IMG/VR virus record: IMGVR_UViG_3300031576_000012
Location: 30,997 to 94,996 of that record
Length of the DNA stretch: 64,000 bases
Strand: one strand, 5' to 3'
DNA from: a virus
In this document: one piece after another, positions 1 through 64,000 of the stretch
Numbering within the stretch: position 1 is the first letter of the stretch
Layout of the letters: every line of letters starts with the position of its first letter
The notes under the pieces: model-generated
The model's database searches: none
What the model was told of the DNA's origin: nothing
What the model saw: the letters and a program-made list of their open reading frames with translations, nothing else
Made by a program: the position numbers and the translations under genes

Positions 1-390
1 TAGGTCTCCTACATGTCTATCATTATCATTCATTACCTTAGCTAGACGCTCAAGCTTCCACAGGAAGATATACATAGCATATGCAGAGTCAAAGTCGTAA
101 GCTTCATAGCCTTGTTTGAAATAAGCTAGGCCACTCCCCACTTGCTGTCTAAAGTGACGGAAAGTTACTCTACGCAGAAATCTATCCCACTCGTATTCAA
201 GAGCTTCTTTAACTGAAAACATTTCAAGATCATCAAAGATATCGAAGTGCTTAAAAAATCTCATATTCGAAAGTTTTCCAGCAATCTTTTGAATTCTGGT
301 TTGCTTATCTTCTTCCCCGTCCATTTTACCGGCTAACTTGGCTGCTCGTTTACCAGAGCGAGTACCCATATTAATCATTTTACTTAACAT
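1..390 (-). CDS. Hypothetical protein, 3' end beyond left edge
   Basis: Only the first 130 codons are visible; the frame is open to the left edge. The start is the ATG at 390, which overlaps the last 11 bases of the HNH gene and has GGAGAAAC just upstream as ribosome binding site. The first 45 residues are Lys/Arg-rich, followed by an aromatic, probably helical stretch (MRFFKHFDIFDD, YIFLWKLERLAK). I see no catalytic motif and do not recognise the family. Before the endonuclease arrived, this gene probably followed def directly. Confidence 0.7.
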   Translation of the reverse strand, partial: MLSKMINMGTRSGKRAAKLAGKMDGEEDKQTRIQKIAGKLSNMRFFKHFDIFDDLEMFSVKEALEYEWDRFLRRVTFRHFRQQVGSGLAYFKQGYEAYDFDSAYAMYIFLWKLERLAKVMNDNDRHVGDL

Positions 391-910
391 TGTTTCTCCT
401 TAAAACTTTTATTTTTTTAATAATTAATCCTAATTGTAACATTTCTTTATAGTTAAATTTAGTACTTCTAGTATAATTACATAGGCCACAACAAGAAGTA
501 ACATTATTTAGTAAATACCCTTTATTATTATTTATTCTGTCTAACCCTATTCCTGTTTTATCTAACTCACTAAAACAATAAGTACATTTTTTAGAGATTA
601 ATGCTTTGTATTTATTATAAGTAATATCCCATTTAAGTCCTCGCCTCTTTGCATTATCTCTAGAATGCCAAAATCTTCTTTTTGGAGTTTTTCTTATTTC
701 TTTTGATCTTTCTCTCCATCTTGCTTTCATTTTCTCTGGATTCTCTAAACAATTCTTTTTATAAGATCTAGACGTTTGCTCGAGTTTACACTTTTTACAA
801 TAATAATCACAACCGTCTGATTGACTCTTGTTTTTATAAAAGCTATCAATATTCTTTTTTTCTTTGCAATAAGAACAAATCTTATGTTTTCCAAATTTTA
901 TAAGCAACAT
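380..910 (-). CDS. Free-standing HNH homing-type endonuclease
   Basis: This 176-residue protein would nick or cut DNA at a specific site and promote its own spread. Two CxxC pairs near the N-terminus (Cys12/15 and Cys38/41) look like a zinc finger, and a Lys/Arg-rich linker follows (residues 50-95). The HNH core has Cys109-x2-Cys112, LDRINNNKGY (residues 123-132) and CCGLC near 140-144, the usual pattern of phage HNH enzymes. It overlaps def upstream by 29 bases and the next gene downstream by 11 bases, so it is tucked between two genes without an intergenic space. The family is secure; target site and activity are not known. Confidence 0.88.
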   Translation of the reverse strand: MLLIKFGKHKICSYCKEKKNIDSFYKNKSQSDGCDYYCKKCKLEQTSRSYKKNCLENPEKMKARWRERSKEIRKTPKRRFWHSRDNAKRRGLKWDITYNKYKALISKKCTYCFSELDKTGIGLDRINNNKGYLLNNVTSCCGLCNYTRSTKFNYKEMLQLGLIIKKIKVLRRNNVK

Positions 911-1337
911 CTATAAAAAGCTCTCCATTTAAATGCCCAATCTCATGTTGTACAATCTTTGCTTCATCCTCTAAAGCAATAGCACGTTTTTCTTCCCCTT
1001 CTATGTTGTGATACTTGATCTGAATTTCTAAGTTGCGTTTAACAACCCCTGATCTTCCAGGTACAGATAAGCATCCTTCTAAACTATCTCCTTCTTCCCC
1101 TCTCATATCTTCAATAGTGGGGTTAATCATTACATATAATGATTTTTTGGGAGCCTGTACAATAATAACCCTTTTTGTAACTCCTATTTGAGGAGCAGCT
1201 ATACCAACTCCTCCTAAAGCTTTCATGGTATCCATAAGGTCTCTTACAAGCTTCTTCAAAGTGTCATCAAATTTGGTAACACTTGTAGACTTGGCTTTTA
1301 AAGCCTTATTGGGTGTTTTTAGAACACTACGTACCAT
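882..1337 (-). CDS. def: Peptide deformylase
   Basis: The enzyme removes the formyl group from the N-terminal methionine of new proteins in the cytoplasm, using a bound metal ion. All three family motifs are present: GVGIAAPQ (residues 43-50), EGCLSVPG (87-94, metal ligand Cys89) and QHEIGH (130-135, ligands His131 and His135, catalytic Glu132). At 151 residues it is compact like other phage deformylases and lacks the long C-terminal extension of many bacterial forms. The start at 1337 overlaps the preceding gene by 11 bases and has no clear Shine-Dalgarno, so translation is probably coupled. Its last codons overlap the HNH gene. Phage deformylases may speed maturation of phage or host membrane proteins; that role is inference. 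Confidence 0.95.
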   Translation of the reverse strand: MVRSVLKTPNKALKAKSTSVTKFDDTLKKLVRDLMDTMKALGGVGIAAPQIGVTKRVIIVQAPKKSLYVMINPTIEDMRGEEGDSLEGCLSVPGRSGVVKRNLEIQIKYHNIEGEEKRAIALEDEAKIVQHEIGHLNGELFIDVAYKIWKT

Positions 1338-1590
1338 AATGTTTTGTTACTCCCTCTCTCAATTCTTCTTGGTCTTGCGGGAATAATTCTACATTAGTTA
1401 GACCTAAACTGTCAATAAATTGTTTTGCTACCCTTTGGTCACACTTTTTGTCTACAGGGCTAGACGAACTATAATCAAAATTCTTATCGTTACGTTCAAA
1501 GGTATATACTTTAAGATCAATTCCATTGTCTTCCTCAAGTATGTACCCATTTTTCGTTACAGTAACTTTAACTGATTGCGGCCTCATCAT
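1327..1590 (-). CDS. Hypothetical protein, 87 aa
   Basis: No family is recognised. The protein is mixed alpha/beta in appearance, with a Ser run (DYSSSSPVD, around residue 40) and an acidic C-terminal half. Its ATG shares one base with the stop of the preceding gene (TAATG), AAAGGGG lies just upstream, and its end overlaps def, so it belongs to the same tightly packed transcription unit. Confidence 0.7.
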   Translation of the reverse strand: MMRPQSVKVTVTKNGYILEEDNGIDLKVYTFERNDKNFDYSSSSPVDKKCDQRVAKQFIDSLGLTNVELFPQDQEELREGVTKHYGT

Positions 1591-2153
1591 TACATTACCC
1601 CTTTGTACACATCAAGTCTGTCTGTTTTCAGTGTGAAAACTTCATTTTTCTCTTGATTAGGTTCAGTATCTACAACACTCCAATTTTCTTGGGTGAGTAA
1701 GATAAACAGTTTATTGTTTTCTGCTGACTTATAGACCATATTAAATAGTCTATTACAATTTTGCTGAAGATAAGCAGAGAAATCCTTTCTAACTTTAACT
1801 GGCCATAGCTTTGGAATTTCTAATTCAACTGTAACCTTATCTGGAATAGCAATTCCAATTCTATCATAAATCCCTGATTCTTTCTTACTAATCTTATTGA
1901 ATCTACGAACCTCTGAACTAACAGGGATATACATCTTTGTTAATAGCCACATCGGGTAATCCTCTGAATGAGGAAACGAAGGGGTATTAATCTGATCCTT
2001 TTCAAACTGCATAGTAGTGTTTATCTTGTATTTCTTAAACACTCTTATCTGTATATACTTAGCATTTGGGCTTTCTACAATCTTCTTTTTTACTGTAAGT
2101 TGTAGTGCTACAGGGTCAGGTGGAATCCATGTTTCTTTTTTCTTATTTTCCAT
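1590..2153 (-). CDS. Hypothetical protein, 187 aa
   Basis: No family is recognised. The chosen start (MENKKKETW) has GGAAAGAAG seven bases upstream; a longer form from 2183 would overlap the previous gene by 41 bases. The protein is rich in Lys and in alternating hydrophobic residues suggesting beta structure (KYIQIRVFKK, KVTVELEIPK). No Cys cluster, signal peptide or membrane segment is visible. Confidence 0.75.
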   Translation of the reverse strand: MENKKKETWIPPDPVALQLTVKKKIVESPNAKYIQIRVFKKYKINTTMQFEKDQINTPSFPHSEDYPMWLLTKMYIPVSSEVRRFNKISKKESGIYDRIGIAIPDKVTVELEIPKLWPVKVRKDFSAYLQQNCNRLFNMVYKSAENNKLFILLTQENWSVVDTEPNQEKNEVFTLKTDRLDVYKGVM

Positions 2154-2430
2154 TTGATTTCTTCTTTCCGTTTTCCCCGTCAATAAAAGCTTCTAGGGCT
2201 TTCATCATTGGTTTAGACATTTCAAAATACTCTATGGTTGTTTTCCCACCATGACTATGCAACTCTTCAACGTTCGATATACTATCAAATATGGTAGTAG
2301 AGGTTACTTCGGTTCTCCATACCAAGGCTACTTTTCCATTGGGCCAGATTACTCCGATTGCAACAGAAGGCCCAGTGCCACTGTTACCGTGTACATCTTC
2401 ATGACGGTGTAATCTGAATATTTTAATCAC
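2143..2430 (-). CDS. Conserved phage hypothetical protein, 95 aa
   Basis: The core reads HRHEDVHGNSGTG, then IGVIWPNGKVALVWR, then a Ser/Thr stretch and ELHSHGGKT. This resembles a small family seen in many phages and bacteria in which His-rich N-terminal and HGH-like motifs flank a beta strand ending in VALRW; its function is unknown. The resemblance is from memory and not checked. It overlaps the preceding gene by 4 bases (ATGA), so translation is coupled. Confidence 0.75.
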   Translation of the reverse strand: MIKIFRLHRHEDVHGNSGTGPSVAIGVIWPNGKVALVWRTEVTSTTIFDSISNVEELHSHGGKTTIEYFEMSKPMMKALEAFIDGENGKKKSNGK

Positions 2431-2678
2431 TTCTTTAACCCTTCTACTAAGGCTTGTATTTTTCCTTTAAGGTGGCCACTATATTGCCAGCTACCTAAAG
2501 CCCCTGCTGCCATTAGTAAACCAAAGAGAGCAAATGGAGTTACTCGTCCTATCATAACATGAATCAAAGCTACATTCAAAGCTTGACCCAAAAAGATACC
2601 CGACACATAGAACCAGTATCTCTCTTTAAAAGAAAGAACATAAATCTCTGTCTGTTGTTCTTCAGTTAACTGTGTCAT
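2427..2678 (-). CDS. Small membrane protein with two predicted helices
   Basis: Residues about 21-42 (YWFYVSGIFLGQALNVALI) and 45-66 (TPFALFGLLMAAGALGSW) are hydrophobic and would cross the membrane as a hairpin, leaving a polar N-terminus and a basic C-terminus (GKIQALVEGLKK). Size and topology would fit a holin or superinfection protein, but no family is recognised and the gene is not beside the transglycosylase. Confidence 0.7.
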   Translation of the reverse strand: MTQLTEEQQTEIYVLSFKERYWFYVSGIFLGQALNVALIHVMIGRVTPFALFGLLMAAGALGSWQYSGHLKGKIQALVEGLKK

Positions 2679-2886
2679 CTGATTCCTCTGGTATTAATCT
2701 TACTATATTAAACAGTGCTTTGTCAAGGTTTTCTAAGTAAGGTCTTAAAGCATCAATACACCCTTCTGCATCATAAAACCTAGAATTAGGTTGTTCTCTG
2801 CTAATACGTACCGCTGCTCCAAGGGCCTTACCCATCTCCTTATTAATTTGCGCTATAAGTAATTGAATTTCTTTACTTTTCGCCAT
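2662..2886 (-). CDS. Hypothetical protein, 74 aa
   Basis: A small, probably all-helical soluble protein (IQLLIAQINKEMGKAL, GCIDALRPYLENLDKALF). No motif is recognised. It overlaps both neighbours by 14-17 bases, which indicates coupled translation within the leftward operon. Confidence 0.65.
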   Translation of the reverse strand: MAKSKEIQLLIAQINKEMGKALGAAVRISREQPNSRFYDAEGCIDALRPYLENLDKALFNIVRLIPEESDDTVN

Positions 2887-3142
2887 TTGTTGCCTCTTTC
2901 ACTGGTTCTTTTAGAGAGTAAATAGCAGAGTTTAAGGACTGAATACTATTGTTGATTTCGTTTAGTTTTGTTTTTAGATCATTCACAGCATACTCTATAT
3001 TCATGAAAGGTTGGTTATAAGAGCTATTATAGCCTGAATCCAAATCACCCTCATTCTGCGCTCTTAGCGCCCTATAGACCCCTTTAGCTACTGCTTTAGT
3101 TAACTCTCTTAGATAGTCATGTAATTCTTGATCGTCTGACAC
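2873..3142 (-). CDS. Hypothetical protein, 89 aa
   Basis: Predicted helical, with an Asn/Ser/Tyr-rich centre (residues 37-47) and a heptad-like C-terminal half (LKTKLNEINNSIQSLNSAIYSL) that could form a coiled coil. No family is recognised. It begins one base after the metallophosphoesterase gene ends. Confidence 0.65.
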   Translation of the reverse strand: MSDDQELHDYLRELTKAVAKGVYRALRAQNEGDLDSGYNSSYNQPFMNIEYAVNDLKTKLNEINNSIQSLNSAIYSLKEPVKEATNGEK

Positions 3143-3143
3143 T

Positions 3144-3776
3144 TTAAACCTCTATTACAATGGGCTTGTAGACCCTTCTATAATCATCATCAAGTTGTGA
3201 AGCATTAACAAACTTAGTTCCATCTCTCTCTAATACACCATGAGCTGAATGTATATGCCCAAAAATATGCACAAGGGGTTTAACCCTCTTTACATGATTT
3301 AACAAGTCTTTACAACCTACAGGTTCTCCAGTCATTGGAGTCTTGTCTAAGATCCCATAAGGTGGACCATGAGTAATAAGTACGTCAAGATTAGCAGGAA
3401 TCTTTTCCCAATGCTCATTAAGCTTTTCTCCACGCGGGGCATTAAAAGCCCAATCACAAAATTCTGGCTGATAGGGAGAGCCAAAAAAGGTGAGACCTTC
3501 TACATTAGCCTCTTCTTCATTAAGGTAGATGATACCAGCATCTTTGCACATCTCTCTAGCTAAAGCTGGCTGTCGTTCAAATAGCCAATCATGATTTCCT
3601 GCCACTAGAATTTTATTTTTATGAGGTAGAGCTTTAAACCATTCAAGGAATGCCCCTACCTCTCGTATTGTTCCTGACCCTGTAAAATCTCCTGGATGTA
3701 CAAGGATATCCCCATCTGGTACCACAATCCCTTTATGTTGATTATGAGTATCGCTAATTGCTACTATTTTAGTCAT
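3144..3776 (-). CDS. Calcineurin-like metallophosphoesterase
   Basis: A cytoplasmic phosphoesterase of the two-metal calcineurin-like fold. The metal-binding motifs occur in order: SDTH (Asp9, His11), PGDF (Asp30), GNHDW (Asn61, His62), THGPP (His136) and GHIHSAHG (His174, His176). The 210-residue length is that of a single catalytic domain. The order and spacing recall the MPPED-type branch, whose members act on phosphodiesters such as cyclic nucleotides, but the substrate cannot be read from sequence. The gene overlaps the preceding one by 8 bases. A role in nucleic acid turnover or in removing host signalling nucleotides is possible and untested. Confidence 0.9.
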   Translation of the reverse strand: MTKIVAISDTHNQHKGIVVPDGDILVHPGDFTGSGTIREVGAFLEWFKALPHKNKILVAGNHDWLFERQPALAREMCKDAGIIYLNEEEANVEGLTFFGSPYQPEFCDWAFNAPRGEKLNEHWEKIPANLDVLITHGPPYGILDKTPMTGEPVGCKDLLNHVKRVKPLVHIFGHIHSAHGVLERDGTKFVNASQLDDDYRRVYKPIVIEV

Positions 3777-3984
3777 TAACTAATTCCACCTTTTGCACAT
3801 ATAAGGCTAATGCTTCTTCAAGTGTCTTACCAAGCTTTTGTGCTTGTTCTAGGGTAATTTTAACCGGCCTTACGCCTGTTTCTTTACGGTGGTCTGGTAC
3901 TTCGATAACAACTTGTGTGTCGTTAACTTCAACTACTTTTCCCAAACTATGCTTTGCAGCTACGAAATCTCCAATTTTTAACAT
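3769..3984 (-). CDS. Hypothetical protein, 71 aa, small beta-barrel-like
   Basis: The N-terminal half (VAAKHSLGKVVEVNDTQVVI) has the alternating pattern of an SH3-like or KOW-type small barrel, followed by an Ala/Leu-rich helix (LEQAQKLGKTLEEALALYV). No family is assigned. Its stop overlaps the metallophosphoesterase start, so the two are probably translated together. Confidence 0.65.
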   Translation of the reverse strand: MLKIGDFVAAKHSLGKVVEVNDTQVVIEVPDHRKETGVRPVKITLEQAQKLGKTLEEALALYVQKVELVND

Positions 3985-3986
3985 AT

Positions 3987-4226
3987 TTACCTCAGTGTAA
4001 CAATATCTATTCTTGTAATTAACTCATCCTTTTGTAAGGATATTACTTGACGTTTTGTATGAGCGCCCACTTTAATCTCAGGGTAGCTTATGTTTATAGT
4101 CCTCTTGGTTGTAGTATACACAATAACATTTTGGTCAAGATGAACAATACCATGACCAATAATCTTTCCTGCACGAATCTTGTGCTGACTAATCTCCCCT
4201 GTTTGTGTCATATAAAATGTTTTCAT
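3987..4226 (-). CDS. Hypothetical protein, 79 aa
   Basis: Mostly beta-strand pattern with many Thr, Ile and Val residues (NVIVYTTTKRTINISY). No Cys, signal peptide or membrane segment. Neither function nor family is recognised. It starts directly after the coiled-coil gene with no spacer. Confidence 0.6.
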   Translation of the reverse strand: MKTFYMTQTGEISQHKIRAGKIIGHGIVHLDQNVIVYTTTKRTINISYPEIKVGAHTKRQVISLQKDELITRIDIVTLR

Positions 4227-4460
4227 TTAAAATTTACCGCTCCTAAACTCACCTTCAAAGTCATCACATATACTTTTAAGTCTTTCATAGTCATCTTTAA
4301 GAGCTTCCCAACCTTCTATCTCTGCTTCTAACTTAGATATTTTTTCTTCTAGCTCATCCATTGTTTTAAACTGACCAGCTATAGTCTCTTCAGCTTCTTC
4401 TAAATCTAACTGAAGTTGCTCAATTAAAGCACTCTTTTCATCACTGCTTAGGTAGTCCAT
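4227..4460 (-). CDS. Acidic coiled-coil protein, 77 aa
   Basis: Nearly the whole protein is a Leu/Glu/Lys heptad pattern (LIEQLQLDLEEAEETI, LEEKISKLEAEIEGWEAL), so a dimeric coiled coil is likely. It is strongly acidic. Proteins of this type often bind and inhibit host factors, but nothing here identifies a partner. It overlaps the zinc-finger gene at its 5' end by 20 bases. Confidence 0.65.
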   Translation of the reverse strand: MDYLSSDEKSALIEQLQLDLEEAEETIAGQFKTMDELEEKISKLEAEIEGWEALKDDYERLKSICDDFEGEFRSGKF

Positions 4461-4698
4461 TGGTTTCTTGCTTCTTTACTTGAGGTTTTCTACCATAAAT
4501 AAGATCAAGGGTTTTACGAAGCCTCTTATGTTTAATCAAATCGTTGTGGAATTTACAAATGAATCTGTACCCGTCCCAATCTATTTCGTATCTTCCATTG
4601 GGCAATCTAGTGCTTCCTCTTTGTATACGAACAGAGTACACTTCTCGTTTCTCTACAGACATATGATTTTTACATTTGTGAAAACTACACTTTATCAT
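4441..4698 (-). CDS. Small Cys/His protein, probable zinc binding
   Basis: Cys4, His7, Cys9 near the N-terminus and Cys49-x2-His52 in the middle (FICKFHNDL) could form one zinc site, and the C-terminal third is basic (KHKRLRKTL). A nucleic acid binding role is plausible. The ATG overlaps the stop codon of the short upstream gene (ATGA arrangement), giving coupled translation. Confidence 0.65.
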   Translation of the reverse strand: MIKCSFHKCKNHMSVEKREVYSVRIQRGSTRLPNGRYEIDWDGYRFICKFHNDLIKHKRLRKTLDLIYGRKPQVKKQETNGLPKQ

Positions 4699-4844
4699 TT
4701 CATCCTCTTTAGTAACTCTTTAACTTCTTGAGCTGCAAGTTTAACAAATTCTCTCTGCTTATCCGTAACAACCGTTATATTATACACCTTTATTAATGAA
4801 CTTTCAATAACTTTTTCAATCTCTCTTACAGTTTGTTTGTTCAT
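4695..4844 (-). CDS. 49-aa hypothetical protein, probable leaderless start
   Basis: A short helical protein starting MNKQTVREIEKVIESS and ending KELLKRMK. No Shine-Dalgarno precedes the ATG. Instead a consensus promoter (TTGACA, 17 bases, TATACT) ends exactly six bases before it, so the mRNA should begin at or next to the ATG. The stop codon overlaps the start of the following gene by four bases. The overlap, strand and promoter make the reading frame credible despite its size. Confidence 0.65.
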   Translation of the reverse strand: MNKQTVREIEKVIESSLIKVYNITVVTDKQREFVKLAAQEVKELLKRMK

Positions 4845-4847
4845 ACA

Positions 4848-5183
4848 TTAAGTATAATCCATCCATGAACCTGTGTCAAGTTGTCTATTGTTCAAGAATT
4901 CCGCATACTTAACCCTATATTGCATAGACAAAGGGGTATTCAAAGTGAAGTCAGGGGTACTACTATATCTTGAGGTAGTAACAGACTCAAAGGTCTCCAT
5001 AGTGAGCATAAAAGTCTCATCTTGGGGTACATTTGTCACCTTATTTTCTAGGAACTTAAACTTAATCATAGCTCTACTTTTCCCAATGGTTAAAGCGTCC
5101 AGCTCGACAAATACGTCTTCAATAACTGCTGTTCGACCATCTTTTACGTCATACACCGTTCCTATTAGCCTATTCTTCATCAT
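4848..5183 (-). CDS. Hypothetical protein, 111 aa
   Basis: Appears to be mainly beta strand (RLIGTVYDVKDGRTAVIEDV, LTMETFESVTTSRY). No family is recognised. It overlaps the preceding gene by 14 bases. Its last codons contain the promoter of the next gene, so this part of the DNA has two roles. Confidence 0.65.
   Translation of the reverse strand: MMKNRLIGTVYDVKDGRTAVIEDVFVELDALTIGKSRAMIKFKFLENKVTNVPQDETFMLTMETFESVTTSRYSSTPDFTLNTPLSMQYRVKYAEFLNNRQLDTGSWMDYT
4851..4879 (-). promoter_or_regulatory. Sigma-70 promoter (TTGACA-17-TATACT)
   Basis: Read on the minus strand, TTGACA at 4879-4874 is followed after 17 bases by TATACT at 4856-4851. The likely transcription start coincides with the ATG at 4844. 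The promoter lies inside the 3' end of the preceding gene. Confidence 0.7.
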
Positions 5184-5694
5184 TGTTTTCTCCCTTTCTT
5201 TCCATTTTAAACTTTATTGTATCAGCAAGATGTATTTGAAGTCTACCTTCTTTTAAGGATCTAAGCACTGTCCTAATAGGGGTAGAACCTTTTTTTAGTT
5301 TCATTTTACAAGGGTAACATACAGTATAAGGTACTAATTCAATTTGAGCATAAAGATGTATAGCTCCATCATTAAAGAACGAATGGTTTAGTTCATCAGC
5401 GGTTACTTCCAAGTAAAAAGTACATTTACAAGGATCTTTGTTAATATATTGGTTATCATAAGCAGGGTTAAATTCATATACATTCTTAGATAACTCTTGA
5501 ATAAACTGATTCCTTTTGGCTTCAATGAAAGATTCAGCCGAATCCATTTCATTATGAAGTCTGTCTATCATGCTCTCCATGTTCTCATATCTAATTCTTT
5601 CAATCCTTGTCCTCTTTTTAGAGGTTAAAGTAAACCACAAAGACTTAAAGAAGACAACAATTTGTTCTAAAAGATTTCTATAAGCCATAGACAT
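5170..5694 (-). CDS. Hypothetical protein, 174 aa, with Cys pairs
   Basis: The N-terminus is hydrophobic and could associate with the membrane (LEQIVVFFKSLWFTLT), followed by a helical segment with Lys/Arg clusters (KKRTRIERIRYENMESM). The centre carries DPCKCTFYLEV and the C-terminal third CYPCKMKLKKG, which together would give four Cys ligands for a zinc ribbon. No family is recognised. ATG codons at 5694 and 5688 are both possible starts. Confidence 0.65.
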   Translation of the reverse strand: MSMAYRNLLEQIVVFFKSLWFTLTSKKRTRIERIRYENMESMIDRLHNEMDSAESFIEAKRNQFIQELSKNVYEFNPAYDNQYINKDPCKCTFYLEVTADELNHSFFNDGAIHLYAQIELVPYTVCYPCKMKLKKGSTPIRTVLRSLKEGRLQIHLADTIKFKMERKGENNDEE

Positions 5695-5894
5695 AACTTT
5701 ATTCTAAGGGTATTAATAACAGTAAGAATTTTAGAACTAGTTTTCCTTCTACTTTTCAACAGAGTGGTAAGACCCTGTACATGGTTTAACAAAACAAAAA
5801 ATCGTGCTTTTAACAGAACAGATTTAGTTCCATTAACAACAGGTGATTCTTCAACTCTAAGAAGACTGTGTTTCAAGTTTGCTTCTTTTCTCAT
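5667..5894 (-). CDS. Basic hypothetical protein, 75 aa
   Basis: Rich in Lys, Arg and Leu, ending in a hydrophobic stretch (KLCLWLIEIF). It overlaps the genes on both sides by 28 and 38 bases and has no obvious Shine-Dalgarno. It may be genuine because it fills the only gap between two same-strand genes, but composition alone does not prove it. Confidence 0.45.
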   Translation of the reverse strand: MRKEANLKHSLLRVEESPVVNGTKSVLLKARFFVLLNHVQGLTTLLKSRRKTSSKILTVINTLRIKLCLWLIEIF

Positions 5895-6045
5895 AGTTTT
5901 TATTGGCTTTCTTGTACCCTAACGTTCTAACTTCAAGGTCGTATAACACTGCGTCTTCCGAACACTTCTGAGAACAAAACACGTCATTACTTTGAGACGG
6001 TTTCTTGTTGCACTGAATACAATAGCTAATATGTTCTTCGTTCAT
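5857..6045 (-). CDS. Short zinc-ribbon protein, 62 aa
   Basis: Cys9-x2-Cys12 and Cys24-x3-Cys28 (CIQCNKKP, FCSQKCSED) form a compact zinc ribbon like those found at the ends of small nucleic acid binding proteins. A basic tail follows. GGAGGG lies just ahead of the ATG, and a strong promoter lies immediately upstream, so this gene probably heads the leftward unit that runs through def. Confidence 0.72.
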   Translation of the reverse strand: MNEEHISYCIQCNKKPSQSNDVFCSQKCSEDAVLYDLEVRTLGYKKANKNYEKRSKLETQSS

Positions 6046-6054
6046 ATGCCCTCC

Positions 6055-6082
6055 ATTATACCAAAGGATAAGCTAATGTCAA
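6055..6082 (-). promoter_or_regulatory. Strong sigma-70 promoter (TTGACA-16-TATAAT, extended -10)
   Basis: Minus-strand TTGACA (6082-6077) is 16 bases from TATAAT (6060-6055), with TGG before the -10 box. Only nine bases separate the -10 box from the ATG at 6045, and the GGAGGG ribosome site lies inside that interval, so a transcript from the usual +1 would keep little or none of it. Confidence 0.72.
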
Positions 6083-6089
6083 CATGAAA

Positions 6090-6557
6090 CTAGCCCCCTC
6101 CAAATATCTTTTTACGATCAACACCTGCCCTAAGTAGGCGACTTCTAATCTTAAACTTACGCTCCTCATTACCTTGAATATAATCACACGTCATATCTCT
6201 ACCCATTTCTTGGTAGTAGTCCCAGAACCTATTAGCTTTAGTGGATGCAAATAGTTCTGCTTTAGCTCCGAATCTCTTTTTGGTCTCTTCAATATCAAAA
6301 ATTATACTTCTAATATTCTTGCTGGTACATACAATGCCTGACTCTGTTTCTGTTAAGGGTGACTGGCAGTACGGACATTTTCCTTTTATTGCTTCATATA
6401 AGTTGCTGTTGCTTTTTTTCCTTTCTCCAATAGCGGGTAAAAGAAAGTTAAACTTAAGGTTTACTCCTTTTTCCATACGGAACTTAATCAATCGCTTTAG
6501 GATTTTCCTAGCCTGAGCGATTGTTTTATTCCTTAAGTCTATCGTTCTTACTTTCAT
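6090..6557 (-). CDS. Hypothetical zinc-ribbon protein, 155 aa
   Basis: A basic, helical N-terminal half (IAQARKILKRLIKFRMEKG) precedes a CPYCQSPLTETESGIVC motif (residues about 61-77), which has three of the Cys ligands of a zinc ribbon, and a C-terminal half rich in Lys/Arg. The pattern suggests a nucleic acid binding protein. It is separated from the next gene by the promoter at 6055-6082, so it probably ends the upstream transcription unit. No named family is recognised. Confidence 0.7.
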   Translation of the reverse strand: MKVRTIDLRNKTIAQARKILKRLIKFRMEKGVNLKFNFLLPAIGERKKSNSNLYEAIKGKCPYCQSPLTETESGIVCTSKNIRSIIFDIEETKKRFGAKAELFASTKANRFWDYYQEMGRDMTCDYIQGNEERKFKIRSRLLRAGVDRKKIFGGG

Positions 6558-6726
6558 TTAGCACCTTCCGCATTACTTCTATCTGCTTTTGTAAAGTCTG
6601 CATCTCTTCCATAAGAAGCTTACGTTGCCATTCACTGAGGAATTGAACATGCTCAAGTTCATAACAAATTCTCTGAATCCTCTCTAGTAACGCTTTGTCT
6701 ATTGTATAGACTAAGCTCCCCTTCAC
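6526..6726 (-). CDS. Coiled-coil protein, 66 aa, GTG start
   Basis: Heptad-rich throughout (LERIQRICYELEHVQFL, EMQTLQKQIEVMRKVL). The only full-length start is GTG at 6726, inside the previous gene, giving a 68-base overlap and a poor ribosome site. A shorter form could begin at the internal ATG encoding MEEMQ. The C-terminus overlaps the next gene. Confidence 0.5.
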   Translation of the reverse strand: MKGSLVYTIDKALLERIQRICYELEHVQFLSEWQRKLLMEEMQTLQKQIEVMRKVLNESKNDRLKE

Positions 6727-6859
6727 ACATGGGATGGGTTAGTAACTTCTCTCTGTTTAATGTGTGCATCATATCTGCAATTTGTTCTTTTGTTTTCCCT
6801 TCTGGAAACTCCAATATTTTTTCTATTCCACATTTTTCACAATGAATGATAGTTTTCAT
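6659..6859 (-). CDS. Hypothetical protein, 66 aa, with a CxxC
   Basis: Cys7-x2-Cys10 (IHCEKCGIEK) near the N-terminus is typical of a zinc knuckle, with Cys45 and His42 as possible further ligands (THPMCEGE). The start follows the stop of the preceding gene by a few bases and has no Shine-Dalgarno of its own. Function unknown. Confidence 0.6.
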   Translation of the reverse strand: MKTIIHCEKCGIEKILEFPEGKTKEQIADMMHTLNREKLLTHPMCEGELSLYNRQSVTREDSENLL

Positions 6860-6865
6860 TATTCA

Positions 6866-7213
6866 TTATTCTGAAATCTCTAATAACACAGCTTGTCTGT
6901 CTTCTACCGTTGTGTACTTCAGAATACCTCCGAAGAATGCTAGACCCAAAGGAGAATTAGAACTCTTGCCATATCTAGTTTCAGGTGAAGGGCTAGTTGT
7001 AAACGCCATAACCTCTTTCACACTTTTGTTCTCAGATATCATCTGTAAAACAGCATCTTTAAATATAGCAAGCTGTTCTTGTTTAGGGTTTCTAAACTTA
7101 ACAGATGTGCCAAAGGGGGAAGTAGCAGGAGCAACACTGTTAGTACCTGGAGAAGTACTGTCAATCTTTACTGGCTTCCCATCTGGGGTCTTGAATCCAC
7201 CTAGTAGTTTCAT
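6866..7213 (-). CDS. Hypothetical protein of the MoxR/VWA cluster, 115 aa
   Basis: The N-terminal third is Pro/Ser/Thr-rich and probably unstructured (residues 9-38), followed by a helical segment and GLAFFGGILKYTT. It overlaps the VWA gene by four bases (ATGA), so it is made together with the AAA+/VWA pair and may be a substrate or adaptor of it. That link rests on gene position only. Confidence 0.6.
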   Translation of the reverse strand: MKLLGGFKTPDGKPVKIDSTSPGTNSVAPATSPFGTSVKFRNPKQEQLAIFKDAVLQMISENKSVKEVMAFTTSPSPETRYGKSSNSPLGLAFFGGILKYTTVEDRQAVLLEISE

Positions 7214-8631
7214 TTCTCTTCCTTCTTTATCTTTACTATCTTACCAAATTTTACAGCATTTGCAAAGTCTTTTTCTGCATACCCATTCTGTGTTAGTACC
7301 CACATGACCCCGTATTTTGGCTTAGGAAGGTTAAAGCTAAACCAACCATCTGTTAGTATTACCAAGGCATCAAAGTCGTGCTTATTGGCATATTTGATCC
7401 ATTCTGAGGCATCTGTACCGCCTCTCCCTGACACCTTAAAGTCTTTAGGGAGCATCTTCTTCTTCATTTTGTAGTGCTCATGGGTCTGAGTGTCCCCAAC
7501 CATAATCTCTATTTTAGCAAGCTTGGTGTTCCATATCCTATTGATTTCACCACCAAATAGTTTTAAATCAGCCTCACTTATAGACCCTGATGAGTCTACA
7601 TAGATACCTAGTTTAAGCCTTGGGTCAGTCTTTTGCCCTTGATAGGTAATTCCAAACCTTCTTGACCTACGTTTTCTGGTATTTATCCTAAAGATTTCTG
7701 TAGCACGTTCCATGAACGACCGTAACCTTTGTTTCCAGTTAATTTCTGTCGTAAGGAACTTAAGTATCTCTTCCTGCATATTACCAGGAAGATTACCGAA
7801 TGACTCAGGGGCTTTCTCTTTAGCCTCTCTAATCATCCGTTTTAGCTCTTCATCTAGGATGCCTTGAGTATTCCCTTGTACAGAATCCCATTCATCATGG
7901 CTACCTGCACCAAAATCAAATCTAACTTTTCCGCTCTTAATGTCTTCTTTTAGTTGCTCTTGCTCTTCAGGTGTGAGATTTGTTTCCCCCGTCTCAGGAT
8001 TAATGTATACAGTCTTGCGTTGAAACTTCTTTAGTAGGTCTTTATTCTCAGTGATAGATTTATAATAGAATTCAGCTGTACGTTTTTCGGGTAAGCCGTA
8101 ATCTTGTGGCAATAAGCATGAACAGCATTTACCATCTTTATCTGCTTTAGGTAGTTGCTTCTCTGCTTCTTCTTCTGTCATCCCATGTTGTTTTATAAGC
8201 TTCTCTTTCATTGCTGCTTTATCAAACCTGGGTAGGTTAGCGATATAACAATTGATTGCCATATCAGCCGCTACATTCCACAAATGAGGATCAAGGGATT
8301 TACCCCTAGTCAAATGGTCATTTAGTAAATGGTACACCTCATGGGTTGCAACTGCCTTAGCTTCATCAGAAGACAGAGATGAATAAAAGAATGGGTTTAC
8401 TAAAAGAAAGTATCTTGAATCAATTGCACACACTGCTGCTGTTGGAATATCTACAGACATTCTTCGATTCAGCATTTGAATTAGATGCCCAACAAATGCA
8501 TGAGACCGTAAGAGGGTATGGATAGCAGAACTCAGAAGCAAATTAGTATGGTCGATTGCTTCTTTAGTCTCCTCTTCGATCTTTTTGATCTCTTCAGGAG
8601 TAAACTGTGGTATTACAGGATTACTTGCCAT
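7210..8631 (-). CDS. VWA protein with metallopeptidase-like N-terminal domain
   Basis: The N-terminal domain has ATHEVYHLLNDH, an HExxH zinc motif (His97, Glu98, His101), as in putative metallopeptidases of the DUF2201_N type. The C-terminal domain is a von Willebrand A fold with an intact metal site: DSSGS (Asp346, Ser348, Ser350), GRGGTD (403-408) and LTDGW (Asp428). Between them lie CCSC (169-172) and an Arg-rich patch (KRRSRR). The 473-residue length fits this two-domain family. Such VWA proteins work with a MoxR-type AAA+ ATPase to remodel or activate a target complex, and the ATPase gene lies just upstream. Whether the HExxH is catalytic and what the target is cannot be seen. Confidence 0.85.
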   Translation of the reverse strand: MASNPVIPQFTPEEIKKIEEETKEAIDHTNLLLSSAIHTLLRSHAFVGHLIQMLNRRMSVDIPTAAVCAIDSRYFLLVNPFFYSSLSSDEAKAVATHEVYHLLNDHLTRGKSLDPHLWNVAADMAINCYIANLPRFDKAAMKEKLIKQHGMTEEEAEKQLPKADKDGKCCSCLLPQDYGLPEKRTAEFYYKSITENKDLLKKFQRKTVYINPETGETNLTPEEQEQLKEDIKSGKVRFDFGAGSHDEWDSVQGNTQGILDEELKRMIREAKEKAPESFGNLPGNMQEEILKFLTTEINWKQRLRSFMERATEIFRINTRKRRSRRFGITYQGQKTDPRLKLGIYVDSSGSISEADLKLFGGEINRIWNTKLAKIEIMVGDTQTHEHYKMKKKMLPKDFKVSGRGGTDASEWIKYANKHDFDALVILTDGWFSFNLPKPKYGVMWVLTQNGYAEKDFANAVKFGKIVKIKKEEK

Positions 8632-8839
8632 CTCTCAAATCTCCAGAATAGGTAACTAACTTGTTCGGTCTGATAGGATCATCTGGAAGTATAGTTAAGT
8701 TCCCCTTTCTTAAGATTCTTGATATGGTCATCCATCCTGCTACTGATGCCTCTTCAATTGTTAAGCCTCTAAGATCAGCAGTAGGGAAAGTCTCTACAAC
8801 AACTTGCTTAAACACTAGGCTAAAGTCTTCATTAGTCAT
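8621..8839 (-). CDS. Hypothetical protein between ATPase and VWA genes, 72 aa
   Basis: A small acidic-to-neutral protein without known motifs (DLRGLTIEEASVAGWMTI). It overlaps the ATPase gene by four bases (ATGA) and the VWA gene by 11 bases. This places it within a coupled three-gene set, so it is a candidate adaptor of the ATPase-VWA machine. Confidence 0.65.
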   Translation of the reverse strand: MTNEDFSLVFKQVVVETFPTADLRGLTIEEASVAGWMTISRILRKGNLTILPDDPIRPNKLVTYSGDLRDGK

Positions 8840-9969
8840 TTGCGTTTTCCTTTCTTCTCTTCTTTGTTAAGCTTGGTGATAACATCAAAGAATTCTTTGG
8901 CTACTTTGTGATGTGGACTGTCTGGTTTTCCAGACCAATTTACAATCACCTCTGTAGTTGCAAAACATTTCTGCATCAGAGTATCTGCACCCACATATGC
9001 AATGTCTTGAGCAATGTCTAGCATAAAGGTTAGAAGATTAACCACTTGGTTTTCATCCTCTGATACTTCTTTATCATTGAATCGTTCTTTGCTAAACAGT
9101 TCTTCAATCGCTTGCTTCTGTTCTGGGAGCTTTCCATCTGCTACAATCTTTTTAACGTCCTCTCTAATTGATGGATAGTCTTTGAGAATCTTAGTTACAT
9201 CAATAGCTAGGTAGTTAGACTTCCTGAATTGATCGTACTGTACCGCTGCGGCTGTTCCTACTAACCCTGATGCAGCATCAATCATGCAAGCGTCAATATA
9301 TCCAAGCTTCTCAAGTGAATTAACCATTCTAGCTAACATCACTGCACTTCTACGATTAGGCTTCACACTATCAAAGTCAAAGCTCTTTTGTTTAGCATCA
9401 AGCAATTTAGGATTAGCCCTGAAGAAGGAAACAACATCAGGTCTTACACCAATCTCTTTTGCATACGCATACCATTCATCTTTAGTCGGTGTCAAATCAA
9501 TGTGACAGAACCGGCTCATCAATGCTGGTTCAATATCTGTTACTTGGTAATCATCATCACCAGGATTACCAGCTGCTACGATACATGCACCCTTTGGTAG
9601 TTTGTAGTGGTTCATAATCCCGCCTGTAAGAACCAATTGGAACACACAGTTCAAAACATCTGGACGTGCCCTATTCAATTCATCAAGGAATAGAATGCCC
9701 TTCCAATTAGGATCTTGCGGAAGGAAGGAAGACATTAGGAACTCAGCTGTCTTTTTACCGTTCTTATCTGTACTCTCAATAGGCAAGCCCATCCAATCAC
9801 CTGATTCAGTCAGTGCTGCTCTAACGTCAATGAAGTTAATACCTAGCTTTTCTGTAACTTGGAAGACTGTTTCACTTTTACCAATACCGTGAACTCCCCA
9901 AAGCCACACAGATACTCCTGCATGTCGTCCCGCTTCGATTATCTTCTTTGCCGTGGTGATACTTGCCAT
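8836..9969 (-). CDS. MoxR-type AAA+ ATPase
   Basis: A hexameric ATP-driven chaperone or remodeller. Motifs: Walker A GVHGIGKS (residues 25-32), Walker B GILFLDEL (91-98, Asp96 and Glu97), sensor 1 in AAGNP (Asn135) and a likely arginine finger in LMSRF (Arg153). The sequence ESGDWMGLPI after the first strand is usual for the MoxR/CbbQ group. The C-terminal half is helical with a Lys-rich tail. AAGGAG precedes the ATG. It forms an operon with the VWA protein, the classic partner arrangement of this family. MoxR-VWA pairs activate enzymes or dismantle complexes in bacteria; the phage target is unknown. Confidence 0.9.
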   Translation of the reverse strand: MASITTAKKIIEAGRHAGVSVWLWGVHGIGKSETVFQVTEKLGINFIDVRAALTESGDWMGLPIESTDKNGKKTAEFLMSSFLPQDPNWKGILFLDELNRARPDVLNCVFQLVLTGGIMNHYKLPKGACIVAAGNPGDDDYQVTDIEPALMSRFCHIDLTPTKDEWYAYAKEIGVRPDVVSFFRANPKLLDAKQKSFDFDSVKPNRRSAVMLARMVNSLEKLGYIDACMIDAASGLVGTAAAVQYDQFRKSNYLAIDVTKILKDYPSIREDVKKIVADGKLPEQKQAIEELFSKERFNDKEVSEDENQVVNLLTFMLDIAQDIAYVGADTLMQKCFATTEVIVNWSGKPDSPHHKVAKEFFDVITKLNKEEKKGKRK

Positions 9970-9983
9970 GTTCTGTTCTCCTT

Positions 9984-10490
9984 TTATTTTTTTGCGTTAG
10001 CTACAATTACTTGTAGTTCTTTTTGAACTTTTACTGGATAGTCCATATTGGTAATTATATGTCCATTGTTGTAGTGAAGTAAAGCTTTTTCTACATTACC
10101 GCGATACTTTTTTAATAGGTGGGAGAGAAACAAAGAACCACATGCCACATTACGATCAGGGGCAAATGCTTCTTCTTTAGTAAGACCGCAAAGGTTTTTA
10201 TATATAACTGGGGTTAGCTGCATTAGCCCAACTGCACCCGAAGATTGATTATAAGCATAAGGATCACCATCACTTTCTACTTCGATAACTGCTCTTGTGA
10301 TATTGGGATCAATAACTGAAAATTGGCCAATCTCAAAAGACGTTTTAGTAGCTGAAGTCTTTTTAAGGAATTCATTCTCTGTTCGGAGAATAGAAATGTC
10401 ATGGAAAGCTAGAGCAAGCAACATATAGTTCATAGCAACTAAAGCTGCTAGAGCAAAAATCATATATCTATTTTGTAATGTAATTCTCAT
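9984..10490 (-). CDS. Lytic transglycosylase (SLT domain) with N-terminal membrane anchor
   Basis: The enzyme would cleave glycan strands of peptidoglycan. Residues 8-30 are hydrophobic (FALAALVAMNYMLLALAF), forming a signal anchor. The SLT domain shows VIEVESDGDPYAYN with the catalytic Glu72, GAVGLMQLTP (85-94) and a C-terminal HYNNG in place of the usual AYNAG. At 168 residues it is a minimal enzyme. The anchor suggests secretion by the host system, as in signal-anchor endolysins, although a virion or scavenging role is possible. It overlaps the preceding gene by four bases and lies beside the AAA+ gene. Confidence 0.85.
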   Translation of the reverse strand: MRITLQNRYMIFALAALVAMNYMLLALAFHDISILRTENEFLKKTSATKTSFEIGQFSVIDPNITRAVIEVESDGDPYAYNQSSGAVGLMQLTPVIYKNLCGLTKEEAFAPDRNVACGSLFLSHLLKKYRGNVEKALLHYNNGHIITNMDYPVKVQKELQVIVANAKK

Positions 10491-11158
10491 TTTATGCCTT
10501 TCGGTTTATTCAATACGTATATGTTACCTAGCTTTATATTATACGCATTTTGTTCTGATGAGTCAAGGTAAATGACCCTAATTGTATTCTTGTGTTTGCT
10601 TAGATATTCTGCGACAAGCTTGGTCAACTCTACGTTGTTTGGTTTTTGTTCGTGTTCAGTAAGCACATTATTATATTGATAACCCCTTGATATTGCTTGA
10701 AATTCTGCGTTAAACTTAAATCCTTGAACCAATCGTAGGGCTATTTTAGCTGGGGTATCAACTAATATAGCGTCAACAGTATTCTTTTCTTTTGGTGAGG
10801 CTTTATACATTTTGAAGTCTAGTATTTTAATCTCTCTACCTTTAGCACTATATAAGCGTGTTTTATGTAGGTTAATTAAAGAGGCTTCCTGCATCAACTC
10901 GGTTAACGATTTACCCCTGTACTGCCTGTTCTCTCTACCTACAGAGCCATAATATTTAGTCTTTAAAGAAATAAGAACTTTGTTTTGTGCTTCTATTTCA
11001 GTCAAATAAAACGAAGCTTCTTTGTGCATTTTACTTGATTGAGTGAAATCAACACTTGTAACACAAGCATTAAATGCAGCATTCAATTTTACAATACCTT
11101 CTTGACATTTACCAACAAGGGTACTAAAGTGCGCTGCTGAATGTGTACGTCTAGGCAT
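10487..11158 (-). CDS. Hypothetical protein, 223 aa
   Basis: Basic protein with a helical N-terminal region (residues 15-65) and a central Lys/Arg-rich segment (REIKILDFKMYKASPKEK). It ends IKLGNIYVLNKPKGIK. No domain is recognised. It is coupled by ATGA to the transglycosylase gene, which could suggest a lysis or envelope role, but no signal peptide is present. Confidence 0.65.
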   Translation of the reverse strand: MPRRTHSAAHFSTLVGKCQEGIVKLNAAFNACVTSVDFTQSSKMHKEASFYLTEIEAQNKVLISLKTKYYGSVGRENRQYRGKSLTELMQEASLINLHKTRLYSAKGREIKILDFKMYKASPKEKNTVDAILVDTPAKIALRLVQGFKFNAEFQAISRGYQYNNVLTEHEQKPNNVELTKLVAEYLSKHKNTIRVIYLDSSEQNAYNIKLGNIYVLNKPKGIK

Positions 11159-11456
11159 TGCCTTTAGGCTCCACCTTGCTTAGAATGTCATCAATACGCT
11201 GTTCACGTTGAGCCTCTTGTTCCTTTTGAAATACTTCAACTTGTGCCTTAGCTTGTTCTAACTTTTTATCCATACTGAGAGTCAATACCTTGTATTGCTT
11301 ATCAAATTCGCTCATCACTTCATCTTTAGTAGTTAGCCTACAACTAACAAGAATGTCTGTCAAAACATCCATCATGATCCTTTGTTCAGTTAGAATCTGC
11401 ATCAAAGCCATGAAATTAATCTCAACAGGTACCATATTGGGATTATTATTTCGCAT
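11151..11456 (-). CDS. Coiled-coil protein, 101 aa
   Basis: The start MRNNNPNMVPVEINF is preferred because AGAAGA lies just upstream; an upstream ATG at 11549 would place 31 very basic residues inside the preceding gene. The C-terminal half has heptads (MDKKLEQAKAQVEVFQKEQEAQ). Function unknown. Confidence 0.65.
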   Translation of the reverse strand: MRNNNPNMVPVEINFMALMQILTEQRIMMDVLTDILVSCRLTTKDEVMSEFDKQYKVLTLSMDKKLEQAKAQVEVFQKEQEAQREQRIDDILSKVEPKGNA

Positions 11457-11730
11457 TCTTCTTTTTCCTTTCCTGCTCTTTTTTGATCGTTGTCTTAAGC
11501 TTGGTCTCCAATTCTTTACATTCAAGTTTCTTGTCCTTACAGTTTGCATCCATATACTTAAGTCTTTGATTTACAACACCTTTTAGCATTGGATTGTCCT
11601 TCAAGAATGGATCAGCAATCTTAGTAAAACTTGTAAACCTTTGTTTCAATTCTCCTAAAATCTCTAATGATTCTGAAGACTTCTTTATCTTTTCTTTAAT
11701 CTTTTGAATCTTAGTTGGTTTCTTTTTCAT
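11446..11730 (-). CDS. Lys-rich helical protein, 94 aa
   Basis: Very basic, starting MKKKPTKIQKIKEKIKK and ending KKEQERKKKNAK, with two Cys in the middle (NCKDKKLECKE). It could bind nucleic acid. The start at 11730 has GAGGGG directly upstream, and a consensus promoter ends ten bases before the ATG. It heads the leftward unit that runs through the transglycosylase and MoxR genes. Confidence 0.7.
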   Translation of the reverse strand: MKKKPTKIQKIKEKIKKSSESLEILGELKQRFTSFTKIADPFLKDNPMLKGVVNQRLKYMDANCKDKKLECKELETKLKTTIKKEQERKKKNAK

Positions 11731-11740
11731 ATACCCCTCT

Positions 11741-11769
11741 ATTATATCATATATAATATTATAAGTCAA
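11741..11769 (-). promoter_or_regulatory. Sigma-70 promoter (TTGACT-17-TATAAT)
   Basis: Minus-strand TTGACT (11769-11764) is 17 bases from TATAAT (11746-11741). The ATG at 11730 is only ten bases beyond the -10 box with GAGGGG inside that interval, so the expected mRNA leader is about four bases long. Confidence 0.68.
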
Positions 11770-11938
11770 TTACTCATACAATTGTAATCTCTTTTATTTG
11801 TATACATACTTCTTATTGTATTAATATATTGCATATAAATTAATTATAATCTACATAAATATTGTATTAACATAATTGTATCTTGTAAGAATACAATTGT
11901 AATTATAATATATATTATAACCTTTATCTCAGCCATTG
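11770..11938. repeat. AT-rich intergenic region with paired short repeats
   Basis: This 169-base gap has no reading frame of note. It holds two identical copies of a 13-base near-palindrome, ATACAATTGTAAT (11776-11788 and 11891-11903), flanking two copies of TATTGTATTAA (11814-11824 and 11860-11870). The nested layout upstream of a strong promoter suggests operators; an origin function is also possible. Confidence 0.5.
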
Positions 11939-12262
11939 TCAATCTAAATTATCGTATTCGATTTCAGACCCTTCATATGAGTCTTCATCACAATCTAGCC
12001 CCTCTGCCTCTTCATCTACCTTTTTAGTAATGATATCATATAGTTCTTTATCATTTAGTTTAATGTTATTGGTAACGTCTTCCCCCTCTTCAGTTCTAAT
12101 TTTAAAACTAAAGTCATCTAAGAATGACATACGTACACCTCTATTACCATCAGCATCAGCCCCGTAATTGTTATCAGTAACGAAAGTGTAATCTACTTCA
12201 ATCTCAAAGAAACGATAGTCATGATTGTTTCTAGTATCTGTATATACAAAATTATGATTCAT
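11939..12262 (-). CDS. Acidic hypothetical protein, 107 aa
   Basis: The start MNHNFVYTDT has GGAGAAG four bases upstream and overlaps the previous gene by 11 bases. The N-terminal part is beta-like (RFFEIEVDYTFVTD); the C-terminus is extremely acidic (EEAEGLDCDEDSYEGSE), which suggests DNA mimicry or binding to a basic partner. No family is recognised. Confidence 0.65.
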   Translation of the reverse strand: MNHNFVYTDTRNNHDYRFFEIEVDYTFVTDNNYGADADGNRGVRMSFLDDFSFKIRTEEGEDVTNNIKLNDKELYDIITKKVDEEAEGLDCDEDSYEGSEIEYDNLD

Positions 12263-12479
12263 TAGTCTTCTCCAAAATGGTTTTAACATACTTGCTAACC
12301 TCTTGTTCTACAAGGGGCTTATTACTCCAATCAGGTGGGAATACATTCTTGTATTCATCCTTCAAACGCATCATAGAAAATACATGAATTTCACACGCGG
12401 TATTAATAACCGTATCATGCTCTTCTGCATACGCATTATTACACATTAACATAATTAAAGCAAGTAAAATCTTTTTCAT
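12252..12479 (-). CDS. Secreted small protein with cleavable signal peptide, 75 aa
   Basis: Residues 1-18 (MKKILLALIMLMCNNAYA) form a typical signal peptide with cleavage after AYA, leaving about 57 residues for the periplasm. The mature part has a single Cys and is mildly acidic. AAGGAGAGAAG precedes the ATG. A role in envelope protection or superinfection exclusion is possible; nothing specific is recognised. Confidence 0.68.
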   Translation of the reverse strand: MKKILLALIMLMCNNAYAEEHDTVINTACEIHVFSMMRLKDEYKNVFPPDWSNKPLVEQEVSKYVKTILEKTNES

Positions 12480-12497
12480 TATCTTCTCTCCTTTTAA

Positions 12498-12526
12498 ATT
12501 TTACGTTGTTTTACGTTCATTGTCAA
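12498..12526 (-). promoter_or_regulatory. Sigma-70 promoter (TTGACA-17-TAAAAT)
   Basis: Minus-strand TTGACA (12526-12521) and TAAAAT (12503-12498) are 17 bases apart. The predicted start near 12491 leaves a short leader that keeps the AGGAGAG ribosome site of the signal-peptide gene at 12479. Confidence 0.6.
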
Positions 12527-12699
12527 ATGACTCTTTTAAACAAAGAGTATCTTATAAATACATTTGGTATTTGTTGGTCTGAAGTGGGGTACTTTCCTTG
12601 CTGCCCACCACCAGGGTACCTTTGCCATGAGACCTTATTCTGTTTCTCATGCTCTTTGTTGTAAGGTATTATCCTTATCTTGTCTTTAGGTATGTTCAT
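12523..12699 (-). CDS. 58-aa hypothetical protein
   Basis: A short polar protein (MNIPKDKIRIIPYNKEHEK) with a Gly/Gln-rich centre (YPGGGQQGKYP). Its ATG overlaps the stop of the small membrane gene upstream (ATGA), and its stop lies within the -35 box of the promoter for the next gene. The coupling supports a real gene; function unknown. Confidence 0.55.
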   Translation of the reverse strand: MNIPKDKIRIIPYNKEHEKQNKVSWQRYPGGGQQGKYPTSDQQIPNVFIRYSLFKRVI

Positions 12700-12848
12700 T
12701 TCTGTATAGTCTTTCTACTGAACCCTATACTAAAACTACAGAATCCAATGAATAATGCAATAACTGTGCCAAATATAAAACCCATGTATATTAAAGAGAA
12801 CACAACTCTAAGACACTCTTTAAAAAATTCTATTACTATTTCAATCAT
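12696..12848 (-). CDS. 50-aa single-span membrane peptide
   Basis: MIEIVIEFFKECLRVV leads into a hydrophobic stretch of about 30 residues (FSLIYMGFIFGTVIALFIGF) and a basic end (SRKTIQK). GGGAGGAAGAG, an excellent ribosome site, lies seven bases before the ATG. The orientation of charges suggests the C-terminus stays in the cytoplasm. Function unknown. Confidence 0.6.
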   Translation of the reverse strand: MIEIVIEFFKECLRVVFSLIYMGFIFGTVIALFIGFCSFSIGFSRKTIQK

Positions 12849-12849
12849 A

Positions 12850-12954
12850 TTAATCTCTTCCTCCCAACCAATATTTAATATTATACCATATCGTTAAGGT
12901 AATTTTAATAGCATAACACATGAAGTCGTTAAATTCTTTTTTGAAATTAGCCAA
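12850..12954 (-). CDS. 34-aa peptide with TTG start
   Basis: Starts at TTG with AGGAG nine bases upstream and reads MANFKKEFNDF, ending WLGGRD just before the membrane-peptide gene. The ribosome site, TTG and first codons closely match those of the gene starting at TTG 14679, which supports translation. A promoter-like sequence lies inside it. Confidence 0.42.
   Translation of the reverse strand: MANFKKEFNDFMCYAIKITLTIWYNIKYWLGGRD
12880..12908 (-). promoter_or_regulatory. Possible promoter with extended -10 (TTAAAA-17-TATAAT)
   Basis: Minus-strand TATAAT (12885-12880) is preceded by TGG, an extended -10 element, and 17 bases further up by TTAAAA. It would give a leader of about 25 bases with the GGGAGG site for the gene at 12848. 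Confidence 0.45.
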
Positions 12955-12971
12955 TTTAAAACTCCTTTTAG

Positions 12972-13181
12972 TTACTTACCATTGATGATTGTAAAGTCAC
13001 CGTCACCACGTACAGGGGCGATACTCCTTACTCCCATTTGACTAATGGTGTATGCCGTATCTTTCAATGACGCTTTCTTTTGTAGGTCTTTACATATTTT
13101 AATTGCATCCATCATTGTGATATTATCAATCAATGTTTCAATTACTCCATTAGACCGCTTGTATATAAGACAATTCTTCAT
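12972..13181 (-). CDS. Hypothetical protein, 69 aa
   Basis: Compact alpha/beta pattern: strand, strand, helix (MMDAIKICKDLQKKASL), then beta residues ending GDGDFTIINGK. AAGGG lies upstream of the ATG. No family is recognised; it sits among small early-type genes. Confidence 0.62.
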   Translation of the reverse strand: MKNCLIYKRSNGVIETLIDNITMMDAIKICKDLQKKASLKDTAYTISQMGVRSIAPVRGDGDFTIINGK

Positions 13182-13193
13182 TTGTATACCCTT

Positions 13194-13445
13194 TTAGTTA
13201 TATTGTTGAACATCAAATACATTACTATTAATCAATTCAATTATGACATTCCCATTTTCTAATTCATTCTCATGTTGCTTAACGAATGTTGAAATGGCCA
13301 ATTTATCAAGGCTTTTTATAATCCACTTCAATGAATGGGATGCATGTACAAAATTTTTATCTGCATGTTGTCCTTCACTGATAGCTGTTAGGTTACTATC
13401 TAGCCCTTTCAATACTTCCAATGTCCTTTGCTCTGATTCAGTCAT
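13194..13445 (-). CDS. Hypothetical protein, 83 aa
   Basis: Mainly helical (SEQRTLEVLKGLDSNLTAI, HSLKWIIKSLDKLAI), acidic overall, ending in INSNVFDVQQYN. It begins one base after the stop of the gene at 13447-13716. Function unknown. Confidence 0.62.
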   Translation of the reverse strand: MTESEQRTLEVLKGLDSNLTAISEGQHADKNFVHASHSLKWIIKSLDKLAISTFVKQHENELENGNVIIELINSNVFDVQQYN

Positions 13446-13446
13446 G

Positions 13447-13716
13447 TTACTTGCTCCCTACAAAAGGTTTATCATCGCTAGGTACTAAGTCAATCAAGTT
13501 TGCATATTGAACTACCGGCTTTCTACCACGCTTTAGCTGCAAGCTTTCATCAAATACTTTCACTTGCTCCAATAGTGACGCGGCTATCTCATTACCCGCT
13601 TTAGCATCTTTTAATAGTTTAGTTCTAACATTGCGCCTTGTCTTCTTATCTAGTACCACACCTGATACTACTTCCCTAATTACAGTTTCACTAATTGTCG
13701 TTTGTCCCTTTGGCAT
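13447..13716 (-). CDS. Basic hypothetical protein, 89 aa
   Basis: The N-terminal 45 residues are basic and helical (VLDKKTRRNVRTKLLKDAK), with a further KRGRKP patch at residues 64-69, the kind of motif that contacts the DNA minor groove. It may therefore bind DNA. No helix-turn-helix can be asserted with confidence. Confidence 0.62.
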   Translation of the reverse strand: MPKGQTTISETVIREVVSGVVLDKKTRRNVRTKLLKDAKAGNEIAASLLEQVKVFDESLQLKRGRKPVVQYANLIDLVPSDDKPFVGSK

Positions 13717-13730
13717 GTTATCGTCCCTTT

Positions 13731-13913
13731 CTATAAGTTAATTGAAACGTCTTTAATAAAACATTCATCGCAAAATCTCACAATTGTACAAATACTATCA
13801 GCTACTTCTTTAAATTTTTTATATTTATTTTCTTTTAATCCTTCTTTCAAAATATCATTTGATATTGTATATTTTTTATTGCATTTTGGGCAACTAGCAT
13901 CATGATATATCAT
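13731..13913 (-). CDS. Short zinc-finger protein, 60 aa
   Basis: CPKC near residue 8 and CDEC near residue 48 make a four-Cys zinc site around a Lys-rich helix (EGLKENKYKKFKEV). The start MIYHDASC has AAAGGAA eight bases upstream and lies just after the preceding stop. Likely nucleic acid or protein binding. Confidence 0.65.
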   Translation of the reverse strand: MIYHDASCPKCNKKYTISNDILKEGLKENKYKKFKEVADSICTIVRFCDECFIKDVSINL

Positions 13914-13917
13914 AAAA

Positions 13918-14136
13918 TTATTCCTTTCTTTTCGTACAATCATTTAATAGTTCTAGTGTGAATGGATCAAGATATCCTTTTTGAATTCCCATTTCATCTA
14001 TTGCGTCTAGCATCTCACTTGCCGCTTGATAGGCTACCTCAAGGTATCCATCTCCTGTCAATTCAGCATGGGTACCTAATGCCCCTACTGCATCATACAA
14101 CTTGCCTCTTAGCCCTAGATAATCATACTTTGTCAT
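13918..14136 (-). CDS. Hypothetical protein, 72 aa
   Basis: An acidic, mostly helical protein (RGKLYDAVGALGTHAEL, YQAASEMLDAIDEM) that ends in Lys/Arg. Function unknown. It starts three bases after the stop of the membrane-peptide gene upstream. Confidence 0.62.
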   Translation of the reverse strand: MTKYDYLGLRGKLYDAVGALGTHAELTGDGYLEVAYQAASEMLDAIDEMGIQKGYLDPFTLELLNDCTKRKE

Positions 14137-14138
14137 AA

Positions 14139-14276
14139 TTACCTCACGAATGCTTTTACATATGCATGTACAGCGGGGGGAATTTGAGCAAACAAATACA
14201 TTGCCCCAATAAAATATCCTACTAGCGCCAACATGATTGTTACAAATAATATTTTTTGTTTAGTTTCAAATATCAT
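14139..14276 (-). CDS. 45-aa single-span membrane peptide
   Basis: MIFETKQK is followed by about 23 hydrophobic residues (ILFVTIMLALVGYFIGAMYL) and a short polar end. AAAGGATAATAAA precedes the ATG. It is one of several one-helix peptides in this early-type cluster and may act on a host membrane protein; that is inference. Confidence 0.6.
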   Translation of the reverse strand: MIFETKQKILFVTIMLALVGYFIGAMYLFAQIPPAVHAYVKAFVR

Positions 14277-14294
14277 TTTATTATCCTTTCTTTG

Positions 14295-14426
14295 TTATAG
14301 TTGTTCACAATACTCTATTTGTTCCTCACCTATTGCCAAAATAAGAGTATCAATATCCTCCTCTTGACAGTCTACTACAAAAACTTCACCGCTTACAAGC
14401 TTTATCTCATACGTTGAATTAATCAC
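14295..14426 (-). CDS. 43-aa acidic peptide, GTG start
   Basis: Starts at GTG with AGGAG nine bases upstream, one base after the preceding stop. The peptide is beta-like at first (STYEIKLVSGEVFVVDC) and acidic at the end (GEEQIEYCEQL). Function unknown. Confidence 0.55.
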   Translation of the reverse strand: MINSTYEIKLVSGEVFVVDCQEEDIDTLILAIGEEQIEYCEQL

Positions 14427-14427
14427 A

Positions 14428-14679
14428 TTAATTTACTCCTCTATAGTCAAAGTCTTGATATGAACATTCATTGTCTTGACTGATAATCTTTGCAATTCTA
14501 TTGCCTGCCAAGTCTTCAATGTAACTGTCATGCCCTTCTACCATTGTAGTCAATAGTTCCCCTTCATCTAATAGGTCACTAATCTTTTCTAATGTATATC
14601 CTTTCTTAACTATCATAATATCTTGTGATACATGACCGCTAACTGTAAAAGATATTCTACCTGTTTTTGAATTAGCCAA
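14428..14679 (-). CDS. Hypothetical protein, 83 aa, TTG start
   Basis: Starts at TTG with GGGAGG eight bases upstream, and has its own promoter (14703-14731). The protein reads KTGRISFTVSGHVSQDIMIV and continues acidic (LLDEGELL). It looks like a small alpha/beta fold. The upstream sequence resembles that of the 34-aa TTG gene at 12954. Confidence 0.65.
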   Translation of the reverse strand: MANSKTGRISFTVSGHVSQDIMIVKKGYTLEKISDLLDEGELLTTMVEGHDSYIEDLAGNRIAKIISQDNECSYQDFDYRGVN

Positions 14680-14680
14680 T

Positions 14681-14935
14681 TTAAACCTCCCTTTTAATAT
14701 TCATTATATAGTTAACTAATTTGTTAGTCAACATTTCTTGCTTTCTTTGTTTTGACACTGCCCCTATAAAAAACCTTCTCATTGAATTACCATATCTTTT
14801 TTTATTACACTTGCCGCACATGCCCTTACCTAATCCCCTTTTTAGCATGTATTTTACTTGCGTATGATATTCTGCATTACATTGTTTACAATTTACTTTG
14901 CATGACGTAGTTAATCCTTCAATTGGTGTTTTCAT
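14681..14935 (-). CDS. Zinc-finger protein, 84 aa
   Basis: Cys16-x2-Cys19 (NCKQCNAEYH) and Cys40-x2-Cys43 (GMCGKCNKKR) form a four-Cys zinc site; the rest is strongly basic (RRFFIGAVSKQRKQEM). A DNA or RNA binding role is likely. It overlaps the preceding gene by one base. Confidence 0.7.
   Translation of the reverse strand: MKTPIEGLTTSCKVNCKQCNAEYHTQVKYMLKRGLGKGMCGKCNKKRYGNSMRRFFIGAVSKQRKQEMLTNKLVNYIMNIKREV
14703..14731 (-). promoter_or_regulatory. Sigma-70 promoter (TTGACT-17-TATAAT)
   Basis: Minus-strand TTGACT (14731-14726) and TATAAT (14708-14703) are separated by 17 bases, inside the 3' end of the zinc-finger gene. The expected leader of about 17 bases keeps the GGGAGG site of the gene starting at 14679. 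Confidence 0.62.
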
Positions 14936-15138
14936 TATCGTACCTCAATTTCTTCAATACTAACCCATGAGTCATTTTCAAAATGGTTTAAGTCTTCCAC
15001 TGTTTTAATTGTTTCTTTTAAGTCTTCACTATATTGCTTTAAGATATCCTTTTGAAAGTTTAAAGCTTTCTTTTTTTTGTCGAATACTTCAATTTGTCTT
15101 CCATTGTCGTATTCATGTGTTAGTACATATACTTTCAT
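14935..15138 (-). CDS. Hypothetical protein, 67 aa
   Basis: The start MKVYVLTHEYD is preferred to an ATG at 15159 because AAAGGA lies nine bases upstream. A strand, a basic helix (DKKKKALNFQKDILKQ) and an acidic end (WVSIEEIEVR) resemble small phage proteins that modify host targets. Function unknown. Confidence 0.65.
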   Translation of the reverse strand: MKVYVLTHEYDNGRQIEVFDKKKKALNFQKDILKQYSEDLKETIKTVEDLNHFENDSWVSIEEIEVR

Positions 15139-15152
15139 TATATTGTCCTTTC

Positions 15153-15704
15153 TTAGCATCGTGTTAGATTCTCAAACAAGTACCCGTTATCATCTTGCGG
15201 CAAACAATCGTTACGCGCTGCAAAGATAGATATTTCACATTCTTTGCACAATTCTACTCTTTCTTTAATTGACATATTCTCCCATGTTTCACATGCTAGT
15301 TCCCATTCCATTTCAGAAAACAAGTCTTCATTAAGAATAGGGTAGCTATCTAGGCTTTCTTGAATCAATGCCCATTCAATGAATACGGGGGTTATGTTGC
15401 CCATTTCATCTATTGGCTTAATACTAAACCCGTCAACGTGCCCTACTGCCCAATGGTTATGACTTTCCATTCTAATATGCCCTGAATTCTCAAAAGGTTT
15501 TAGTTTTTCCTCAATAACCTTTGCATTGCATTGTGTAAGTGTATCAGCGTCACGGTTTGAATAATACACTATGCCCCAATTTTCAGCGTCTTTAGGTTTA
15601 CCAAACCAAACAAAACTATCAAACTTTGCCCAATTGCCGCGTACTTCATTAGCAAACTCTAAAAGCTTTTTCGGATTAGCCAATATTTTAGACTGTTTTA
15701 GCAT
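15153..15704 (-). CDS. Hypothetical protein, 183 aa
   Basis: The start MLKQSKILANPKK has AAGGTG six bases upstream and overlaps the previous gene by 17 bases. The centre contains HNHWAVGHVDGFSI (residues about 85-100), a His/Trp-rich segment with the look of a conserved active or binding site, and the C-terminal half is acidic with four Cys. I do not recognise the family. Confidence 0.65.
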   Translation of the reverse strand: MLKQSKILANPKKLLEFANEVRGNWAKFDSFVWFGKPKDAENWGIVYYSNRDADTLTQCNAKVIEEKLKPFENSGHIRMESHNHWAVGHVDGFSIKPIDEMGNITPVFIEWALIQESLDSYPILNEDLFSEMEWELACETWENMSIKERVELCKECEISIFAARNDCLPQDDNGYLFENLTRC

Positions 15705-15900
15705 GTTGCACCTTTTTGTTAAATTGTTCATTGTTTTCTATTTGATGATACCCATTTCTAAAAAATACTTGTTTCCCTATATCTTGTTTTTGCACCCTTC
15801 CAAAAAAGTCATATAAGAATATATTTTTCCCGTGTTTTGTTCTATGGGCGCTAATCATCCCTTGCCCTATATCCTGTTTTTGTATGGTGTAAACATGCAT
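15688..15900 (-). CDS. Hypothetical protein with internal repeat, 70 aa
   Basis: The hexapeptide QKQDIG occurs twice (near residues 7 and 37), each followed by a beta-like stretch, so two small repeated units are likely. The protein is basic. Its ATG lies two bases after the stop of the 44-aa gene upstream. Function unknown. Confidence 0.6.
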   Translation of the reverse strand: MHVYTIQKQDIGQGMISAHRTKHGKNIFLYDFFGRVQKQDIGKQVFFRNGYHQIENNEQFNKKVQHAKTV

Positions 15901-15902
15901 AA

Positions 15903-16037
15903 CTAAGCTTTCCTTTCTTGTCTGAATAGGCTTAAAGCTTCACTCTTAGTATATCCAAAGTAAACCCGCTTGAACAAATACCCTTGCACAATATCAGTTA
16001 TGACATATGCCCCGTGAATGTTCTTAGTGATAGTCAT
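15903..16037 (-). CDS. 44-aa hypothetical protein
   Basis: Reads MTITKNIHGAYVITD, then aromatic and basic residues (LFKRVYFGYTKSEALSLF). GGGGG lies about six bases before the ATG. The strand-strand-helix pattern resembles small DNA-contacting domains, but that is only suggestive. Confidence 0.58.
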   Translation of the reverse strand: MTITKNIHGAYVITDIVQGYLFKRVYFGYTKSEALSLFRQERKA

Positions 16038-16048
16038 ATATAACCCCC

Positions 16049-16603
16049 TTATATGTAGAAAGCTTGCCCATTAGCAAGAAACGTCATTTCATTACATTGT
16101 GCTAATTCAATCAAGCTTTCATCACTTGTTTGATGTTCAATATCACTATACCCAATTTTTTCAAACTCCATTGACAAGCTTTGCAAGAATTCAAGGCAAG
16201 CGTTTTCTATCAAGCCAATTGTTTCAGAGTTTGCCCTATTATCACAATGTGTAAAAAGTGTCATGCTGTTTTTATAGGTATAATGCCCCTTAGTCTTAAC
16301 GTCTAAGCTTTCAAATTCTACAGCGTCAAGTATTTCAGGGGTTATGCCCTTGCAATGTTCTAGCACGTTTGCCCTTGTCAAATTCCCTTCGAATGCTACC
16401 CCGTCCCCTTGGCAACAACTCAATGACCAATTAGCTTTTAAATCAAGCTTTCTTTCTTCAAGTAACATTGCAAAATTATCTGAAACAATTTCATAAATAA
16501 ACCCGTTTTCATATTCTGATTGTCTAAGCTTTTCAATTGCCCTTTCCTTTGCCTTTGGTTCTAATTCTTCAATGCTATAAACTGTTATTTCTACTTTTTG
16601 TAT
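16049..16603 (-). CDS. Conserved phage protein, N-terminus without canonical start (ATA)
   Basis: The frame can be read from the ATA at 16603, or only from the internal ATG at 16468 (139 residues). The extra 45 residues are protein-like: KVEITVYSIEELEPKAKER, then AIEKLRQSEYENGF, running without a stop into LLEERKLDLKANWSLSCCQ and GDGVAFEG. This combination matches a widespread phage family that starts with a Tyr-x-Ile-Glu-Glu-Leu strand and carries a QGDG motif, so the N-terminus is very probably part of the gene. ATA is the only start-like codon between the in-frame stop and this region and lies one base after the preceding gene's stop. A rare start, reinitiation or a sequence error are all possible. 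Function unknown. Confidence 0.62.
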   Translation of the reverse strand: MQKVEITVYSIEELEPKAKERAIEKLRQSEYENGFIYEIVSDNFAMLLEERKLDLKANWSLSCCQGDGVAFEGNLTRANVLEHCKGITPEILDAVEFESLDVKTKGHYTYKNSMTLFTHCDNRANSETIGLIENACLEFLQSLSMEFEKIGYSDIEHQTSDESLIELAQCNEMTFLANGQAFYI

Positions 16604-16604
16604 G

Positions 16605-16862
16605 TTATAACTCGCTTTCTATTATTAAGGTTTTCAATTCTTCCCCTGTACCATCAAAAGGCATTGGTATATATCCTTCATAACACCTATTAGCATAATC
16701 TGATATACAAACGTCTGATAGTTCCCAATGCTTACCCGTTTTAGTAAAATATGCATATGATTCACAGTTATGATTTTCTTCATTGCATTCATTATCTTTA
16801 CAAATATCTAAACTCAATTCATTCAAGTATTTTGTTGTATTGTTCCATTGTGTTTTAGTCAT
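16605..16862 (-). CDS. Hypothetical protein, 85 aa
   Basis: Acidic, with five Cys and an NCESYAYFTKTGKHWELSD stretch. The start has the leader AAAGGGGACAATATG, shared almost exactly with other genes of this cluster. Function unknown. Confidence 0.65.
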   Translation of the reverse strand: MTKTQWNNTTKYLNELSLDICKDNECNEENHNCESYAYFTKTGKHWELSDVCISDYANRCYEGYIPMPFDGTGEELKTLIIESEL

Positions 16863-16872
16863 ATTGTCCCCT

Positions 16873-17109
16873 TTACTTTACAAGATTGTCTAAAATGGTT
16901 TGATCTACTTCTTTGCATTCCATGCCCGAAAATTCAGTGCCTAACCATTTATTGATATGCCTTGACGTTGTAACGCTCCATTTTTTGCTTGTACGTACTA
17001 CCCCTAAACCACTAATAAAAGCGGCTACGGGGGTTTTATATGAAAAGAGAATAGAGTTATTTTCTGTTTCTAGTACCGTCATGTTACTTGCGTATGGATT
17101 AATTTTCAT
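16873..17109 (-). CDS. Conserved small phage protein, 78 aa
   Basis: The core NSILFSYKTPVAAFI, then GVVRTSKKWSVTTSRHINKW, matches a short family found in very many phages, with a conserved SYxTPVA strand and a TTSRHIxKWL end. Function is not established. AAAGGG precedes the ATG. I am fairly sure of the family resemblance but could not check it. Confidence 0.75.
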   Translation of the reverse strand: MKINPYASNMTVLETENNSILFSYKTPVAAFISGLGVVRTSKKWSVTTSRHINKWLGTEFSGMECKEVDQTILDNLVK

Positions 17110-17157
17110 TTTATGCCCTTTCTTGTTTGTTGTTTATTGCCCTATTCATTAAGCTTA

Positions 17158-17361
17158 CTATTCCATGCATTCAATGTCAAGCTTTATTTCAATCAATCTA
17201 TTATAAAGATTTACATGCTCTTTTGTATTTTCCTTGTCTTCTCTAATTAAGCGTAGGCTTTCACTAATCAGATAATTGATATTTTCAAGCTTTGCTTGCT
17301 TAGTCATATAGCTTGCCTTGCCTGTCTTAAAGAAGCTTAATCCGCTTTGTAGTAGTGTCAT
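17158..17361 (-). CDS. Hypothetical helical protein, 67 aa
   Basis: Mostly helical with a Leu-rich C-terminal half (NYLISESLRLIREDKENT, LYNRLIEIKLDIECME). The leader AAAGGGGACAACATG is the same as that of the first gene of this cluster. An internal ATG (MTKQAKLENI) is a weaker alternative start. Confidence 0.62.
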   Translation of the reverse strand: MTLLQSGLSFFKTGKASYMTKQAKLENINYLISESLRLIREDKENTKEHVNLYNRLIEIKLDIECME

Positions 17362-17371
17362 GTTGTCCCCT

Positions 17372-17494
17372 TTACTTGTCTACCCAATTAATTAACCCAA
17401 TGAATAACGCGCCAAAATCAACATATATAATGACCATAGAAGCGATTACAGCTAGAACTATTGCCGCTATATACTCTTTACCTTGCTTTGTCAT
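17372..17494 (-). CDS. 40-aa single-span membrane peptide
   Basis: MTKQGKEY precedes about 28 hydrophobic residues (IAAIVLAVIASMVIIYV, FGALFIGLI) and a short charged end. Its ATG overlaps the stop of the gene upstream (TAATG), so its translation is coupled. Function unknown. Confidence 0.6.
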   Translation of the reverse strand: MTKQGKEYIAAIVLAVIASMVIIYVDFGALFIGLINWVDK

Positions 17495-17682
17495 TATTTC
17501 TTACCTTGAAGCTTTCTAATCATTGCGATATCGCCACGCTTTACCGCTTCCGTCAATAACACTGAAAGGGGGTTAACAGGCTTTGACGTTTCAGCCTTAA
17601 CAACGGGGCGGCTATTTTTAACCCCATTCAATGATCGTTCAATACGTCTTACCTCTCTATCATTATCGTATATGTCTTTCAT
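17494..17682 (-). CDS. First leftward gene, basic hypothetical protein, 62 aa
   Basis: Starting at the ATG at 17682 (MKDIYDNDREVRRIERS) gives the leader AAAGGGGACAACATG. A second in-frame ATG at 17721 lies six bases beyond the promoter -10 box and would give a leaderless 75-residue form with 13 extra residues. The protein is polar, with basic N- and C-terminal thirds (IAMIRKLQGKK). It opens the early-type leftward operon. Confidence 0.65.
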   Translation of the reverse strand: MKDIYDNDREVRRIERSLNGVKNSRPVVKAETSKPVNPLSVLLTEAVKRGDIAMIRKLQGKK

Positions 17683-17727
17683 GTTGTCCCCTTTCACTTC
17701 ATTCTGTTTATTGTTGCCCATATATAG

Positions 17728-17756
17728 AGAGTATCAAACTAAGCTTACTATGTCAA
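17728..17756 (-). promoter_or_regulatory. Leftward early promoter (TTGACA-17-TACTCT)
   Basis: A perfect -35 box TTGACA (17756-17751) is 17 bases from TACTCT (17733-17728). Expected transcription start is near 17721, where an ATG occurs. It faces the promoter at 18130 and drives the small-gene cluster. Confidence 0.65.
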
Positions 17757-18129
17757 CATTTAATTTCAGCAATCCTTCAAAGGAATGCTAAACCTATCTA
17801 TCGCATATAAAGGGTTAATAGGCTATGATAGAGCATAGATAAATCGTTGATATTACAAGGAAATATGCATATTATTGATATTGTTAGTTATTATTAGCAG
17901 TAACCGGATTTCCCCAACATGCTACATAGCACTATATACTATGGCAATAAACCTACCTATTATCCCTATTGCTCAATATTGCCCATTCCTATATATACCC
18001 TAACCCCCTATGTAGTACATTCTTATATGCAAGCTTAGTGCCAATTGTATTAGCGGCGCTAACATACATGACCATACATCAAAGGTTTGTTCCCTCTGCA
18101 ACATACATGCCAAGGTACAAAGATATTGC
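17757..18129. other. Divergent non-coding region between the two gene arms
   Basis: No credible gene is present in this 373-base stretch. It is AT-rich and contains an imperfect hairpin AGCAATCCTT/AAGGAATGCT (about 17771-17793), a TCTATC...GATAGA inverted repeat (about 17796-17837), and repeats of CATACAT including two AACATACATG copies (18061-18070, 18100-18109). The switch in gene direction, the repeats and the AT bias make it a candidate control region or replication origin. Confidence 0.45.
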
Positions 18130-18158
18130 TTGACATATAATCCTATTCCTGGTATAAT
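18130..18158 (+). promoter_or_regulatory. Rightward consensus promoter (TTGACA-17-TATAAT, extended -10)
   Basis: Perfect -35 (18130-18135) and -10 (18153-18158) boxes with ideal 17-base spacing and TGG before the -10. This is the best promoter in the window. Transcription should begin near 18165, giving a leader of about 220 bases before the first gene. Confidence 0.8.
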
Positions 18159-18273
18159 ATATGCATGTGTTATGTATATAAGCATAATTCATTGCACCCT
18201 ATATATGTATTATTACATATTGATAATTGAATGTCAATATATAAATTGATTAATGATTTCAATATGATATGGG

Positions 18274-18348
18274 TATGGCATAGGGTATGCATACATGATA
18301 AGGGGTACGGTTATATGCACATTGTATGCCATAGGCCACTGGTACCCC
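18274..18348 (+). promoter_or_regulatory. Predicted RNA pseudoknot in the rightward leader
   Basis: Two perfect inverted repeats interlock: TATGGCATA (18274-18282) pairs with TATGCCATA (18325-18333), and GGGGTAC (18302-18308) pairs with GTACCCC (18342-18348). The order a-b-a'-b' is that of an H-type pseudoknot or of two alternative hairpins. Confidence 0.5.
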
Positions 18349-18372
18349 AAATGATAACAACAATTTTAGCAA

Positions 18373-18388
18373 AGGAACAATCATTCCT
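18373..18388 (+). promoter_or_regulatory. Hairpin that pairs the ribosome binding site
   Basis: AGGAA (18373-18377), six-base loop, TTCCT (18384-18388), followed at once by the ATG at 18389. The 5' arm is the Shine-Dalgarno, so folding would block initiation. The same layout occurs at 19055. Confidence 0.55.
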
Positions 18389-18667
18389 ATGAGTTTAATG
18401 GATGAATTACAAGATCATATTCATAACTGGATGAATTCACACGGAAAAGAGCCTCCTTGTATTAATGTGACTCTCTCTGAGTATAAAATAATAGAGAAGG
18501 AATTACTCAGTAACGCTAATACCCTCTATATGCCATTACAGGGGGGAGCTAAACTACTGAGTTTTGATGGAGTTCATATTAACATAGCACAAGAATCTGA
18601 TCTTGGGGAGTCAATAGATGAGGAACAAGAGCAAGTCTGGTATGCTCAAGAGTATGACCAAGAGTAG
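18389..18667 (+). CDS. First rightward gene, hypothetical protein, 92 aa
   Basis: No family is recognised. The N-terminal part is helical with His and Trp (LQDHIHNWMNSHGKEPPC), the centre alpha/beta, and the C-terminus strongly acidic, ending EEQEQVWYAQEYDQE. That tail resembles the ends of four nearby proteins. Expression should depend on the promoter at 18130 and on opening of the hairpin immediately before the ATG. Confidence 0.68.
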   Translation: MSLMDELQDHIHNWMNSHGKEPPCINVTLSEYKIIEKELLSNANTLYMPLQGGAKLLSFDGVHINIAQESDLGESIDEEQEQVWYAQEYDQE

Positions 18668-18821
18668 TATAAAGGTAGTACTTAATAAAAAGATTGACAA
18701 AGCTATTACCGATATGTTACAATACGTTATAGATAGGGTAGACTTAGAGAAGGCAGAACTAGCTGAAGAAGAACAGGATAGACTTGAGAGAGAATATGGA
18801 AGAACCAAGAATAAAGACTGA
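18618..18821 (+). CDS. Hypothetical protein, 67 aa, with shared C-terminal tail
   Basis: The ATG at 18618 has GGGGAG seven bases upstream, better than later ATGs at 18642 and 18654, although it overlaps the preceding gene by 50 bases. The N-terminal half is basic (MRNKSKSGMLKSMTKSS). The C-terminal part EEEQDRLEREYGR resembles the tails of its neighbours. Confidence 0.6.
   Translation: MRNKSKSGMLKSMTKSSIKVVLNKKIDKAITDMLQYVIDRVDLEKAELAEEEQDRLEREYGRTKNKD
18694..18723 (+). promoter_or_regulatory. Possible internal promoter (TTGACA-18-TACAAT)
   Basis: TTGACA (18694-18699) and TACAAT (18718-18723) with TGT before the -10 lie inside the 67-residue gene. The spacing is one base long. It could add transcription of the genes from 18796 on. 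Confidence 0.35.
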
Positions 18822-19062
18822 AGAGCACAGTTTTATGCATCAAGGGGACTGTATAGGACATACTCATAAGTTTACAATTAAGATTAGTACGGTTCCAAAT
18901 GTAACTCCTGGGCAGCTTGTAGAAGTATTCAGGGATGACGTAAAGATTATGAACTATATGATATTAAACGATCAGTGTCCAAGGGTGATCTCTACATACT
19001 TTAAAGAAGAAGAGGGAACCCAGGATGAGTATAATATAAAATATTCAAAAGAAGAGGAATAA
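18796..19062 (+). CDS. Hypothetical protein, 88 aa
   Basis: The start MEEPRIKTEEHSFMHQG has GAGAGA immediately upstream. Residues 13-50 look like beta strands with several His (GHTHKFTIKISTV), and the end is acidic (FKEEEGTQDEYNIKYSKEEE). Its last codons form the 5' arm of the hairpin that controls the next gene, so the two genes share sequence. Function unknown. Confidence 0.65.
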   Translation: MEEPRIKTEEHSFMHQGDCIGHTHKFTIKISTVPNVTPGQLVEVFRDDVKIMNYMILNDQCPRVISTYFKEEEGTQDEYNIKYSKEEE

Positions 19063-19070
19063 ACATTCCT
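19055..19070 (+). promoter_or_regulatory. Second ribosome-site hairpin
   Basis: AGGAA (19055-19059), six-base loop, TTCCT (19066-19070), then the ATG at 19071. Stem sequence, loop length and distance to the ATG are the same as at 18373, while the loop sequence differs. Confidence 0.55.
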
Positions 19071-19373
19071 ATGTCAGATCCTAAAGATATATTGGCTGAA
19101 ATTATGGACCAGGATGAATATAAGCCTAAACGAGAGAACGCTGTGATCAAGATCCAAATACAGGATAAGTATGGTCAGGTTTACGGCGTTACTGAAACGC
19201 TCGTGGGCGCGGTTGCGGATTATGACCCCCGCGATGTCTCTGAAAGAGTGGAGGAGAAGCTCCTTGTCCTCCTTCAGGAGATCTTATACGGAACACGAGA
19301 TCCAGACGAGGATAAAGAAGAGCGGGAGGTAGACAATGAGCAAACCATCAAAGATTACGAGCAAAAAGAATAA
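19071..19373 (+). CDS. Acidic hypothetical protein, 100 aa
   Basis: Starts MSDPKDILAEIMDQDEY and has a beta-like middle (AVIKIQIQDKYGQVYGVTE). It ends with VDNEQTIKDYEQKE, a form of the tail shared with neighbours. The stretch 19187-19290 is clearly richer in G and C than its surroundings (many GCG, CGG and CTC codons), which may mark a different origin. The 3' end overlaps the next gene by 38 bases. Confidence 0.66.
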   Translation: MSDPKDILAEIMDQDEYKPKRENAVIKIQIQDKYGQVYGVTETLVGAVADYDPRDVSERVEEKLLVLLQEILYGTRDPDEDKEEREVDNEQTIKDYEQKE

Positions 19374-19566
19374 GGTCTCTTTTCCTAATGGAAGTATGGT
19401 GGTTATGGATGAGCATCAGTTGGATGCTTTGACCTACCTTACAGCTGAACTTAAGAACTCCAATCAGTTTGTTTATGGTACATTCTTAGATATCTGGAAC
19501 GAATTATATGAGAAAGAGGCTGAAAACGAAAGCCTTATAAGGGAATATGAGCAGAAATCGAGCTAA
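19336..19566 (+). CDS. Hypothetical protein, 76 aa, with shared tail
   Basis: A basic N-terminus (MSKPSKITSKKNKVSF) leads to a helical acidic body (DEHQLDALTYLTAELKN) and the tail ENESLIREYEQKSS. GGGAGG lies upstream of the ATG. Function unknown. Confidence 0.66.
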   Translation: MSKPSKITSKKNKVSFPNGSMVVMDEHQLDALTYLTAELKNSNQFVYGTFLDIWNELYEKEAENESLIREYEQKSS

Positions 19567-19642
19567 CCGACTGATATCATGGATAATTTCGGTGGTCGCG
19601 GCGGTTTTACTCTACCTTTACGTGAAAACCCAGGTCAAATAG
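19547..19642 (+). CDS. 31-aa overlapping membrane peptide
   Basis: Starts at an ATG inside the previous gene, with AAGGGA three bases upstream, and reads MSRNRANRLISWIIS, then VVAAVLLYLYVKTQVK: a basic N-terminus and one hydrophobic helix. The positive-then-hydrophobic design argues against chance. It is similar in size to toxins and host-membrane effectors, but function is unknown. Confidence 0.48.
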   Translation: MSRNRANRLISWIISVVAAVLLYLYVKTQVK

Positions 19643-19649
19643 GCGTGAG

Positions 19650-19907
19650 ATGAGAAAAAAACGGAAAAAAACGGAAAAACAGAAACCGCTGGGTCCGGTA
19701 CCAAAGACCCCTAAAGAACTTTTTGAGATACACATGGACAAAATCGAGCCAGGACTGGCAAAAGCAGTAGGAAAGTATGCGGATTTCATTAATCCCTTCT
19801 TAAAGATGCCTAAGCTTACTCCTGATAGACAATTAATCAATAAAGAAGAAGAGAATGAACGATTAATCGAGGAATATCAACAAGTTAACAAGAAAGAGGA
19901 GTCTTAA
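19650..19907 (+). CDS. Hypothetical protein, 85 aa, with shared tail
   Basis: Very basic start (MRKKRKKTEKQKPLGPVPK), then an amphipathic middle (HMDKIEPGLAKAVGKYADFI) and the tail EENERLIEEYQQVNKKEES, the clearest example of the motif shared by five proteins here. Function unknown. Confidence 0.66.
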   Translation: MRKKRKKTEKQKPLGPVPKTPKELFEIHMDKIEPGLAKAVGKYADFINPFLKMPKLTPDRQLINKEEENERLIEEYQQVNKKEES

Positions 19908-20123
19908 ATGGAATATACACAATCTAAATTGGTTTTAGAGCTTCTATCCAAAGCGTTAGAGTTCTATGCCAAGGACGAGAACTATGAAACGGTACCAACA
20001 GATGATGACACAGATAGCTTTGCGTTACTCCCTAGTGAAGTAGAACGTGATCGTGGTCGGGTAGCGAAGGAAACATTACACAATATCAGGGAGATTATGG
20101 GAAAAGAAGAGAAACATGGATAG
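19908..20123 (+). CDS. Hypothetical protein, 71 aa
   Basis: Helical N-terminus (SKLVLELLSKALEFYAKDE), acidic centre (PTDDDTDSF) and a helical end (KETLHNIREIMGKEEK). Begins directly after the preceding stop; AGAGGAG serves as ribosome site. Function unknown. Confidence 0.65.
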   Translation: MEYTQSKLVLELLSKALEFYAKDENYETVPTDDDTDSFALLPSEVERDRGRVAKETLHNIREIMGKEEKHG

Positions 20124-20331
20124 GATAGAACAATTTGTCAATGAGTATGTAGGATTTATGTCTATAAACGACACAGATGCCGCAGGACAAGCGGAACTAC
20201 TAAAGGAGATGGTCAAGGATCTCCTTGTAGAAGATCGTCTCAGGACGCTCAATATAATCGAAATTAAAGGTATTCCCTTAGACAGTCAGACCAAGAATAC
20301 AATCTTGGGGGAGGAAATCAATGCCTTTTAA
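20116..20331 (+). CDS. Hypothetical protein, 71 aa
   Basis: Helical and acidic (EQFVNEYVGFMSINDTDA, LLKEMVKDLLVEDRLRTL). Overlaps the previous gene by 8 bases and the next by 11 bases. No motif is recognised. Confidence 0.63.
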   Translation: MDRIEQFVNEYVGFMSINDTDAAGQAELLKEMVKDLLVEDRLRTLNIIEIKGIPLDSQTKNTILGEEINAF

Positions 20332-20515
20332 GGTTTATACATCAGATGAGGCTAAACTGGAAGCCAAGTTGAATGAAATCCAGGAATCAGGGGAGAATGT
20401 GGTTCAAGTTGTACTTATGGTATGGCAAGATGCAGAATCCGCTTATTTTAAAATTATATCGTTATCAATGGCTCCTTGGAAGCCTAAACAGGAACCAGAA
20501 AGTCAAAAACAATGA
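20321..20515 (+). CDS. Hypothetical protein, 64 aa
   Basis: A strand-helix-strand pattern (SDEAKLEAKLNEIQESG, NVVQVVLMVWQDAESAYFK) with a Pro/Gln-rich end. GGGGGAGG lies upstream of the ATG. It overlaps the lipoprotein gene by four bases. Function unknown. Confidence 0.63.
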   Translation: MPFKVYTSDEAKLEAKLNEIQESGENVVQVVLMVWQDAESAYFKIISLSMAPWKPKQEPESQKQ

Positions 20516-20835
20516 AAAAGCTAATAATATCCACGTTTTGCATGTTGTCTATGTTTGGCTGTGCTGATAAGTTTGATCTGTCAGAATATAGCAATAATCA
20601 GATTACAGAGGCTCGTGAGAAGTGTGCTTTTGGAACAATGAAGGTTTTAAATGAAAAGTCTCCATTAGAGATTGAAAAGATCATTTGTAGCCTAAAGAGC
20701 AGAAAAGATCACTGTAAGATCACTCCAGAGGAAGTTCAGGAGTTTACCTTAAGAGTATTCAATTCTTGTGTAGAAGGGGTGCTTAAGAGTCAAAAACCTG
20801 AGTTTGAACCTAAAAAGGGCCAGTTTCCGGTATAA
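20512..20835 (+). CDS. Putative lipoprotein, 107 aa
   Basis: MKKLIISTFCMLSMFGC is a lipoprotein signal peptide with the lipidated Cys17; Ala at +2 favours the outer membrane in Gram-negative hosts. The mature part is about 90 residues with four more Cys, possibly paired, and is acidic and basic in alternation. Phage lipoproteins made early often block superinfection by related phages, a plausible but unproven role here. It is coupled by ATGA to the preceding gene. Confidence 0.72.
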   Translation: MKKLIISTFCMLSMFGCADKFDLSEYSNNQITEAREKCAFGTMKVLNEKSPLEIEKIICSLKSRKDHCKITPEEVQEFTLRVFNSCVEGVLKSQKPEFEPKKGQFPV

Positions 20836-20861
20836 GTGAAAATAGTTGAGGAATGATTGTT

Positions 20862-20881
20862 CCCTTTTGTTAGAAAAAGGG
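20862..20881 (+). other. Intergenic hairpin after the lipoprotein gene
   Basis: CCCTTTT (20862-20868) pairs with AAAAGGG (20875-20881). A shorter hairpin AGGAA/TTCC (20849-20863) overlaps it, so only one can form at a time. No U-run follows, so a terminator cannot be claimed. Confidence 0.4.
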
Positions 20882-20949
20882 TGAATATTAGGATAACTGT
20901 ATAGAAGTCTGTTTATTGGTCTGGGCTTATGATTAACTCCTTAGAAACT

Positions 20950-20979
20950 TTACGTTTTTGAGGATGTTACGTTTTTGAG
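20950..20979 (+). repeat. 13-base direct repeat before a small gene
   Basis: TTACGTTTTTGAG occurs at 20950-20962 and again at 20967-20979, separated by GATG. The second copy ends seven bases before the ATG at 20987, so its GAG may act as ribosome site. A protein binding site or a duplication are possible. Confidence 0.5.
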
Positions 20980-20986
20980 TTATATC

Positions 20987-21181
20987 ATGAATGAAAGATT
21001 AAACCGCCCAGATTTAATTAAGCTTACTTTATTGTTAGAATATTACGATGAAATCCTTATTAATCACGCCCAGGCCAAAATAGTGATTCTTTCGGAACAT
21101 CGGAACATTCTACAGGAACGAAGCCGTATTTTGTCTCTCTTGCGGGATAAAAGAAAAAAGGCATTATTGTTGAGTAGATAA
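20987..21181 (+). CDS. Hypothetical protein, 64 aa
   Basis: Starts MNERLNRPDLIKLTLLLEYY and is nearly all helical, with a basic Arg/Lys end (RSRILSLLRDKRKKALLL). An earlier in-frame TTG at 20975 is a less likely start. It follows a 150-base gap with a hairpin and a direct repeat. Function unknown. Confidence 0.6.
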   Translation: MNERLNRPDLIKLTLLLEYYDEILINHAQAKIVILSEHRNILQERSRILSLLRDKRKKALLLSR

Positions 21182-21209
21182 TCTTATTCTAGTGAGGTAA
21201 TCAACCGTG

Positions 21210-21713
21210 ATGAGCGAAAAGCCATTCAAACAGAAGTTTAAAGAACTAATGGATGACGCTTCTAAACTCGTTAAGGAAGCTACCCCAAAAGAAATAGAAG
21301 AGATTAAGGTTAATCTATTTAATACAACTATTCTCCCTTCCTCAGACCTGGTTTGCAAAACCGACGAGGAATTTGATTTACGAGTACTTTATCGTATTAC
21401 AGGAGTCATTGGTGAATTGCCTTACATTCTTATACATCATGATGAACTTACAGACGCGCAAATCGAAAAGCATCGACAAAAAGCTCTCTCTGAGCACAAA
21501 AAGTTCATCTTACCCTCTATTGTCGAACCAATCTCAAATCACCCTGATCGCCAATTTACCCCTTATCTCGTATTTCCAACACACGACAAATTACTTTTTC
21601 TATTGCCTCTCGAAGGCTCGGCTTTTTCTGATATCGAATTTGAAGATCCACAATCTGAATCTGATGAGGATTTAGAAGACGATTTCGACTTTCCATCTGA
21701 GGATGAAGAATAG
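21210..21713 (+). CDS. Hypothetical protein with acidic tail, 167 aa
   Basis: The body is mixed alpha/beta (PSSDLVCKTDEEFDLRVLY, FTPYLVFPTHDKLLFLLPL) and the last 30 residues are almost all acidic (SDEDLEDDFDFPSEDEE). Acidic tails of this kind can mimic nucleic acid or bind basic host proteins. A GTG three bases before the ATG is an alternative start. It is directly followed by the structured RNA. Confidence 0.66.
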   Translation: MSEKPFKQKFKELMDDASKLVKEATPKEIEEIKVNLFNTTILPSSDLVCKTDEEFDLRVLYRITGVIGELPYILIHHDELTDAQIEKHRQKALSEHKKFILPSIVEPISNHPDRQFTPYLVFPTHDKLLFLLPLEGSAFSDIEFEDPQSESDEDLEDDFDFPSEDEE

Positions 21714-21720
21714 CTGGTGA

Positions 21721-22008
21721 AGGAAACGAGTATGGTGAAAACTATACTCATGCAATTCCTCCCAACTATCCCTTTAAAAAAGGATAGTACTTCCTCCTCA
21801 TCTGTTGGGCTAGGTGGCTTCGGCTGCCTAGTCCTTCAGAATTTATGTTCTTAAAGGCATAAACACAGTTTATGTTTTAAAAGACATAGATGCTTATACT
21901 GATGTGGCCATAAGCTTTAAACGGCCCGTGAAAGTGACCGCAAGGTCTGTGCAGCTATGCCCTATCCTACGTAGTAGGAATATAAGACTTAAATATGTTA
22001 TAGGGAAG
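21721..22008 (+). ncRNA. Structured RNA leader, candidate cis-regulatory RNA
   Basis: Successive strong hairpins: a 9-bp stem with GAAA loop (21728-21749) inside an AGGAA/TTCCT stem (21721-21760); a 7-bp stem (21765-21788); a 12-bp stem with UUCG loop (21807-21834, including G-U pairs); two similar stems (21842-21863 and 21869-21890) whose facing arms can instead pair as CATAAAC/GTTTATG (21858-21874); a GACC-GCAA-GGTC hairpin (21936-21947); and TCCTAC/GTAGGA (21965-21979) inside CCCTAT/ATAGGG (21960-21965 with 22000-22005, sharing one T with the inner stem). The last stem covers the AGGGAAG ribosome site of the gene at 22015. Stable tetraloops, alternative pairing and a hidden ribosome site suggest a riboswitch-like or packaging-linked RNA. 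I do not recognise a known family. Confidence 0.6.
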
Positions 22009-22014
22009 TATTCT

Positions 22015-22212
22015 ATGGATATTAAAAATACATTAAAAATAGTCGGTATCTATGCAGGGGTCGCTATAGCGTACATTCTTGCTGTAGATTTTTTTGCTGG
22101 TTACTTCCTTGGCAAATTCGATTATTGTATGGTAAAAATGTTTTTTAGTATGATCTTAGGTTGTTTTGCTCTTCATCCTCTTTCCAGATGGATTATTGGA
22201 AAAATTCTATAA
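22015..22212 (+). CDS. Small membrane protein with two helices, 65 aa
   Basis: Residues about 8-31 (IVGIYAGVAIAYILAVDFFA) and 40-60 (MFFSMILGCFALHPLSRWII) are hydrophobic. Size and topology would allow a holin. The start MDIKNTLKIV follows AGGGAAG by seven bases; a longer frame from 21904 runs through the structured RNA and is not favoured. It overlaps the next gene by one base (TAATG). Confidence 0.66.
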   Translation: MDIKNTLKIVGIYAGVAIAYILAVDFFAGYFLGKFDYCMVKMFFSMILGCFALHPLSRWIIGKIL

Positions 22213-22613
22213 TGGCTAAACCAAAAGATAACATAACCAAAAACAGTTCAGTTGCTACAAAGAAACCTGAAATGATTAATGGTGCCCCAGTTCGTAAGAG
22301 TGGGTCTGCTATTGCATCTATGCCAAAAAAGGAATATGTCAATACTATGAAATTTGACTATTCTAGTTTAGAATATAAGCAATATCCTAATAGGGTCAAA
22401 GTAAATATAGAATTGAATGAAGAGAGATTCCCAGCGGAATCTAAAGTTCCTCCTTATGATAAATATGATGAAAAGGGGAACTACATTAAAAATAAGTTTA
22501 TTGCTACTGAAAAGAAAGTGAAGAAGGTAGAAGGAGTAAAATACTCAATAGGTCAACTAGTGAGAGAACATGCCCTTTCTAACCCTCATAAAAACAATGG
22601 AAGAAAAAGATAA
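22212..22613 (+). CDS. Basic hypothetical protein, 133 aa
   Basis: Starts MAKPKDNITKNSSVATKK and is Lys/Asn/Pro-rich and probably partly disordered, with a short folded centre (NRVKVNIELNEERFPAES) and a basic end (NPHKNNGRKR). Located just before the terminase genes, so a virion or packaging role is possible. No family is recognised. Confidence 0.62.
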   Translation: MAKPKDNITKNSSVATKKPEMINGAPVRKSGSAIASMPKKEYVNTMKFDYSSLEYKQYPNRVKVNIELNEERFPAESKVPPYDKYDEKGNYIKNKFIATEKKVKKVEGVKYSIGQLVREHALSNPHKNNGRKR

Positions 22614-23145
22614 AACCTTATCCATCGTAAAAGATGAAGAAAAGGACAATCAGGAATTTACGAAGCTTTCTCTAAAAAAAAGAGTCGAGGCACTAGCACC
22701 TGGAAAATATAATCTTTTTCAAGAACTTTTACAAGAAATTCAAGCTTCAGATATTATTGATAATCTTCAAGGTAAAGATCTTTATCTTGAGAATCAATTA
22801 GCAAGATTAAAAATTCTTATTACAAATAAGTTTTCTTCAGATAAAGAAACAGCTGATTTGTTATTAGAATACACTCCTCCTGAACGAACTATTTATGGTT
22901 GGTTTATTGATGAGTGGAAAGAAGCAGTAATGTTAAAAGTTAAGTCTTCTTTTAGATTTAATGAATCAAGACGTTCTGCAGTATTTGATTCTATTTATAA
23001 AAAAGCAGTGGAAAAGGGAGACATGAAGGCTGCTGAGTTGTTTTGCAAACTCTCAGGAGATTTAGAATCGGGGAAGGGTTCTAAGGAATCTAAAGAAATG
23101 GAAGACTTTAAAGACTTCAATAGGATTCTTCATGGCAAAAAATAA
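22597..23145 (+). CDS. Putative terminase small subunit
   Basis: Lies three bases before the large terminase gene, the usual place for the small subunit that recognises phage DNA. The protein is helical, with a charged N-terminus and a C-terminal region SIYKKAVEKGDMKAAELFC followed by KLSGDLESGKG, which resembles the end of many small terminases (helix with KGDxxAAEL before a short tail). The start at 22597 has no clear ribosome site; ATG 22570 is an alternative. A helix-turn-helix cannot be placed by eye, so the call rests mainly on position. Confidence 0.58.
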   Translation: MEEKDKTLSIVKDEEKDNQEFTKLSLKKRVEALAPGKYNLFQELLQEIQASDIIDNLQGKDLYLENQLARLKILITNKFSSDKETADLLLEYTPPERTIYGWFIDEWKEAVMLKVKSSFRFNESRRSAVFDSIYKKAVEKGDMKAAELFCKLSGDLESGKGSKESKEMEDFKDFNRILHGKK

Positions 23146-23148
23146 TCT

Positions 23149-24624
23149 ATGTCACAATACGGCGAACCGCTTAAAATCCATGAATTGCATGTTGAAGAAC
23201 TAGTAGAGGAATTCTCGAAACGAGGCATTACTACCACTTCTTCAAAGATTGGTAAGCTACATCCAGCACAAATTCAAATCGTTCATGACGTAGGAAGATT
23301 CAAAGTATTAGCCTGTGGAAGACGTTTTGGTAAATCTTTGTTCTGTACGGCTGTAGCAGCTGCAGTTGCTATGCAGCCAGGAAGAAAGATCTGGATTGTT
23401 TCTGATAACTATGGTCTAACAGATAGAGTATTTGCAGAACTTTATCATCTTTTTGTTAATGAATTGAAATTAGCTGACTCTTCTAAAGGTGGAGCATCTT
23501 CTAAATTAAACAGATACATCAGATTACCTAATGGCAGTGTCATTGAAGGTAAATCTTGTGAAAACCGCAAATCTCTCGTAGGTGAATCTATTGATTTACT
23601 TATTTGGGATGAGTGCGCTTTAACTGTTGGAGGGGAAGATATCTGGAATCAGGAGCTTCGTCCTACTTTAATTGATAGAGAAGGTTCAGCTATCTTCATT
23701 TCTACTCCCCGTGGGAGAAACCATTTGTATAAGTTTTATATGAATGGGTTAGAAGGTATAGCTGCCAGAGAGAAACAGGCTCAAGGCTTACCTCTTACTG
23801 AAGATGAAACTATAAAATCAGAATGGTCAGGATTTAAATTTAGTTCTTATTGCAATACCACCAATCAAGGTGGCTATTTGAAGAAATCAGAAATTGATTC
23901 AATGAGACTATCAATGCCTGATGTTAAGTTTAGGCAAGAAGTTATGGCTGATTTTACAGCTGTAGCTGATTCTGTGTTCCCTGAATTTGCACAAGAGACT
24001 CAAGTTGTTGATTGGGACTTCAATCCAGCATGGCCAGTTTATGTGGCAATGGATTTTAACTACCAAACACCTTGTACTTCTTTGTATCTTCAAATTGATC
24101 CTAACAATAATATCTTAGTAATTGATGAATATCATCCTAAAGACGCACATAAAACCGTGCATCAACAGGCTAAACAGCTTTTAGAGATGGATCAAAGGTA
24201 TAATAAGAGAATTGAACTTATTGTAGCAGATATAGCTGGAAAACAGAAAGATCTAAATGGAAGAAGTGCATGGGATGATCTAGCTGATTGGAATATATAC
24301 CCAGTTGGCAGAAAGCAAAAAATAGAAACAGGTTGTGATTTAATTCGTTTATGGTGTTCATACCCTAAAGTAGACCAAAATAATCAACCTGTGTTTGATA
24401 AAGAAGAAAAACATATCGTATATCCTAAACTCTTTGTAAATAATAGATGTAAAAATTTAATATTTGCCTTAGAAGCTGCTCGTGCTCCAGAGGGGCAAGG
24501 TGGGGTTTCTAAAGAAGGATATAGAAAAGATGGTATAACAGACGGTCCATTAGATGCACTTCGGTATATTCTAGTGTACCTCTTACATGATTCCAATTTA
24601 GTTGGAACATTACCAGTAGTTTAA
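23149..24624 (+). CDS. terL: Terminase large subunit
   Basis: The motor that pumps DNA into the prohead and cuts it. ATPase: Walker A CGRRFGKS (residues 56-63), Walker B DLLIWDE (149-155) and coupling motif IFISTP (182-187). Nuclease of RNase H fold: acidic residues Asp302 (AMDFNY), Asp361 (VADIAG) and Asp469 (GPLDALRY). The 491-residue length is normal. It works with the portal and the candidate small subunit upstream. All key residues are present, so the enzyme should be active. Confidence 0.96.
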   Translation: MSQYGEPLKIHELHVEELVEEFSKRGITTTSSKIGKLHPAQIQIVHDVGRFKVLACGRRFGKSLFCTAVAAAVAMQPGRKIWIVSDNYGLTDRVFAELYHLFVNELKLADSSKGGASSKLNRYIRLPNGSVIEGKSCENRKSLVGESIDLLIWDECALTVGGEDIWNQELRPTLIDREGSAIFISTPRGRNHLYKFYMNGLEGIAAREKQAQGLPLTEDETIKSEWSGFKFSSYCNTTNQGGYLKKSEIDSMRLSMPDVKFRQEVMADFTAVADSVFPEFAQETQVVDWDFNPAWPVYVAMDFNYQTPCTSLYLQIDPNNNILVIDEYHPKDAHKTVHQQAKQLLEMDQRYNKRIELIVADIAGKQKDLNGRSAWDDLADWNIYPVGRKQKIETGCDLIRLWCSYPKVDQNNQPVFDKEEKHIVYPKLFVNNRCKNLIFALEAARAPEGQGGVSKEGYRKDGITDGPLDALRYILVYLLHDSNLVGTLPVV

Positions 24625-24648
24625 GAATAGCAAAGTAAGGAAGATAAA

Positions 24649-24969
24649 ATGGCAGATCCACATATTGACAGTCGTAAGCGTGTTCGTGAAAGAATTGAAC
24701 CTACGGTTGTTCACAACACAGCAGAATTAAATGGCACAAACACAGTAGGAACTGTTCGACTTGACATTGTATGTCAGAGAATTACGGTCGAACTAGGTAG
24801 TCTAACTGCGAACGTAGATGGTTCGATTAATGGGAAGAATTTCTTCTCAATCGCAGCCGCTGCTACGGGCCGTGTTAGCTATGGCACAACAGCAGGTAAT
24901 CACTTAGTAAAGTGGGTAAAAATCACTCGAACAGCTGGTACTGATGTAGCCGTAGTCATTGGAGTTTAA
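24649..24969 (+). CDS. Probable small virion protein, 106 aa
   Basis: After a charged N-terminus (DSRKRVRERIEP) the rest is beta-rich with many Thr, Val, Gly and Ala (LGSLTANVDGSINGKNFFSI), typical of small head or tail decoration proteins. It lies between terminase and portal genes. No family is recognised. Confidence 0.62.
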   Translation: MADPHIDSRKRVRERIEPTVVHNTAELNGTNTVGTVRLDIVCQRITVELGSLTANVDGSINGKNFFSIAAAATGRVSYGTTAGNHLVKWVKITRTAGTDVAVVIGV

Positions 24970-24971
24970 AA

Positions 24972-25196
24972 ATGCCTAGTACCCCTAAGTTATTGAGGTA
25001 CTCATCGGGGTTTTTTAAGCTTGTAAAAGAAGAACTACCAGAGGCTATCAAAAACGATAATGAGTTGCATACTAAAGTACTAGTTTTACTTTATAATAAG
25101 TATGCGAACAAATCATGGGGGAACACTCTTCCCACACAACGTTATGAAGAGATGAATAATTACGTTTATACGTTATTAGAAGAATATTTCGAATAA
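24972..25196 (+). CDS. Hypothetical protein, 74 aa
   Basis: Helical, with several Tyr and Leu residues (ELHTKVLVLLYNKYANKSW, NNYVYTLLEEYFE). Two bases separate it from the preceding gene. Function unknown; possibly a head assembly factor by position. Confidence 0.62.
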   Translation: MPSTPKLLRYSSGFFKLVKEELPEAIKNDNELHTKVLVLLYNKYANKSWGNTLPTQRYEEMNNYVYTLLEEYFE

Positions 25197-25212
25197 ACAT
25201 GGAGTAAAAACA

Positions 25213-25515
25213 ATGGCTGAAGAAAGAAAGAAACATCTCTTGAATACACAAGGGAATTTGATGAAGGGTAAAGGGCATCAAAAGGGGAAAGACTATATGG
25301 CAGATGACGCGACTAGGAAGAATCCTACCATGTCAGATGTTGGTATAGGCAGTTCCTTTACGCTTGCTAGGCTTCGTAATGAAGCTCAGAGAGTGAAGGC
25401 TGAAAGACGCATCCCTGGTAATCTCGGATACCAAGTTAATCTTGGACCAAAATCCGAAGTTGCAGGCTCTACCATCACAAAACAAAAACGAATGCTATAT
25501 AATGGTAAGAAATAA
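25213..25515 (+). CDS. Very basic hypothetical protein, 100 aa
   Basis: Lys/Arg/Gly-rich and probably largely disordered (MKGKGHQKGKDYMADDATRK, NEAQRVKAERRIPGN). Such proteins in head operons can bind packaged DNA. GGAGTAA precedes the ATG. No family is recognised. Confidence 0.62.
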   Translation: MAEERKKHLLNTQGNLMKGKGHQKGKDYMADDATRKNPTMSDVGIGSSFTLARLRNEAQRVKAERRIPGNLGYQVNLGPKSEVAGSTITKQKRMLYNGKK

Positions 25516-25570
25516 TTACTATTGCAGCATACATGTATACATATAAAAAACAAAAAAGGAGTAACAAACA

Positions 25571-26101
25571 ATGGGTCTAAATATTAAACCTGTTAGACGT
25601 TTGCATAAACTCCGCTCAGACGTGAGTGACAATGTTCCTGGACATGAAAAGGTAGAGAAGTTAGATAAAACTCTAAATTCTTCACCTGGTTCTTACAAAG
25701 TTGCTCGTGGTATTCGTCGTCGTCATGAAGAGAGCTTCGGTGGCGATGCATTAGAGAGAGACAAGCCCAAGTTGGCTTGGGAAGTTGATGCGACATTAGA
25801 TCGTTTTGACTTTGATGCTGGTGCTCCTACCGATTTTGGTATTAGGATCACTCTTCCCTCTAGCGCACAACTCAGTGACCGTGGCTTAAAAGCAGGCGAT
25901 GAACTACGAATTCTTGATAAAGGTTCGACATTAAAAGGTAAACGCTTTAAAGTAGTTTCTGAAGCAAATACAACTAACGTAGCTCTTGGTAAAGCAAGAC
26001 TAGTTAGTGCTACAGTACTACGTTTAAAAGACGTTAACCCGTTCACAACCGAAAACACAATTCGAATTCGTATTGAGCTTGAAGCAGGCAATCGTCGATA
26101 A
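25571..26101 (+). CDS. Hypothetical head-operon protein, 176 aa
   Basis: A basic N-terminal 50 residues (KPVRRLHKLRSDVSDNV, VARGIRRRHEE) precede a beta-rich domain (FGIRITLPSSAQLSDRGL, TIRIRIELEAGNRR). AAAGGAG lies upstream. The domain could decorate the capsid, but there is no direct evidence. Confidence 0.63.
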   Translation: MGLNIKPVRRLHKLRSDVSDNVPGHEKVEKLDKTLNSSPGSYKVARGIRRRHEESFGGDALERDKPKLAWEVDATLDRFDFDAGAPTDFGIRITLPSSAQLSDRGLKAGDELRILDKGSTLKGKRFKVVSEANTTNVALGKARLVSATVLRLKDVNPFTTENTIRIRIELEAGNRR

Positions 26102-26140
26102 GACATAACTATATAATTATATAATTAGGAGAAATTAACA

Positions 26141-26305
26141 ATGGCTGAAATGAAATCAAATGCGAAGATGGTACCAGCAAGTGCCCCCTCGCTAAAGTCT
26201 CGTGGAATGCGAATGAAAAATAATCCTCCAGTCGGTTCAAAGAAACCGTTGGATCATAACGTTTCAAAGAAGCATGAAGAGGCTTTCCAAGGAAAAGATA
26301 AGTAA
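26141..26305 (+). CDS. Basic small protein, 54 aa
   Basis: MAEMKSNAKMVPASAPSLKS continues with Arg, Lys, Met and Pro residues and ends EAFQGKDK. TAGGAG is seven bases or more upstream of the ATG. It resembles the other basic proteins of the cluster in composition and is probably disordered. Confidence 0.6.
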   Translation: MAEMKSNAKMVPASAPSLKSRGMRMKNNPPVGSKKPLDHNVSKKHEEAFQGKDK

Positions 26306-26322
26306 TCTTACTTAATAACTAG

Positions 26323-26352
26323 TAGGGGGCGGTGAGAAATCATCTCCCCCTA
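26323..26352 (+). terminator. Hairpin before the portal gene
   Basis: TAGGGGG (26323-26329) pairs with CCCCCTA (26346-26352). Only TTAATG follows instead of a U-run, so it may be a weak terminator or an RNA-processing element lowering expression of downstream genes. Confidence 0.4.
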
Positions 26353-26375
26353 TTAATGAGTAAAGAGGAGTATTC

Positions 26376-28304
26376 GTGAGTTTTAATTTAGGTGTTCAAA
26401 ATTATCCAGGTGGATATTTAGGTGGATTCGGCTTTGGGACAGTCGGAATTTATCTATACGAAGATGTCTACTATCGTCAATGGATTACTGAAATTGCCTT
26501 AGCCTTCTATGAAGGTAGGCAGGACGAGTTTGTTTGGTTGGATCTTCTAAAGCAATTTAGGAATCCTGAAAAACAACAGATCCTTCCATTAAACTTTACA
26601 AAAGAGATTATAGACGAAATCTCAATTCTTTATCGAGAAGAACCTATCTATAAGATAGTTGACTCTGAAACAGGAGAACTCTTAGATAAAGATCAGAAAC
26701 TTTGGGAGAAAGTTCAAAAAGATTCCCGTTATCTTCAAATAATGGATAAAGTTGATAGATGGTGTCATTTACTTGGCACTGTTCTAATCAAGGTATCTTT
26801 TATTGATGGTAAAGGAGAAATGGTAAAAGCCACCGAAGGAGGTAAAGTTCAACTTGACGTTCTTCATGGTGGTGTTTACGATATTAAATATATTGATAGT
26901 CCCTTTCATATATCGGAACTATTAATCGGTTTTGGTCAAGGTTTTGTTGGCTTTAATAGAGGATCTGGTCCTTTAGGTCAAAGACGTGGGGGCTATGTAG
27001 CTGGTATTGGGTCTAATGCAACTGGTGGAAACCAAGCTAACCCTGCTAGTGTTCATGGTCAAATCTCTGAGATTTATTGGTCCCCAGAATCTCATAAAGT
27101 AACTCAGAAAGAAGGAGATACAGAGAAGGTCGTTCATGAGGGTGAAAATCCTTATGGTCGTATTCCTGCGGTTCCTTTCTTTAATTCTGAGCCAGCACAC
27201 TATTATTTTTTACCTATTAATGAGCCTTTGATTTATGCAAATCATGCTCTTAATATGCGTATTACAGACTTAAACCATATTGCTAAGTTCCAATCTTTCG
27301 GAGTTCCAGTTCTATCTGGAGTTGAAAGAGGAACTTCTATTAGACGTGGTAGACCAGTTGATGACTTCAATTTCTTTAGAGCTGGATCTGCAAGTCGTTC
27401 TAATGTTGGTGGAGCTGCCAGATTCGGACAAGGCACTCAACACAGAACATTTGATAACAGTTATGCCTTCTTTGCAGACGGTAATGCTGATGCAAATGCT
27501 GTAGGAATGAGTATTGGTCCTGATACTGCAATCGCGGTAGGAGAAAAAGGAGACTTTAAGTTTGCCTCTCCAAATGCAGATATTCTAGGACTAGCTTCTA
27601 CTATCCAACAAATTCAGGATTGGGTTCGTGTCAATCATGGATTAACCGCCAAAGGTACTAAAGCCGAAGGTGGAGGTGGAGTAGAGTCCGGTTTTAGTAA
27701 GATGTTGTCCAAGATTGGTGTTCTAGAAGAAAATATTAGACGCCAAAAGTTGTTCAGGGAAAGAGAACAACAGTTATTTGATGTAATCAAAGAACTTTGG
27801 AATGTCCATTATGCGAATGATGGAACACAACAGTTTAGTGAGAATTCCACTCTTGAGATCACCTATGTAGAACCTCAATTTCCAGTTGATCCATTAACTA
27901 AGGTAAACTTAATTGAAGGACAAAGGAAGATTATTGAGACTGGTGATAAGAGAGCAATTAAGGAACTCTTTAAACACCTTTCCGAACCTCAGATTGATAA
28001 GATGATTAAAGATTATCATGATGATAGGATGGCCCAAGCTGATCGAGAATTAGAGCTTCTTGAAAAGCAAGCAACAAAAATGGGAGAACTAGGGCTTGAT
28101 TTTAATTCATCTGGCCAAGATGGTCAGAATAAGTTCTCATCCATGACAAAAGCAAAAGGTGCTGATAAAGCTGTGTCCGGTCAGGATAACAAACTAAAGC
28201 ACTCTGAAGACAGTTCGAAGCAAAAAGGCAAGAACTTAGATTTTCGGAAACAGCCTAAAGAGGTAAAGGCTGCTAAACCACAAGGTAAGGAAAAGGAAGA
28301 ATAA
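26376..28304 (+). CDS. Portal protein
   Basis: Forms the ring at one capsid vertex through which DNA passes. The call rests on size (642 residues), on position between the terminase and the scaffold and capsid genes, and on a typical portal layout: N-terminal segment with FTKEIIDEISILYREEPIY, a central beta-rich part, a long stretch of Gly/Asn loops, helix NHALNMRITDLNHIAKF around residue 290, and a charged C-terminal tail (LLEKQATKMGELG, then Lys/Gln-rich). It starts at GTG with AAAGAGGAG upstream. Confidence 0.85.
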   Translation: MSFNLGVQNYPGGYLGGFGFGTVGIYLYEDVYYRQWITEIALAFYEGRQDEFVWLDLLKQFRNPEKQQILPLNFTKEIIDEISILYREEPIYKIVDSETGELLDKDQKLWEKVQKDSRYLQIMDKVDRWCHLLGTVLIKVSFIDGKGEMVKATEGGKVQLDVLHGGVYDIKYIDSPFHISELLIGFGQGFVGFNRGSGPLGQRRGGYVAGIGSNATGGNQANPASVHGQISEIYWSPESHKVTQKEGDTEKVVHEGENPYGRIPAVPFFNSEPAHYYFLPINEPLIYANHALNMRITDLNHIAKFQSFGVPVLSGVERGTSIRRGRPVDDFNFFRAGSASRSNVGGAARFGQGTQHRTFDNSYAFFADGNADANAVGMSIGPDTAIAVGEKGDFKFASPNADILGLASTIQQIQDWVRVNHGLTAKGTKAEGGGGVESGFSKMLSKIGVLEENIRRQKLFREREQQLFDVIKELWNVHYANDGTQQFSENSTLEITYVEPQFPVDPLTKVNLIEGQRKIIETGDKRAIKELFKHLSEPQIDKMIKDYHDDRMAQADRELELLEKQATKMGELGLDFNSSGQDGQNKFSSMTKAKGADKAVSGQDNKLKHSEDSSKQKGKNLDFRKQPKEVKAAKPQGKEKEE

Positions 28305-28322
28305 AAAAGAGAGGGAATTGCA

Positions 28323-28631
28323 ATGGAAAATAAGTATAGCTTAGTGTTGGATACACTACCTATGTCTTTTAGCTTAGATCAAGGTTCTAGGGAGGCAATG
28401 ATCAAAGCTCATAAGAAGTGGTCCATCAAAATTAAAAGAAGTCTGTGGATTGATATCCCAGCAAAAACACCTGTAACCATGAATACAAAGGTTTTTATTG
28501 CTCTTAGAGTAGTAGAGATCACTCCTGAACAGGAGAAAGCGTCTCAGGTGGAACAAGACCCAAGATATAAAACGTTTTTTCAGAACGCCAAGAATATCGG
28601 TCCTGATATAACAGATCAAGGGTATAAATAA
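28323..28631 (+). CDS. Hypothetical protein, 102 aa
   Basis: Alpha/beta pattern with a basic centre (KAHKKWSIKIKRSLWIDIP) and an acidic helix (EITPEQEKASQVEQD). Located between portal and scaffold, so a head assembly role is possible. GAGAGGGA precedes the ATG. Confidence 0.62.
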   Translation: MENKYSLVLDTLPMSFSLDQGSREAMIKAHKKWSIKIKRSLWIDIPAKTPVTMNTKVFIALRVVEITPEQEKASQVEQDPRYKTFFQNAKNIGPDITDQGYK

Positions 28632-28633
28632 AC

Positions 28634-28686
28634 GTACATTTGAATTGAATTCAAAGTACAAACATCTAATATGGGGTTGAACCCCA
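28634..28686 (+). other. Palindrome and hairpin before the scaffold gene
   Basis: TTTGAATT-G-AATTCAAA flanked by GTAC (28634-28659) is a near-perfect palindrome. A second hairpin, TGGGG-TTGAA-CCCCA (28672-28686), ends on the first base of the AGGAG ribosome site of the scaffold gene, so it could affect translation or mRNA stability. Confidence 0.45.
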
Positions 28687-28696
28687 GGAGATTAAA

Positions 28697-29581
28697 ATGA
28701 ACTTAAATAAGTTATTTGGTACAAAAGATAAGACTGACTCTAAGAGTGATGCAACTACTTCGGAGACTCAGATAACAGCTCCTGCTACAACAGATGAAGG
28801 AAATACGGAAGAAGTAACAGGAACTGAACAAACTCTTTCTACGGAGACAACTGTAACAGCTGAAGCAGATAAAACTGCAGAAACTGATAAGAGTAATGAT
28901 CCTTACGCACAATGGACAAGAGAGCAAATCGTTAAAGAGATGCAAGCTCGTGGACAGGAAGCGGCAAAGAATCGCGTCGAAAAGAAGGAAATTGAACGAC
29001 AACTCAGAGAAGAATACGAGAAACACCTAAAGTCATTAGAAGAAAAATTCTCACCATTTGTTGAGAAAGCTAATGAACTGAAGAAAATGCAGGATAAGGA
29101 ACTTGATCGCAAACGTTCGCTGGAAGAAAAACTAGCGGCTCGTGAAGTTAAGATCGAGGAACTTCTTTCTGAAAAGAATCAAGTAGAAACTTCTCTTAAA
29201 AATGAAAAAATTGAGTTGCAATCACAGCTCGAAAAGAAAGTAGCTGATTTAAATGCTTATGAAAGCTACTGGAAAGAGCAGCTAGAAAAAGAGTTAGCCT
29301 TAGTACCACAACAGCATAAGAAACTAGCGGATCTGATTGTAAAAGGAGCAGGCTCGGATGTACGAGAAGCCCTTGAAGCAATTCGTCAAGCTAAAACCGA
29401 TAATGTTTTTGGAACAAAGAAAGTTACAGTGTATAATGCTACGCCAAATGCTAAACAAGGAGCACGTATGGACGCAGCTTCAGCACAGAAGTCAACTGAT
29501 GGTATGTCGAAAAAGGACAAAATCTCTCAGGGGCTTAATAAGTGGAAATCTATCCAAAGACGTAGACTCGGTGGTGAATAA
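28697..29581 (+). CDS. Putative capsid scaffolding protein
   Basis: Lies directly before the major capsid gene. The first 65 residues are Thr/Glu/Ala-rich and disordered; residues about 70-210 are a long charged coiled coil (EKKEIERQLREEYEKHL, SLEEKLAAREVKIEEL); the last 30 are basic (KISQGLNKWKSIQRRRLGG), like the capsid-binding end of known scaffolds. Acidic-coil-basic layout and position support the call; no protease gene is recognised nearby. Confidence 0.78.
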   Translation: MNLNKLFGTKDKTDSKSDATTSETQITAPATTDEGNTEEVTGTEQTLSTETTVTAEADKTAETDKSNDPYAQWTREQIVKEMQARGQEAAKNRVEKKEIERQLREEYEKHLKSLEEKFSPFVEKANELKKMQDKELDRKRSLEEKLAAREVKIEELLSEKNQVETSLKNEKIELQSQLEKKVADLNAYESYWKEQLEKELALVPQQHKKLADLIVKGAGSDVREALEAIRQAKTDNVFGTKKVTVYNATPNAKQGARMDAASAQKSTDGMSKKDKISQGLNKWKSIQRRRLGGE

Positions 29582-29630
29582 GATCTATTCATCTTTTATA
29601 ACAATATAATCAACCTAATAGGAGTTATTA

Positions 29631-30998
29631 ATGGCACAAGTCATTTCATTAGCTGATGCAGCTAAATTATCTAATAATCTCTTGGTTGAAGGTGTAATTG
29701 AAGATATTATCACTATTAATGAGTGGTACCGTTTTCTACCTTTCGTTGTATTTGAAGGACTTTCCTATACATTTACACGAGAGGCTCAAATCGCTAAGTC
29801 TGCTTTCGCAGCTCCTGGTGCTAACCTCAACCAATTGAAATATCAGAAGGGTGCAACCGTTTCAAACGTAAACGTTCACCTAGCTGCTATCATTGGCGAC
29901 ATTATCATGGACGGACAGATCGAAGACCAACTATCTGATCACAACGATCAGCTACAGGTCCAGATCAGTTCAAAGTCTAAGGATATTGCTCGTACTTACA
30001 TGAACTCAATCATCAATGGCCGTAGAATCCCTGGTGGTCCACTTGTTCAATCGAACAACGGTCCTATCGGAATCGAAGCCAAATTCGACGGTATGAAAGC
30101 TATTCTAGATGCAGAATCTGGAAACAGCGATGACGTTAACCATCCTTTCTATAATGCTGGTGCTTCAACACAAACACTAGACCTTACAGAGGATGACAGC
30201 GCATCACCCCGTTTGAATCGTCCAGGCCGCGTATTTACACTAGAAGATCTAGACAACTTGATCGACCGTGTAACTACAGGTAAACCTGACTTCTTGATGA
30301 TGCACTCAAGAGACATCCGTACACTAAGAGTATTACTACGTAATACTGGTGGTGGAACAGATGCATATCAAATTCAGCAAGTTGGTCTCGGAAATATGAA
30401 GCCTATGCTTATGTATCAAGAGATCCCTGTATTCCGAAACGATTTTATTTCTCGTTTCGAACCAGTTAACTTGGTGGATTCAGGCGCAGTTGCCGCAGTA
30501 GGCGCTGCCTCAATCACAACCGCTGAAGACTATTCTCTAGGCGTACCCGCAGCTCTTGCTGATGGTATTGCTGCAGGAACAGCAGCCGCAGTTGTACGTG
30601 GTGATGATGGAATTCTTCGGAAATACAAAATCACTGTCGCAACAGCAGCTAACCCTTCAGTACTCACAGTAGTCGCAACTGGAACATTCCTTGATGTTGA
30701 AAACAACAACAATGAACTCCAACTTGCACCAAACGATGTATCCCTCGGACTCGTAGGCAAAACCTATGAACTCTATGAGAGAGCAGACGGTTCGGAAGTC
30801 TATTGTGGACGTTGGGGTGAGATGGAAGGCGTTTGCGGATTTACTTCTGCTAATGACGCCGGTGTTGTATTCGAATTCGTTGGTCCTCGTGAGAACGAGA
30901 ACGCCAATCAGTACCGCCTCAAGTGGTATTGTGGGTTCGATCTCTACAACCGCCTCTCGCTTGCTAGAATGCGTAGAGTTCTACCTCTCGGAGCATAA
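29631..30998 (+). CDS. Major capsid protein
   Basis: The main shell subunit, probably of HK97 fold. It starts MAQVISLADAAKLSNNLLVE, then shows a helix and strands typical of the spine helix region (KDIARTYMNSIINGRRIPGG) and MHSRDIRTLRVLLRN. An Ala/Val/Thr-rich segment around residues 285-370 is probably an inserted surface domain. It follows the scaffold gene, has TAGGAG upstream, a codon pattern unlike its neighbours (more C-ending codons, as in highly expressed genes), and a terminator-like hairpin after it. Confidence 0.88.
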   Translation: MAQVISLADAAKLSNNLLVEGVIEDIITINEWYRFLPFVVFEGLSYTFTREAQIAKSAFAAPGANLNQLKYQKGATVSNVNVHLAAIIGDIIMDGQIEDQLSDHNDQLQVQISSKSKDIARTYMNSIINGRRIPGGPLVQSNNGPIGIEAKFDGMKAILDAESGNSDDVNHPFYNAGASTQTLDLTEDDSASPRLNRPGRVFTLEDLDNLIDRVTTGKPDFLMMHSRDIRTLRVLLRNTGGGTDAYQIQQVGLGNMKPMLMYQEIPVFRNDFISRFEPVNLVDSGAVAAVGAASITTAEDYSLGVPAALADGIAAGTAAAVVRGDDGILRKYKITVATAANPSVLTVVATGTFLDVENNNNELQLAPNDVSLGLVGKTYELYERADGSEVYCGRWGEMEGVCGFTSANDAGVVFEFVGPRENENANQYRLKWYCGFDLYNRLSLARMRRVLPLGA

Positions 30999-31022
30999 TC
31001 CAAGAGTAAACTAATTAAGATT

Positions 31023-31058
31023 GGGGGAGATTAACGTCTCCCCCTTTCTTATCTTTCT
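31023..31058 (+). terminator. Rho-independent terminator after the capsid gene
   Basis: GGGGGAGA (31023-31030), loop TTAACG, TCTCCCCC (31037-31044), then the pyrimidine run TTTCTTATCTTTCT. The 8-bp GC-rich stem and U-rich end are typical. Confidence 0.75.
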
Positions 31059-31072
31059 ATGGAGGAAAGAGG

Positions 31073-31675
31073 ATGTATTATACAACTAAAAAACAAGGAG
31101 CCTTAGATAAAGACTACATACTGGTAAAACACCCACTGAATATAGGTGGGAATTACTTCTTAATGGGAGTTAAGTTTGTAAATGGTATTGCAGTTGTAGA
31201 AAGAGGTTCTAAAGTTCATAAGAATTTATTGAGATCACCTCTTCTTAAGAATCGTAAAGAATTCGGTTTAGAGTGGTTAGTAAAGTTTGGTTTTCGTACA
31301 AAAGATGTACAAATGGTATTTGGTAAGGATATTTACTATTCTTACTTAAAAGCTATCGAAAAAGAAAAAACCAAACAAGCTGAAATTGATTCTATAGTTA
31401 AAGAAGCTATGGAAGCTATACCAACTCAACTTGAAGAACTTACACTAGAAGAAGTGTCAAGTGAACCAAATCCAATAGAAGATGTAATTGAAGAAGCACC
31501 AACTATGTCACTTGATGATATTATTGCTGCTCATAAAGTATTACATCAATGTATATTGGTAAAAGAGGATGAAACAGTCTGTGATAAGCCTGTTTCTAAA
31601 GGAAGTCCATCTGGACTATATTGTTTCGCGCATATGCGTAAAGACCCAGAATATAAGAAAAAATTGGAGGAATAA
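31073..31675 (+). CDS. Hypothetical protein, 200 aa, with C-terminal Cys cluster
   Basis: N-terminal half is basic and beta-like (KHPLNIGGNYFLMGVKFVNG), the middle a charged helix (KAIEKEKTKQAEIDSIV) and acidic linker, and the end has CILVKEDETVCDKP and CFAHMRK, which offer three Cys and one His for zinc. It stands first after the capsid terminator. No family is recognised; a head-neck function is possible. Confidence 0.65.
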   Translation: MYYTTKKQGALDKDYILVKHPLNIGGNYFLMGVKFVNGIAVVERGSKVHKNLLRSPLLKNRKEFGLEWLVKFGFRTKDVQMVFGKDIYYSYLKAIEKEKTKQAEIDSIVKEAMEAIPTQLEELTLEEVSSEPNPIEDVIEEAPTMSLDDIIAAHKVLHQCILVKEDETVCDKPVSKGSPSGLYCFAHMRKDPEYKKKLEE

Positions 31676-31677
31676 GC

Positions 31678-31962
31678 ATGTTAGTTTTATTTGATAATGA
31701 TACTCTTCAACTTAATGTAAGAGCAGGAGCTTTGGAAACATACGCACCTGATGAACAAGTTAAAGCAGTTACTGCAAAGACAGAAGAATTAAAAGTAAAG
31801 GTTCAGGCTAAACAAACAGAAATGGCAGAAATTTATAAAAAGTTCATTACTGAAGAAATTGAGCCTGTACGAGTTGAAATTCGTAAAGCTGTTCTTGAGA
31901 TCAACAAAAAAAATAATCCCAATCTAGAACAGATTTTAGAAGCACAGAAGCCAGGACAGTAA
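31678..31962 (+). CDS. Helical hypothetical protein, 94 aa
   Basis: A short N-terminal strand (LVLFDNDTLQLNVRAG) and a long helix with heptads (TAKTEELKVKVQAKQTEM, EPVRVEIRKAVLEINKK) suggest a coiled coil. Two bases after the previous gene. Function unknown. Confidence 0.62.
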   Translation: MLVLFDNDTLQLNVRAGALETYAPDEQVKAVTAKTEELKVKVQAKQTEMAEIYKKFITEEIEPVRVEIRKAVLEINKKNNPNLEQILEAQKPGQ

Positions 31963-31986
31963 GAGTCCTCAGTACGGGAGTAACTT

Positions 31987-32775
31987 ATGGGTACAAAAAA
32001 TAACTCCGCTGGGTCTCAACATAACCCACGGGGTACAACCCAAGGTATTACGCTCGTAGCACATGAGTCGGGACTCCCTATTGATAGCATTGTAGATGTT
32101 AATGGTAAACGGAGGCTCGCAGTTGATGCTAATATAAGCATCGCTAGTGCTACCATTAACGTAGACTTGGAATCAGATACAGATAACGTTGCCATACGTA
32201 ATACTAGTAACGATAATGAGTTACTAATACATAGCGACGGTAGTATTTCTATTCGTTTAAAAGATGAATCAGGAGCAGCTTTTTCAACTGCTAATCCCCT
32301 TCCTGTTGAAATTGCAGCTGGAAATCTTGATGTTGAATTAGATGCAGCTGATGGGGACAATGTTGCTATTCATGATAATGAAGGCCATGAGCTTGAAATT
32401 AATGCTGATGGTTCAATTAACGTTAATGCTACATTTGGATCAGGTGGCACACCATTTTCTCTCTTTGATGAGATAAGTGCAATAGCCTCTGCAACTCTAA
32501 CTACTATTCTCACACACACTGTACCTGCACTTACTACTTTAAAATTATATAAAATTGAAGTAAGTGGAACCAATACTGCTACGTATGAACTTTATGTAAA
32601 TGCAGTTATTGAAGGTAGACGTAGAACATACTTCGGCGGCTCATTATCTGAAGCATTTGAGTTTCCCACAAGTTCCTTGTTGTTAGCAGCAGGGGATGTA
32701 GTAGACGTGAAAGTAATACATGGTAGACCTTTCACTGGTGATTTTGAAGCAAGGCTTCATGGGGAGACACTCTAA
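31987..32775 (+). CDS. Putative head-surface protein A, 262 aa
   Basis: Beta-rich, with two DNVAI...DG(S)I repeats (residues 65-100 and 118-145) and KDESGAAFSTANPLPVE between them. The C-terminal half (LTTLKLYKIEVSGTNTATYE) looks like a beta sandwich. The DESGxxF-NPxPV segment and the C-terminal domain are shared with the protein at 32964, so the two are paralogues. A capsid fibre or decoration role is inferred from composition and from position after the capsid gene. Confidence 0.68.
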   Translation: MGTKNNSAGSQHNPRGTTQGITLVAHESGLPIDSIVDVNGKRRLAVDANISIASATINVDLESDTDNVAIRNTSNDNELLIHSDGSISIRLKDESGAAFSTANPLPVEIAAGNLDVELDAADGDNVAIHDNEGHELEINADGSINVNATFGSGGTPFSLFDEISAIASATLTTILTHTVPALTTLKLYKIEVSGTNTATYELYVNAVIEGRRRTYFGGSLSEAFEFPTSSLLLAAGDVVDVKVIHGRPFTGDFEARLHGETL

Positions 32776-32963
32776 TGGCTAATATTGAATTAAAAAGAAC
32801 TCAATTAGAGCTAATAAGAGTTAGAGCAGCTAAAGCTGAAATGGAATTTGTTATTGCTGAAAAACTTGAAGATATTGAAAGAGTAAAGAATAACATAAAA
32901 ATTCAAGAAGCTAGAGAAGCTGAACTTATAAAAAAACTAGCCGAGACAAAAGAGGTAATATAA
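32775..32963 (+). CDS. Coiled-coil protein, 62 aa
   Basis: Almost wholly heptad-patterned (ELKRTQLELIRVRAAKAEM, EDIERVKNNIKIQEARE). It lies between two paralogous surface-protein genes and overlaps the first by one base (TAATG). It may be a trimerisation or attachment partner of them, by position only. Confidence 0.65.
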   Translation: MANIELKRTQLELIRVRAAKAEMEFVIAEKLEDIERVKNNIKIQEAREAELIKKLAETKEVI

Positions 32964-33731
32964 ATGGCTGATCAAAATACAGCACTTCCCATTCGTTCTG
33001 AAGCAGATGGCACAGACGAACGAGTACATACAAAAATAGTAGACGGAACTACTCCTTCCCAAAGAGCAACTGTTGATACTGATGGGAATTTACATATTGA
33101 AGCACATGCTAATGATCCTGCAAACGTAGATCGGGTTTTACGAGTTAGCGAACTTGGAGCATTAACACCTGATGGTGTTTTTCATGCTACAAATAACACT
33201 AAACCTGGAAACGTAGGATTAGTTGGACATTCAAGAGCTGCATCTCCTGGCGATTCAGATCAAAATAATAGATTAACTTCTATTACTTCTGGTACTGTTC
33301 ATGCATTAGATGTAGCAATACGAGATGAGAGTGGTAATCCATTTTCAGCTTCAAATCCAATTCCTGTAACATCAGTTGATAGTGAAGGCACAGAAGTTAA
33401 TAATTACGATACTACAGCAGCAGTAGCCGCTGGAGCATCTGATAACCATGATTACACTGTAACTGCACTAATGACTTTGAAACTTTCACAGATTGAAGCA
33501 ACGGCTTCAGGTAAGTTGAAATTAGAAGTTCAAGTGGAAACAGGAGTAGCTACGGCAGTATTTAATACTTTATGGGTACTATTTAACTCTACAGCAAATC
33601 CTAATATTCAGCTTCCAATAAATGAACCAGTATCGGTACCTGCGGGTGTTAAAGTAAGACTAATTAGAACTAATAAAGATAACCAACCACAAGACGTATA
33701 TTCAACAATATCAGGTCACGAAATCGTATAA
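32964..33731 (+). CDS. Putative head-surface protein B, 255 aa
   Basis: Paralogue of the protein at 31987: shares DESGNPFSASNPIPV, TDGNLHIEAH-type turns, and a C-terminal sandwich (LMTLKLSQIEATASGKLKLE). Beta-rich with few charged clusters, as for proteins on the virion surface. It starts directly after the coiled-coil gene. Receptor or glycan binding is possible. Confidence 0.66.
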   Translation: MADQNTALPIRSEADGTDERVHTKIVDGTTPSQRATVDTDGNLHIEAHANDPANVDRVLRVSELGALTPDGVFHATNNTKPGNVGLVGHSRAASPGDSDQNNRLTSITSGTVHALDVAIRDESGNPFSASNPIPVTSVDSEGTEVNNYDTTAAVAAGASDNHDYTVTALMTLKLSQIEATASGKLKLEVQVETGVATAVFNTLWVLFNSTANPNIQLPINEPVSVPAGVKVRLIRTNKDNQPQDVYSTISGHEIV

Positions 33732-33744
33732 TTAGGATGGGCCA

Positions 33745-34872
33745 ATGGCTGATTTAACAGAAGGACAATCTGCTCAGACTATAAAAGTAGTGGGTGCCAC
33801 AGGTGCCGTCGAGAGTGCTAACTTTCTTATAGTTAATGCTGATGGTTCAATCAATACTACTGCTTCTGTTACTAGTAGCGGGGTAGAGCAACATATAATT
33901 GATTCTGCTGGCGATTTATATATTGCCGGTACAACTAAAGGTATTTTATCTTTATCAAGAGTAGTTGGAGCTGCACCTTCTTTAACAGCTGGACAGTTTT
34001 CTGGACTAACACTTGATACTGCTGGTAACTTACGGATTGTTGATAGACATGCTCGTTTAAATGCACTTTCAGATGTTGGGGCATCTGGCTATGGAATAAT
34101 GGGCAGTGACGGCACTGTTCTTAGATGGTTAAAAGTAGACACATCAGGAGCTTTAGTAATATCGGCTGTTGCTTCCCCAAACACATTCTTTAGTTTTGGA
34201 GACATAGCAGTAGCAGTTATCGCAGAATTTGCAGTAAGACGAACAACCTATACTGAACCTGCTGCCAACGCTCAAAGGTCTATGTCTTCTTCTTCGGCAC
34301 TAGATACAGCCGCAGGAACAGGCGCTAGAACAGTAAGAATTACATATTTTGATACAACTGGTGCAGGACCATTTACAGAGACAATTACTCTTAATGGTAC
34401 TACATTTGTTAATACTGTAGCTACAGATATTCGCTTTATTGAAAAGATGGAAGTAATTACCGTTGGATCTACTAGATCTAATGCTGGAATTATAACTCTT
34501 TTCGGTGCAGTATCTGCTGGCGGTGGTACAGTTGGAACAATTGCTGCAACAAATAAACAGACATTTTGGTGTCATCATTATATAGCTACTGGCAAAAAAA
34601 TGAACGTTACTGGTATTTCAGTAAGTCACAATGGAACAACAGTAGGATCTGGCGGTGTGTTTCATATTAGATCAATCCCAATAGGTGTAACAAACGTACC
34701 AGAAATCCAAATTTCAGATTTCGTAAGATTATACGGACAATCAAGTACATTTGCTAGAAACTACGATTCACCCATTAGAGTAATTGGGCCAGCAAGAGTT
34801 ATAATGTATTTAACTCCTGAATCTTCAACTTCTGTTACTTTTCGTGCATCTCTTGACTATTTTGAGGAATAA
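33745..34872 (+). CDS. Putative head-surface protein C, 375 aa
   Basis: N-terminal half has repeated (D)(T)AGNL/DGSI turns (VNADGSINTT, DSAGDLYIAG, DTAGNLRIVD), like proteins A and B. The C-terminal half (residues 150-375) is Thr/Gly/Ala-rich and beta-like with FWCHHYIATGKKMNVTGIS, a sandwich-like domain. It probably forms part of the same surface structure as its neighbours. Confidence 0.65.
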   Translation: MADLTEGQSAQTIKVVGATGAVESANFLIVNADGSINTTASVTSSGVEQHIIDSAGDLYIAGTTKGILSLSRVVGAAPSLTAGQFSGLTLDTAGNLRIVDRHARLNALSDVGASGYGIMGSDGTVLRWLKVDTSGALVISAVASPNTFFSFGDIAVAVIAEFAVRRTTYTEPAANAQRSMSSSSALDTAAGTGARTVRITYFDTTGAGPFTETITLNGTTFVNTVATDIRFIEKMEVITVGSTRSNAGIITLFGAVSAGGGTVGTIAATNKQTFWCHHYIATGKKMNVTGISVSHNGTTVGSGGVFHIRSIPIGVTNVPEIQISDFVRLYGQSSTFARNYDSPIRVIGPARVIMYLTPESSTSVTFRASLDYFEE

Positions 34873-34875
34873 GAT

Positions 34876-35535
34876 ATGGAAGTAATTTGGACAGAGTTTA
34901 AAAAATTTGTGCAAGATAAAGACCTTTCTATCCAATTTGTGGAAGCACAAGGAAATTATCATCTAAAAGCATTTGATGGTTATTTTTCTCTTGATTGTAT
35001 CCTTCCTATTGGGGTGGATAATCCCGATACAAATGACTTTGAAGCTAACTTTAAAGTTGCTGGGAATAAAAAATTAGAACAAAGAAATTCTGATGGGTAT
35101 ATAGTCTCTGCTCCTACTTTTGAAGATGCTCAAGGACTAACTACAGTTTGGAAAGGGCATTTATATACAGCTCAACCAAATTCATTAAATATATATGATG
35201 AAGTAGTTACAACACAGTTAAGGCTCAGAGGAGGTTGGTATAAAGTTTTATCTACAGGAGCTAATATAGGTGATTATGTTGAGTTTTCTATTATTGATAA
35301 AGATAATGTTTTAGGATTGTTTGCTTATTTTGGTCTAACTGTGGGTCAGGATGTATTAGAATTAAAAAAGTTTGTAAAGACAGAATATATTAACCCCTTA
35401 AGCTTGGAACGTCAAGATTTCGTATCTGGGGGGGCTTCGGAGGTAATGGCTGGATTATATTTCAGAACTTATTACTATAACTCAGGTTTAACAGCAGTTA
35501 AATTTTCGGTAATGGAGAAATATCATGAAAATTAA
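34876..35535 (+). CDS. Hypothetical structural protein, 219 aa
   Basis: Beta-rich, with many aromatic residues (FKVAGNKKLEQRNSDGYIV, WYKVLSTGANIGDYVEFSII). Three bases after surface protein C. Likely another virion protein; no family is recognised. Confidence 0.62.
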   Translation: MEVIWTEFKKFVQDKDLSIQFVEAQGNYHLKAFDGYFSLDCILPIGVDNPDTNDFEANFKVAGNKKLEQRNSDGYIVSAPTFEDAQGLTTVWKGHLYTAQPNSLNIYDEVVTTQLRLRGGWYKVLSTGANIGDYVEFSIIDKDNVLGLFAYFGLTVGQDVLELKKFVKTEYINPLSLERQDFVSGGASEVMAGLYFRTYYYNSGLTAVKFSVMEKYHEN

Positions 35536-35683
35536 TATAAATGATAAAGAAGTTGATTTAGTTGTTAATGGAGAAGTCCAAACTGAAGTAGTTAAGAAAG
35601 CAAAACTAATAGATAAGAATATATTAGCTGATGAAGTAGTAAGAAAAGCAAAAGAAAAATTACAATCTGAAGGACAACTATAA
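35525..35683 (+). CDS. 52-aa hypothetical protein
   Basis: Reads MKININD, then KEVDLVVNGEVQTEVVKKAK and a helical acidic/basic end. Overlaps the genes on both sides by 11 bases and 1 base (TAATG), which supports coupled translation. Function unknown. Confidence 0.58.
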   Translation: MKININDKEVDLVVNGEVQTEVVKKAKLIDKNILADEVVRKAKEKLQSEGQL

Positions 35684-35904
35684 TGAGAGTTAAACGATAT
35701 TTCTGGAACATTTTGCTTTCTATAGATCAGTTTTTTAATGCACTAACTGGTGGTGATCCAGATGAAACCATGAGTTCAAGAATTGGAAAGAATAAAGACA
35801 AAAGCAAACTTGCTAGATTTTTGTCTGGATTCTTAGATTTATTTGAATGGAATCATACAGAAAAGTCTATTGAAAAAGACGAAGGTAAGGACGAGTCAGT
35901 TTAA
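35683..35904 (+). CDS. Conserved small phage protein, 73 aa
   Basis: Carries IDQFFNALTGGDPDETMSSR and a C-terminal HTEKSIEKDEGKDE. A short hydrophobic-aromatic N-terminus followed by GGDPDETxSSRxGK is a recurrent pattern in phages, usually near tail or lysis genes, with no assigned function. The resemblance is from memory. Confidence 0.7.
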   Translation: MRVKRYFWNILLSIDQFFNALTGGDPDETMSSRIGKNKDKSKLARFLSGFLDLFEWNHTEKSIEKDEGKDESV

Positions 35905-35923
35905 GTAATTAAATAGAGGAAGC

Positions 35924-36127
35924 ATGAAAATTACTAATACAAAGAAACCTGAACAAGATTTTGGAATTAGGAATGATATTAAAACTGAAATTAGAGTTAG
36001 AAAAAATCAAAAGAATTTTCTAATTAAATTAGTTTTAAGTATATCCTTAGTCAATACTATTTTGTTAGGACTATTATTAGCGACTTCCTGGGAGGGAGTT
36101 GTTCAATGGCTACAAAAGATCTTATAA
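35924..36127 (+). CDS. Small protein with one membrane helix, 67 aa
   Basis: A basic N-terminal half (EIRVRKNQKNFLIK) is followed by one hydrophobic segment (LVLSISLVNTILLGLLLAT) and a short end. It could be a holin or spanin-like part of a lysis group with its neighbours, but no lysin lies next to it. GAGGAAGC precedes the ATG. Confidence 0.62.
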   Translation: MKITNTKKPEQDFGIRNDIKTEIRVRKNQKNFLIKLVLSISLVNTILLGLLLATSWEGVVQWLQKIL

Positions 36128-36471
36128 AAAAGCTTACTAATTCTATTAGTGTTAAGCCAGAGCAACTAAAGCCTGCAATAAAAAAACAGGAAGATATGGC
36201 AGAAGTAAAAGTAGTAACCCTAATGAAACAAGAAACTGTTGAAGAAAGGGTTCAAGAGGAAATTGAAGATATTAAGAAGGCTGAAGAAACTCCTGATAGA
36301 CGATATTTTGAAGTTAAAATAAATCGTCTTCAAGAACAACTTTCTGATCTTAATTCCAGATTAGATGATATCTGTTCTAATATGGAACTTTTGTTTGAAC
36401 AACATCATAAATTGGTAGGTTCTTTAGAAAAACCTAAATCATTTTGGAAAAGGCTATTTAAATGGCAATAA
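36106..36471 (+). CDS. Coiled-coil protein, 121 aa
   Basis: Starts inside the preceding gene with GGGAGG upstream. The centre is a charged coiled coil (VEERVQEEIEDIKKAEE, INRLQEQLSDLNSRLDDI) and the C-terminus is basic and aromatic (PKSFWKRLFKWQ), which could touch a membrane. Function unknown. Confidence 0.64.
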   Translation: MATKDLIKKLTNSISVKPEQLKPAIKKQEDMAEVKVVTLMKQETVEERVQEEIEDIKKAEETPDRRYFEVKINRLQEQLSDLNSRLDDICSNMELLFEQHHKLVGSLEKPKSFWKRLFKWQ

Positions 36472-37745
36472 CTATCAGTTTTACATCACCTGCTAACCCT
36501 CCTCATAATATTACTAGTTTTCAAGTAGAACGTAGTAAACGACCTGCTTCTGGTTCTATTGTTCTAGCTGGAGATGTTAACAATGTTTTAAAGGTAGTAA
36601 CAGTAGTATTCTCCGGTCCAGTACCAGCAAATGGTGCTTTAGCTGGTGATCAAATGCATATTGCTGGTTTAGTCTACAGAATTGTAACTAACACCTCAAC
36701 TACGATTACCTTTACTACTGATACTGATTTATCAACAATTACCTCATTCCCCGCTTCTTTTGATATATTGAATGATTTAGCTGAGTTTGGTGAGTTCGAT
36801 GTTATGGGAACCGTAACTCCAGCTCTTCCTTTCAACGCTAATGATGTTCATCAATATACTGACTCTACAGGTACTATCTTCGATTTTTATCGAATTAAGT
36901 CTATAGATTCAGGGGGCAACCTAAGTATTAACTCTCTCTCAGCACCTTTTAGACCTGGACAAGTGGTAACACTTACGGTAACAGATCGAAGGCTAACTCC
37001 TAAAGATTCCTTAAGGGGGATCATTGGTGGTTCAGTTACGTTTGAAGTAGAGGTTATCTTAGGAGGTAGACGGCAAGATCCTAAAGATAATGTAGTCTAT
37101 GCTGATGTATTTATCCCTTCTCAGTTAGCTCCTAATGGTCAATTTATGCTATTAGCTTCTTTACAGATGGCAAGAGTAGGCATGGCCAGATATCAAACAA
37201 CCTGGAACATTCCAGCGTCTATACCAAGTTTAGGTGTAGCTATTATCCCTAGTGATGATTATGTAGTCTCTTATAAGGCTAACTTCATTGGATTAGTCAA
37301 TGCAGCACCTAACAGCTATATTCAATTTGATAGTGAATATTTTTCAATCAATCTTCTAGATGGTCCAGTTCATGGTCGCTTTTCAGCTTATGCAACAATT
37401 GATGATCTAAGAATGACTTTCTTTGAAGTAGATGCATATTTACCTGAAGCTATTAAGAAAACAGATGTTGAAGCTCGTAATAAAGTACTTCAATATCATC
37501 TTGAAACTGCTTCGGATAAGTTAAATGAAGAATTGAATATTCATCAAGTTAGAAGCAACTCTTCTGATAGAAAAGAATATGTTACTGCTAGATCAGTATA
37601 CACTCTTCTTTTAGCAGCTAGAGGACAAAACTCTTCGGCTGTATCTGATGAGTTTGTAAAACAGTGGAAAGAACGAGCTGAATACATTCTTGCTCAGTTA
37701 AAGCGTGAAGGTGTTGCACAAGGAATTCCATTAGGTAGAGGTTAA
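36462..37745 (+). CDS. Putative neck protein with inserted beta domain, 427 aa
   Basis: The N-terminal 200 residues are beta-rich, with one copy of a small recurring domain (ALAGDQMHIAGLVYRIVTN), then a beta domain and, from about residue 320, a helical C-terminal domain (ARNKVLQYHLETASDKL, EFVKQWKERAEYILAQL) resembling head-tail connector adaptors. Position between head and tail-completion genes supports a neck function. The precise family is not identified. Confidence 0.66.
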   Translation: MAITISFTSPANPPHNITSFQVERSKRPASGSIVLAGDVNNVLKVVTVVFSGPVPANGALAGDQMHIAGLVYRIVTNTSTTITFTTDTDLSTITSFPASFDILNDLAEFGEFDVMGTVTPALPFNANDVHQYTDSTGTIFDFYRIKSIDSGGNLSINSLSAPFRPGQVVTLTVTDRRLTPKDSLRGIIGGSVTFEVEVILGGRRQDPKDNVVYADVFIPSQLAPNGQFMLLASLQMARVGMARYQTTWNIPASIPSLGVAIIPSDDYVVSYKANFIGLVNAAPNSYIQFDSEYFSINLLDGPVHGRFSAYATIDDLRMTFFEVDAYLPEAIKKTDVEARNKVLQYHLETASDKLNEELNIHQVRSNSSDRKEYVTARSVYTLLLAARGQNSSAVSDEFVKQWKERAEYILAQLKREGVAQGIPLGRG

Positions 37746-37746
37746 T

Positions 37747-38382
37747 ATGGCTCGTGACATTTCTATCACAGTAACAGGTATAGAAAGTTTAGATGGGCTA
37801 TTAAAAGATTTAGACTCTGCTTTAGAAGCCAATTTATACTTAGGTTTTGAAGCCTATATCAGACAGCAATTAGTTCCTAGAATGAAAAGAAGATTGGCTC
37901 AAGCTACTGAATCAGTATCCCCATCTAATCTAAATCCTAATACAGGACAAGGAACTTCTGGTGGTGGATATGGGGTACCTAAGAATAGTTCTAAATATGC
38001 AGATTGGAAAACTTCCAGATCTAACTTACCTTTAGTAGGTGAGTTAAGTACCAGAGAGTTGGTAGCAACAGGTCACTTTGTTGATTCTATAGATGTTACA
38101 GATACTTTAAGGGGAGAAGGATTCTTTAGTTTTGGAGTTGGGCCTAAGAGTGGAGAAAGACCAACCGCTACTCCTTACTCTGATGACCCAGAAGGTAGTT
38201 TTCAAGCAAATGTTTCTAATAGTGTGGACAACGCAAAATTAGCAGAATGGATAGAAGACTCCAAATATGCATGGTTGGCAAAAGAATATGAAGATGTCTT
38301 AAAAGATGTAGAACCCTTAGTTCTCTATATCCTAAAGACAACTCTAATGGAATTAGCTCAAAAGTATATGAGTGGTAAATAA
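37747..38382 (+). CDS. Putative head-tail joining protein (HK97 gp10-like)
   Basis: Starts with ISITVTGIESLDGLLKDLD, the usual opening of gp10-like tail-terminator or neck proteins, followed by GELSTRELVATGHFVDSI and LAEWIEDSKYAWLAKEY, and a final helix. The 211-residue length is somewhat above the family norm because of a Gly/Ser/Asn-rich loop. It lies between the two large neck proteins. The family call is moderate. Confidence 0.65.
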   Translation: MARDISITVTGIESLDGLLKDLDSALEANLYLGFEAYIRQQLVPRMKRRLAQATESVSPSNLNPNTGQGTSGGGYGVPKNSSKYADWKTSRSNLPLVGELSTRELVATGHFVDSIDVTDTLRGEGFFSFGVGPKSGERPTATPYSDDPEGSFQANVSNSVDNAKLAEWIEDSKYAWLAKEYEDVLKDVEPLVLYILKTTLMELAQKYMSGK

Positions 38383-39836
38383 TGGCTAAAAAATTTGTAA
38401 GAATTATTGAAGACATTGAAGAAGCCCTCTCAAGGGAAGTTCGCCATATTATCTTTTGGGAAGGTAGATACCGAGGAGATGATGGAATTGCTTTTAAAGA
38501 ATTATTCTCTCCATTCACAGGTGAGTTGATAAGACAGCCTATTGAACCTCGCTTCTATGATGATTCTGCAGACAGTTTAATAACTACACATCCTCGTTTT
38601 ACTCTACGTCTTTTGAAACTATATGAAGATAGGACGACTAAAAGGGGTACACCTCCTTATGGTGAAGAGTTAGTTTCTTTACTTCCTGGACCAGGTGCGT
38701 ATAAGACTAAGTTTGGTGGGGAAGATGCTAAAACTACTAATGGTGGTGGTGATAGCACAATCGACCTTACACATAGAAAAATTAGAGAAGTTCTAGTGGG
38801 TGATTGGATTAGACTTCTTACTAAGAACAATATTGGCACTTATAGAATAAGTGCTATTACTTTAAACGGAAATGGCCCTCATACTTTAACTTTAAGTAAT
38901 GATTTGCTAACAAACCTGCCTATCTTTAATTATAATAAGAATGCAGGAATTATCGCGTTTAGAGAATTTGTAGATCTAAAAGTAGTAAAAATTGGAGACA
39001 CCATAGTTGATAATACTAGTACTGCTTTTGTTATCACTGCTGTTAATGCTCCAGATTCTACTTTAGCGATTGCTCCAAGTAGTGCTATTGCAAACGGTGC
39101 AAATGCTAAGATTACTAGAATTGGTAACGTTCTTCAAAATGATGATTCAGATGAAAATGTTTGTTACCAACTTTTAGATCCTACACAGCCTATTGCTGAT
39201 AAAGGAACAAGGTACGTAAAAAAGAGTCAATTGATTCCTTATACCTTTCTTTATTATATTAAGATTGTATCTCGTGAGAGAGATGATCATATTGCAGTGG
39301 CTGATAGAATGATGCAAGTATTCAACCCTCCAAGAGGAGCGTTAGGGACTGTAATTCGTTCTCAAGTTTCTGCCCACGGCATTTTGAAAAAAGATGCTAA
39401 TGCAGGAGATAAAATCCTTTATGTAGATGATTCATCTATATTTTATCCTAATGATCGTGTAAGGATTTTAGATAATCTAAGTTCTGGAGAAGAGGCAATC
39501 GTAGACAGTGTTAATAATGTAAGTAATGCTGTTACTATTAGGACTTCTTTAACCGCTTCGTATTCTAAAGATCGTTGTGGTTTACTCGCAAGTAATGTAG
39601 ATTTTTGTGCATTAGAGCGGGATTTTATGAACCATGAAACTGAAGATAAAGAAGATATGCAATTATGGGTTCACAGGTTCACTTTCAGGATAGAAGCCTG
39701 GGTTGAATCTAGGATAGAACCTCTAGAAACAAGCTACCAAGAAACAACGGAGAGGGAAGTTGGAGATGTTAACTACATCAAGGCTTGTTTAGAAAATATG
39801 GATGCGGTTATCTTAGATGAGAACCTCATTACATAA
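38382..39836 (+). CDS. Putative tail completion protein, 484 aa
   Basis: The N-terminal 100 residues are mixed helix and strand (IEDIEEALSREVRHIIFWE). The middle has three copies of a small beta domain: VLVGDWIRLLTKNN, VKIGDTIVDNTSTAF and FYPNDRVRILDNL with following IxxV strands. The C-terminal part (WVHRFTFRIEAWVESRIEPL) has the look of a T4 gp15/gp3-type terminator. Lies just before the sheath gene, as expected for a tail terminator. Confidence 0.6.
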   Translation: MAKKFVRIIEDIEEALSREVRHIIFWEGRYRGDDGIAFKELFSPFTGELIRQPIEPRFYDDSADSLITTHPRFTLRLLKLYEDRTTKRGTPPYGEELVSLLPGPGAYKTKFGGEDAKTTNGGGDSTIDLTHRKIREVLVGDWIRLLTKNNIGTYRISAITLNGNGPHTLTLSNDLLTNLPIFNYNKNAGIIAFREFVDLKVVKIGDTIVDNTSTAFVITAVNAPDSTLAIAPSSAIANGANAKITRIGNVLQNDDSDENVCYQLLDPTQPIADKGTRYVKKSQLIPYTFLYYIKIVSRERDDHIAVADRMMQVFNPPRGALGTVIRSQVSAHGILKKDANAGDKILYVDDSSIFYPNDRVRILDNLSSGEEAIVDSVNNVSNAVTIRTSLTASYSKDRCGLLASNVDFCALERDFMNHETEDKEDMQLWVHRFTFRIEAWVESRIEPLETSYQETTEREVGDVNYIKACLENMDAVILDENLIT

Positions 39837-39848
39837 TGGGAGGGATTA

Positions 39849-40145
39849 ATGAAAAAATACAAAAATGTAAGTGGAACTCCCCTTGCTTTAGATTGTATTA
39901 CTAAAACAGTTTATATGAAACCAGGAGAGGTTTTATCATTACCTCGTTCAAGAGATATAAGATATTACTCTGGTTTAGGTAAATTAGTTTTAATCAAAGA
40001 AAGAAAAATGGAAGTTCCTGTGTTAAATCAGGAACCTATTCAACCTACTCTTCAAGCGCAGGAAGTTCTTAAAAAGAAGAAATCTTCCAAAAGACATGAA
40101 GAGAAGGAAGAAGAAAATTATAACAATAAAATGGAGAATGAATAA
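39849..40145 (+). CDS. Hypothetical protein before the sheath gene, 98 aa
   Basis: The first 50 residues (KNVSGTPLALDCITKTVYMK, then PGEVLSLPRSRDIRYY) resemble a small beta-barrel cap; the end is Lys/Glu-rich and disordered. One base overlap with the sheath gene (AATAATG). Function unknown. Confidence 0.62.
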   Translation: MKKYKNVSGTPLALDCITKTVYMKPGEVLSLPRSRDIRYYSGLGKLVLIKERKMEVPVLNQEPIQPTLQAQEVLKKKKSSKRHEEKEEENYNNKMENE

Positions 40146-42739
40146 TGGCTGATTTGTTAAACACAAATATAGGCCCAGAAAGAGTTGAGGTAATTCCTCA
40201 ACCTATTGGTGTTATTCCTATTCCAGGTGCTCCTACCGCTATTACAGCATTTTTGCTACGTTCTAGCAAAGCAGGCGCTCCTTTGGATACCCCAGTAGAG
40301 ATCCTTAATCTCGAACAGTTCGTAGATCAGTTCGGTGATGAGGATGAGATGGGTCTTGCGTATTATGCCTTGCAGGGTTTTTATGACAATGCAGGCTCAG
40401 GAAATAAAGCCCTTATCATCAATGTATCCCCTACTTCTTCTGGATCTAGCGTTTTCGAACGCGGAGTTGCAGAAGTTGGTTCAGGTGGTTTGATCGAAGA
40501 CGAAAGTGAAATTCTAACTGGCTTGAGTGTATCTTCATACACAGCAGCCACAGGTATTCTAGCTTTTAGCGGATCACCTTCCTTTGCCAATGTACAAGTT
40601 GGAGACTACTTTAAAGATGATAGTGGTCGTTTATATGAAATCTTAGCGTTTAGTGACGCTTTAGATACCCTTGAAATTGCCAAGAATCTTACAACTCATG
40701 CTTCAAACCCTGTTCACTCAGCTGGTGGTTTAGATTTAACCACAACTGCTGGTAAGGTTTTGAGACTATTTGATGCAGATGAACACAATTCAAGAGCACT
40801 AATTCAAGAAGGTGCCGTAAAAGGTGCCGTAACCCTTACAGCAAGCGTAGATCGTCTTGTTACTGCTTTGGCAGGTGGTTTCTTGAATATGGGTGCAAGA
40901 GTCGGTGATTTACTATTGGATAGTGCGTCTGCACTATTTTACATCACCGCAGTACTAGATGACGATAAAGTAGAACTTGATAGAGCAGGTGCAGCTCTTG
41001 GTGCAGCTACAGTAAAAGCTGGGATAATTAATATTATCCAAGACACTAAGAGAAGTTCATCTGACAATGCTTCGGTAACTCCTCAGAATACCTCTGCATT
41101 TTCAAGTTCTGGTGCGGGATTTGCTTTACTTCCTACTTCTGTAGGACCATATCCTGCTGAGTCACTTAATGGGCATTTTATGATTATTAACGCTGTAGAA
41201 AAGGAAATCCTTTCTTCAGATATCGTTGCTAGTGGTACTTTGAACGCATTGTTCGGTACTTCCGTAAATACCCTCGTATATACCTCCGCAACTGGTTTAG
41301 TTCAGTTTGCTGCTGCAGAAGATCTATCTACTGTAAGCCCAGGAGACGTTTGGAGAGACGCTTCAAACAACGACTTCATTATTAACGCTGTTAATGATGC
41401 TGGTGATAATATCACAATTCGTCCTGGTCAGGTGGTAAATACTGCTGTTGGTTCTACAATTCGAGATGGACAATCAAAATTGTACTTCTTGGATACAGCA
41501 TTCAATCCTGGAACCTCAAACGTTCCTACCTTCTTTGAACCTGCCAATGAGTTGGATCTTCCAACCTCGGTAACTGGTTTAGCAGATGATTATTTCGTCG
41601 CTGATGCAGTGGTTCAAGATGCAGACTATATTGGTTCTGCAGCAAATGGTAAAGGGTTACATGCTTTGGATGAAGAGGACGATGTAAATCTAGTCTGCAT
41701 TCCTGAAGTAACCTCTAGAGCAGTTCAAAATGCTCTTATTGACTATTGTGAAGTTCAACGTGATGATTGCTTTGCTTTACTTGCAATCCCACGTAATATT
41801 TCTTCAGCAGTACTAGATAAAACAAAACTAAGCGTATCAGTAAGCACAGTTGTTACTGGCGCAACACAGAGTACAGTTTCACTTTCAGGTAGCCCAAATC
41901 TATCAGAAGTAGCCGTTGGAGATCTTTTAAGCTTCAACTCTGCTAAATATTTGATCACAGATGTTGACGATGACGATAATAAGTTAACCGTTGCTTCTAC
42001 TTCAATTTCTGGTTCAGGTGCTGCTGCAATCGTGGAACCTAGCTCTATTACATATAAAGAGATAATTGTTAATAATCCTAGCAAACGTGCTGCATGGTTC
42101 TTAAACCATCTTCAGATACAAAGACTATCGGATAGTTCAATCGCCGTAGTTGATCCTGTTGGATACGTAGCTGGTGTTATGGCAAGAATGGATGCAAATC
42201 TATCAATCGGGGGTGTAAGTCATGCTCCTGCTGGCTCCCGTTTTGCTGGAATTGCTGGTATCGTAGGATTGGATCTAAAGCTTTCAGAGAAGCAACATGG
42301 TGAAGGGTTAAGAGAAAATTTCATTAACCGTATCACTGAGTTCCCTGGAGCAGGAAGATTGATCTTTGGTGGATATACTGCGGATAGTGGTACATCTCCA
42401 GCATTAACTGCTGAAGAGCAATTGATTCAAGTCATTCGTACAGTTCTCTTTATTAAGAAATCTTTGGAACCAGGGTTGAGAAGCTTCCTTTGGGAAAATT
42501 TCTCTCCTGCTACACAGCTACAGGCTCACAATGCAATTCTTTCTTTCTTAAGAAATAATTCGTATTTGTTTCCTGCAGGGTTGCCAGAGAAAGAGCAATT
42601 TCGAGTTATCAGCGTAACAGCTACTGCTGAAGCTCTAGCTAAGGGTCTTATGAAGTTTAGAGTACAGATTAGACCTAATACAGCTATCAGATTCATTGAG
42701 ATTGCCCTTGAATTCCCAATTCCACAAATACAAGGATAA
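40145..42739 (+). CDS. Tail sheath protein
   Basis: Contractile sheath subunit. The N-terminal part (VIPQPIGVIPIPGAPTAITA, EQFVDQFGDEDEMGL) and C-terminal part (VDPVGYVAGVMARMDANLS, FLWENFSPATQLQAHNAI, RPNTAIRFIEIALEF) match the sheath family. At 864 residues it is larger than most, because four similar small beta domains are inserted (about residues 135-180, 232-282, 378-432 and 570-622), each with a (V)GD turn and an IxxV strand. These probably form the outer surface of the sheath. The gene shows that the phage has a contractile tail. Confidence 0.92.
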   Translation: MADLLNTNIGPERVEVIPQPIGVIPIPGAPTAITAFLLRSSKAGAPLDTPVEILNLEQFVDQFGDEDEMGLAYYALQGFYDNAGSGNKALIINVSPTSSGSSVFERGVAEVGSGGLIEDESEILTGLSVSSYTAATGILAFSGSPSFANVQVGDYFKDDSGRLYEILAFSDALDTLEIAKNLTTHASNPVHSAGGLDLTTTAGKVLRLFDADEHNSRALIQEGAVKGAVTLTASVDRLVTALAGGFLNMGARVGDLLLDSASALFYITAVLDDDKVELDRAGAALGAATVKAGIINIIQDTKRSSSDNASVTPQNTSAFSSSGAGFALLPTSVGPYPAESLNGHFMIINAVEKEILSSDIVASGTLNALFGTSVNTLVYTSATGLVQFAAAEDLSTVSPGDVWRDASNNDFIINAVNDAGDNITIRPGQVVNTAVGSTIRDGQSKLYFLDTAFNPGTSNVPTFFEPANELDLPTSVTGLADDYFVADAVVQDADYIGSAANGKGLHALDEEDDVNLVCIPEVTSRAVQNALIDYCEVQRDDCFALLAIPRNISSAVLDKTKLSVSVSTVVTGATQSTVSLSGSPNLSEVAVGDLLSFNSAKYLITDVDDDDNKLTVASTSISGSGAAAIVEPSSITYKEIIVNNPSKRAAWFLNHLQIQRLSDSSIAVVDPVGYVAGVMARMDANLSIGGVSHAPAGSRFAGIAGIVGLDLKLSEKQHGEGLRENFINRITEFPGAGRLIFGGYTADSGTSPALTAEEQLIQVIRTVLFIKKSLEPGLRSFLWENFSPATQLQAHNAILSFLRNNSYLFPAGLPEKEQFRVISVTATAEALAKGLMKFRVQIRPNTAIRFIEIALEFPIPQIQG

Positions 42740-42750
42740 GGAGATAACAC

Positions 42751-43302
42751 ATGGCACGAAGTTCAAAAGTAGATGCTGTCGAAAAATTCCGTTTTACGGT
42801 TTCGTATGATGGCATGACCCGCGCTGGGTTTAGTGAAGTCTCTGTTCCTAAGTATACTGTCACAAAAGGGGAATATAGAGAAGGTAATGCGCCTGACAAC
42901 GTTCAGTTATTTCCAGGTCTTACAAGATGTGAAGATGTTGTAATGTCCCGTGGACTTACAAATAACCAGGATTTCTATGCATGGCTCAAATTAGTATTTG
43001 ATCCAGCACAACTTCCAGGTGGTCTTCCACAAGCAGGACAAGGCCCTGATGCAACACCATTAGGCAATCCTGCTGAATATCGTAAAGATTTGACTATTAC
43101 TTTACATCATCGTAATGGTCAGCCAATTAAACAATGGCTTCTTTACAATGCATGGCCAGTCGCTATGCAACCTGGCTCAGACATGAATGCAACTGAAGAT
43201 GGAGAAAAGTCTCTCGAACAGATTTCGGTCGGTTATGAGAGTTTCGAGGAACTACAAGGTTCTGAGATTTCTGCTCCTTCTGCAGGTTTTGATCAAGAAT
43301 AA
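42751..43302 (+). CDS. Tail tube protein (gp19-like), copy 1
   Basis: Starts MARSSKVDAVEKFRFTVSYD, typical for T4 gp19-like tail tube proteins, and continues GFSEVSVPKYTVTKGEYREG, RGLTNNQDFYAWLKL, RKDLTITLHHRNGQPIKQW and LEQISVGYESFEEL, all family features. It directly follows the sheath gene and is probably the main tube subunit, since it has its own terminator-like hairpin and a C-rich codon pattern like the capsid gene. Confidence 0.9.
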   Translation: MARSSKVDAVEKFRFTVSYDGMTRAGFSEVSVPKYTVTKGEYREGNAPDNVQLFPGLTRCEDVVMSRGLTNNQDFYAWLKLVFDPAQLPGGLPQAGQGPDATPLGNPAEYRKDLTITLHHRNGQPIKQWLLYNAWPVAMQPGSDMNATEDGEKSLEQISVGYESFEELQGSEISAPSAGFDQE

Positions 43303-43315
43303 TTAAATAAGTTGG

Positions 43316-43348
43316 GGAGAGAGGAGTAAAGCCCTCTCTCCTCCTTAT
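43316..43348 (+). terminator. Terminator-like hairpin after the first tube gene
   Basis: GGAGAGAGG (43316-43324), loop, CCTCTCTCC (43333-43341), then TCCTTATT. The 9-bp GC-rich stem is convincing; the U-run is weak, so termination may be partial. Confidence 0.58.
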
Positions 43349-43364
43349 TGCTACAAAAGTAGCA
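43349..43364 (+). other. Second hairpin after the first tube gene
   Basis: TGCTAC-AAAA-GTAGCA, followed by CAATTGAGATTTTGTT. It might support the preceding terminator or protect the 3' end of the mRNA. Confidence 0.45.
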
Positions 43365-43403
43365 CAATTGAGATTTTGTTAGATAACTAGCACGAGGTAG
43401 ATA

Positions 43404-44009
43404 ATGGCTAGAAGCTCTTCTGTAGATGCGGTAGAAAAATTTAGATTCTCTGTATTTATATTTAATCTTTCACTAGATCCAGCTTCTTTAGCACAAACCT
43501 TTGCAACAGGGTTTTTAAGAGGTGGTTTTTCGGAGATTACATTACCGAAACAAACTACCACTGTTATGGAGTACAGAGAGAATATTGACTCTGCTCATCC
43601 ACAACTAATCCCTGGACTTACAAAGTATGAACCAATTACCTTTCGAAGAGGGGTAACTAAGAATTCTGATTTTTATAGATGGGCTAACCAAGTTCATGAT
43701 CCTAATCAGATAATTGCTTCGGCAATTCAAAGAATTAAAGGTGTTCCTGATGATGCACCTCCTTCTGAGTCTTTAAACTTTAGAAGGGATGTAATGATTG
43801 TAGCTCATGATAGAACGGGCGAACCTGCAAAAGCATGGTTGATAAGAGATGCCTGGGTTTCCAGCTACAAACCAGGAGACGATTTAGTAGCATCAGAGGA
43901 CTCTGCTAAATTGATTGAAGAAATGGAGCTTCGTTATGAATCTTTTGAAGAGATCACAACAGAGGCTATCATTAGTGGTGGGCTAAATAGTATTTTAGGA
44001 GCTTTATAA
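43404..44009 (+). CDS. Tail tube-like protein (gp19-like), copy 2
   Basis: Paralogue of copy 1: MARSSSVDAVEKFRFSVFIF, GGFSEITLPKQTTTVMEYRE, RRGVTKNSDFYRWANQV, RRDVMIVAHDRTGEPAKAW and RYESFEEI. It has an insertion after the first strand (LSLDPASLAQTFATGFL). Variants of this kind usually form the tube initiator or adaptor ring near the baseplate. Confidence 0.85.
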   Translation: MARSSSVDAVEKFRFSVFIFNLSLDPASLAQTFATGFLRGGFSEITLPKQTTTVMEYRENIDSAHPQLIPGLTKYEPITFRRGVTKNSDFYRWANQVHDPNQIIASAIQRIKGVPDDAPPSESLNFRRDVMIVAHDRTGEPAKAWLIRDAWVSSYKPGDDLVASEDSAKLIEEMELRYESFEEITTEAIISGGLNSILGAL

Positions 44010-44010
44010 T

Positions 44011-44568
44011 ATGCCTCGTAGTGGTGGGTTTGATCCCTTAGATAAGTTTCGCTGGAAGATATACGTAGTTGGACCAGCTGGTGCCAATTGGATTAGAGCA
44101 GGATTCGCTTCTTGTTCTTCCCCAGGTATCACTATCCTATACGAAAGCTATCCTGAAGGTGGAAGCCATATGAATCCAAGGAAGATTCATCAAGGTGCTA
44201 CTTTTAAGGCCATTACTCTTACAAGAGGAGTGGTTGCTAAAGCAGGCAATGATGACTTTGCTAGATGGATGTATGATGCGTATAATGCAATGGCTCCAGA
44301 AACAAGCGCAATAAAAACACCTAATTATAGGACAGATATTGTTATTGAACATCTTGACAGAGATGCTTCAGTTGTTAAACGATGGTATCTGAGGAACTGT
44401 GTTCCAACAAGTTATGAACCAGCTTCAGATTTTGAAGCAAAGGATGATAACGCAGTTTCAATAGAAACTCTCACATTTGAATATGAAGGCTTTGAAGAGG
44501 AAAGACCTAATAGCCTCATAAGTGATGTAGGGGATTTTTACAGACGGTTTTCAAGAGGAATTTTTTAA
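44011..44568 (+). CDS. Tail tube-like protein (gp19-like), copy 3
   Basis: More divergent paralogue: MPRSGGFDPLDKFRWKIYV, GFASCSSPGITILYESYPEG, TRGVVAKAGNDDFARWMYD and YEGFEEER. The basic start of copies 1 and 2 is altered. Probably a tube-baseplate adaptor. One base separates it from copy 2. Confidence 0.82.
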   Translation: MPRSGGFDPLDKFRWKIYVVGPAGANWIRAGFASCSSPGITILYESYPEGGSHMNPRKIHQGATFKAITLTRGVVAKAGNDDFARWMYDAYNAMAPETSAIKTPNYRTDIVIEHLDRDASVVKRWYLRNCVPTSYEPASDFEAKDDNAVSIETLTFEYEGFEEERPNSLISDVGDFYRRFSRGIF

Positions 44569-44593
44569 TCAGGGTATATAGGGAGGAAAATAT

Positions 44594-45334
44594 ATGCTTA
44601 TAGAGTTACCTTGTGGAATTTTACATAATGATGTTGTATTTGATCGGGTAGTCGTAAAGGAACTTACAGGTCGGCAACAAAACTACTTAATCAACATGGA
44701 GTTAGTTGCAAACAACCTTGGGCACATTCCCAAGCTTTTAGAAGATCTAACTTTTCAGTTTCAAACTGCAGAAGGAAGACCTCTAGAACTGCCTGTAAAG
44801 GAAGCTATTTGGCAGCTTTCTTCAGAAGATGTTGAATTTATTCTTTTGAAGATAAGAGAAGAGACATATGGTTCAGTACTGGCTTTGCCCGTAACTTGTC
44901 CACATTGCTCTAAATCTCAATTGAAGAAAGTAGATTTAGACAAGCTTGATGTAATAAAGCTTAAGGATAAGAAAGTCAGAACCAAATTAGTTGAGCTTCC
45001 GAAATCCAAGCAAACTGCTGAAGTTAAATTGCTCTACCTTAAAGATCTATTTGATCTCTATAAGGCTTTAAGAGAGAAGCAAACTACATTGTATACGTCC
45101 TCGCTGGCGTTATCAGTGCAGAAACTTGGAGATAAGTCACCAATCAATGAGGAGGATTTAATGAATCTTCCTGTTAAAGATTTACAACTTATCGAAAAGG
45201 CATTTGGAGATTTAAGGAGTTCAGTGGACACCTTAATTACAAATGAGTGCGAGGGATGCCAGAAAGAGTTCGATGTGGCTCTTCCGGTAATGGACCCAAG
45301 TTTTTTCGTCCAACCTCAGACCCCCACAACATAA
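44594..45334 (+). CDS. Tail assembly chaperone / gp26-like baseplate protein (0 frame)
   Basis: Contains ALPVTCPHCSKSQLKKVDLD (near residue 98) and ECEGCQKEFDVALPV (near 216), so four Cys for a zinc ribbon, as in T4 gp26/gp51-type proteins. It stands just before the tape measure gene, the position of tail assembly chaperones. Codons 236-238 contain the slippery sequence T_TTT_TTC (45301-45307), and a -1 shift there would fuse it to the next frame, giving a 306-residue product. Without shifting it ends eight codons later as a 246-residue protein. Confidence 0.8.
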   Translation: MLIELPCGILHNDVVFDRVVVKELTGRQQNYLINMELVANNLGHIPKLLEDLTFQFQTAEGRPLELPVKEAIWQLSSEDVEFILLKIREETYGSVLALPVTCPHCSKSQLKKVDLDKLDVIKLKDKKVRTKLVELPKSKQTAEVKLLYLKDLFDLYKALREKQTTLYTSSLALSVQKLGDKSPINEEDLMNLPVKDLQLIEKAFGDLRSSVDTLITNECEGCQKEFDVALPVMDPSFFVQPQTPTT

Positions 45335-45513
45335 TACCAACAGAATATCTAGATCACAAATCGGATCTGCTAAATGACTATGAATACTTAGCACAAGCAT
45401 TCAGATGGGGTCCAGATCAGGTAGATTATATAGGTTGGAGTTATAGGAAACACATTATTGACGATCATAGATCAGCAATGAAAGAAGTAGAAGCCCGTGG
45501 CAGGACCAAATAA
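45247..45513 (+). CDS. Tail assembly chaperone, -1 frame extension
   Basis: The part from 45307 to 45513 is expected as the C-terminal 68 residues of the frameshift product (RPTSDPHNIIPTEYLD, LLNDYEYLAQAFRWGPDQ). The frame is open upstream to 45247, but the codons before 45301 only mirror the 0-frame gene, so an independent start is unlikely. The 3' end overlaps the tape measure gene. This is the same design as the G/GT genes of lambda. Confidence 0.75.
   Translation: MRGMPERVRCGSSGNGPKFFRPTSDPHNIIPTEYLDHKSDLLNDYEYLAQAFRWGPDQVDYIGWSYRKHIIDDHRSAMKEVEARGRTK
45301..45307 (+). other. -1 programmed frameshift site U_UUU_UUC
   Basis: In the 0 frame the codons are AGT TTT TTC, giving the X_XXY_YYZ heptamer T_TTT_TTC. 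Both tRNAs can re-pair after a -1 slip, and the -1 frame stays open for 68 codons. Confidence 0.75.
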
Positions 45514-47503
45514 CATAAACATATTAATTAGTGTTAAAAACCAAGCTTCTGGACCTCTAAGACAGGTTCGGAAAGAGGTAACTGACTTCAGAAATGAACT
45601 AGTACAGTTCAATAGAAGGCTGTTTACTGCTAGTGCGGTTTATGCTACATTTACTCAAGCGTTTAGAAAAGCGTTTGATTTTGCAGCTGTAGGCGCAGAT
45701 TTTGATATGTTTAGAAGTAGGTTTGAATCTACTTTTGATGAAAGTTATTTGAAGAGATTGCGTATTGCGTCCAAAGGAACAATGGATGCGATGTCCATGA
45801 TGCAACTCTCTATTCAAAACCATGCTCGTGGTCTAAAACAAGCTGAAACAGAAAAGATCTTCACTTTATCTGTTGGTGCAGCTAAGTTATTAGGTACTTC
45901 GACTTCACAAGCCGCAAGTAAGATGTCAAAAGCCTTACATGGCTTGAGTGTTACTGGTATGCAGCAATTTATGGTTGCTTTGAACACCAATAATCAGTTC
46001 AAAAATATGGACGTAATGATTAAACGTCTAACCAAAGGGTTAAACTCTGCGGGAATGGAAACTACAAATTTCCGAAGAATCGCACTAAGAGAACTTGAAA
46101 TTGCTCTAGGGGAAATCTCAGCTGAAACTGGAGATGCTAAAACCCTATTTATGCAATTAGGTGCTAGTACTGATAGCGTAAGACAAGTATTTGGTAGTTT
46201 TCTATCAAGAGCTGTCTCACCTCTAGCTGCTGGAATGGCAAGATTGAATTGGGATTTATTCGATAAATTCAATGATATTTTGTCTAACTCTAATAAACAA
46301 GTCAAAAACTTAAGAGAAGGACTTGTAGACTTCGCTCAAATGGGCGGGGGTATTGTAGGAGCTACAGCAGGATTAGTCGGTGGATTGTCACTATTAGCTT
46401 TAGCTGGTTCGACATTAGGAGTTACATTTGGTGGAGTTGTAGGTCTTCTAAGTTTATTCTTAGTAGGAATGAAGAAAGCTAAAGATGGAAGTGGTGGTTT
46501 TCTACAAGCTATATCTAACTTTGGTACAGCTTTAAAGTTCTGGTATCAAGCGTTTACTTCTTATCAAGATGGGGTTTCAACCTTCTCTGGTGAAGTAATG
46601 GGCCGCTTAAATAAAATGGATGAGTCATCTAGAAATAGAATTGTATTCATCGCAAAAATGTTTGTATTGGCACGTTCTGCGATAGATGGTTTTACAGACG
46701 GGATTAAAAATACAATCAATTTTGCTACTAAATTATTAACTACGTTCGGTTTATTCGACGCAAAGACAAAACAATTTAGTAAAGGATTTGAAGATTTTAT
46801 TAAAGGATCATTTAAAGCATTAGGAGCAATGGCTACTGTTTGGGCTTTATTTAAAGGAGTCGGAGCAGTAAAAGGTATGCTATCCAAGATCCCAGGAGTC
46901 GGAAGACTCTTCGGAGGTGGTGGAGGCGCTCCAAAAGGAAATGCATCTGATCCTATTTATACAAGAAGCGCAGATGGCCTACTTGGTGGTGCAGGTGGAG
47001 CACTTGGAGGTATGACCAGTTTGTGGACTACCTTAACTGCTAAACATGCTCTAACAATGGGCAATGTCCTTAAAGTAGGATTAGGTAGCGCAGGTTGGCT
47101 TGCCGCAGCTGGAGCAGCTGGTTATGGCGTAGGAACAATGGCTGATCAACAGTGGGATCTTTCAGGTAAAATTGCTGATGCTTTGTTCAAGTCTTCTGCT
47201 GGTGCAAATGCTGGTAAGGATCTTTTAGGTTCTAATAAAGGTCAGGCCGGAGCACTTAATAGAGCTACTATGGATGAGGGATTTACTGCTTCTGCTCAGA
47301 ATTTTTCTAGAGCAAAGAATTTAGCAGGACTAGTATCTCAAATGGAATCAAAAGGTGGTTCATTTGATACAGAATCTCTTAAGAAATTGACCAGTGGTGG
47401 GTTAAACATTGAAGAAACAAATACTTTAATCGAAAATATTTATACATTTTTAAGAAATAATAAGCCTAATCAATTTGTCACTAAACTTAATGCAGGGAGT
47501 TAA
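45497..47503 (+). CDS. Tape measure protein
   Basis: Sets tail length and is held inside the tube. Helical N-terminal region (SGPLRQVRKEVTDFRNEL), Ala/Ser-rich middle, and a long hydrophobic stretch (about residues 278-322, GLSLLALAGSTLGVTFGG) that could enter the host membrane during injection; a second Gly/Ala-rich hydrophobic segment lies near residue 530. Starts at GTG, overlapping the chaperone extension by 17 bases. At 668 residues it predicts a rather short tail, if one residue corresponds to about 1.5 angstroms as in other phages. Confidence 0.85.
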   Translation: MAGPNNINILISVKNQASGPLRQVRKEVTDFRNELVQFNRRLFTASAVYATFTQAFRKAFDFAAVGADFDMFRSRFESTFDESYLKRLRIASKGTMDAMSMMQLSIQNHARGLKQAETEKIFTLSVGAAKLLGTSTSQAASKMSKALHGLSVTGMQQFMVALNTNNQFKNMDVMIKRLTKGLNSAGMETTNFRRIALRELEIALGEISAETGDAKTLFMQLGASTDSVRQVFGSFLSRAVSPLAAGMARLNWDLFDKFNDILSNSNKQVKNLREGLVDFAQMGGGIVGATAGLVGGLSLLALAGSTLGVTFGGVVGLLSLFLVGMKKAKDGSGGFLQAISNFGTALKFWYQAFTSYQDGVSTFSGEVMGRLNKMDESSRNRIVFIAKMFVLARSAIDGFTDGIKNTINFATKLLTTFGLFDAKTKQFSKGFEDFIKGSFKALGAMATVWALFKGVGAVKGMLSKIPGVGRLFGGGGGAPKGNASDPIYTRSADGLLGGAGGALGGMTSLWTTLTAKHALTMGNVLKVGLGSAGWLAAAGAAGYGVGTMADQQWDLSGKIADALFKSSAGANAGKDLLGSNKGQAGALNRATMDEGFTASAQNFSRAKNLAGLVSQMESKGGSFDTESLKKLTSGGLNIEETNTLIENIYTFLRNNKPNQFVTKLNAGS

Positions 47504-47505
47504 AT

Positions 47506-48222
47506 ATGGCTACAGATAGTACTCCTACAATTTATAGTTTTTCAAGACGAGCTTTAAAAAAAGCTAGATTAGAAGTAGTAAGAGGGGATAACATCTCTGG
47601 AATTTCTTTAGGAGCTTTAGCAGAATTTTTTATAAATCCCTCTACGTGGGCTGAAAGTAAAACGGCCAATTGGGTAAAACATAATGTTCCAGGTAATAGT
47701 GATCCTCATCAACAATGGACCTCAAGTGGTGCAAGAACAATAACTTTTGAAGCCTTAGTTACTAATGACTCAGAAAATGGCATGGTTGTAAAAGACTCAA
47801 GCCAAGCTGCAGTATGTAACCCTCCAAGAGTTACTTCTGTAGTTAAAAGGATTGGTGCTATTGCTGCACAGGCTTTTAATATCTCAGGATTAAACCTAGA
47901 CGATGTTAAAGCAATCAATAGTTCTTCGGCTTTGAAATTAAATATTAATGAGAAGTTAAACTTTTACAGAAGTTTATGTTATCCAAATTTGGTTTCATCT
48001 CGTAATAGGGTAGAATCTGCCCCTTTCTTTGTTAAGTTGATTGTAGGATCTACCTTTGGGAAAAGAACTCAAAACTCGTTATTTGTTGTAGATAAGGTAG
48101 ATATTCAGATTACTAAACAATATCCTGATCTAGCTCCAATTGAAGCTAGAGTTACCTTTACTTTAACGGAGTTTGTTGGAAGAATTCTATCAGCTGATAC
48201 AAATATTCTAACGGATCAATAA
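47506..48222 (+). CDS. Baseplate/tube adaptor protein (contractile injection system tube type)
   Basis: The N-terminal part KKARLEVVRGDNISGISLG is followed by AEFFINPSTWAESKTANWVK, which matches the FxFNPxxxxxSKxANW signature of the contractile injection system tube family that links tube and baseplate. The remainder is beta-rich and ends VRVTFTLTEFVGR-like. In many phages such a protein carries a C-terminal LysM domain; here the LysM-like part is encoded by the next gene. Confidence 0.72.
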   Translation: MATDSTPTIYSFSRRALKKARLEVVRGDNISGISLGALAEFFINPSTWAESKTANWVKHNVPGNSDPHQQWTSSGARTITFEALVTNDSENGMVVKDSSQAAVCNPPRVTSVVKRIGAIAAQAFNISGLNLDDVKAINSSSALKLNINEKLNFYRSLCYPNLVSSRNRVESAPFFVKLIVGSTFGKRTQNSLFVVDKVDIQITKQYPDLAPIEARVTFTLTEFVGRILSADTNILTDQ

Positions 48223-48545
48223 TGGCACGATTTAAAGATGGTTCAAGATATACTAATGGTAGTTTTACATTAGATGCTAATAAGAAAGAATTTTTAATTC
48301 TCCGAGGTAATGTTAGTATTCCTGAAAGTGGTCAGGATGTATTTTTTACTGTAAAAGGGGAACATCTTACCAGAGTGGATATTATATCTACGGAAGTATA
48401 TGGTAGGCCCGACTTGGGTTGGGTTATTATGGATGTCAATAAAATTAGACAACCCTTAGCAGATTTAAGAGTTGGTCAGGAATTACGAATTCCACCTCTC
48501 ACACTAGTTCAACAAGCGATTGAGCATTTAAACAAACAGGAGTAA
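48222..48545 (+). CDS. LysM-like baseplate wedge protein (gp53-like)
   Basis: Residues about 50-95 (TRVDIISTEVYGRPDLGWVI, then MDVNKIRQPLADLRVGQELR) follow the LysM/gp53 pattern: xxLSxxxYGxPxLWWxI, Asn, LxxGxxLxIP. The N-terminus has FxLDANKKEFLILRGNV. In myoviruses this small protein fixes baseplate wedges around the tube. One base overlap with the gene before (TAATG). Confidence 0.74.
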   Translation: MARFKDGSRYTNGSFTLDANKKEFLILRGNVSIPESGQDVFFTVKGEHLTRVDIISTEVYGRPDLGWVIMDVNKIRQPLADLRVGQELRIPPLTLVQQAIEHLNKQE

Positions 48546-48548
48546 AAT

Positions 48549-50210
48549 ATGGCATTCATTGACAAGAATGAGATGAAAGACCCATATTTTTCTGTCAGAA
48601 TCGGACCTCCTGGAGGACAACCTGATCAAATGGTCACTTTGCCTACTTGGGTACACCAGTTAATTTACTCTTTTGAATATTCAGAGACTATTAATGGTGG
48701 AGAAGATTCCGCTGCTAGAATTAAATTGTTGTTTTATGAAACTCTCAATAGACCTGGATCTGTATTAGATCTTAAGATTAAAGATGGTAACATTATCTTT
48801 AAGGAACCAAAGCAGGTAAAAGAGGGTACTAAACAAGCATCTACTAGCATTGCTAATAAACCAGTGGCTAGTAATCAAGCTAAAGAATCTGGGTCGAAAC
48901 AATCCGCAGATACTAAGGCTAAATCAGAAAAAGAAGCAGAGAAAAAACTTCCTTCTGTATTTCTCTTACAAGAAAGAAATACCATAGAAGTAACTTGGGG
49001 GTATAGAAGTGCTAAAAATGCTCTATTGCAACCCAGGACTGTTAGAGCTGAGATCTTACAAATTACCCACAGGGCATCTGGAGAAGATATAGCCTCTACA
49101 GAAGTAAGTGCGGTAGATATAGGTACTGGGGAATTCTCTAAAGTATTTCCAAAAGAAGGTATTGATTTTACTATTAAAAAAGTAAAAGAATTACTTAGCG
49201 GTGCCCTTAAAGATTCTAGAGCAGCCGACAAAGCAAATGATGATAAGCCAGCTCGTATTGATGATATAGCTACAGCAATTGCTACGGCTTTGTTAAAAGA
49301 CACAGAAGTAAACGTTCAATTAGCTGACTCTGATTTAAAGATTGATATCCAAGATGATATCAGTGGAAGAAGATGGAGTACAGGAACTAATCTTCATGAC
49401 TTCTTAAAAGATTTAGCAGAAAAGATTTTTGCTCATTATTATATGAGCACTACCGTTAAAAACGGAAAAGTAAAAGCAGTTTTAAATATCGTGTCTAGAA
49501 GAAAACACGAAGGTTCAACAAGATTCCACTTTATGTGGATGTCAGGTTTAGCCGCTGCTGGTATTAACTCTAATAAGGGAACTTCATTAGTGTTTAATAC
49601 ATTAAAAGATTATGATATGCAATTATACCCAGTAGGTGGTTCAGGTGGAAGTTCAACAGGGGTATGTTCAGAAGAAAAACAAGTAGTAGGTTCTTCAGCT
49701 AATTATGAAGGAATTTTTAGACCCAAAGGGGCAGAACCTGTAGGTTCGATACAGTTTGTTAAGGTACAACAAGTTAAAACTACTGGGGATACAGCTGAAA
49801 AAGTAGACGCTACAGGAGCACCAGTTTACTCAGCTTCTTGTAGTGAAGAAAGCCATATTGCTAAGGCGAATAGATTAGCTGGAAGAATGGAAGCAAATTT
49901 AAGACTTTCCTTTAATAGTATTGGGATACCAAGGCTAAAACCTGAAGTAATCTTCATGTCTAATATAGGACAGCGTTATAGTGGTTTGTATTATCTTCTC
50001 TCGGTTACTCATACAATTACAGCGGAAAGCGGTTATGTATGTGCAGCTGTGGGTGAATCTAATAGTATAGCAAGTGGCGGTGTTGATGTTGGTGGAAACC
50101 CAGCTGTTAAAGAACCTGCTCCTGATCAAGTTCAATTGGCATTCAGGGCAGAACCTGGAAAGTCAAAGAAGGCTATCTTAGATACAGCTACTGTGCTTAA
50201 GAAAAAATAA
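48549..50210 (+). CDS. Baseplate hub protein (gene D / gp27-like)
   Basis: Starts with a short domain (MKDPYFSVRIGPPG) and LIYSFEYSETINGGEDSAAR, typical of late control D proteins, and ends NLRLSFNSIGIPRLKPEV, then GQRYSGLYYLLSVTHTITAE, the usual C-terminal barrel. A Lys/Ala/Ser-rich disordered insertion occupies residues about 95-140. It forms the trimeric hub that carries the spike encoded by the next gene. Confidence 0.8.
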   Translation: MAFIDKNEMKDPYFSVRIGPPGGQPDQMVTLPTWVHQLIYSFEYSETINGGEDSAARIKLLFYETLNRPGSVLDLKIKDGNIIFKEPKQVKEGTKQASTSIANKPVASNQAKESGSKQSADTKAKSEKEAEKKLPSVFLLQERNTIEVTWGYRSAKNALLQPRTVRAEILQITHRASGEDIASTEVSAVDIGTGEFSKVFPKEGIDFTIKKVKELLSGALKDSRAADKANDDKPARIDDIATAIATALLKDTEVNVQLADSDLKIDIQDDISGRRWSTGTNLHDFLKDLAEKIFAHYYMSTTVKNGKVKAVLNIVSRRKHEGSTRFHFMWMSGLAAAGINSNKGTSLVFNTLKDYDMQLYPVGGSGGSSTGVCSEEKQVVGSSANYEGIFRPKGAEPVGSIQFVKVQQVKTTGDTAEKVDATGAPVYSASCSEESHIAKANRLAGRMEANLRLSFNSIGIPRLKPEVIFMSNIGQRYSGLYYLLSVTHTITAESGYVCAAVGESNSIASGGVDVGGNPAVKEPAPDQVQLAFRAEPGKSKKAILDTATVLKKK

Positions 50211-50221
50211 CGGAGGAGTTA

Positions 50222-51202
50222 ATGTCAATAAAGGTTAAGAACTGGATGGGGGAGTATAGTTATTTAGGCCCCTCTAAAGCTCTAGTAGTTGACAATAAAG
50301 ATCCTTCTTTTAAGGGCAGGATTAAGGTTTTAAGCCCTGTTTTTGGTGAAACTGGCTACATACATTACATTTACCCTGAAGATGGCTTCTTTAGCCCTCC
50401 AGATATAGGTTCGGTAGTACTTGTAGAGACAGACGGGGGAGACCCTAACTATATTGTAGCTAGAGGCACAATTAATGACGGGGACAAGTTAAACCCCGAT
50501 ACCAGAGTCGAATTAAGACGTTCTGTACCTACTAACAGGGGTTGGTCTACCCCAGGAGACTTAGACGCTCTAGGGAAGCCATTATCGACTAATGGGGGCC
50601 ATTTAATCGAGTTGGACGATGGTTTAGCCATTGATAACAACGGAAATGTAACCCATACCAAGGAATCTAAGGGTTTTAGGGTGTCTACGCTAGGTGGTCA
50701 CTTCCTACGCATGTGGGAAGAGGAAACTGATGGAACCCAGAAAAACCGAATAGAATTAGGTACTTCTGGTGGTCATAGCTTCTTTATGGCTGATGAGGCG
50801 GGTAAAACTAGCAATCAACAGCGTATAGAGTTTAAAACTACAGGGAATCAATATGTTCAGCTTATTGATGAAGCTGATTCCCAGCAACAGCAGGTTATCA
50901 TAAAAGATGCGGATCTCAGAACAATTGAAATCATTAAATCGAGTGATCGTATTCGCATTAGGAATTCGTCAAATACGATTCATATTGATATTGACCTTGC
51001 TAATGACACTATTGAAGTTGATGCAAAAATTGTAAAACTAGGTACAAATGCTACTGAGCATTTAGTTCGTGGAGATGCATTTAGAACTTTATTTAATATG
51101 CATACTCATCCAACTCCTGCTGGACCAAGTTTAAAACCATTTGAACAGATGGACCCTTCTTCAGCAAATACGCATCTTTCTAAAGAACATATGGTGGAGT
51201 AA
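50222..51202 (+). CDS. Baseplate spike protein (gp5/VgrG-like)
   Basis: The N-terminal OB-fold (VDNKDPSFKGRIKVLSPVF, FSPPDIGSVVLVETDGGD) is followed by repeating strands with a GGH/GNxxxL pattern every 25-30 residues (GGHLIELDDG, GGHFLRMWEEE, GGHSFFMADEA), which build the triple-stranded spike. The C-terminus has HTHPTPAGPS, a His-rich end that may bind a metal at the tip. No lysozyme domain is present. Confidence 0.85.
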   Translation: MSIKVKNWMGEYSYLGPSKALVVDNKDPSFKGRIKVLSPVFGETGYIHYIYPEDGFFSPPDIGSVVLVETDGGDPNYIVARGTINDGDKLNPDTRVELRRSVPTNRGWSTPGDLDALGKPLSTNGGHLIELDDGLAIDNNGNVTHTKESKGFRVSTLGGHFLRMWEEETDGTQKNRIELGTSGGHSFFMADEAGKTSNQQRIEFKTTGNQYVQLIDEADSQQQQVIIKDADLRTIEIIKSSDRIRIRNSSNTIHIDIDLANDTIEVDAKIVKLGTNATEHLVRGDAFRTLFNMHTHPTPAGPSLKPFEQMDPSSANTHLSKEHMVE

Positions 51203-51204
51203 TT

Positions 51205-51393
51205 ATGGCAGATTCTATTGCAACCTTACAAGGTAAAATTGTACTTTTGATTAATAATATGCTAACCCCTGCTTTTCAAGATCCAGCAGCTAGGTCAGCA
51301 GCTATCAGTCAATATGCTCTTGATCTAGCAACTGCTATTGATCAACATATTAAGTCACACAAAACTTCTGTAGAAAATGAAAGCTTAGTATAA
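51205..51393 (+). CDS. Small baseplate-operon protein, 62 aa
   Basis: Predicted helical (TLQGKIVLLINNMLTPAFQ, AISQYALDLATAIDQHIKS). Two bases from each neighbour, between spike and gp25-like genes. Such small proteins often assist spike or wedge assembly; the actual role is unknown. Confidence 0.64.
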   Translation: MADSIATLQGKIVLLINNMLTPAFQDPAARSAAISQYALDLATAIDQHIKSHKTSVENESLV

Positions 51394-51394
51394 T

Positions 51395-51787
51395 ATGCCT
51401 ATCGGTAGACCACATTTTGGTAAGGGACTTAAGTTTCCCATCAAAAATCAATTTGAAAGTCAAATGGGAGTCGATAAGATTCTAGAGGACATACAATTGC
51501 TTTTACTTACCTCACCAGGGGAAAGAGTAATGAGACCATTATTTGGTAGTGGGTTGCCTAGCCGATTATGGGATAATTTAGATATTGTAGCAGAAGAGGG
51601 TGTCAATGATATCGCTTTTGCTCTCAGAGAATTTGAACCAAGAGTTACTCTTATTGAGGTTCAACCACTAATTGATAGGGCTAGAGGCGCTGTCTTTTTT
51701 CAAATTAGAATGATTATTTTAGAAACCAATCAGGAGGCTAACTTAGTGTTTCCATTTAAGCCTGCTTCTGAAATTGGTCAACGATAA
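51395..51787 (+). CDS. Baseplate wedge protein gp25-like
   Basis: Reads GLKFPIKNQFESQMGVDKIL and LLLTSPGERVMRPLFGSGL, the conserved core of the gp25/W family: a short domain with TxxGERxMRPxFG. At 130 residues it has the normal size. It joins the sheath to the baseplate wedge. Confidence 0.9.
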   Translation: MPIGRPHFGKGLKFPIKNQFESQMGVDKILEDIQLLLLTSPGERVMRPLFGSGLPSRLWDNLDIVAEEGVNDIAFALREFEPRVTLIEVQPLIDRARGAVFFQIRMIILETNQEANLVFPFKPASEIGQR

Positions 51788-51800
51788 GGAGCTATAGAAA

Positions 51801-54800
51801 ATGGCAAGTAACCGCTCCATAGATTATGTGGCAAAAGATTTTGATTCTATCGTAGACGCATTAATTGCTTACGCTACTATCAATTTCGGACCAGATACTT
51901 CGTCTAATCGCCAATGGACAGACTTCAACGTTGATGATTTTAGCCGTACTTGGCTAGAACTATTAGCTTATGTTGGAGACTTAGTATTTTATTACTTAGA
52001 TGTCCAAGCTACACAAAGTAATCTTGAAACAGCTACAATTAGATCAGCTGTTTTAAACATCGCTAAACAATTCGGATATGTAGTCCCTACAGCGACTTCT
52101 GCCTCTGGTTTAGCCAAATTCACCTTAACAAGTGCTCAAACTGTTCCTGTTGGGTTTAGACTGTCTTCTACAAATGGAGCACAGTTCTTTGTAGCAAGTG
52201 CTACTACTCAACCAGGATCTACGTCATTGCAACCTATTTTACAGGTTGTTCAAGGTGAACAGAAGCAAGATACCTTTATCGCTAAAGGGGTGCAAAATGA
52301 AGAACTTATTCTTAATTTTATCCCTCTAGTTAAAGATACAGATAACTCAATTGCATTGCTTAAAAGTCCTCGTGTTACTGTTAATGCTAATGCCTTTGAT
52401 CTTGTAGAAACCTTCGTTAATAGCCTACCTACAGATAAACACTATCGTTTATTCACAGATCCAGATGGAAGAACTATCTTGAGATTTGGCGATGGTATCT
52501 TTGGTGAAAAACTAGATTCTAATGATAGTGTAATTGCAGACTACCGAGTAGGTGGTGGCACGGTGGGTAATATCGCTGCTGATACACTTACAACATTAGT
52601 TGACAGCTCTACCTTCATCCAATCCGTAACCAATTCAGAAGCTTTCAGTGGAGGCGCAGATGAGCCTTCTACTGATAGGTTAAGGGGATTAGTCCCTGCT
52701 CACTTGAAAACTCTGGAACGAGCGGTAGCTCTACAAGATTATGCTGATATCGTTTTGGCTAACTTTCCTTCAGTTTCTAAGGCAGCCGCTGAAAGAAATA
52801 TAGATGACCCAGGAGTGGACATAAATGTCTACATTGTACCTTCAGGTACTTCTATTACTCCTATTACATCTAATCCGTCTCTACTAAACAACATTGGTGA
52901 TTATCTAGACGAACGGAAACCAGTGACTACAGTTATTAGCATCAGAGATGCTTTTGCTGTAGATACTTTATTTAAATTAGAAATGTTCTTACAGAATGGT
53001 ATTTCACGATCAGATGTTGCTGAAAATGTTACCACTCTATTAGAGACCTTTTTTAATCTAGAATCTGGTGATGTAGATGGAAGTGGTACCAAGTTCGGGC
53101 AGACCATTTTAATTAATGACCTATATGATATTTTGGCTACAATTGAAGGTGTTGATAGATTTGAACTTAAAAAGTTTCATTATCGCCCACGAGTAGTAGT
53201 CAGTAAATCATTAGGAGCTAATTATATCGTAGGAGAGGTTAAACTCTTTCCAACTGCTGATGATTCAGAATGGTTAATTGCCCCAAATTACTCTGTAACA
53301 AATCCAGAGTATATCTCATATACTGCCTTTAAAAAGATTAGGGCTGCAGTAACCAACTTAAGTGAAGACAGTCTTTCAGATGATACTTTAAATTTCTCAG
53401 CTGTAGAAAGTTCTACTTCTGCTATTAATATAGAGGGAGCAGTAAATCAAGTATTTGATTCAACTAAGACTTTTTTAACAGATGAATTCGTAGGAGGTTC
53501 AGATGCGATTACTATTACAAATGTCTCAGGCAATACTTGGGATTTCTCAGGAGCAGCTTTTACTCCTCGTAATGGTGATAGAGTCCAGCAAGGTAGTAAT
53601 TTTGCTTTCATAAAACAAATTATAGATGTGGATACGTTTCTTCTTTCCTCTGGAGCACCAGGAGCTTTATCTAACGGTGCAGCTACAATGATTAGAGATG
53701 AGTATCTCTTTATTGATGCAGCTAATAATATCTGGACTATTGAAGATAATGATGCCCATTCTTTAGTATTATCACAATTTGCGATAAACAATGTTATCAT
53801 ATCAGACGTAGCAGCCGGTGAATATAAGGTTGTTAAAAGTCTTATCGGCGCTAACTTAGTGTTTAGAAATTTAACTTTTCAAGGAATCGACTATAACACA
53901 CATAATACTTTCTACAGATTAAATTCAAATTTCAATCTTGTAGGAACTATTAGTGATGAGTTTCAGATTTCGAGACCCCAACAAAGACTAGGAAATTTTG
54001 GTGTAAACGTAACCATTGATTCCTTTAGTTTAAGCACTCCAACTCCTGGAAAGGGAAGAGTACACTTTGCTGGAGCACCAGACTTTAGTGGTGTAACAGT
54101 AGGTACTTCAAGTGATTATGTCCTAATTGATAATAATAAAAATATCTTTGAAATTGTAGGCGTGAATAACGTAGACAAGACAGTGGATATTCTTCATCAA
54201 TCAGGAACAACAGTAAATCCTATGGTATCAGGTGGATCTCCTGCATCAATTTGTCAACGATATTACAGTGATAATAACGAGATAAGTTTTGCGATAGGCA
54301 TTTCAAACCTCCCAACAGGGTTAGGTTTTCAAGCTTTAGGTTCTATTACAACAGTTCCTGTTGCGAATATTGTAGACGGGGAAACCTTCGTATTAAATGA
54401 CGGAGTTAATCCTATCGTTACCTTTGAGTTCAACAAAGTAGGTACAGTAGCTTTCGGGAACGTAGAAGTAGATCTTATAACAGGCTCTCCTACAACTGCT
54501 AATGATGTAAGAGACAGAATTATAACAGCTATCTCAGGAGCACCATTACTAGCTATTTCAGGCTCTATTGGTGGAGCAAGTCTAGTAGCTTTACAGAATG
54601 ATTCTTTGGGAACCCAAGGAAATCAGAACGTTATAGAAGGTGTAGCTGATGCTGGCTTTACAGTAATAGGCATGTCAGGGGGGTTAAATTCGGGAAGTAT
54701 CCCAACCCCTATCATTCCTGGTCCGGCACAATTCCCTGATGATTTAGGATTTGATAATAGCGGCAATTCCTTGGATCATTTTGAATTCAGGATATCCGGT

Positions 54801-54893
54801 TTTGCTGATGACGTTGTAAATTTAAGAAAAAATGAAATCCCACAATTTGACTCAGATGATTTAGAGTTAGATCTTCGTGGCGGCGTAGTTTAA
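51801..54893 (+). CDS. Baseplate wedge protein (J/gp6-like)
   Basis: The N-terminal 100 residues (DYVAKDFDSIVDALIAYA, WLELLAYVGDLVFYYLDVQA) and the following domain up to about residue 480 (GGGTVGNIAADTLTTLV, then RVVALQDY-type segment, ERAVALQDYADIVLANFPSV) match the baseplate J family. Beyond that the protein is extended by about 500 residues with beta domains, two of which look like the small GD-turn domain found in sheath and neck proteins. The last 100 residues are acidic. It forms the wedge core; extra domains probably face outward. Confidence 0.86.
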   Translation: MASNRSIDYVAKDFDSIVDALIAYATINFGPDTSSNRQWTDFNVDDFSRTWLELLAYVGDLVFYYLDVQATQSNLETATIRSAVLNIAKQFGYVVPTATSASGLAKFTLTSAQTVPVGFRLSSTNGAQFFVASATTQPGSTSLQPILQVVQGEQKQDTFIAKGVQNEELILNFIPLVKDTDNSIALLKSPRVTVNANAFDLVETFVNSLPTDKHYRLFTDPDGRTILRFGDGIFGEKLDSNDSVIADYRVGGGTVGNIAADTLTTLVDSSTFIQSVTNSEAFSGGADEPSTDRLRGLVPAHLKTLERAVALQDYADIVLANFPSVSKAAAERNIDDPGVDINVYIVPSGTSITPITSNPSLLNNIGDYLDERKPVTTVISIRDAFAVDTLFKLEMFLQNGISRSDVAENVTTLLETFFNLESGDVDGSGTKFGQTILINDLYDILATIEGVDRFELKKFHYRPRVVVSKSLGANYIVGEVKLFPTADDSEWLIAPNYSVTNPEYISYTAFKKIRAAVTNLSEDSLSDDTLNFSAVESSTSAINIEGAVNQVFDSTKTFLTDEFVGGSDAITITNVSGNTWDFSGAAFTPRNGDRVQQGSNFAFIKQIIDVDTFLLSSGAPGALSNGAATMIRDEYLFIDAANNIWTIEDNDAHSLVLSQFAINNVIISDVAAGEYKVVKSLIGANLVFRNLTFQGIDYNTHNTFYRLNSNFNLVGTISDEFQISRPQQRLGNFGVNVTIDSFSLSTPTPGKGRVHFAGAPDFSGVTVGTSSDYVLIDNNKNIFEIVGVNNVDKTVDILHQSGTTVNPMVSGGSPASICQRYYSDNNEISFAIGISNLPTGLGFQALGSITTVPVANIVDGETFVLNDGVNPIVTFEFNKVGTVAFGNVEVDLITGSPTTANDVRDRIITAISGAPLLAISGSIGGASLVALQNDSLGTQGNQNVIEGVADAGFTVIGMSGGLNSGSIPTPIIPGPAQFPDDLGFDNSGNSLDHFEFRISGFADDVVNLRKNEIPQFDSDDLELDLRGGVV

Positions 54894-54908
54894 TAGTAGG
54901 AGCAAAGA

Positions 54909-57900
54909 ATGTCAAATTTAGTTATTTCAAGACCACCGCAGTTTCTTGATCCCTGGTTCATCGAAATTGAACAGGTATGGGATGAGATTGAAGCTTCGGT
55001 AAATGACAATGACGCTCGTATCACTACTCTAGAAGGCTTAGTTATTGGTGGAACAGGGGTTGTTACTTCTGTATCCAAATCTGGGGATACTCAGTTAACT
55101 AGTGATGTTACATTCACTGGTACTGGAAGTGTGTCCTTAAGTCAAGTAGGCCAAAATATAGAGATAGCCGGTACAGGTGTAACTGATCACGGAGCACTAA
55201 CAGGATTAGGAGATGATGACCATCTTCAATACATCCTTGTTGCTGGAACGAGAGCATTTTCTGGGAATCAATCCTTTGGATTTTTCCAAGCTACTAACTT
55301 TAGAGTAGAGAATGTTGCAGTAATACCAGCTCCTGGAAATCAAGGAAGATTGATTTTCGACAACGTAGCATTAGATCTTAAAGTAGATAACGGTACATCC
55401 TTTGTATCGGTCGGAGTAACTGATCATGGATTCTTAACTGGTCTTGGGGACGATGATCACCTTCAATATTTACTTGTCAGTGGTGCTAGAGCAGTAACAG
55501 GAGACTTTACAGTAGAGGGTATCTATAAGAACCAGGCTACTGAATCCTTTGAAATCCAATCTCAAGAAGACGATGGTGCTCTTGCTGTTGGTACTATTGT
55601 AGATACCTTTAATAACTTAACTGTTGCTGGTGCAAAACTAGTTTCAGTTCGAAATATGGGTGTAGAGAAGTTCTACATTGATAAAGATGGAAATATAAGC
55701 GTAAACCTAATGTATGGTCATATCGCTTCTCTTACTTCTTTATCAGCAATGATTGATACAGACAATGATAGCATAGTTGAAACTTTTAAAATTGAACATG
55801 ATTCTGATCTTCCTGGATCAGGTGGACTACTCTTTGAAGTAAATGAAGCTGGGGAAGCCCAAATAGCTACATCACTACGAGTAGGTTCTTTAGGAGTTCC
55901 AACTGCTACTTTAGATGTTAATGGCGATGCAGATATTTCTGGAGAACTTAAATTCTCTGGTTCTAATATTATATCCTCTCTTTCAAGTTTAACTTTTATA
56001 ATTGATACAAATAATGATGAAACAGCTTCCTTTATATGGCAAGAAGGTGCTGGAGCCACAATTCTTCAATTAGATGAAGATAAATCTCTACATGTTCTAG
56101 GTACTTTAAAGGGAGGTTCACCAGCAAACACATTTAGAATTGAAGCTAAACGATTAGCAGGAGGCCCTTCAACTGCTATTGAAATGGATACCCAAGTTGC
56201 TTATTCGGGATCTGATAAGCTTCTATCTATTAAGAATTTAGGAGTTGAAAAACTATATATTGATTTTGATGGTGTAATAGTTGGAGGTAGCTCCCCTTTC
56301 AAGTTTAAAAGTAGAACTCCTACAAATGAAGGAACCCAAGCTACTGGAACTATTACTATTATTGATAATACTTTCGATGCTGGGGATTCAGTAACAATTA
56401 CTGATCCTACATTAGTGCCTTTTACTTTTACAGAAACTACTGATTTTGCAATCGGGATTACAGCAAATGATACAGCTTCTAATTTAGCTGCTGCTATTAA
56501 CTCTGTTTACCCTGCTCTTTCAAGTCAAGTATCAGCCTTAGCTGCTGGCAATATTGTTACTATAACAGTAACTGCTGCTGGGGCTTTAGGTAATAGTTTT
56601 GCGTTAAGTGAGTCTGATAACGCTACAGATAATTTTACTCTTTCAGGAGCATTTTTTACTGGTGGTACAGATGTACCTTCAGTAGTTTATGAATTTGATT
56701 CAATTAATGATCATACAGTTGCGGGTTCAAAGCTCTTTAGCTTAAAACGAGCTGGAGTTGAGAAATTCTTCATTGATAAAGACGGAAATTTTAGTGGTAA
56801 CTTTGTTACTACAGTTGATCCTAGTGCTGGTGGAGCTGGAATACAAGCAGCTATGAATGCTGTTAATACCGCTGGAGGTGGGATAGTTCAACTTTTAGAA
56901 GGTATATATGTAATTTCTGCTGCAATTACCCCAGATGTTGGTATGAATAATGTTGAAGTTCGAGGAGTAGGTGAAGGAACAATCCTACAACATAATGGAT
57001 TGGGTTCATTTCAAGTATTCTTAGTTCAAGGTACAAGTGTTAGTAGCGGAGTAGCCGCAAATAACGTTTTAATTAGTGCTACAACTATTACTACAACTGT
57101 TGCTGCAAATGCAGCTGTATTCCTTGTTGGGGATTCAGTAAAGATTGCCGGTAATGGGGATGATACTTTCGAAGAAGCTGAAATGAATGAGGTTGCTATT
57201 GCTGGGGATGGTGGAACTGGAATAGTAGGATTAAAATATCCTATTAGACGAAATATTACTTCGGTTACTCTCTCTGGTTTTAGAAATGGGCAAAATAATA
57301 AGTTTAAAGATTTTAGAATGACCGCTGCTACCCCATTTGGAATGGACGATGTATTTATCGGTACTAGACAAAAGAACTGTGAATTAGAAAATCTTTTCGT
57401 AGATTCTTTTTATAGTACTCAGGCGTTAGAGTTTTCTACTGGGTGGAAAAATAAAATAAATAATTGTAAAATTAAAGATTTGGTAACACTAAGTAGCGGT
57501 GTACAATTATCAAATGAATTAGAAAGTTCTGTAGAACACTGTACAATCGTTGGAATGCCTGTTACAGGAATTAAAGTAATATTTAGATCTAACGATAATA
57601 GAATTAGTAATAATTTAATTACCAACTGTGTTTCTGGTATTTACGTAGACGGATTAAGTGGAACTCGAACTCGAAGAATATTATGCAGCAATAATAAACT
57701 ATCTGAGATTGAAACTTTTGGTATTAGATTTGAGCATGTAAGAGATGCAGTAGTATCCAATAACTCATTAGATAATTGTGCCTATAAACAAACAGGCGGG
57801 GATGTACAGGCTATTTATGGTGGTACATTGCACAATGTTTCCATCCTTGGTAATAATATTAATTATGCTCGTATGGGGATCAGTCTTGCAACTAGTGAGG

Positions 57901-58322
57901 ATTGTAACATCTCAAATAATAATCTTAAAAATATAGTTGGAGCACCAAGCAGTGCTTATGGAGATGCCCTTACATATCACGGAAGTAGAGGATGTATAAC
58001 AGGAAACATCATCCAAAATTGTACTAAAGCAGGATCGCCTGCTATGGAAATTGGTGGAACTACAGGGTTTGGGTTAGGTTTTATCGTATCTAATAATATA
58101 GTAGATACTATTAACGGGAATGGGATATCAATGTTTCAAGACTCTGGTACAGGAGCTGGGCATGTTATTTCAGGAAACGTTATACGAAATATAGCTGGTT
58201 CTTTTGCATTGGTAATTGCTAACGGAATCACAGATTCTATCATTATGGGCAATAACTGTCTTGGTGAGGGTATTTCGGAAGGTACGGGTACTGGTAATGA
58301 CTTCATTGGAAATAAGGAGTAA
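54909..58322 (+). CDS. Tail fibre / spike with right-handed beta-helix, 1137 aa
   Basis: N-terminal attachment region (MSNLVISRPPQFLDPWFI, a coiled segment IEASVNDNDARITTLEG), then two copies of DHGxLTGLGDDDHLQY (residues about 94 and 176), a repeat common in tail fibres. Next come several modules ending GVEKFYIDKDGN and similar. From about residue 640 on, the pattern of N-x-I/V-x-x-N turns (LEDxxVSNNSLDNCAYK type) indicates a parallel beta-helix as in pectate lyase-like tailspikes. It may bind or digest surface glycans. The C-terminus, GEGISEGTGTGNDF, is shared with the next gene. Confidence 0.82.
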   Translation: MSNLVISRPPQFLDPWFIEIEQVWDEIEASVNDNDARITTLEGLVIGGTGVVTSVSKSGDTQLTSDVTFTGTGSVSLSQVGQNIEIAGTGVTDHGALTGLGDDDHLQYILVAGTRAFSGNQSFGFFQATNFRVENVAVIPAPGNQGRLIFDNVALDLKVDNGTSFVSVGVTDHGFLTGLGDDDHLQYLLVSGARAVTGDFTVEGIYKNQATESFEIQSQEDDGALAVGTIVDTFNNLTVAGAKLVSVRNMGVEKFYIDKDGNISVNLMYGHIASLTSLSAMIDTDNDSIVETFKIEHDSDLPGSGGLLFEVNEAGEAQIATSLRVGSLGVPTATLDVNGDADISGELKFSGSNIISSLSSLTFIIDTNNDETASFIWQEGAGATILQLDEDKSLHVLGTLKGGSPANTFRIEAKRLAGGPSTAIEMDTQVAYSGSDKLLSIKNLGVEKLYIDFDGVIVGGSSPFKFKSRTPTNEGTQATGTITIIDNTFDAGDSVTITDPTLVPFTFTETTDFAIGITANDTASNLAAAINSVYPALSSQVSALAAGNIVTITVTAAGALGNSFALSESDNATDNFTLSGAFFTGGTDVPSVVYEFDSINDHTVAGSKLFSLKRAGVEKFFIDKDGNFSGNFVTTVDPSAGGAGIQAAMNAVNTAGGGIVQLLEGIYVISAAITPDVGMNNVEVRGVGEGTILQHNGLGSFQVFLVQGTSVSSGVAANNVLISATTITTTVAANAAVFLVGDSVKIAGNGDDTFEEAEMNEVAIAGDGGTGIVGLKYPIRRNITSVTLSGFRNGQNNKFKDFRMTAATPFGMDDVFIGTRQKNCELENLFVDSFYSTQALEFSTGWKNKINNCKIKDLVTLSSGVQLSNELESSVEHCTIVGMPVTGIKVIFRSNDNRISNNLITNCVSGIYVDGLSGTRTRRILCSNNKLSEIETFGIRFEHVRDAVVSNNSLDNCAYKQTGGDVQAIYGGTLHNVSILGNNINYARMGISLATSEDCNISNNNLKNIVGAPSSAYGDALTYHGSRGCITGNIIQNCTKAGSPAMEIGGTTGFGLGFIVSNNIVDTINGNGISMFQDSGTGAGHVISGNVIRNIAGSFALVIANGITDSIIMGNNCLGEGISEGTGTGNDFIGNKE

Positions 58323-58324
58323 AC

Positions 58325-60010
58325 ATGGCTGGCACTAAGATTAAACATAAATCAGGAGTAGCCGATGGCGCTACAGCTATAGGCCATGAATTTGATACTA
58401 AGACCAGCTTAGTTACAGCAGGTGCGAAAATACTTTCTGTAAAGAACGCTGGAACAGAAAAATTCTCAGTAGATAAAGATGGTAATAGTTCTCAGCAGTT
58501 TGAACGTACTGTTAGACCTGATGAAGGAGCTGCAGGAATCAACTCAGCTATCTCAGCATTAAATGCTCTAGGTGGTGGTAAGGTTAAGTTACTTGCGGGA
58601 ACATATAATATCAACGTATCAGTTGGTGCTTTTACTATAACTAACTTCAATAACATCGAAATTGAAGGAGTTGGGGAAGGCACAATTCTTGATATTAACT
58701 CTGGAGCAGGATTGACTGGTGGTACAGCTATGGCGGTTGGTGGAACTGCCCCAATTTTATCAACACCGATCAATGATATCACGGTTGGAGATACATCTAT
58801 TTTTACTACAACTGTTGCAACTGCTGGAAACGTTTTAGCTGGAGATTTTATTAGACTTTCTGGATATGATGTAGATGGGGTTTATGATGAAGAATGGCAT
58901 GAAGCTTCTGCAAATGGTAATGCTGGAACAGGAGAAATCCCACTTCATGGGAAAATTTTACGTACCATGAATGATGGTTCTGGAACATTAGTAGCATCTG
59001 CTTCACGTAATGGTAGAAATAACTCAGTTAAAAATGTACGATTTACACACAGTTCAGGAGTAGCAGTAGGTTTTCTAACAAGTGATAACAGTTTTAGAAA
59101 TCTTTTTGAAAATATTACTTGTGATACTTTTATAGCAGCTGATTCCGCTTTAAGTATGACTGGTATTTATAATACTATGAGAGGTTGTAAAATTCGTAAT
59201 GTATTAACAACTGGTACTGCTATCACAATGCAAAGTGATTTATTTGGTCTTTGTGAAAATAATATGATTGATACTGTTGCGAATACTACATTTTCATTAG
59301 GTATAAATGGTTCGGTTGATTTTATTTGTAGGGGCAATAAGATTTATAATTCAGCAGGTTCTGGAATATGTAATATCTATGGTTCTGGTGCTGTAAATAG
59401 ACGATGTTCTATCTATGATAATTTAGTCTCCAAAACTGGAGTTTATGGAATTGCAATGGGCGGTGGAGTAGCTTTTACAGCTGAAATTAATATTCATAAT
59501 AATTCTATTGATGGATGTCTTTCAGGTGCTGGAATAGAAATCCCAGGAGGAAGACGATATTCAATTATAGGTAATCATGTTTATAATTGTTCACAAGGTA
59601 TTAGAACTCAAGGGGGAAAAGATTCTGTTATCATGGGAAATACTTTACAAAAGATTTCTCCAAATGATGGGATTTCATTACAACTCTCAGCATCTGTTGG
59701 TTTAGTGATTAAAGGTAACATGATTAAAAATGTGCCCTCTTCTAATGCTATTTCAGTATCCGAAGTATCCAAGTGTGTAATTGAAGGAAATATGATTGAT
59801 ACAGCAAATGTGGGTATTTCATGTTCAGGAGTTTCCTGTACAGATAACGTAATTAATGGCAACGTAATTTTAAATATTACAGCAGCTAGTTCGGGTATTC
59901 TTCAAACTAATGATGTTACCAATTCTACTATAGTTGGAAATAATGCTAGAGGAGAAGGTATAACTTTAGGCACTGGTGCTGGACATCTTTCTGGATTAAA
60001 TCAGGAGTAA
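58325..60010 (+). CDS. Tail fibre / spike paralogue, 561 aa
   Basis: Shorter relative of the preceding protein: starts with one module ending GTEKFSVDKDGN, then RPDEGAAGINSAISALNALG and KLLAGTYNINVSVGAF, the entry of a pectate lyase-like beta-helix, and turns such as IYNSAGSGICNIYG and IIGNHVYNCSQGIRTQ. It ends GEGITLGTGAGHLSG like its neighbour. Probably a second branch of the fibre complex with its own receptor specificity. Confidence 0.8.
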   Translation: MAGTKIKHKSGVADGATAIGHEFDTKTSLVTAGAKILSVKNAGTEKFSVDKDGNSSQQFERTVRPDEGAAGINSAISALNALGGGKVKLLAGTYNINVSVGAFTITNFNNIEIEGVGEGTILDINSGAGLTGGTAMAVGGTAPILSTPINDITVGDTSIFTTTVATAGNVLAGDFIRLSGYDVDGVYDEEWHEASANGNAGTGEIPLHGKILRTMNDGSGTLVASASRNGRNNSVKNVRFTHSSGVAVGFLTSDNSFRNLFENITCDTFIAADSALSMTGIYNTMRGCKIRNVLTTGTAITMQSDLFGLCENNMIDTVANTTFSLGINGSVDFICRGNKIYNSAGSGICNIYGSGAVNRRCSIYDNLVSKTGVYGIAMGGGVAFTAEINIHNNSIDGCLSGAGIEIPGGRRYSIIGNHVYNCSQGIRTQGGKDSVIMGNTLQKISPNDGISLQLSASVGLVIKGNMIKNVPSSNAISVSEVSKCVIEGNMIDTANVGISCSGVSCTDNVINGNVILNITAASSGILQTNDVTNSTIVGNNARGEGITLGTGAGHLSGLNQE

Positions 60011-60013
60011 AAC

Positions 60014-61606
60014 ATGGCTGGACGAGTTAAATTAATATCAAGTGAAACAGTAGCAAATACCCCTGCTTTTGAAATGGATTCTAAATCTGATTTCAGTGCT
60101 GGTGGGAATTGGATGCTTTGGAAAAATCTTGGCACTACATTTGCTGATATCCGACCTACATTATTTTCTCATATCGGAGTTGGAAATAGTTCATTTGGTG
60201 GAAAACTATCAGTAAATGCTACTGGTCCAAGTTCAATTGGATTGGATGTTCGTGGCGATCTTAATATGTCTACAACTGGTGGTATATCTCGTGGAGAAGC
60301 TTCCTTATCCCTTATTGATACTGCTGTTGCTTCCCCACTAGAACATCATGTCAATTTTAATGATAGAGTAGTATTAAGAATTCAAGGTATGTTGGATGGG
60401 TCTTTAAATAGACAGTTTCCAAGAATCCGAACACTTATGGCTCCTACTATCTCAAATGCTGCTTTTCAAATTTGGGATGAAAATAACCATACCACACCAG
60501 GTAATAAACTACTTCAACTATTACATAATAATGGAGCTAAGATAGCTTTTGATGTTGATGTTGATGGTACCTTACGAGGACAAGATTTAGCTAATGGTGG
60601 CGGTACAAATAACCCATTTAAATTCTTAACAAGAGAACAAGATAACGCAACAGGAGTTGGATATATATTCGATTCTGCTACCTTATCTAATGCAAGCTCA
60701 CGACTAGCTTCCTTTAGAAATAATGGAACTGAAAATGTCAGAATTAAGTTTAATGGTTATACATGGCTTGGTGGAACTCCTGGTGGATACACCCCAGATT
60801 CCCTAGCAGGATTAGTAGTTAATGCTCCTTTGATTCAATTTGGTTCTGGTTCAGCTCAAGTTGGATTGGATCTCAAAGGTGGATCAGCAGGGGCTTATAT
60901 TTCTGATTCTTCGGTATTCTGGTTACACTTCTTAAAGTCTCCAAGTAAAGTAGAATTTGACGTTAAACAATCTTTTGCTAATAACGTAGGTATTATCGAG
61001 ACACAGCAAGCAAACGGTAGTGCAGGATCAGGTTCTCCTGGTTTTAAAATTAATGCTGTAAATGCGTTGTCTACTGCTGGAGATAGACTCTTATCCTTAC
61101 ATAATGGTGGTAGTGAACGACTTTATGTTGAGTACGATGGTACGATCTATGCCGGTCAAGTAAATAACCCGTTTAATATGAAATCGTTGGAAGACGATGG
61201 AAGTACAGCAATTGGATATATCTTTGATACAGTTAACTCTCTAACTACAACTACTGCTAAACTATTCTCTTTTAGAAATGGTGGAACAGAGAAATTTGGA
61301 TTAGCCAAGAATGGTGGTATCAATGCTGGTTCTAAGGGAGTAGCAGTTAGCGCAAGTAGCACTGGTGAAACTCTTATTGGAGTAACTGATACTTCTGCTG
61401 CAAGAACAATTACATTAGATCAGGATGATGAAGTAACAGGTAGAGTAGTTATTGTTAAAGACGAATCAGGTGCAGCTGGTACAAACAATATTACAGTTGA
61501 TACAGAAGGTTCTTCGACTATCGACGGAACCGCTTCAGTTGCAATTACTGCCAACTACGGAGTACTTAGAGTATATTTCCGTAATGGTAATTGGTTTAGC
61601 TTCTAA
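60014..61606 (+). CDS. Tail fibre protein, 530 aa
   Basis: Beta-rich with the shaft modules GTENVRIKFNG, GSERLYVEYDG and GTEKFGLAKNG, each preceded by a LLSLHNxG-like strand. The C-terminal 80 residues (SSTGETLIGVTDTSAARTIT, to NYGVLRVYFRNGNWFSF) form a capping domain also present in the next small protein. AAGGAGATATAA follows the gene and serves the next one. Confidence 0.78.
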   Translation: MAGRVKLISSETVANTPAFEMDSKSDFSAGGNWMLWKNLGTTFADIRPTLFSHIGVGNSSFGGKLSVNATGPSSIGLDVRGDLNMSTTGGISRGEASLSLIDTAVASPLEHHVNFNDRVVLRIQGMLDGSLNRQFPRIRTLMAPTISNAAFQIWDENNHTTPGNKLLQLLHNNGAKIAFDVDVDGTLRGQDLANGGGTNNPFKFLTREQDNATGVGYIFDSATLSNASSRLASFRNNGTENVRIKFNGYTWLGGTPGGYTPDSLAGLVVNAPLIQFGSGSAQVGLDLKGGSAGAYISDSSVFWLHFLKSPSKVEFDVKQSFANNVGIIETQQANGSAGSGSPGFKINAVNALSTAGDRLLSLHNGGSERLYVEYDGTIYAGQVNNPFNMKSLEDDGSTAIGYIFDTVNSLTTTTAKLFSFRNGGTEKFGLAKNGGINAGSKGVAVSASSTGETLIGVTDTSAARTITLDQDDEVTGRVVIVKDESGAAGTNNITVDTEGSSTIDGTASVAITANYGVLRVYFRNGNWFSF

Positions 61607-61619
61607 TAAGGAGATATAA

Positions 61620-61931
61620 ATGGCTATTGAATCAAGAAGAATACCAAGAGTTATTTCTAGAACTCCTACAGCAGTTAGTTATATGTCTACAGGAGAAGGT
61701 TTGATTGCGGTAACTAATACAGCCGCTCCGAGAACTATTACTCTTTCAAATGATGATAAAATTAACGGGAAAGTTATTGATATTAAAGATGAATCTGGTG
61801 GAGCCGGAACTAATAATATTACAGTAACCCCACAAACAGGAACCATTGATGGTGCTGCTTCAGTATTAATCACCGCAAATTATGGTATATTAAGAGTCTA
61901 TAGTGATGGAAATTCGTGGTTTTCAAGATAA
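61620..61931 (+). CDS. Stand-alone fibre capping domain, 103 aa
   Basis: Residues 20-103 (STGEGLIAVTNTAAPRTITL, ANYGILRVYSDGNSWFSR) are similar to the last 80 residues of the preceding fibre protein. It could be a separate tip protein or the remains of a longer fibre gene. The HNH gene follows at once, and the C-termini of both proteins end in N-(S)WFSR. Confidence 0.72.
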   Translation: MAIESRRIPRVISRTPTAVSYMSTGEGLIAVTNTAAPRTITLSNDDKINGKVIDIKDESGGAGTNNITVTPQTGTIDGAASVLITANYGILRVYSDGNSWFSR

Positions 61932-61935
61932 TTGT

Positions 61936-62514
61936 ATGAAACTCAATAATATAAATGAAAAACTGTCTAAAGATGTTCTTGTGGACTTATATTATACCCA
62001 AAAAATGTCTGTAGAGAAGATAACAAAAGTAACAAAATCTTCTAAACCAACTGTAATAAATCAAATGAAAAAATTTGATATACTGAGACGAAATAGAAAA
62101 GAAATGACAAGTGGATTAAATCATTGGAAATTTCAACCAGCTTTAGACAGGATTTGTTTGCATTGCCTTAAAAGTTATAGGGCAAATACAATAAATGACA
62201 GCAATTTTTGTAGTTTAGCCTGTTATTGGCAATCTATGGAAAAAGATTTTGAACCAACACATAGACGATTTTTAACAACCAGTAAATGGAAGAAATTTGC
62301 AGCTAAAGTAAAAAATAATAGGAATCTTATTTGTAATTTATGTTCTCTTAAAAATGAAGAATGTATTGAACTGTATGGAAAATCATTACATTTACATCAT
62401 ATTATACCAAGAGACATAAGACCTGATTTAGCTTTAGATGAAAATAATCTTAATCTATTGTGCCCAACTTGTCATATAAAAGAACATAAACAATCAAATT
62501 GGTTTAGTCGATAA
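61936..62514 (+). CDS. HNH endonuclease with N-terminal helix-turn-helix
   Basis: The first 50 residues (KLSKDVLVDLYYTQKMSVEK, then ITKVTKSSKPTVINQMKKF) form a helix-turn-helix. CLHC...CSLAC provides one zinc site near residues 64-85, and CNLCSLKNEEC, SLHLHHIIPRD and LLCPTCHIKEH make the HNH nuclease core. The last residues, SNWFSR, and the following TAAGGAGATATA copy the end of the fibre genes. It is inserted between fibre genes and probably cuts fibre DNA of related phages. Confidence 0.86.
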   Translation: MKLNNINEKLSKDVLVDLYYTQKMSVEKITKVTKSSKPTVINQMKKFDILRRNRKEMTSGLNHWKFQPALDRICLHCLKSYRANTINDSNFCSLACYWQSMEKDFEPTHRRFLTTSKWKKFAAKVKNNRNLICNLCSLKNEECIELYGKSLHLHHIIPRDIRPDLALDENNLNLLCPTCHIKEHKQSNWFSR

Positions 62515-62523
62515 GGAGATATA

Positions 62524-63858
62524 ATGTCTGACGTAAATTTTAACGTAACTGATGATTTAGCTGGATCAGGTGGGTCTTTTGTAGGAAGTATTCAAACTCA
62601 ACAAAGTGTTTTGGGTGCCGATGCCAATTTCACTAGCTCTACAGAATCTCAAGTAGCGTCTGTACAAGTATCAATTACTACTTCAATTGCAAATGAAACA
62701 GTAGAAGTAGGATATGTAGGACATGCTCAACAGATCGGGGCTACATATGCTCAAATTTCTTTAGGAGCTAAGGTAGATTCTGATGCTACTTTGTGGTTTG
62801 ATGATACTGATTTCGCAGGTGGTTCTGGGGTAATTCAATCTGTTACAGGCACTAGAAAAATTACTATTTCTACACCAGGGGTTCATCTTATTAAGTTGAT
62901 GGCGGCTAATCCACAAAATGCTGGAACTGCACGACTTCTTGCGGCATCATCTACTGCTGCTTCTATATTCCAAGTTACTCAATATGGTGGTGGAAGTAAA
63001 TTAATTACGGTAACTGAAACAACGCTTGCCGCAGATTTTACGATTGTCCAAGCATTTTCAGATGTTGATGGCGCTGGAATGGCTCAGGTTGATTCTGTAC
63101 AGTTGACCGTTACTACCGTAGCCAACGAAAGACTTCTGATAAACTATAACGGATGTATCAATTCTACTGGCAACGTAGGTTTTAGAGATGCCATTTTAGG
63201 ATATCAAATTGATAGCAATACTCCAGTTGTTTGCGGTTATTGGAACCATGAATCTGCTACTGGTGATTCTGATTTAGCTAGTTTTTCTAGGCTAACCGCA
63301 GCTCTTTCTGCTGGTACTCATATTATTAAATTAACAGCTTCTAAAAGTAATACCAACGGAGCTATTTTAAAAGGATATCCTGGTTCTAATAATGCTTTTA
63401 AAACTTCATTTCAAGCAACGCAGTTTGGTGGTGATAATCAAGCAACAAGTTGGGTAGCATTTACTCCTACTGGAGCTTGGACAACAAACTCAACCTATAC
63501 AGGAATGTATAGAAAAATTGGAGATACCCTTGAGTGCAGAGTTAAGATTGCTCTTGCAGGCGCACCCAACTCAGCTCAACTTACAGTAAACTTGCCAGCA
63601 GGTTTTACAATTGATACGGCAAAGATGCTATCACCATCTGCGGATATTACACTATTAATGGGTGTCGCCATTTATAGGGATACCGGAGTTGGTTCATGGC
63701 ATGGAAATGTAGCATATAGTTCAACTACTTCAGTAAGATTATATGTATCAAATACAAGCGGTACTTATCTAAATCCAACCTCAGTTGATCAGGCTACACC
63801 GTTCAGCTTTGGAAACACAGACTTTGTTGAATTTACTTTTAGTGTACCAGTTCTTTAA
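62524..63858 (+). CDS. Putative receptor-binding fibre protein, 444 aa
   Basis: Contains two related beta domains (about residues 25-155 and 165-305), both with a ...FQVTQYGGGSK / FQATQFGGDNQ end and IIKLTAS/LIKLMAA strands. The C-terminal domain starts SWVAFTPTGAWTTNSTYTGM, then RKIGDTLECRVKIALAGAPN, a type often found at tips of phage fibres. AAGGAGATATAATG is the ribosome site and start. It probably contacts the host surface. Confidence 0.75.
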   Translation: MSDVNFNVTDDLAGSGGSFVGSIQTQQSVLGADANFTSSTESQVASVQVSITTSIANETVEVGYVGHAQQIGATYAQISLGAKVDSDATLWFDDTDFAGGSGVIQSVTGTRKITISTPGVHLIKLMAANPQNAGTARLLAASSTAASIFQVTQYGGGSKLITVTETTLAADFTIVQAFSDVDGAGMAQVDSVQLTVTTVANERLLINYNGCINSTGNVGFRDAILGYQIDSNTPVVCGYWNHESATGDSDLASFSRLTAALSAGTHIIKLTASKSNTNGAILKGYPGSNNAFKTSFQATQFGGDNQATSWVAFTPTGAWTTNSTYTGMYRKIGDTLECRVKIALAGAPNSAQLTVNLPAGFTIDTAKMLSPSADITLLMGVAIYRDTGVGSWHGNVAYSSTTSVRLYVSNTSGTYLNPTSVDQATPFSFGNTDFVEFTFSVPVL

Positions 63859-63876
63859 TAATTAAGGAGATATAAA

Positions 63877-64000
63877 ATGGCATTAGTTAAACTTTTGGCT
63901 CAGGCCGAAGCACAACCATCTATTGATAAAGCAAAGCTTCTCAGCGTAGAAGTTGAACCAGCAAGCAAGCGCATGAAGGTTCAATTAGCTAAAGGCTATG
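63877..64000 (+). CDS. Start of a gene cut by the right edge
   Basis: Only 41 codons are visible: MALVKLLAQAEAQPSIDKAK followed by LLSVEVEP and KRMKVQLAKGY. AAGGAGATATAAA precedes the ATG, the same leader as for the fibre genes before it, so it belongs to the same operon. The function cannot be told. Confidence 0.6.
   Translation, partial: MALVKLLAQAEAQPSIDKAKLLSVEVEPASKRMKVQLAKGY

Follow-up and report, generated by a model that had tools for sequence, protein, structure and literature searches.

The window, a stretch of 64,000 nucleotides taken from a virus record of 95 kb in IMG/VR whose head and tail genes are of myovirus type, encodes a structured RNA of ~125 nt on its plus strand, the coding strand of the late operon. 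The best explanation of this RNA is a new, previously undescribed family in a group of uncultured myovirus-like tailed phages. As to function, we tentatively propose, at somewhat short of an even chance, an anti-Shine-Dalgarno (anti-SD) regulatory RNA of these phages that is processed from an operon and base-pairs with start sites.

A compact conserved RNA core

An earlier note, made from the letters of the window, had described a single structured RNA at 21721-22008. The structured RNA is real, but it was wrongly bounded, since the conserved RNA spans only 21718-21843. This core folds at -50.2 kcal/mol with a z score of -6.9 (200 dinucleotide shuffles, none as stable), and it contributes nearly all of the signal of the full 310 nt region (z -6.5). 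The expectation of a fold better than shuffled sequence was borne out for the core and barely for 21841-22030, which on its own gave a z of only -1.96. Homologues in related phages stop at the UUCG-type hairpin, the sequence downstream varies, and the five sequences, including that of the window, fold with z between -5.1 and -7.5. In the reported region, a strong conserved RNA of ~125 nt gives way to an ordinary leader that is specific to this phage. The core consists of three hairpins (P1 to P3) separated by two linkers (L1 and L2), in the following order:

21718-21843, plus strand: whole conserved structured RNA (core), delimited by the z of -6.9, the homologues and covariation
21720-21726, plus strand: 5' purine strand AAGGAAA, immediately 3' of the stop codon of the upstream gene A, from a partition-function calculation
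21728-21749, plus strand: hairpin P1, 9 bp with a GAAA tetraloop, 100% paired in five sequences
21750-21764, plus strand: linker L1, AUGCAAUUCCUCCCA, which carries the anti-SD core CCUCC and is near-invariant across lineages
21765-21788, plus strand: hairpin P2, 7 bp in the window, a hairpin in every homologue with differing sequence
21789-21805, plus strand: linker L2, ACUUCCUCCUCAUCUGU, with a second CCUCC, invariant except for an A/G; its last bases enter P3
21802-21839, plus strand: long hairpin P3, a CUG/CAG base and a 12-bp stem (21807-21834) with a C(UUCG)G loop, supported by compensatory changes

The two stable stems that the earlier note had singled out, 9 bp with GAAA and 12 bp with UUCG, are both present, as P1 and the body of P3. 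Also present are the GCAA hairpin (21936-21947) and the two similar AU-rich hairpins (about 21840-21895) of its downstream part. The tandem pair of similar AU-rich hairpins at 21846-22010 is specific to the window phage and is possibly a local duplication; L043 has a different AU-rich hairpin in the equivalent position.

Homologues and gene order

IMG/VR yielded four further intact homologues and a truncated one, always as a single copy per record. Together with the window, the intact homologues make up four independent lineages, L008 and L018 being closely related; the family is thus based on only four lineages, from IMG/VR records that may be fragments. L003, whose TerL is 63% identical to that of the window, has the same arrangement, with the RNA directly before gene B. 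L007, L008 and L018, along with near-identical contigs, came from a two-tract scan of 2.9 million viral contigs, and the truncated copy (L031/L043) was found by a second sequence pattern. All RNA bearers have a TerL 60-65% identical to that of the window. Scans with relaxed patterns, with a TerL profile and with gene A returned the same loci and no extra homologues, and the remaining pattern-scan matches were attributable to chance. Likewise, blastn against phages and plasmids gave no match and no new locus, the TerL scan of a genome collection gave distant terminases only, and Rfam 15 held no family at or above its gathering cut-off for the RNA. The genes around the RNA in the window are as follows:

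21207-21713, plus strand: gene A, function unassigned, always directly upstream of the RNA
22015-22212, plus strand: small membrane-protein gene, which follows the RNA in the window phage only
22212-22613, plus strand: gene B, function unassigned, conserved across the phages
22597-23145, plus strand: putative terminase small subunit (TerS), assigned by position, with no family match
23149-24624, plus strand: terminase large subunit (TerL; PHROG 2, E 1.8e-31; Pfam Terminase_6N)

The RNA always lies between the fast-evolving small gene A, which ends in a stop codon that adjoins or overlaps the RNA, and TerS/TerL, 0.5-1.5 kb upstream of the latter. The gene that comes next varies by lineage and may be the membrane protein, gene B, a zinc-finger gene or another small gene, at a distance of about 15 to 174 nt. 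By eye, the window also contains an HNH-like gene overlapping a peptide-deformylase-like gene (380-1337) and a second HNH-like gene amid the tail genes (61903-62514). In L003, many dispersed AT-rich repeats (ATATACNNTGTATAT-like) are found where genes are sparse, upstream of the late operon (961-1900).

Covariation and strand

In a model-fitted alignment, P1 was paired in all five sequences (100%) with both sides changed in seven of its nine pairs, so the compensatory changes that the earlier note had proposed to look for are indeed found in relatives. P1 and P2 together had a covariation score of 0.675; none of 500 shuffles reached any of five measures, and slid controls scored at most 0.131. 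P2 shifts register between lineages, which lowers its column scores in this alignment. With the helices assigned manually, we counted 151 pairs, none non-canonical and 13 of them G-U. Since these 13 pairs would be A-C mismatches on the opposite strand, they fix the plus strand. The loops interchange among GAAA, GUAA, GCAA, UUCG and UUUG, and hence between GNRA and UNCG types; these are the usual stable RNA tetraloops. These data place the structure of the plus-strand RNA under selection. Both the G-U pairs and the tetraloop exchange speak against a DNA site in double-stranded form and against an RNA from the minus strand, which are unlikely, and on the same evidence we rejected a minus-strand element, although an SD-AUG is visible on that strand. 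Taken together, covariation, conservation and the lack of an Rfam match uphold the description of this locus as an undescribed structured RNA.

Near-invariant linkers

While the stems vary freely, the linkers AUG(CA/UG)AUUCCUCCCA and ACUUCCUCCUCRUCUGU are almost invariant and form the most conserved part of the RNA. The sole differences are UG for CA in L1 of the L008/L018 group and an A/G in L2. By comparison, gene A is 28-37% identical between phages. Because the linkers stay near-invariant as stems and gene A vary, conservation is aimed at the exposed strands. Both linkers include CCUCC, the ribosomal anti-SD core found in the 16S rRNA tail.

Several other accounts of the sequence were rejected. 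The frame that begins at the AUG of L1 is 34 codons long in the window, 43 in L003, 10 in L007 and a bare AUG-stop in L008; this inconsistency between phages indicates that this frame is untranslated, which goes against the translation that would have undermined the earlier note's RNA. Frames past the gene A stop codon end at unrelated places, which disposed of read-through, and the purine strand is too variable for a pyrimidine-purine triplex.

Invariant single strands between variable hairpins would also suit a protein site, and two similar tracts could serve a dimer. The hairpins might then display the linkers to a phage or host protein, such as a late-operon regulator or an assembly factor. 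We consider this unlikely, as it does not account for the anti-SD core sequence. Moreover, apart from the terminase genes the RNA has one constant neighbour, gene A, which is fast-evolving and whose predicted structure, a weak model with no informative match, does not suffice to suggest RNA binding.

Proposed function and candidate targets

In the anti-SD reading that we favor, the three stable hairpins would present UUCCUCCCA and CUUCCUCCUC as single-stranded pyrimidine tracts; these would pair with the SD or start sites of chosen phage or host mRNAs and block ribosome binding. In a partition-function calculation, each pyrimidine tract is a possible partner of the 5' purine strand, though not both simultaneously, and neither tract needs more than 2.0 kcal/mol to open; by covering one tract at a time, this strand may tune activity.

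Any CCUCC tract pairs with SD sites. The first tract with its flank (L1) is, beyond this, the complement of UGGGAGGAAUUGCAU, a start site composed of SD, spacer and AU(G). We ranked L1 pairing over the 32 gene families shared by four phages, a test that was devised after the match had been seen and is therefore post hoc. Two start sites in the window stood out as tentative candidates:

39834-39858, plus strand: start site of a small gene (39849) before the tail sheath, the best L1 pairing
28309-28326, plus strand: start site GAGAGGGAAUUGCAAUGG of a small gene (28323-28631) after the portal, the second-best L1 pairing

Mean L1 pairing was -17.2 kcal/mol for the pre-tail-sheath gene and -16.7 kcal/mol for the post-portal gene, compared with -13.6 kcal/mol for the next family. 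None of 300 flank shuffles that kept CCUCC matched the top family, nor did any of 54 anti-start-site controls taken from sister phages, the nearest of these controls reaching -17.1 against -17.2. Averaged over all genes, the flanks of CCUCC were not special. For the post-portal gene, in four of five phages the resident version of L1 paired more strongly than the alternative one (-25.2 against -18.4, -23.8 against -20.6, -15.8 against -12.9 and -19.3 against -17.7); in G001 the resident version was the weaker (-19.1 against -21.0). As a natural negative control, we searched phages without the RNA for orthologues of the two candidate genes and found none, and a structure predicted for the post-portal protein matched nothing informative. 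These pairings are suggestive of two conserved head/tail genes as L1 targets that partly track the linker change.

A bolder version, which we regard as rather improbable, is that the RNA is a phage mimic of the 16S rRNA 3' end, with a helix-45-like 9-bp tetraloop hairpin and a CCUCC tail, repeated once. Such a mimic would co-evolve with head/tail start sites and, acting in trans, determine when virion proteins are made or in what amounts.

Most known anti-SD regulatory RNAs come from bacterial chromosomes, and few covariation-proven RNAs have come from virulent-looking phages. If our proposal is true, these phages would use RNA to steer the assembly of virions or the shut-off of the host. It can be tested directly with the covariance model and the two predicted target sites.

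Transcription and position in the late operon

A consensus search found neither an own promoter nor an intrinsic terminator at the RNA, and a search with the sigma-70 consensus gave plus-strand promoter-like sites at 18935 and 22347 with none in the interval, and strong sigma-70-like sites at 18130 and 18694. With no promoter just upstream, the RNA probably arises by cleavage of the late-operon transcript; in our proposal it would be transcribed within the operon and released between gene A and the next gene. A separate non-coding RNA was the closest of the earlier note's suggestions, although this one is probably processed from the late operon, given the lack of a consensus sigma-70 promoter just upstream. 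Further upstream, 18130-18240 is a divergent switch between two gene blocks, with a perfect TTGACA-17-TATAAT on the plus strand and a sigma-70-like site (11/12 match) on the minus strand. These sites suggest, from their sequence, that host polymerase is used.

The same surroundings would fit an intercistronic processing or stability element, whose hairpins guard the 3' end of the upstream mRNA and mark a cleavage point before the terminase genes. In all of the phages gene A lies on one side of the RNA and the terminase region on the other, AU-rich sequence comes after P3, and neither a promoter nor a terminator of its own was found. For such an element, however, stable hairpins suffice, and yet the near-invariant linkers are the most conserved part, which renders this explanation rather unlikely.

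Position was also the sole support for a packaging RNA, which the earlier note had offered given the terminase genes. The constant location 0.5-1.5 kb upstream of TerS/TerL and two direct TTCCTCC repeats would suit a pRNA-like molecule or a pac/cos site for terminase recognition. The packaging RNA of phi29 (RF00044) is likewise a structured phage RNA, of ~120 nt. In contrast to phi29, the phages here carry ordinary TerS and TerL genes; the RF00044 model gave no match, though the control genomes were equally silent, and the strand-specific G-U pairs and tetraloops oppose a DNA site. We therefore hold a packaging role to be quite improbable, even though a sister TerL clade (about 41% identity), which does not carry this RNA, has another structured RNA in the equivalent position.

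That sister-clade stretch is a different non-coding structure of 250-300 nt, with z of -3.5 to -4.3 where measured and no Rfam match:

L054, 4768-5014: sister-clade structured stretch
L056, 4762-5051: sister-clade structured stretch
L057, 3864-4170: sister-clade structured stretch
L066, 4831-5109: sister-clade structured stretch

By eye, a hairpin loop in it (GUCGGGAC, AUCGGGAC, UUCGGGGA) can form a pseudoknot, with a compensatory change, by pairing to GUGUCCCG or AUGCCCGA downstream, and a GC-rich hairpin then precedes the next gene. Another sister-clade phage has a Group I intron (RF00028, E 4e-17) downstream of a terminase gene (L059, 6625-6975).

A cis-regulatory leader, be it riboswitch or attenuator, is very improbable: a gene does follow the RNA in every phage, with gene B of L003 only 15 nt beyond the last hairpin, but this reading fails because lineages differ both in which gene comes next and in how far away it lies. 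The "riboswitch-like" label had nothing beyond folding in its favor. The earlier note had further proposed that a CCCTAT/ATAGGG stem sequesters the ribosome binding site of the gene at 22015. Its arms exist (21960-21965 and 22000-22005), but the stem is neither conserved nor part of the predicted fold, it lies outside the conserved core, and the gene that it would control is lineage-dependent, so sequestration is not supported.

Comparison with known systems

The closest counterparts in design are ar14/NfeR1 and ar15/AbcR of alphaproteobacteria (RF02344, RF02345; "cuckoo" RNAs), which also have several hairpins, variable stems and more than one unpaired CU-rich anti-SD motif (PMC10746234). The ar14/NfeR1 sRNAs combine variable stems with an invariant unpaired anti-SD motif and silence mRNAs at the ribosome site (PMC10746234). 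Their hallmark, an invariant unpaired CCUCC motif among variable stems, recurs in the phage RNA, although its motifs between the hairpins (UUCCUCCCA and CUUCCUCCUC) differ from that of ar14/ar15 (CCUCCUCCC). Unlike these sRNAs, the phage RNA is encoded inside an operon. The Rfam ar14/ar15 models gave no match over cut-off in G000, G001, G002 and G005, and none at the RNA. We take the likeness to be one of design, not of membership.

CcsR RNAs have CU-rich loops. As with CcsR1-4 of Rhodobacter sphaeroides, we propose that the phage sRNA is cut from an mRNA after a small gene; the CcsR RNAs are released from the 3' UTR of a small gene's mRNA, that of ccaF1 (PMC8625941). CcsR1-4, in contrast to the phage RNA, are bacterial, occur as tandem copies and act in the stress response, and their partner CcaF1 is not gene A. 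DicF is a single, prophage-borne antisense RNA against ftsZ and is not known to carry anti-SD tracts of this kind. The phage RNA resembles it in its proposed release from between protein genes, the route by which DicF and other phage sRNAs are freed from operons (reviewed in PMC12197685).
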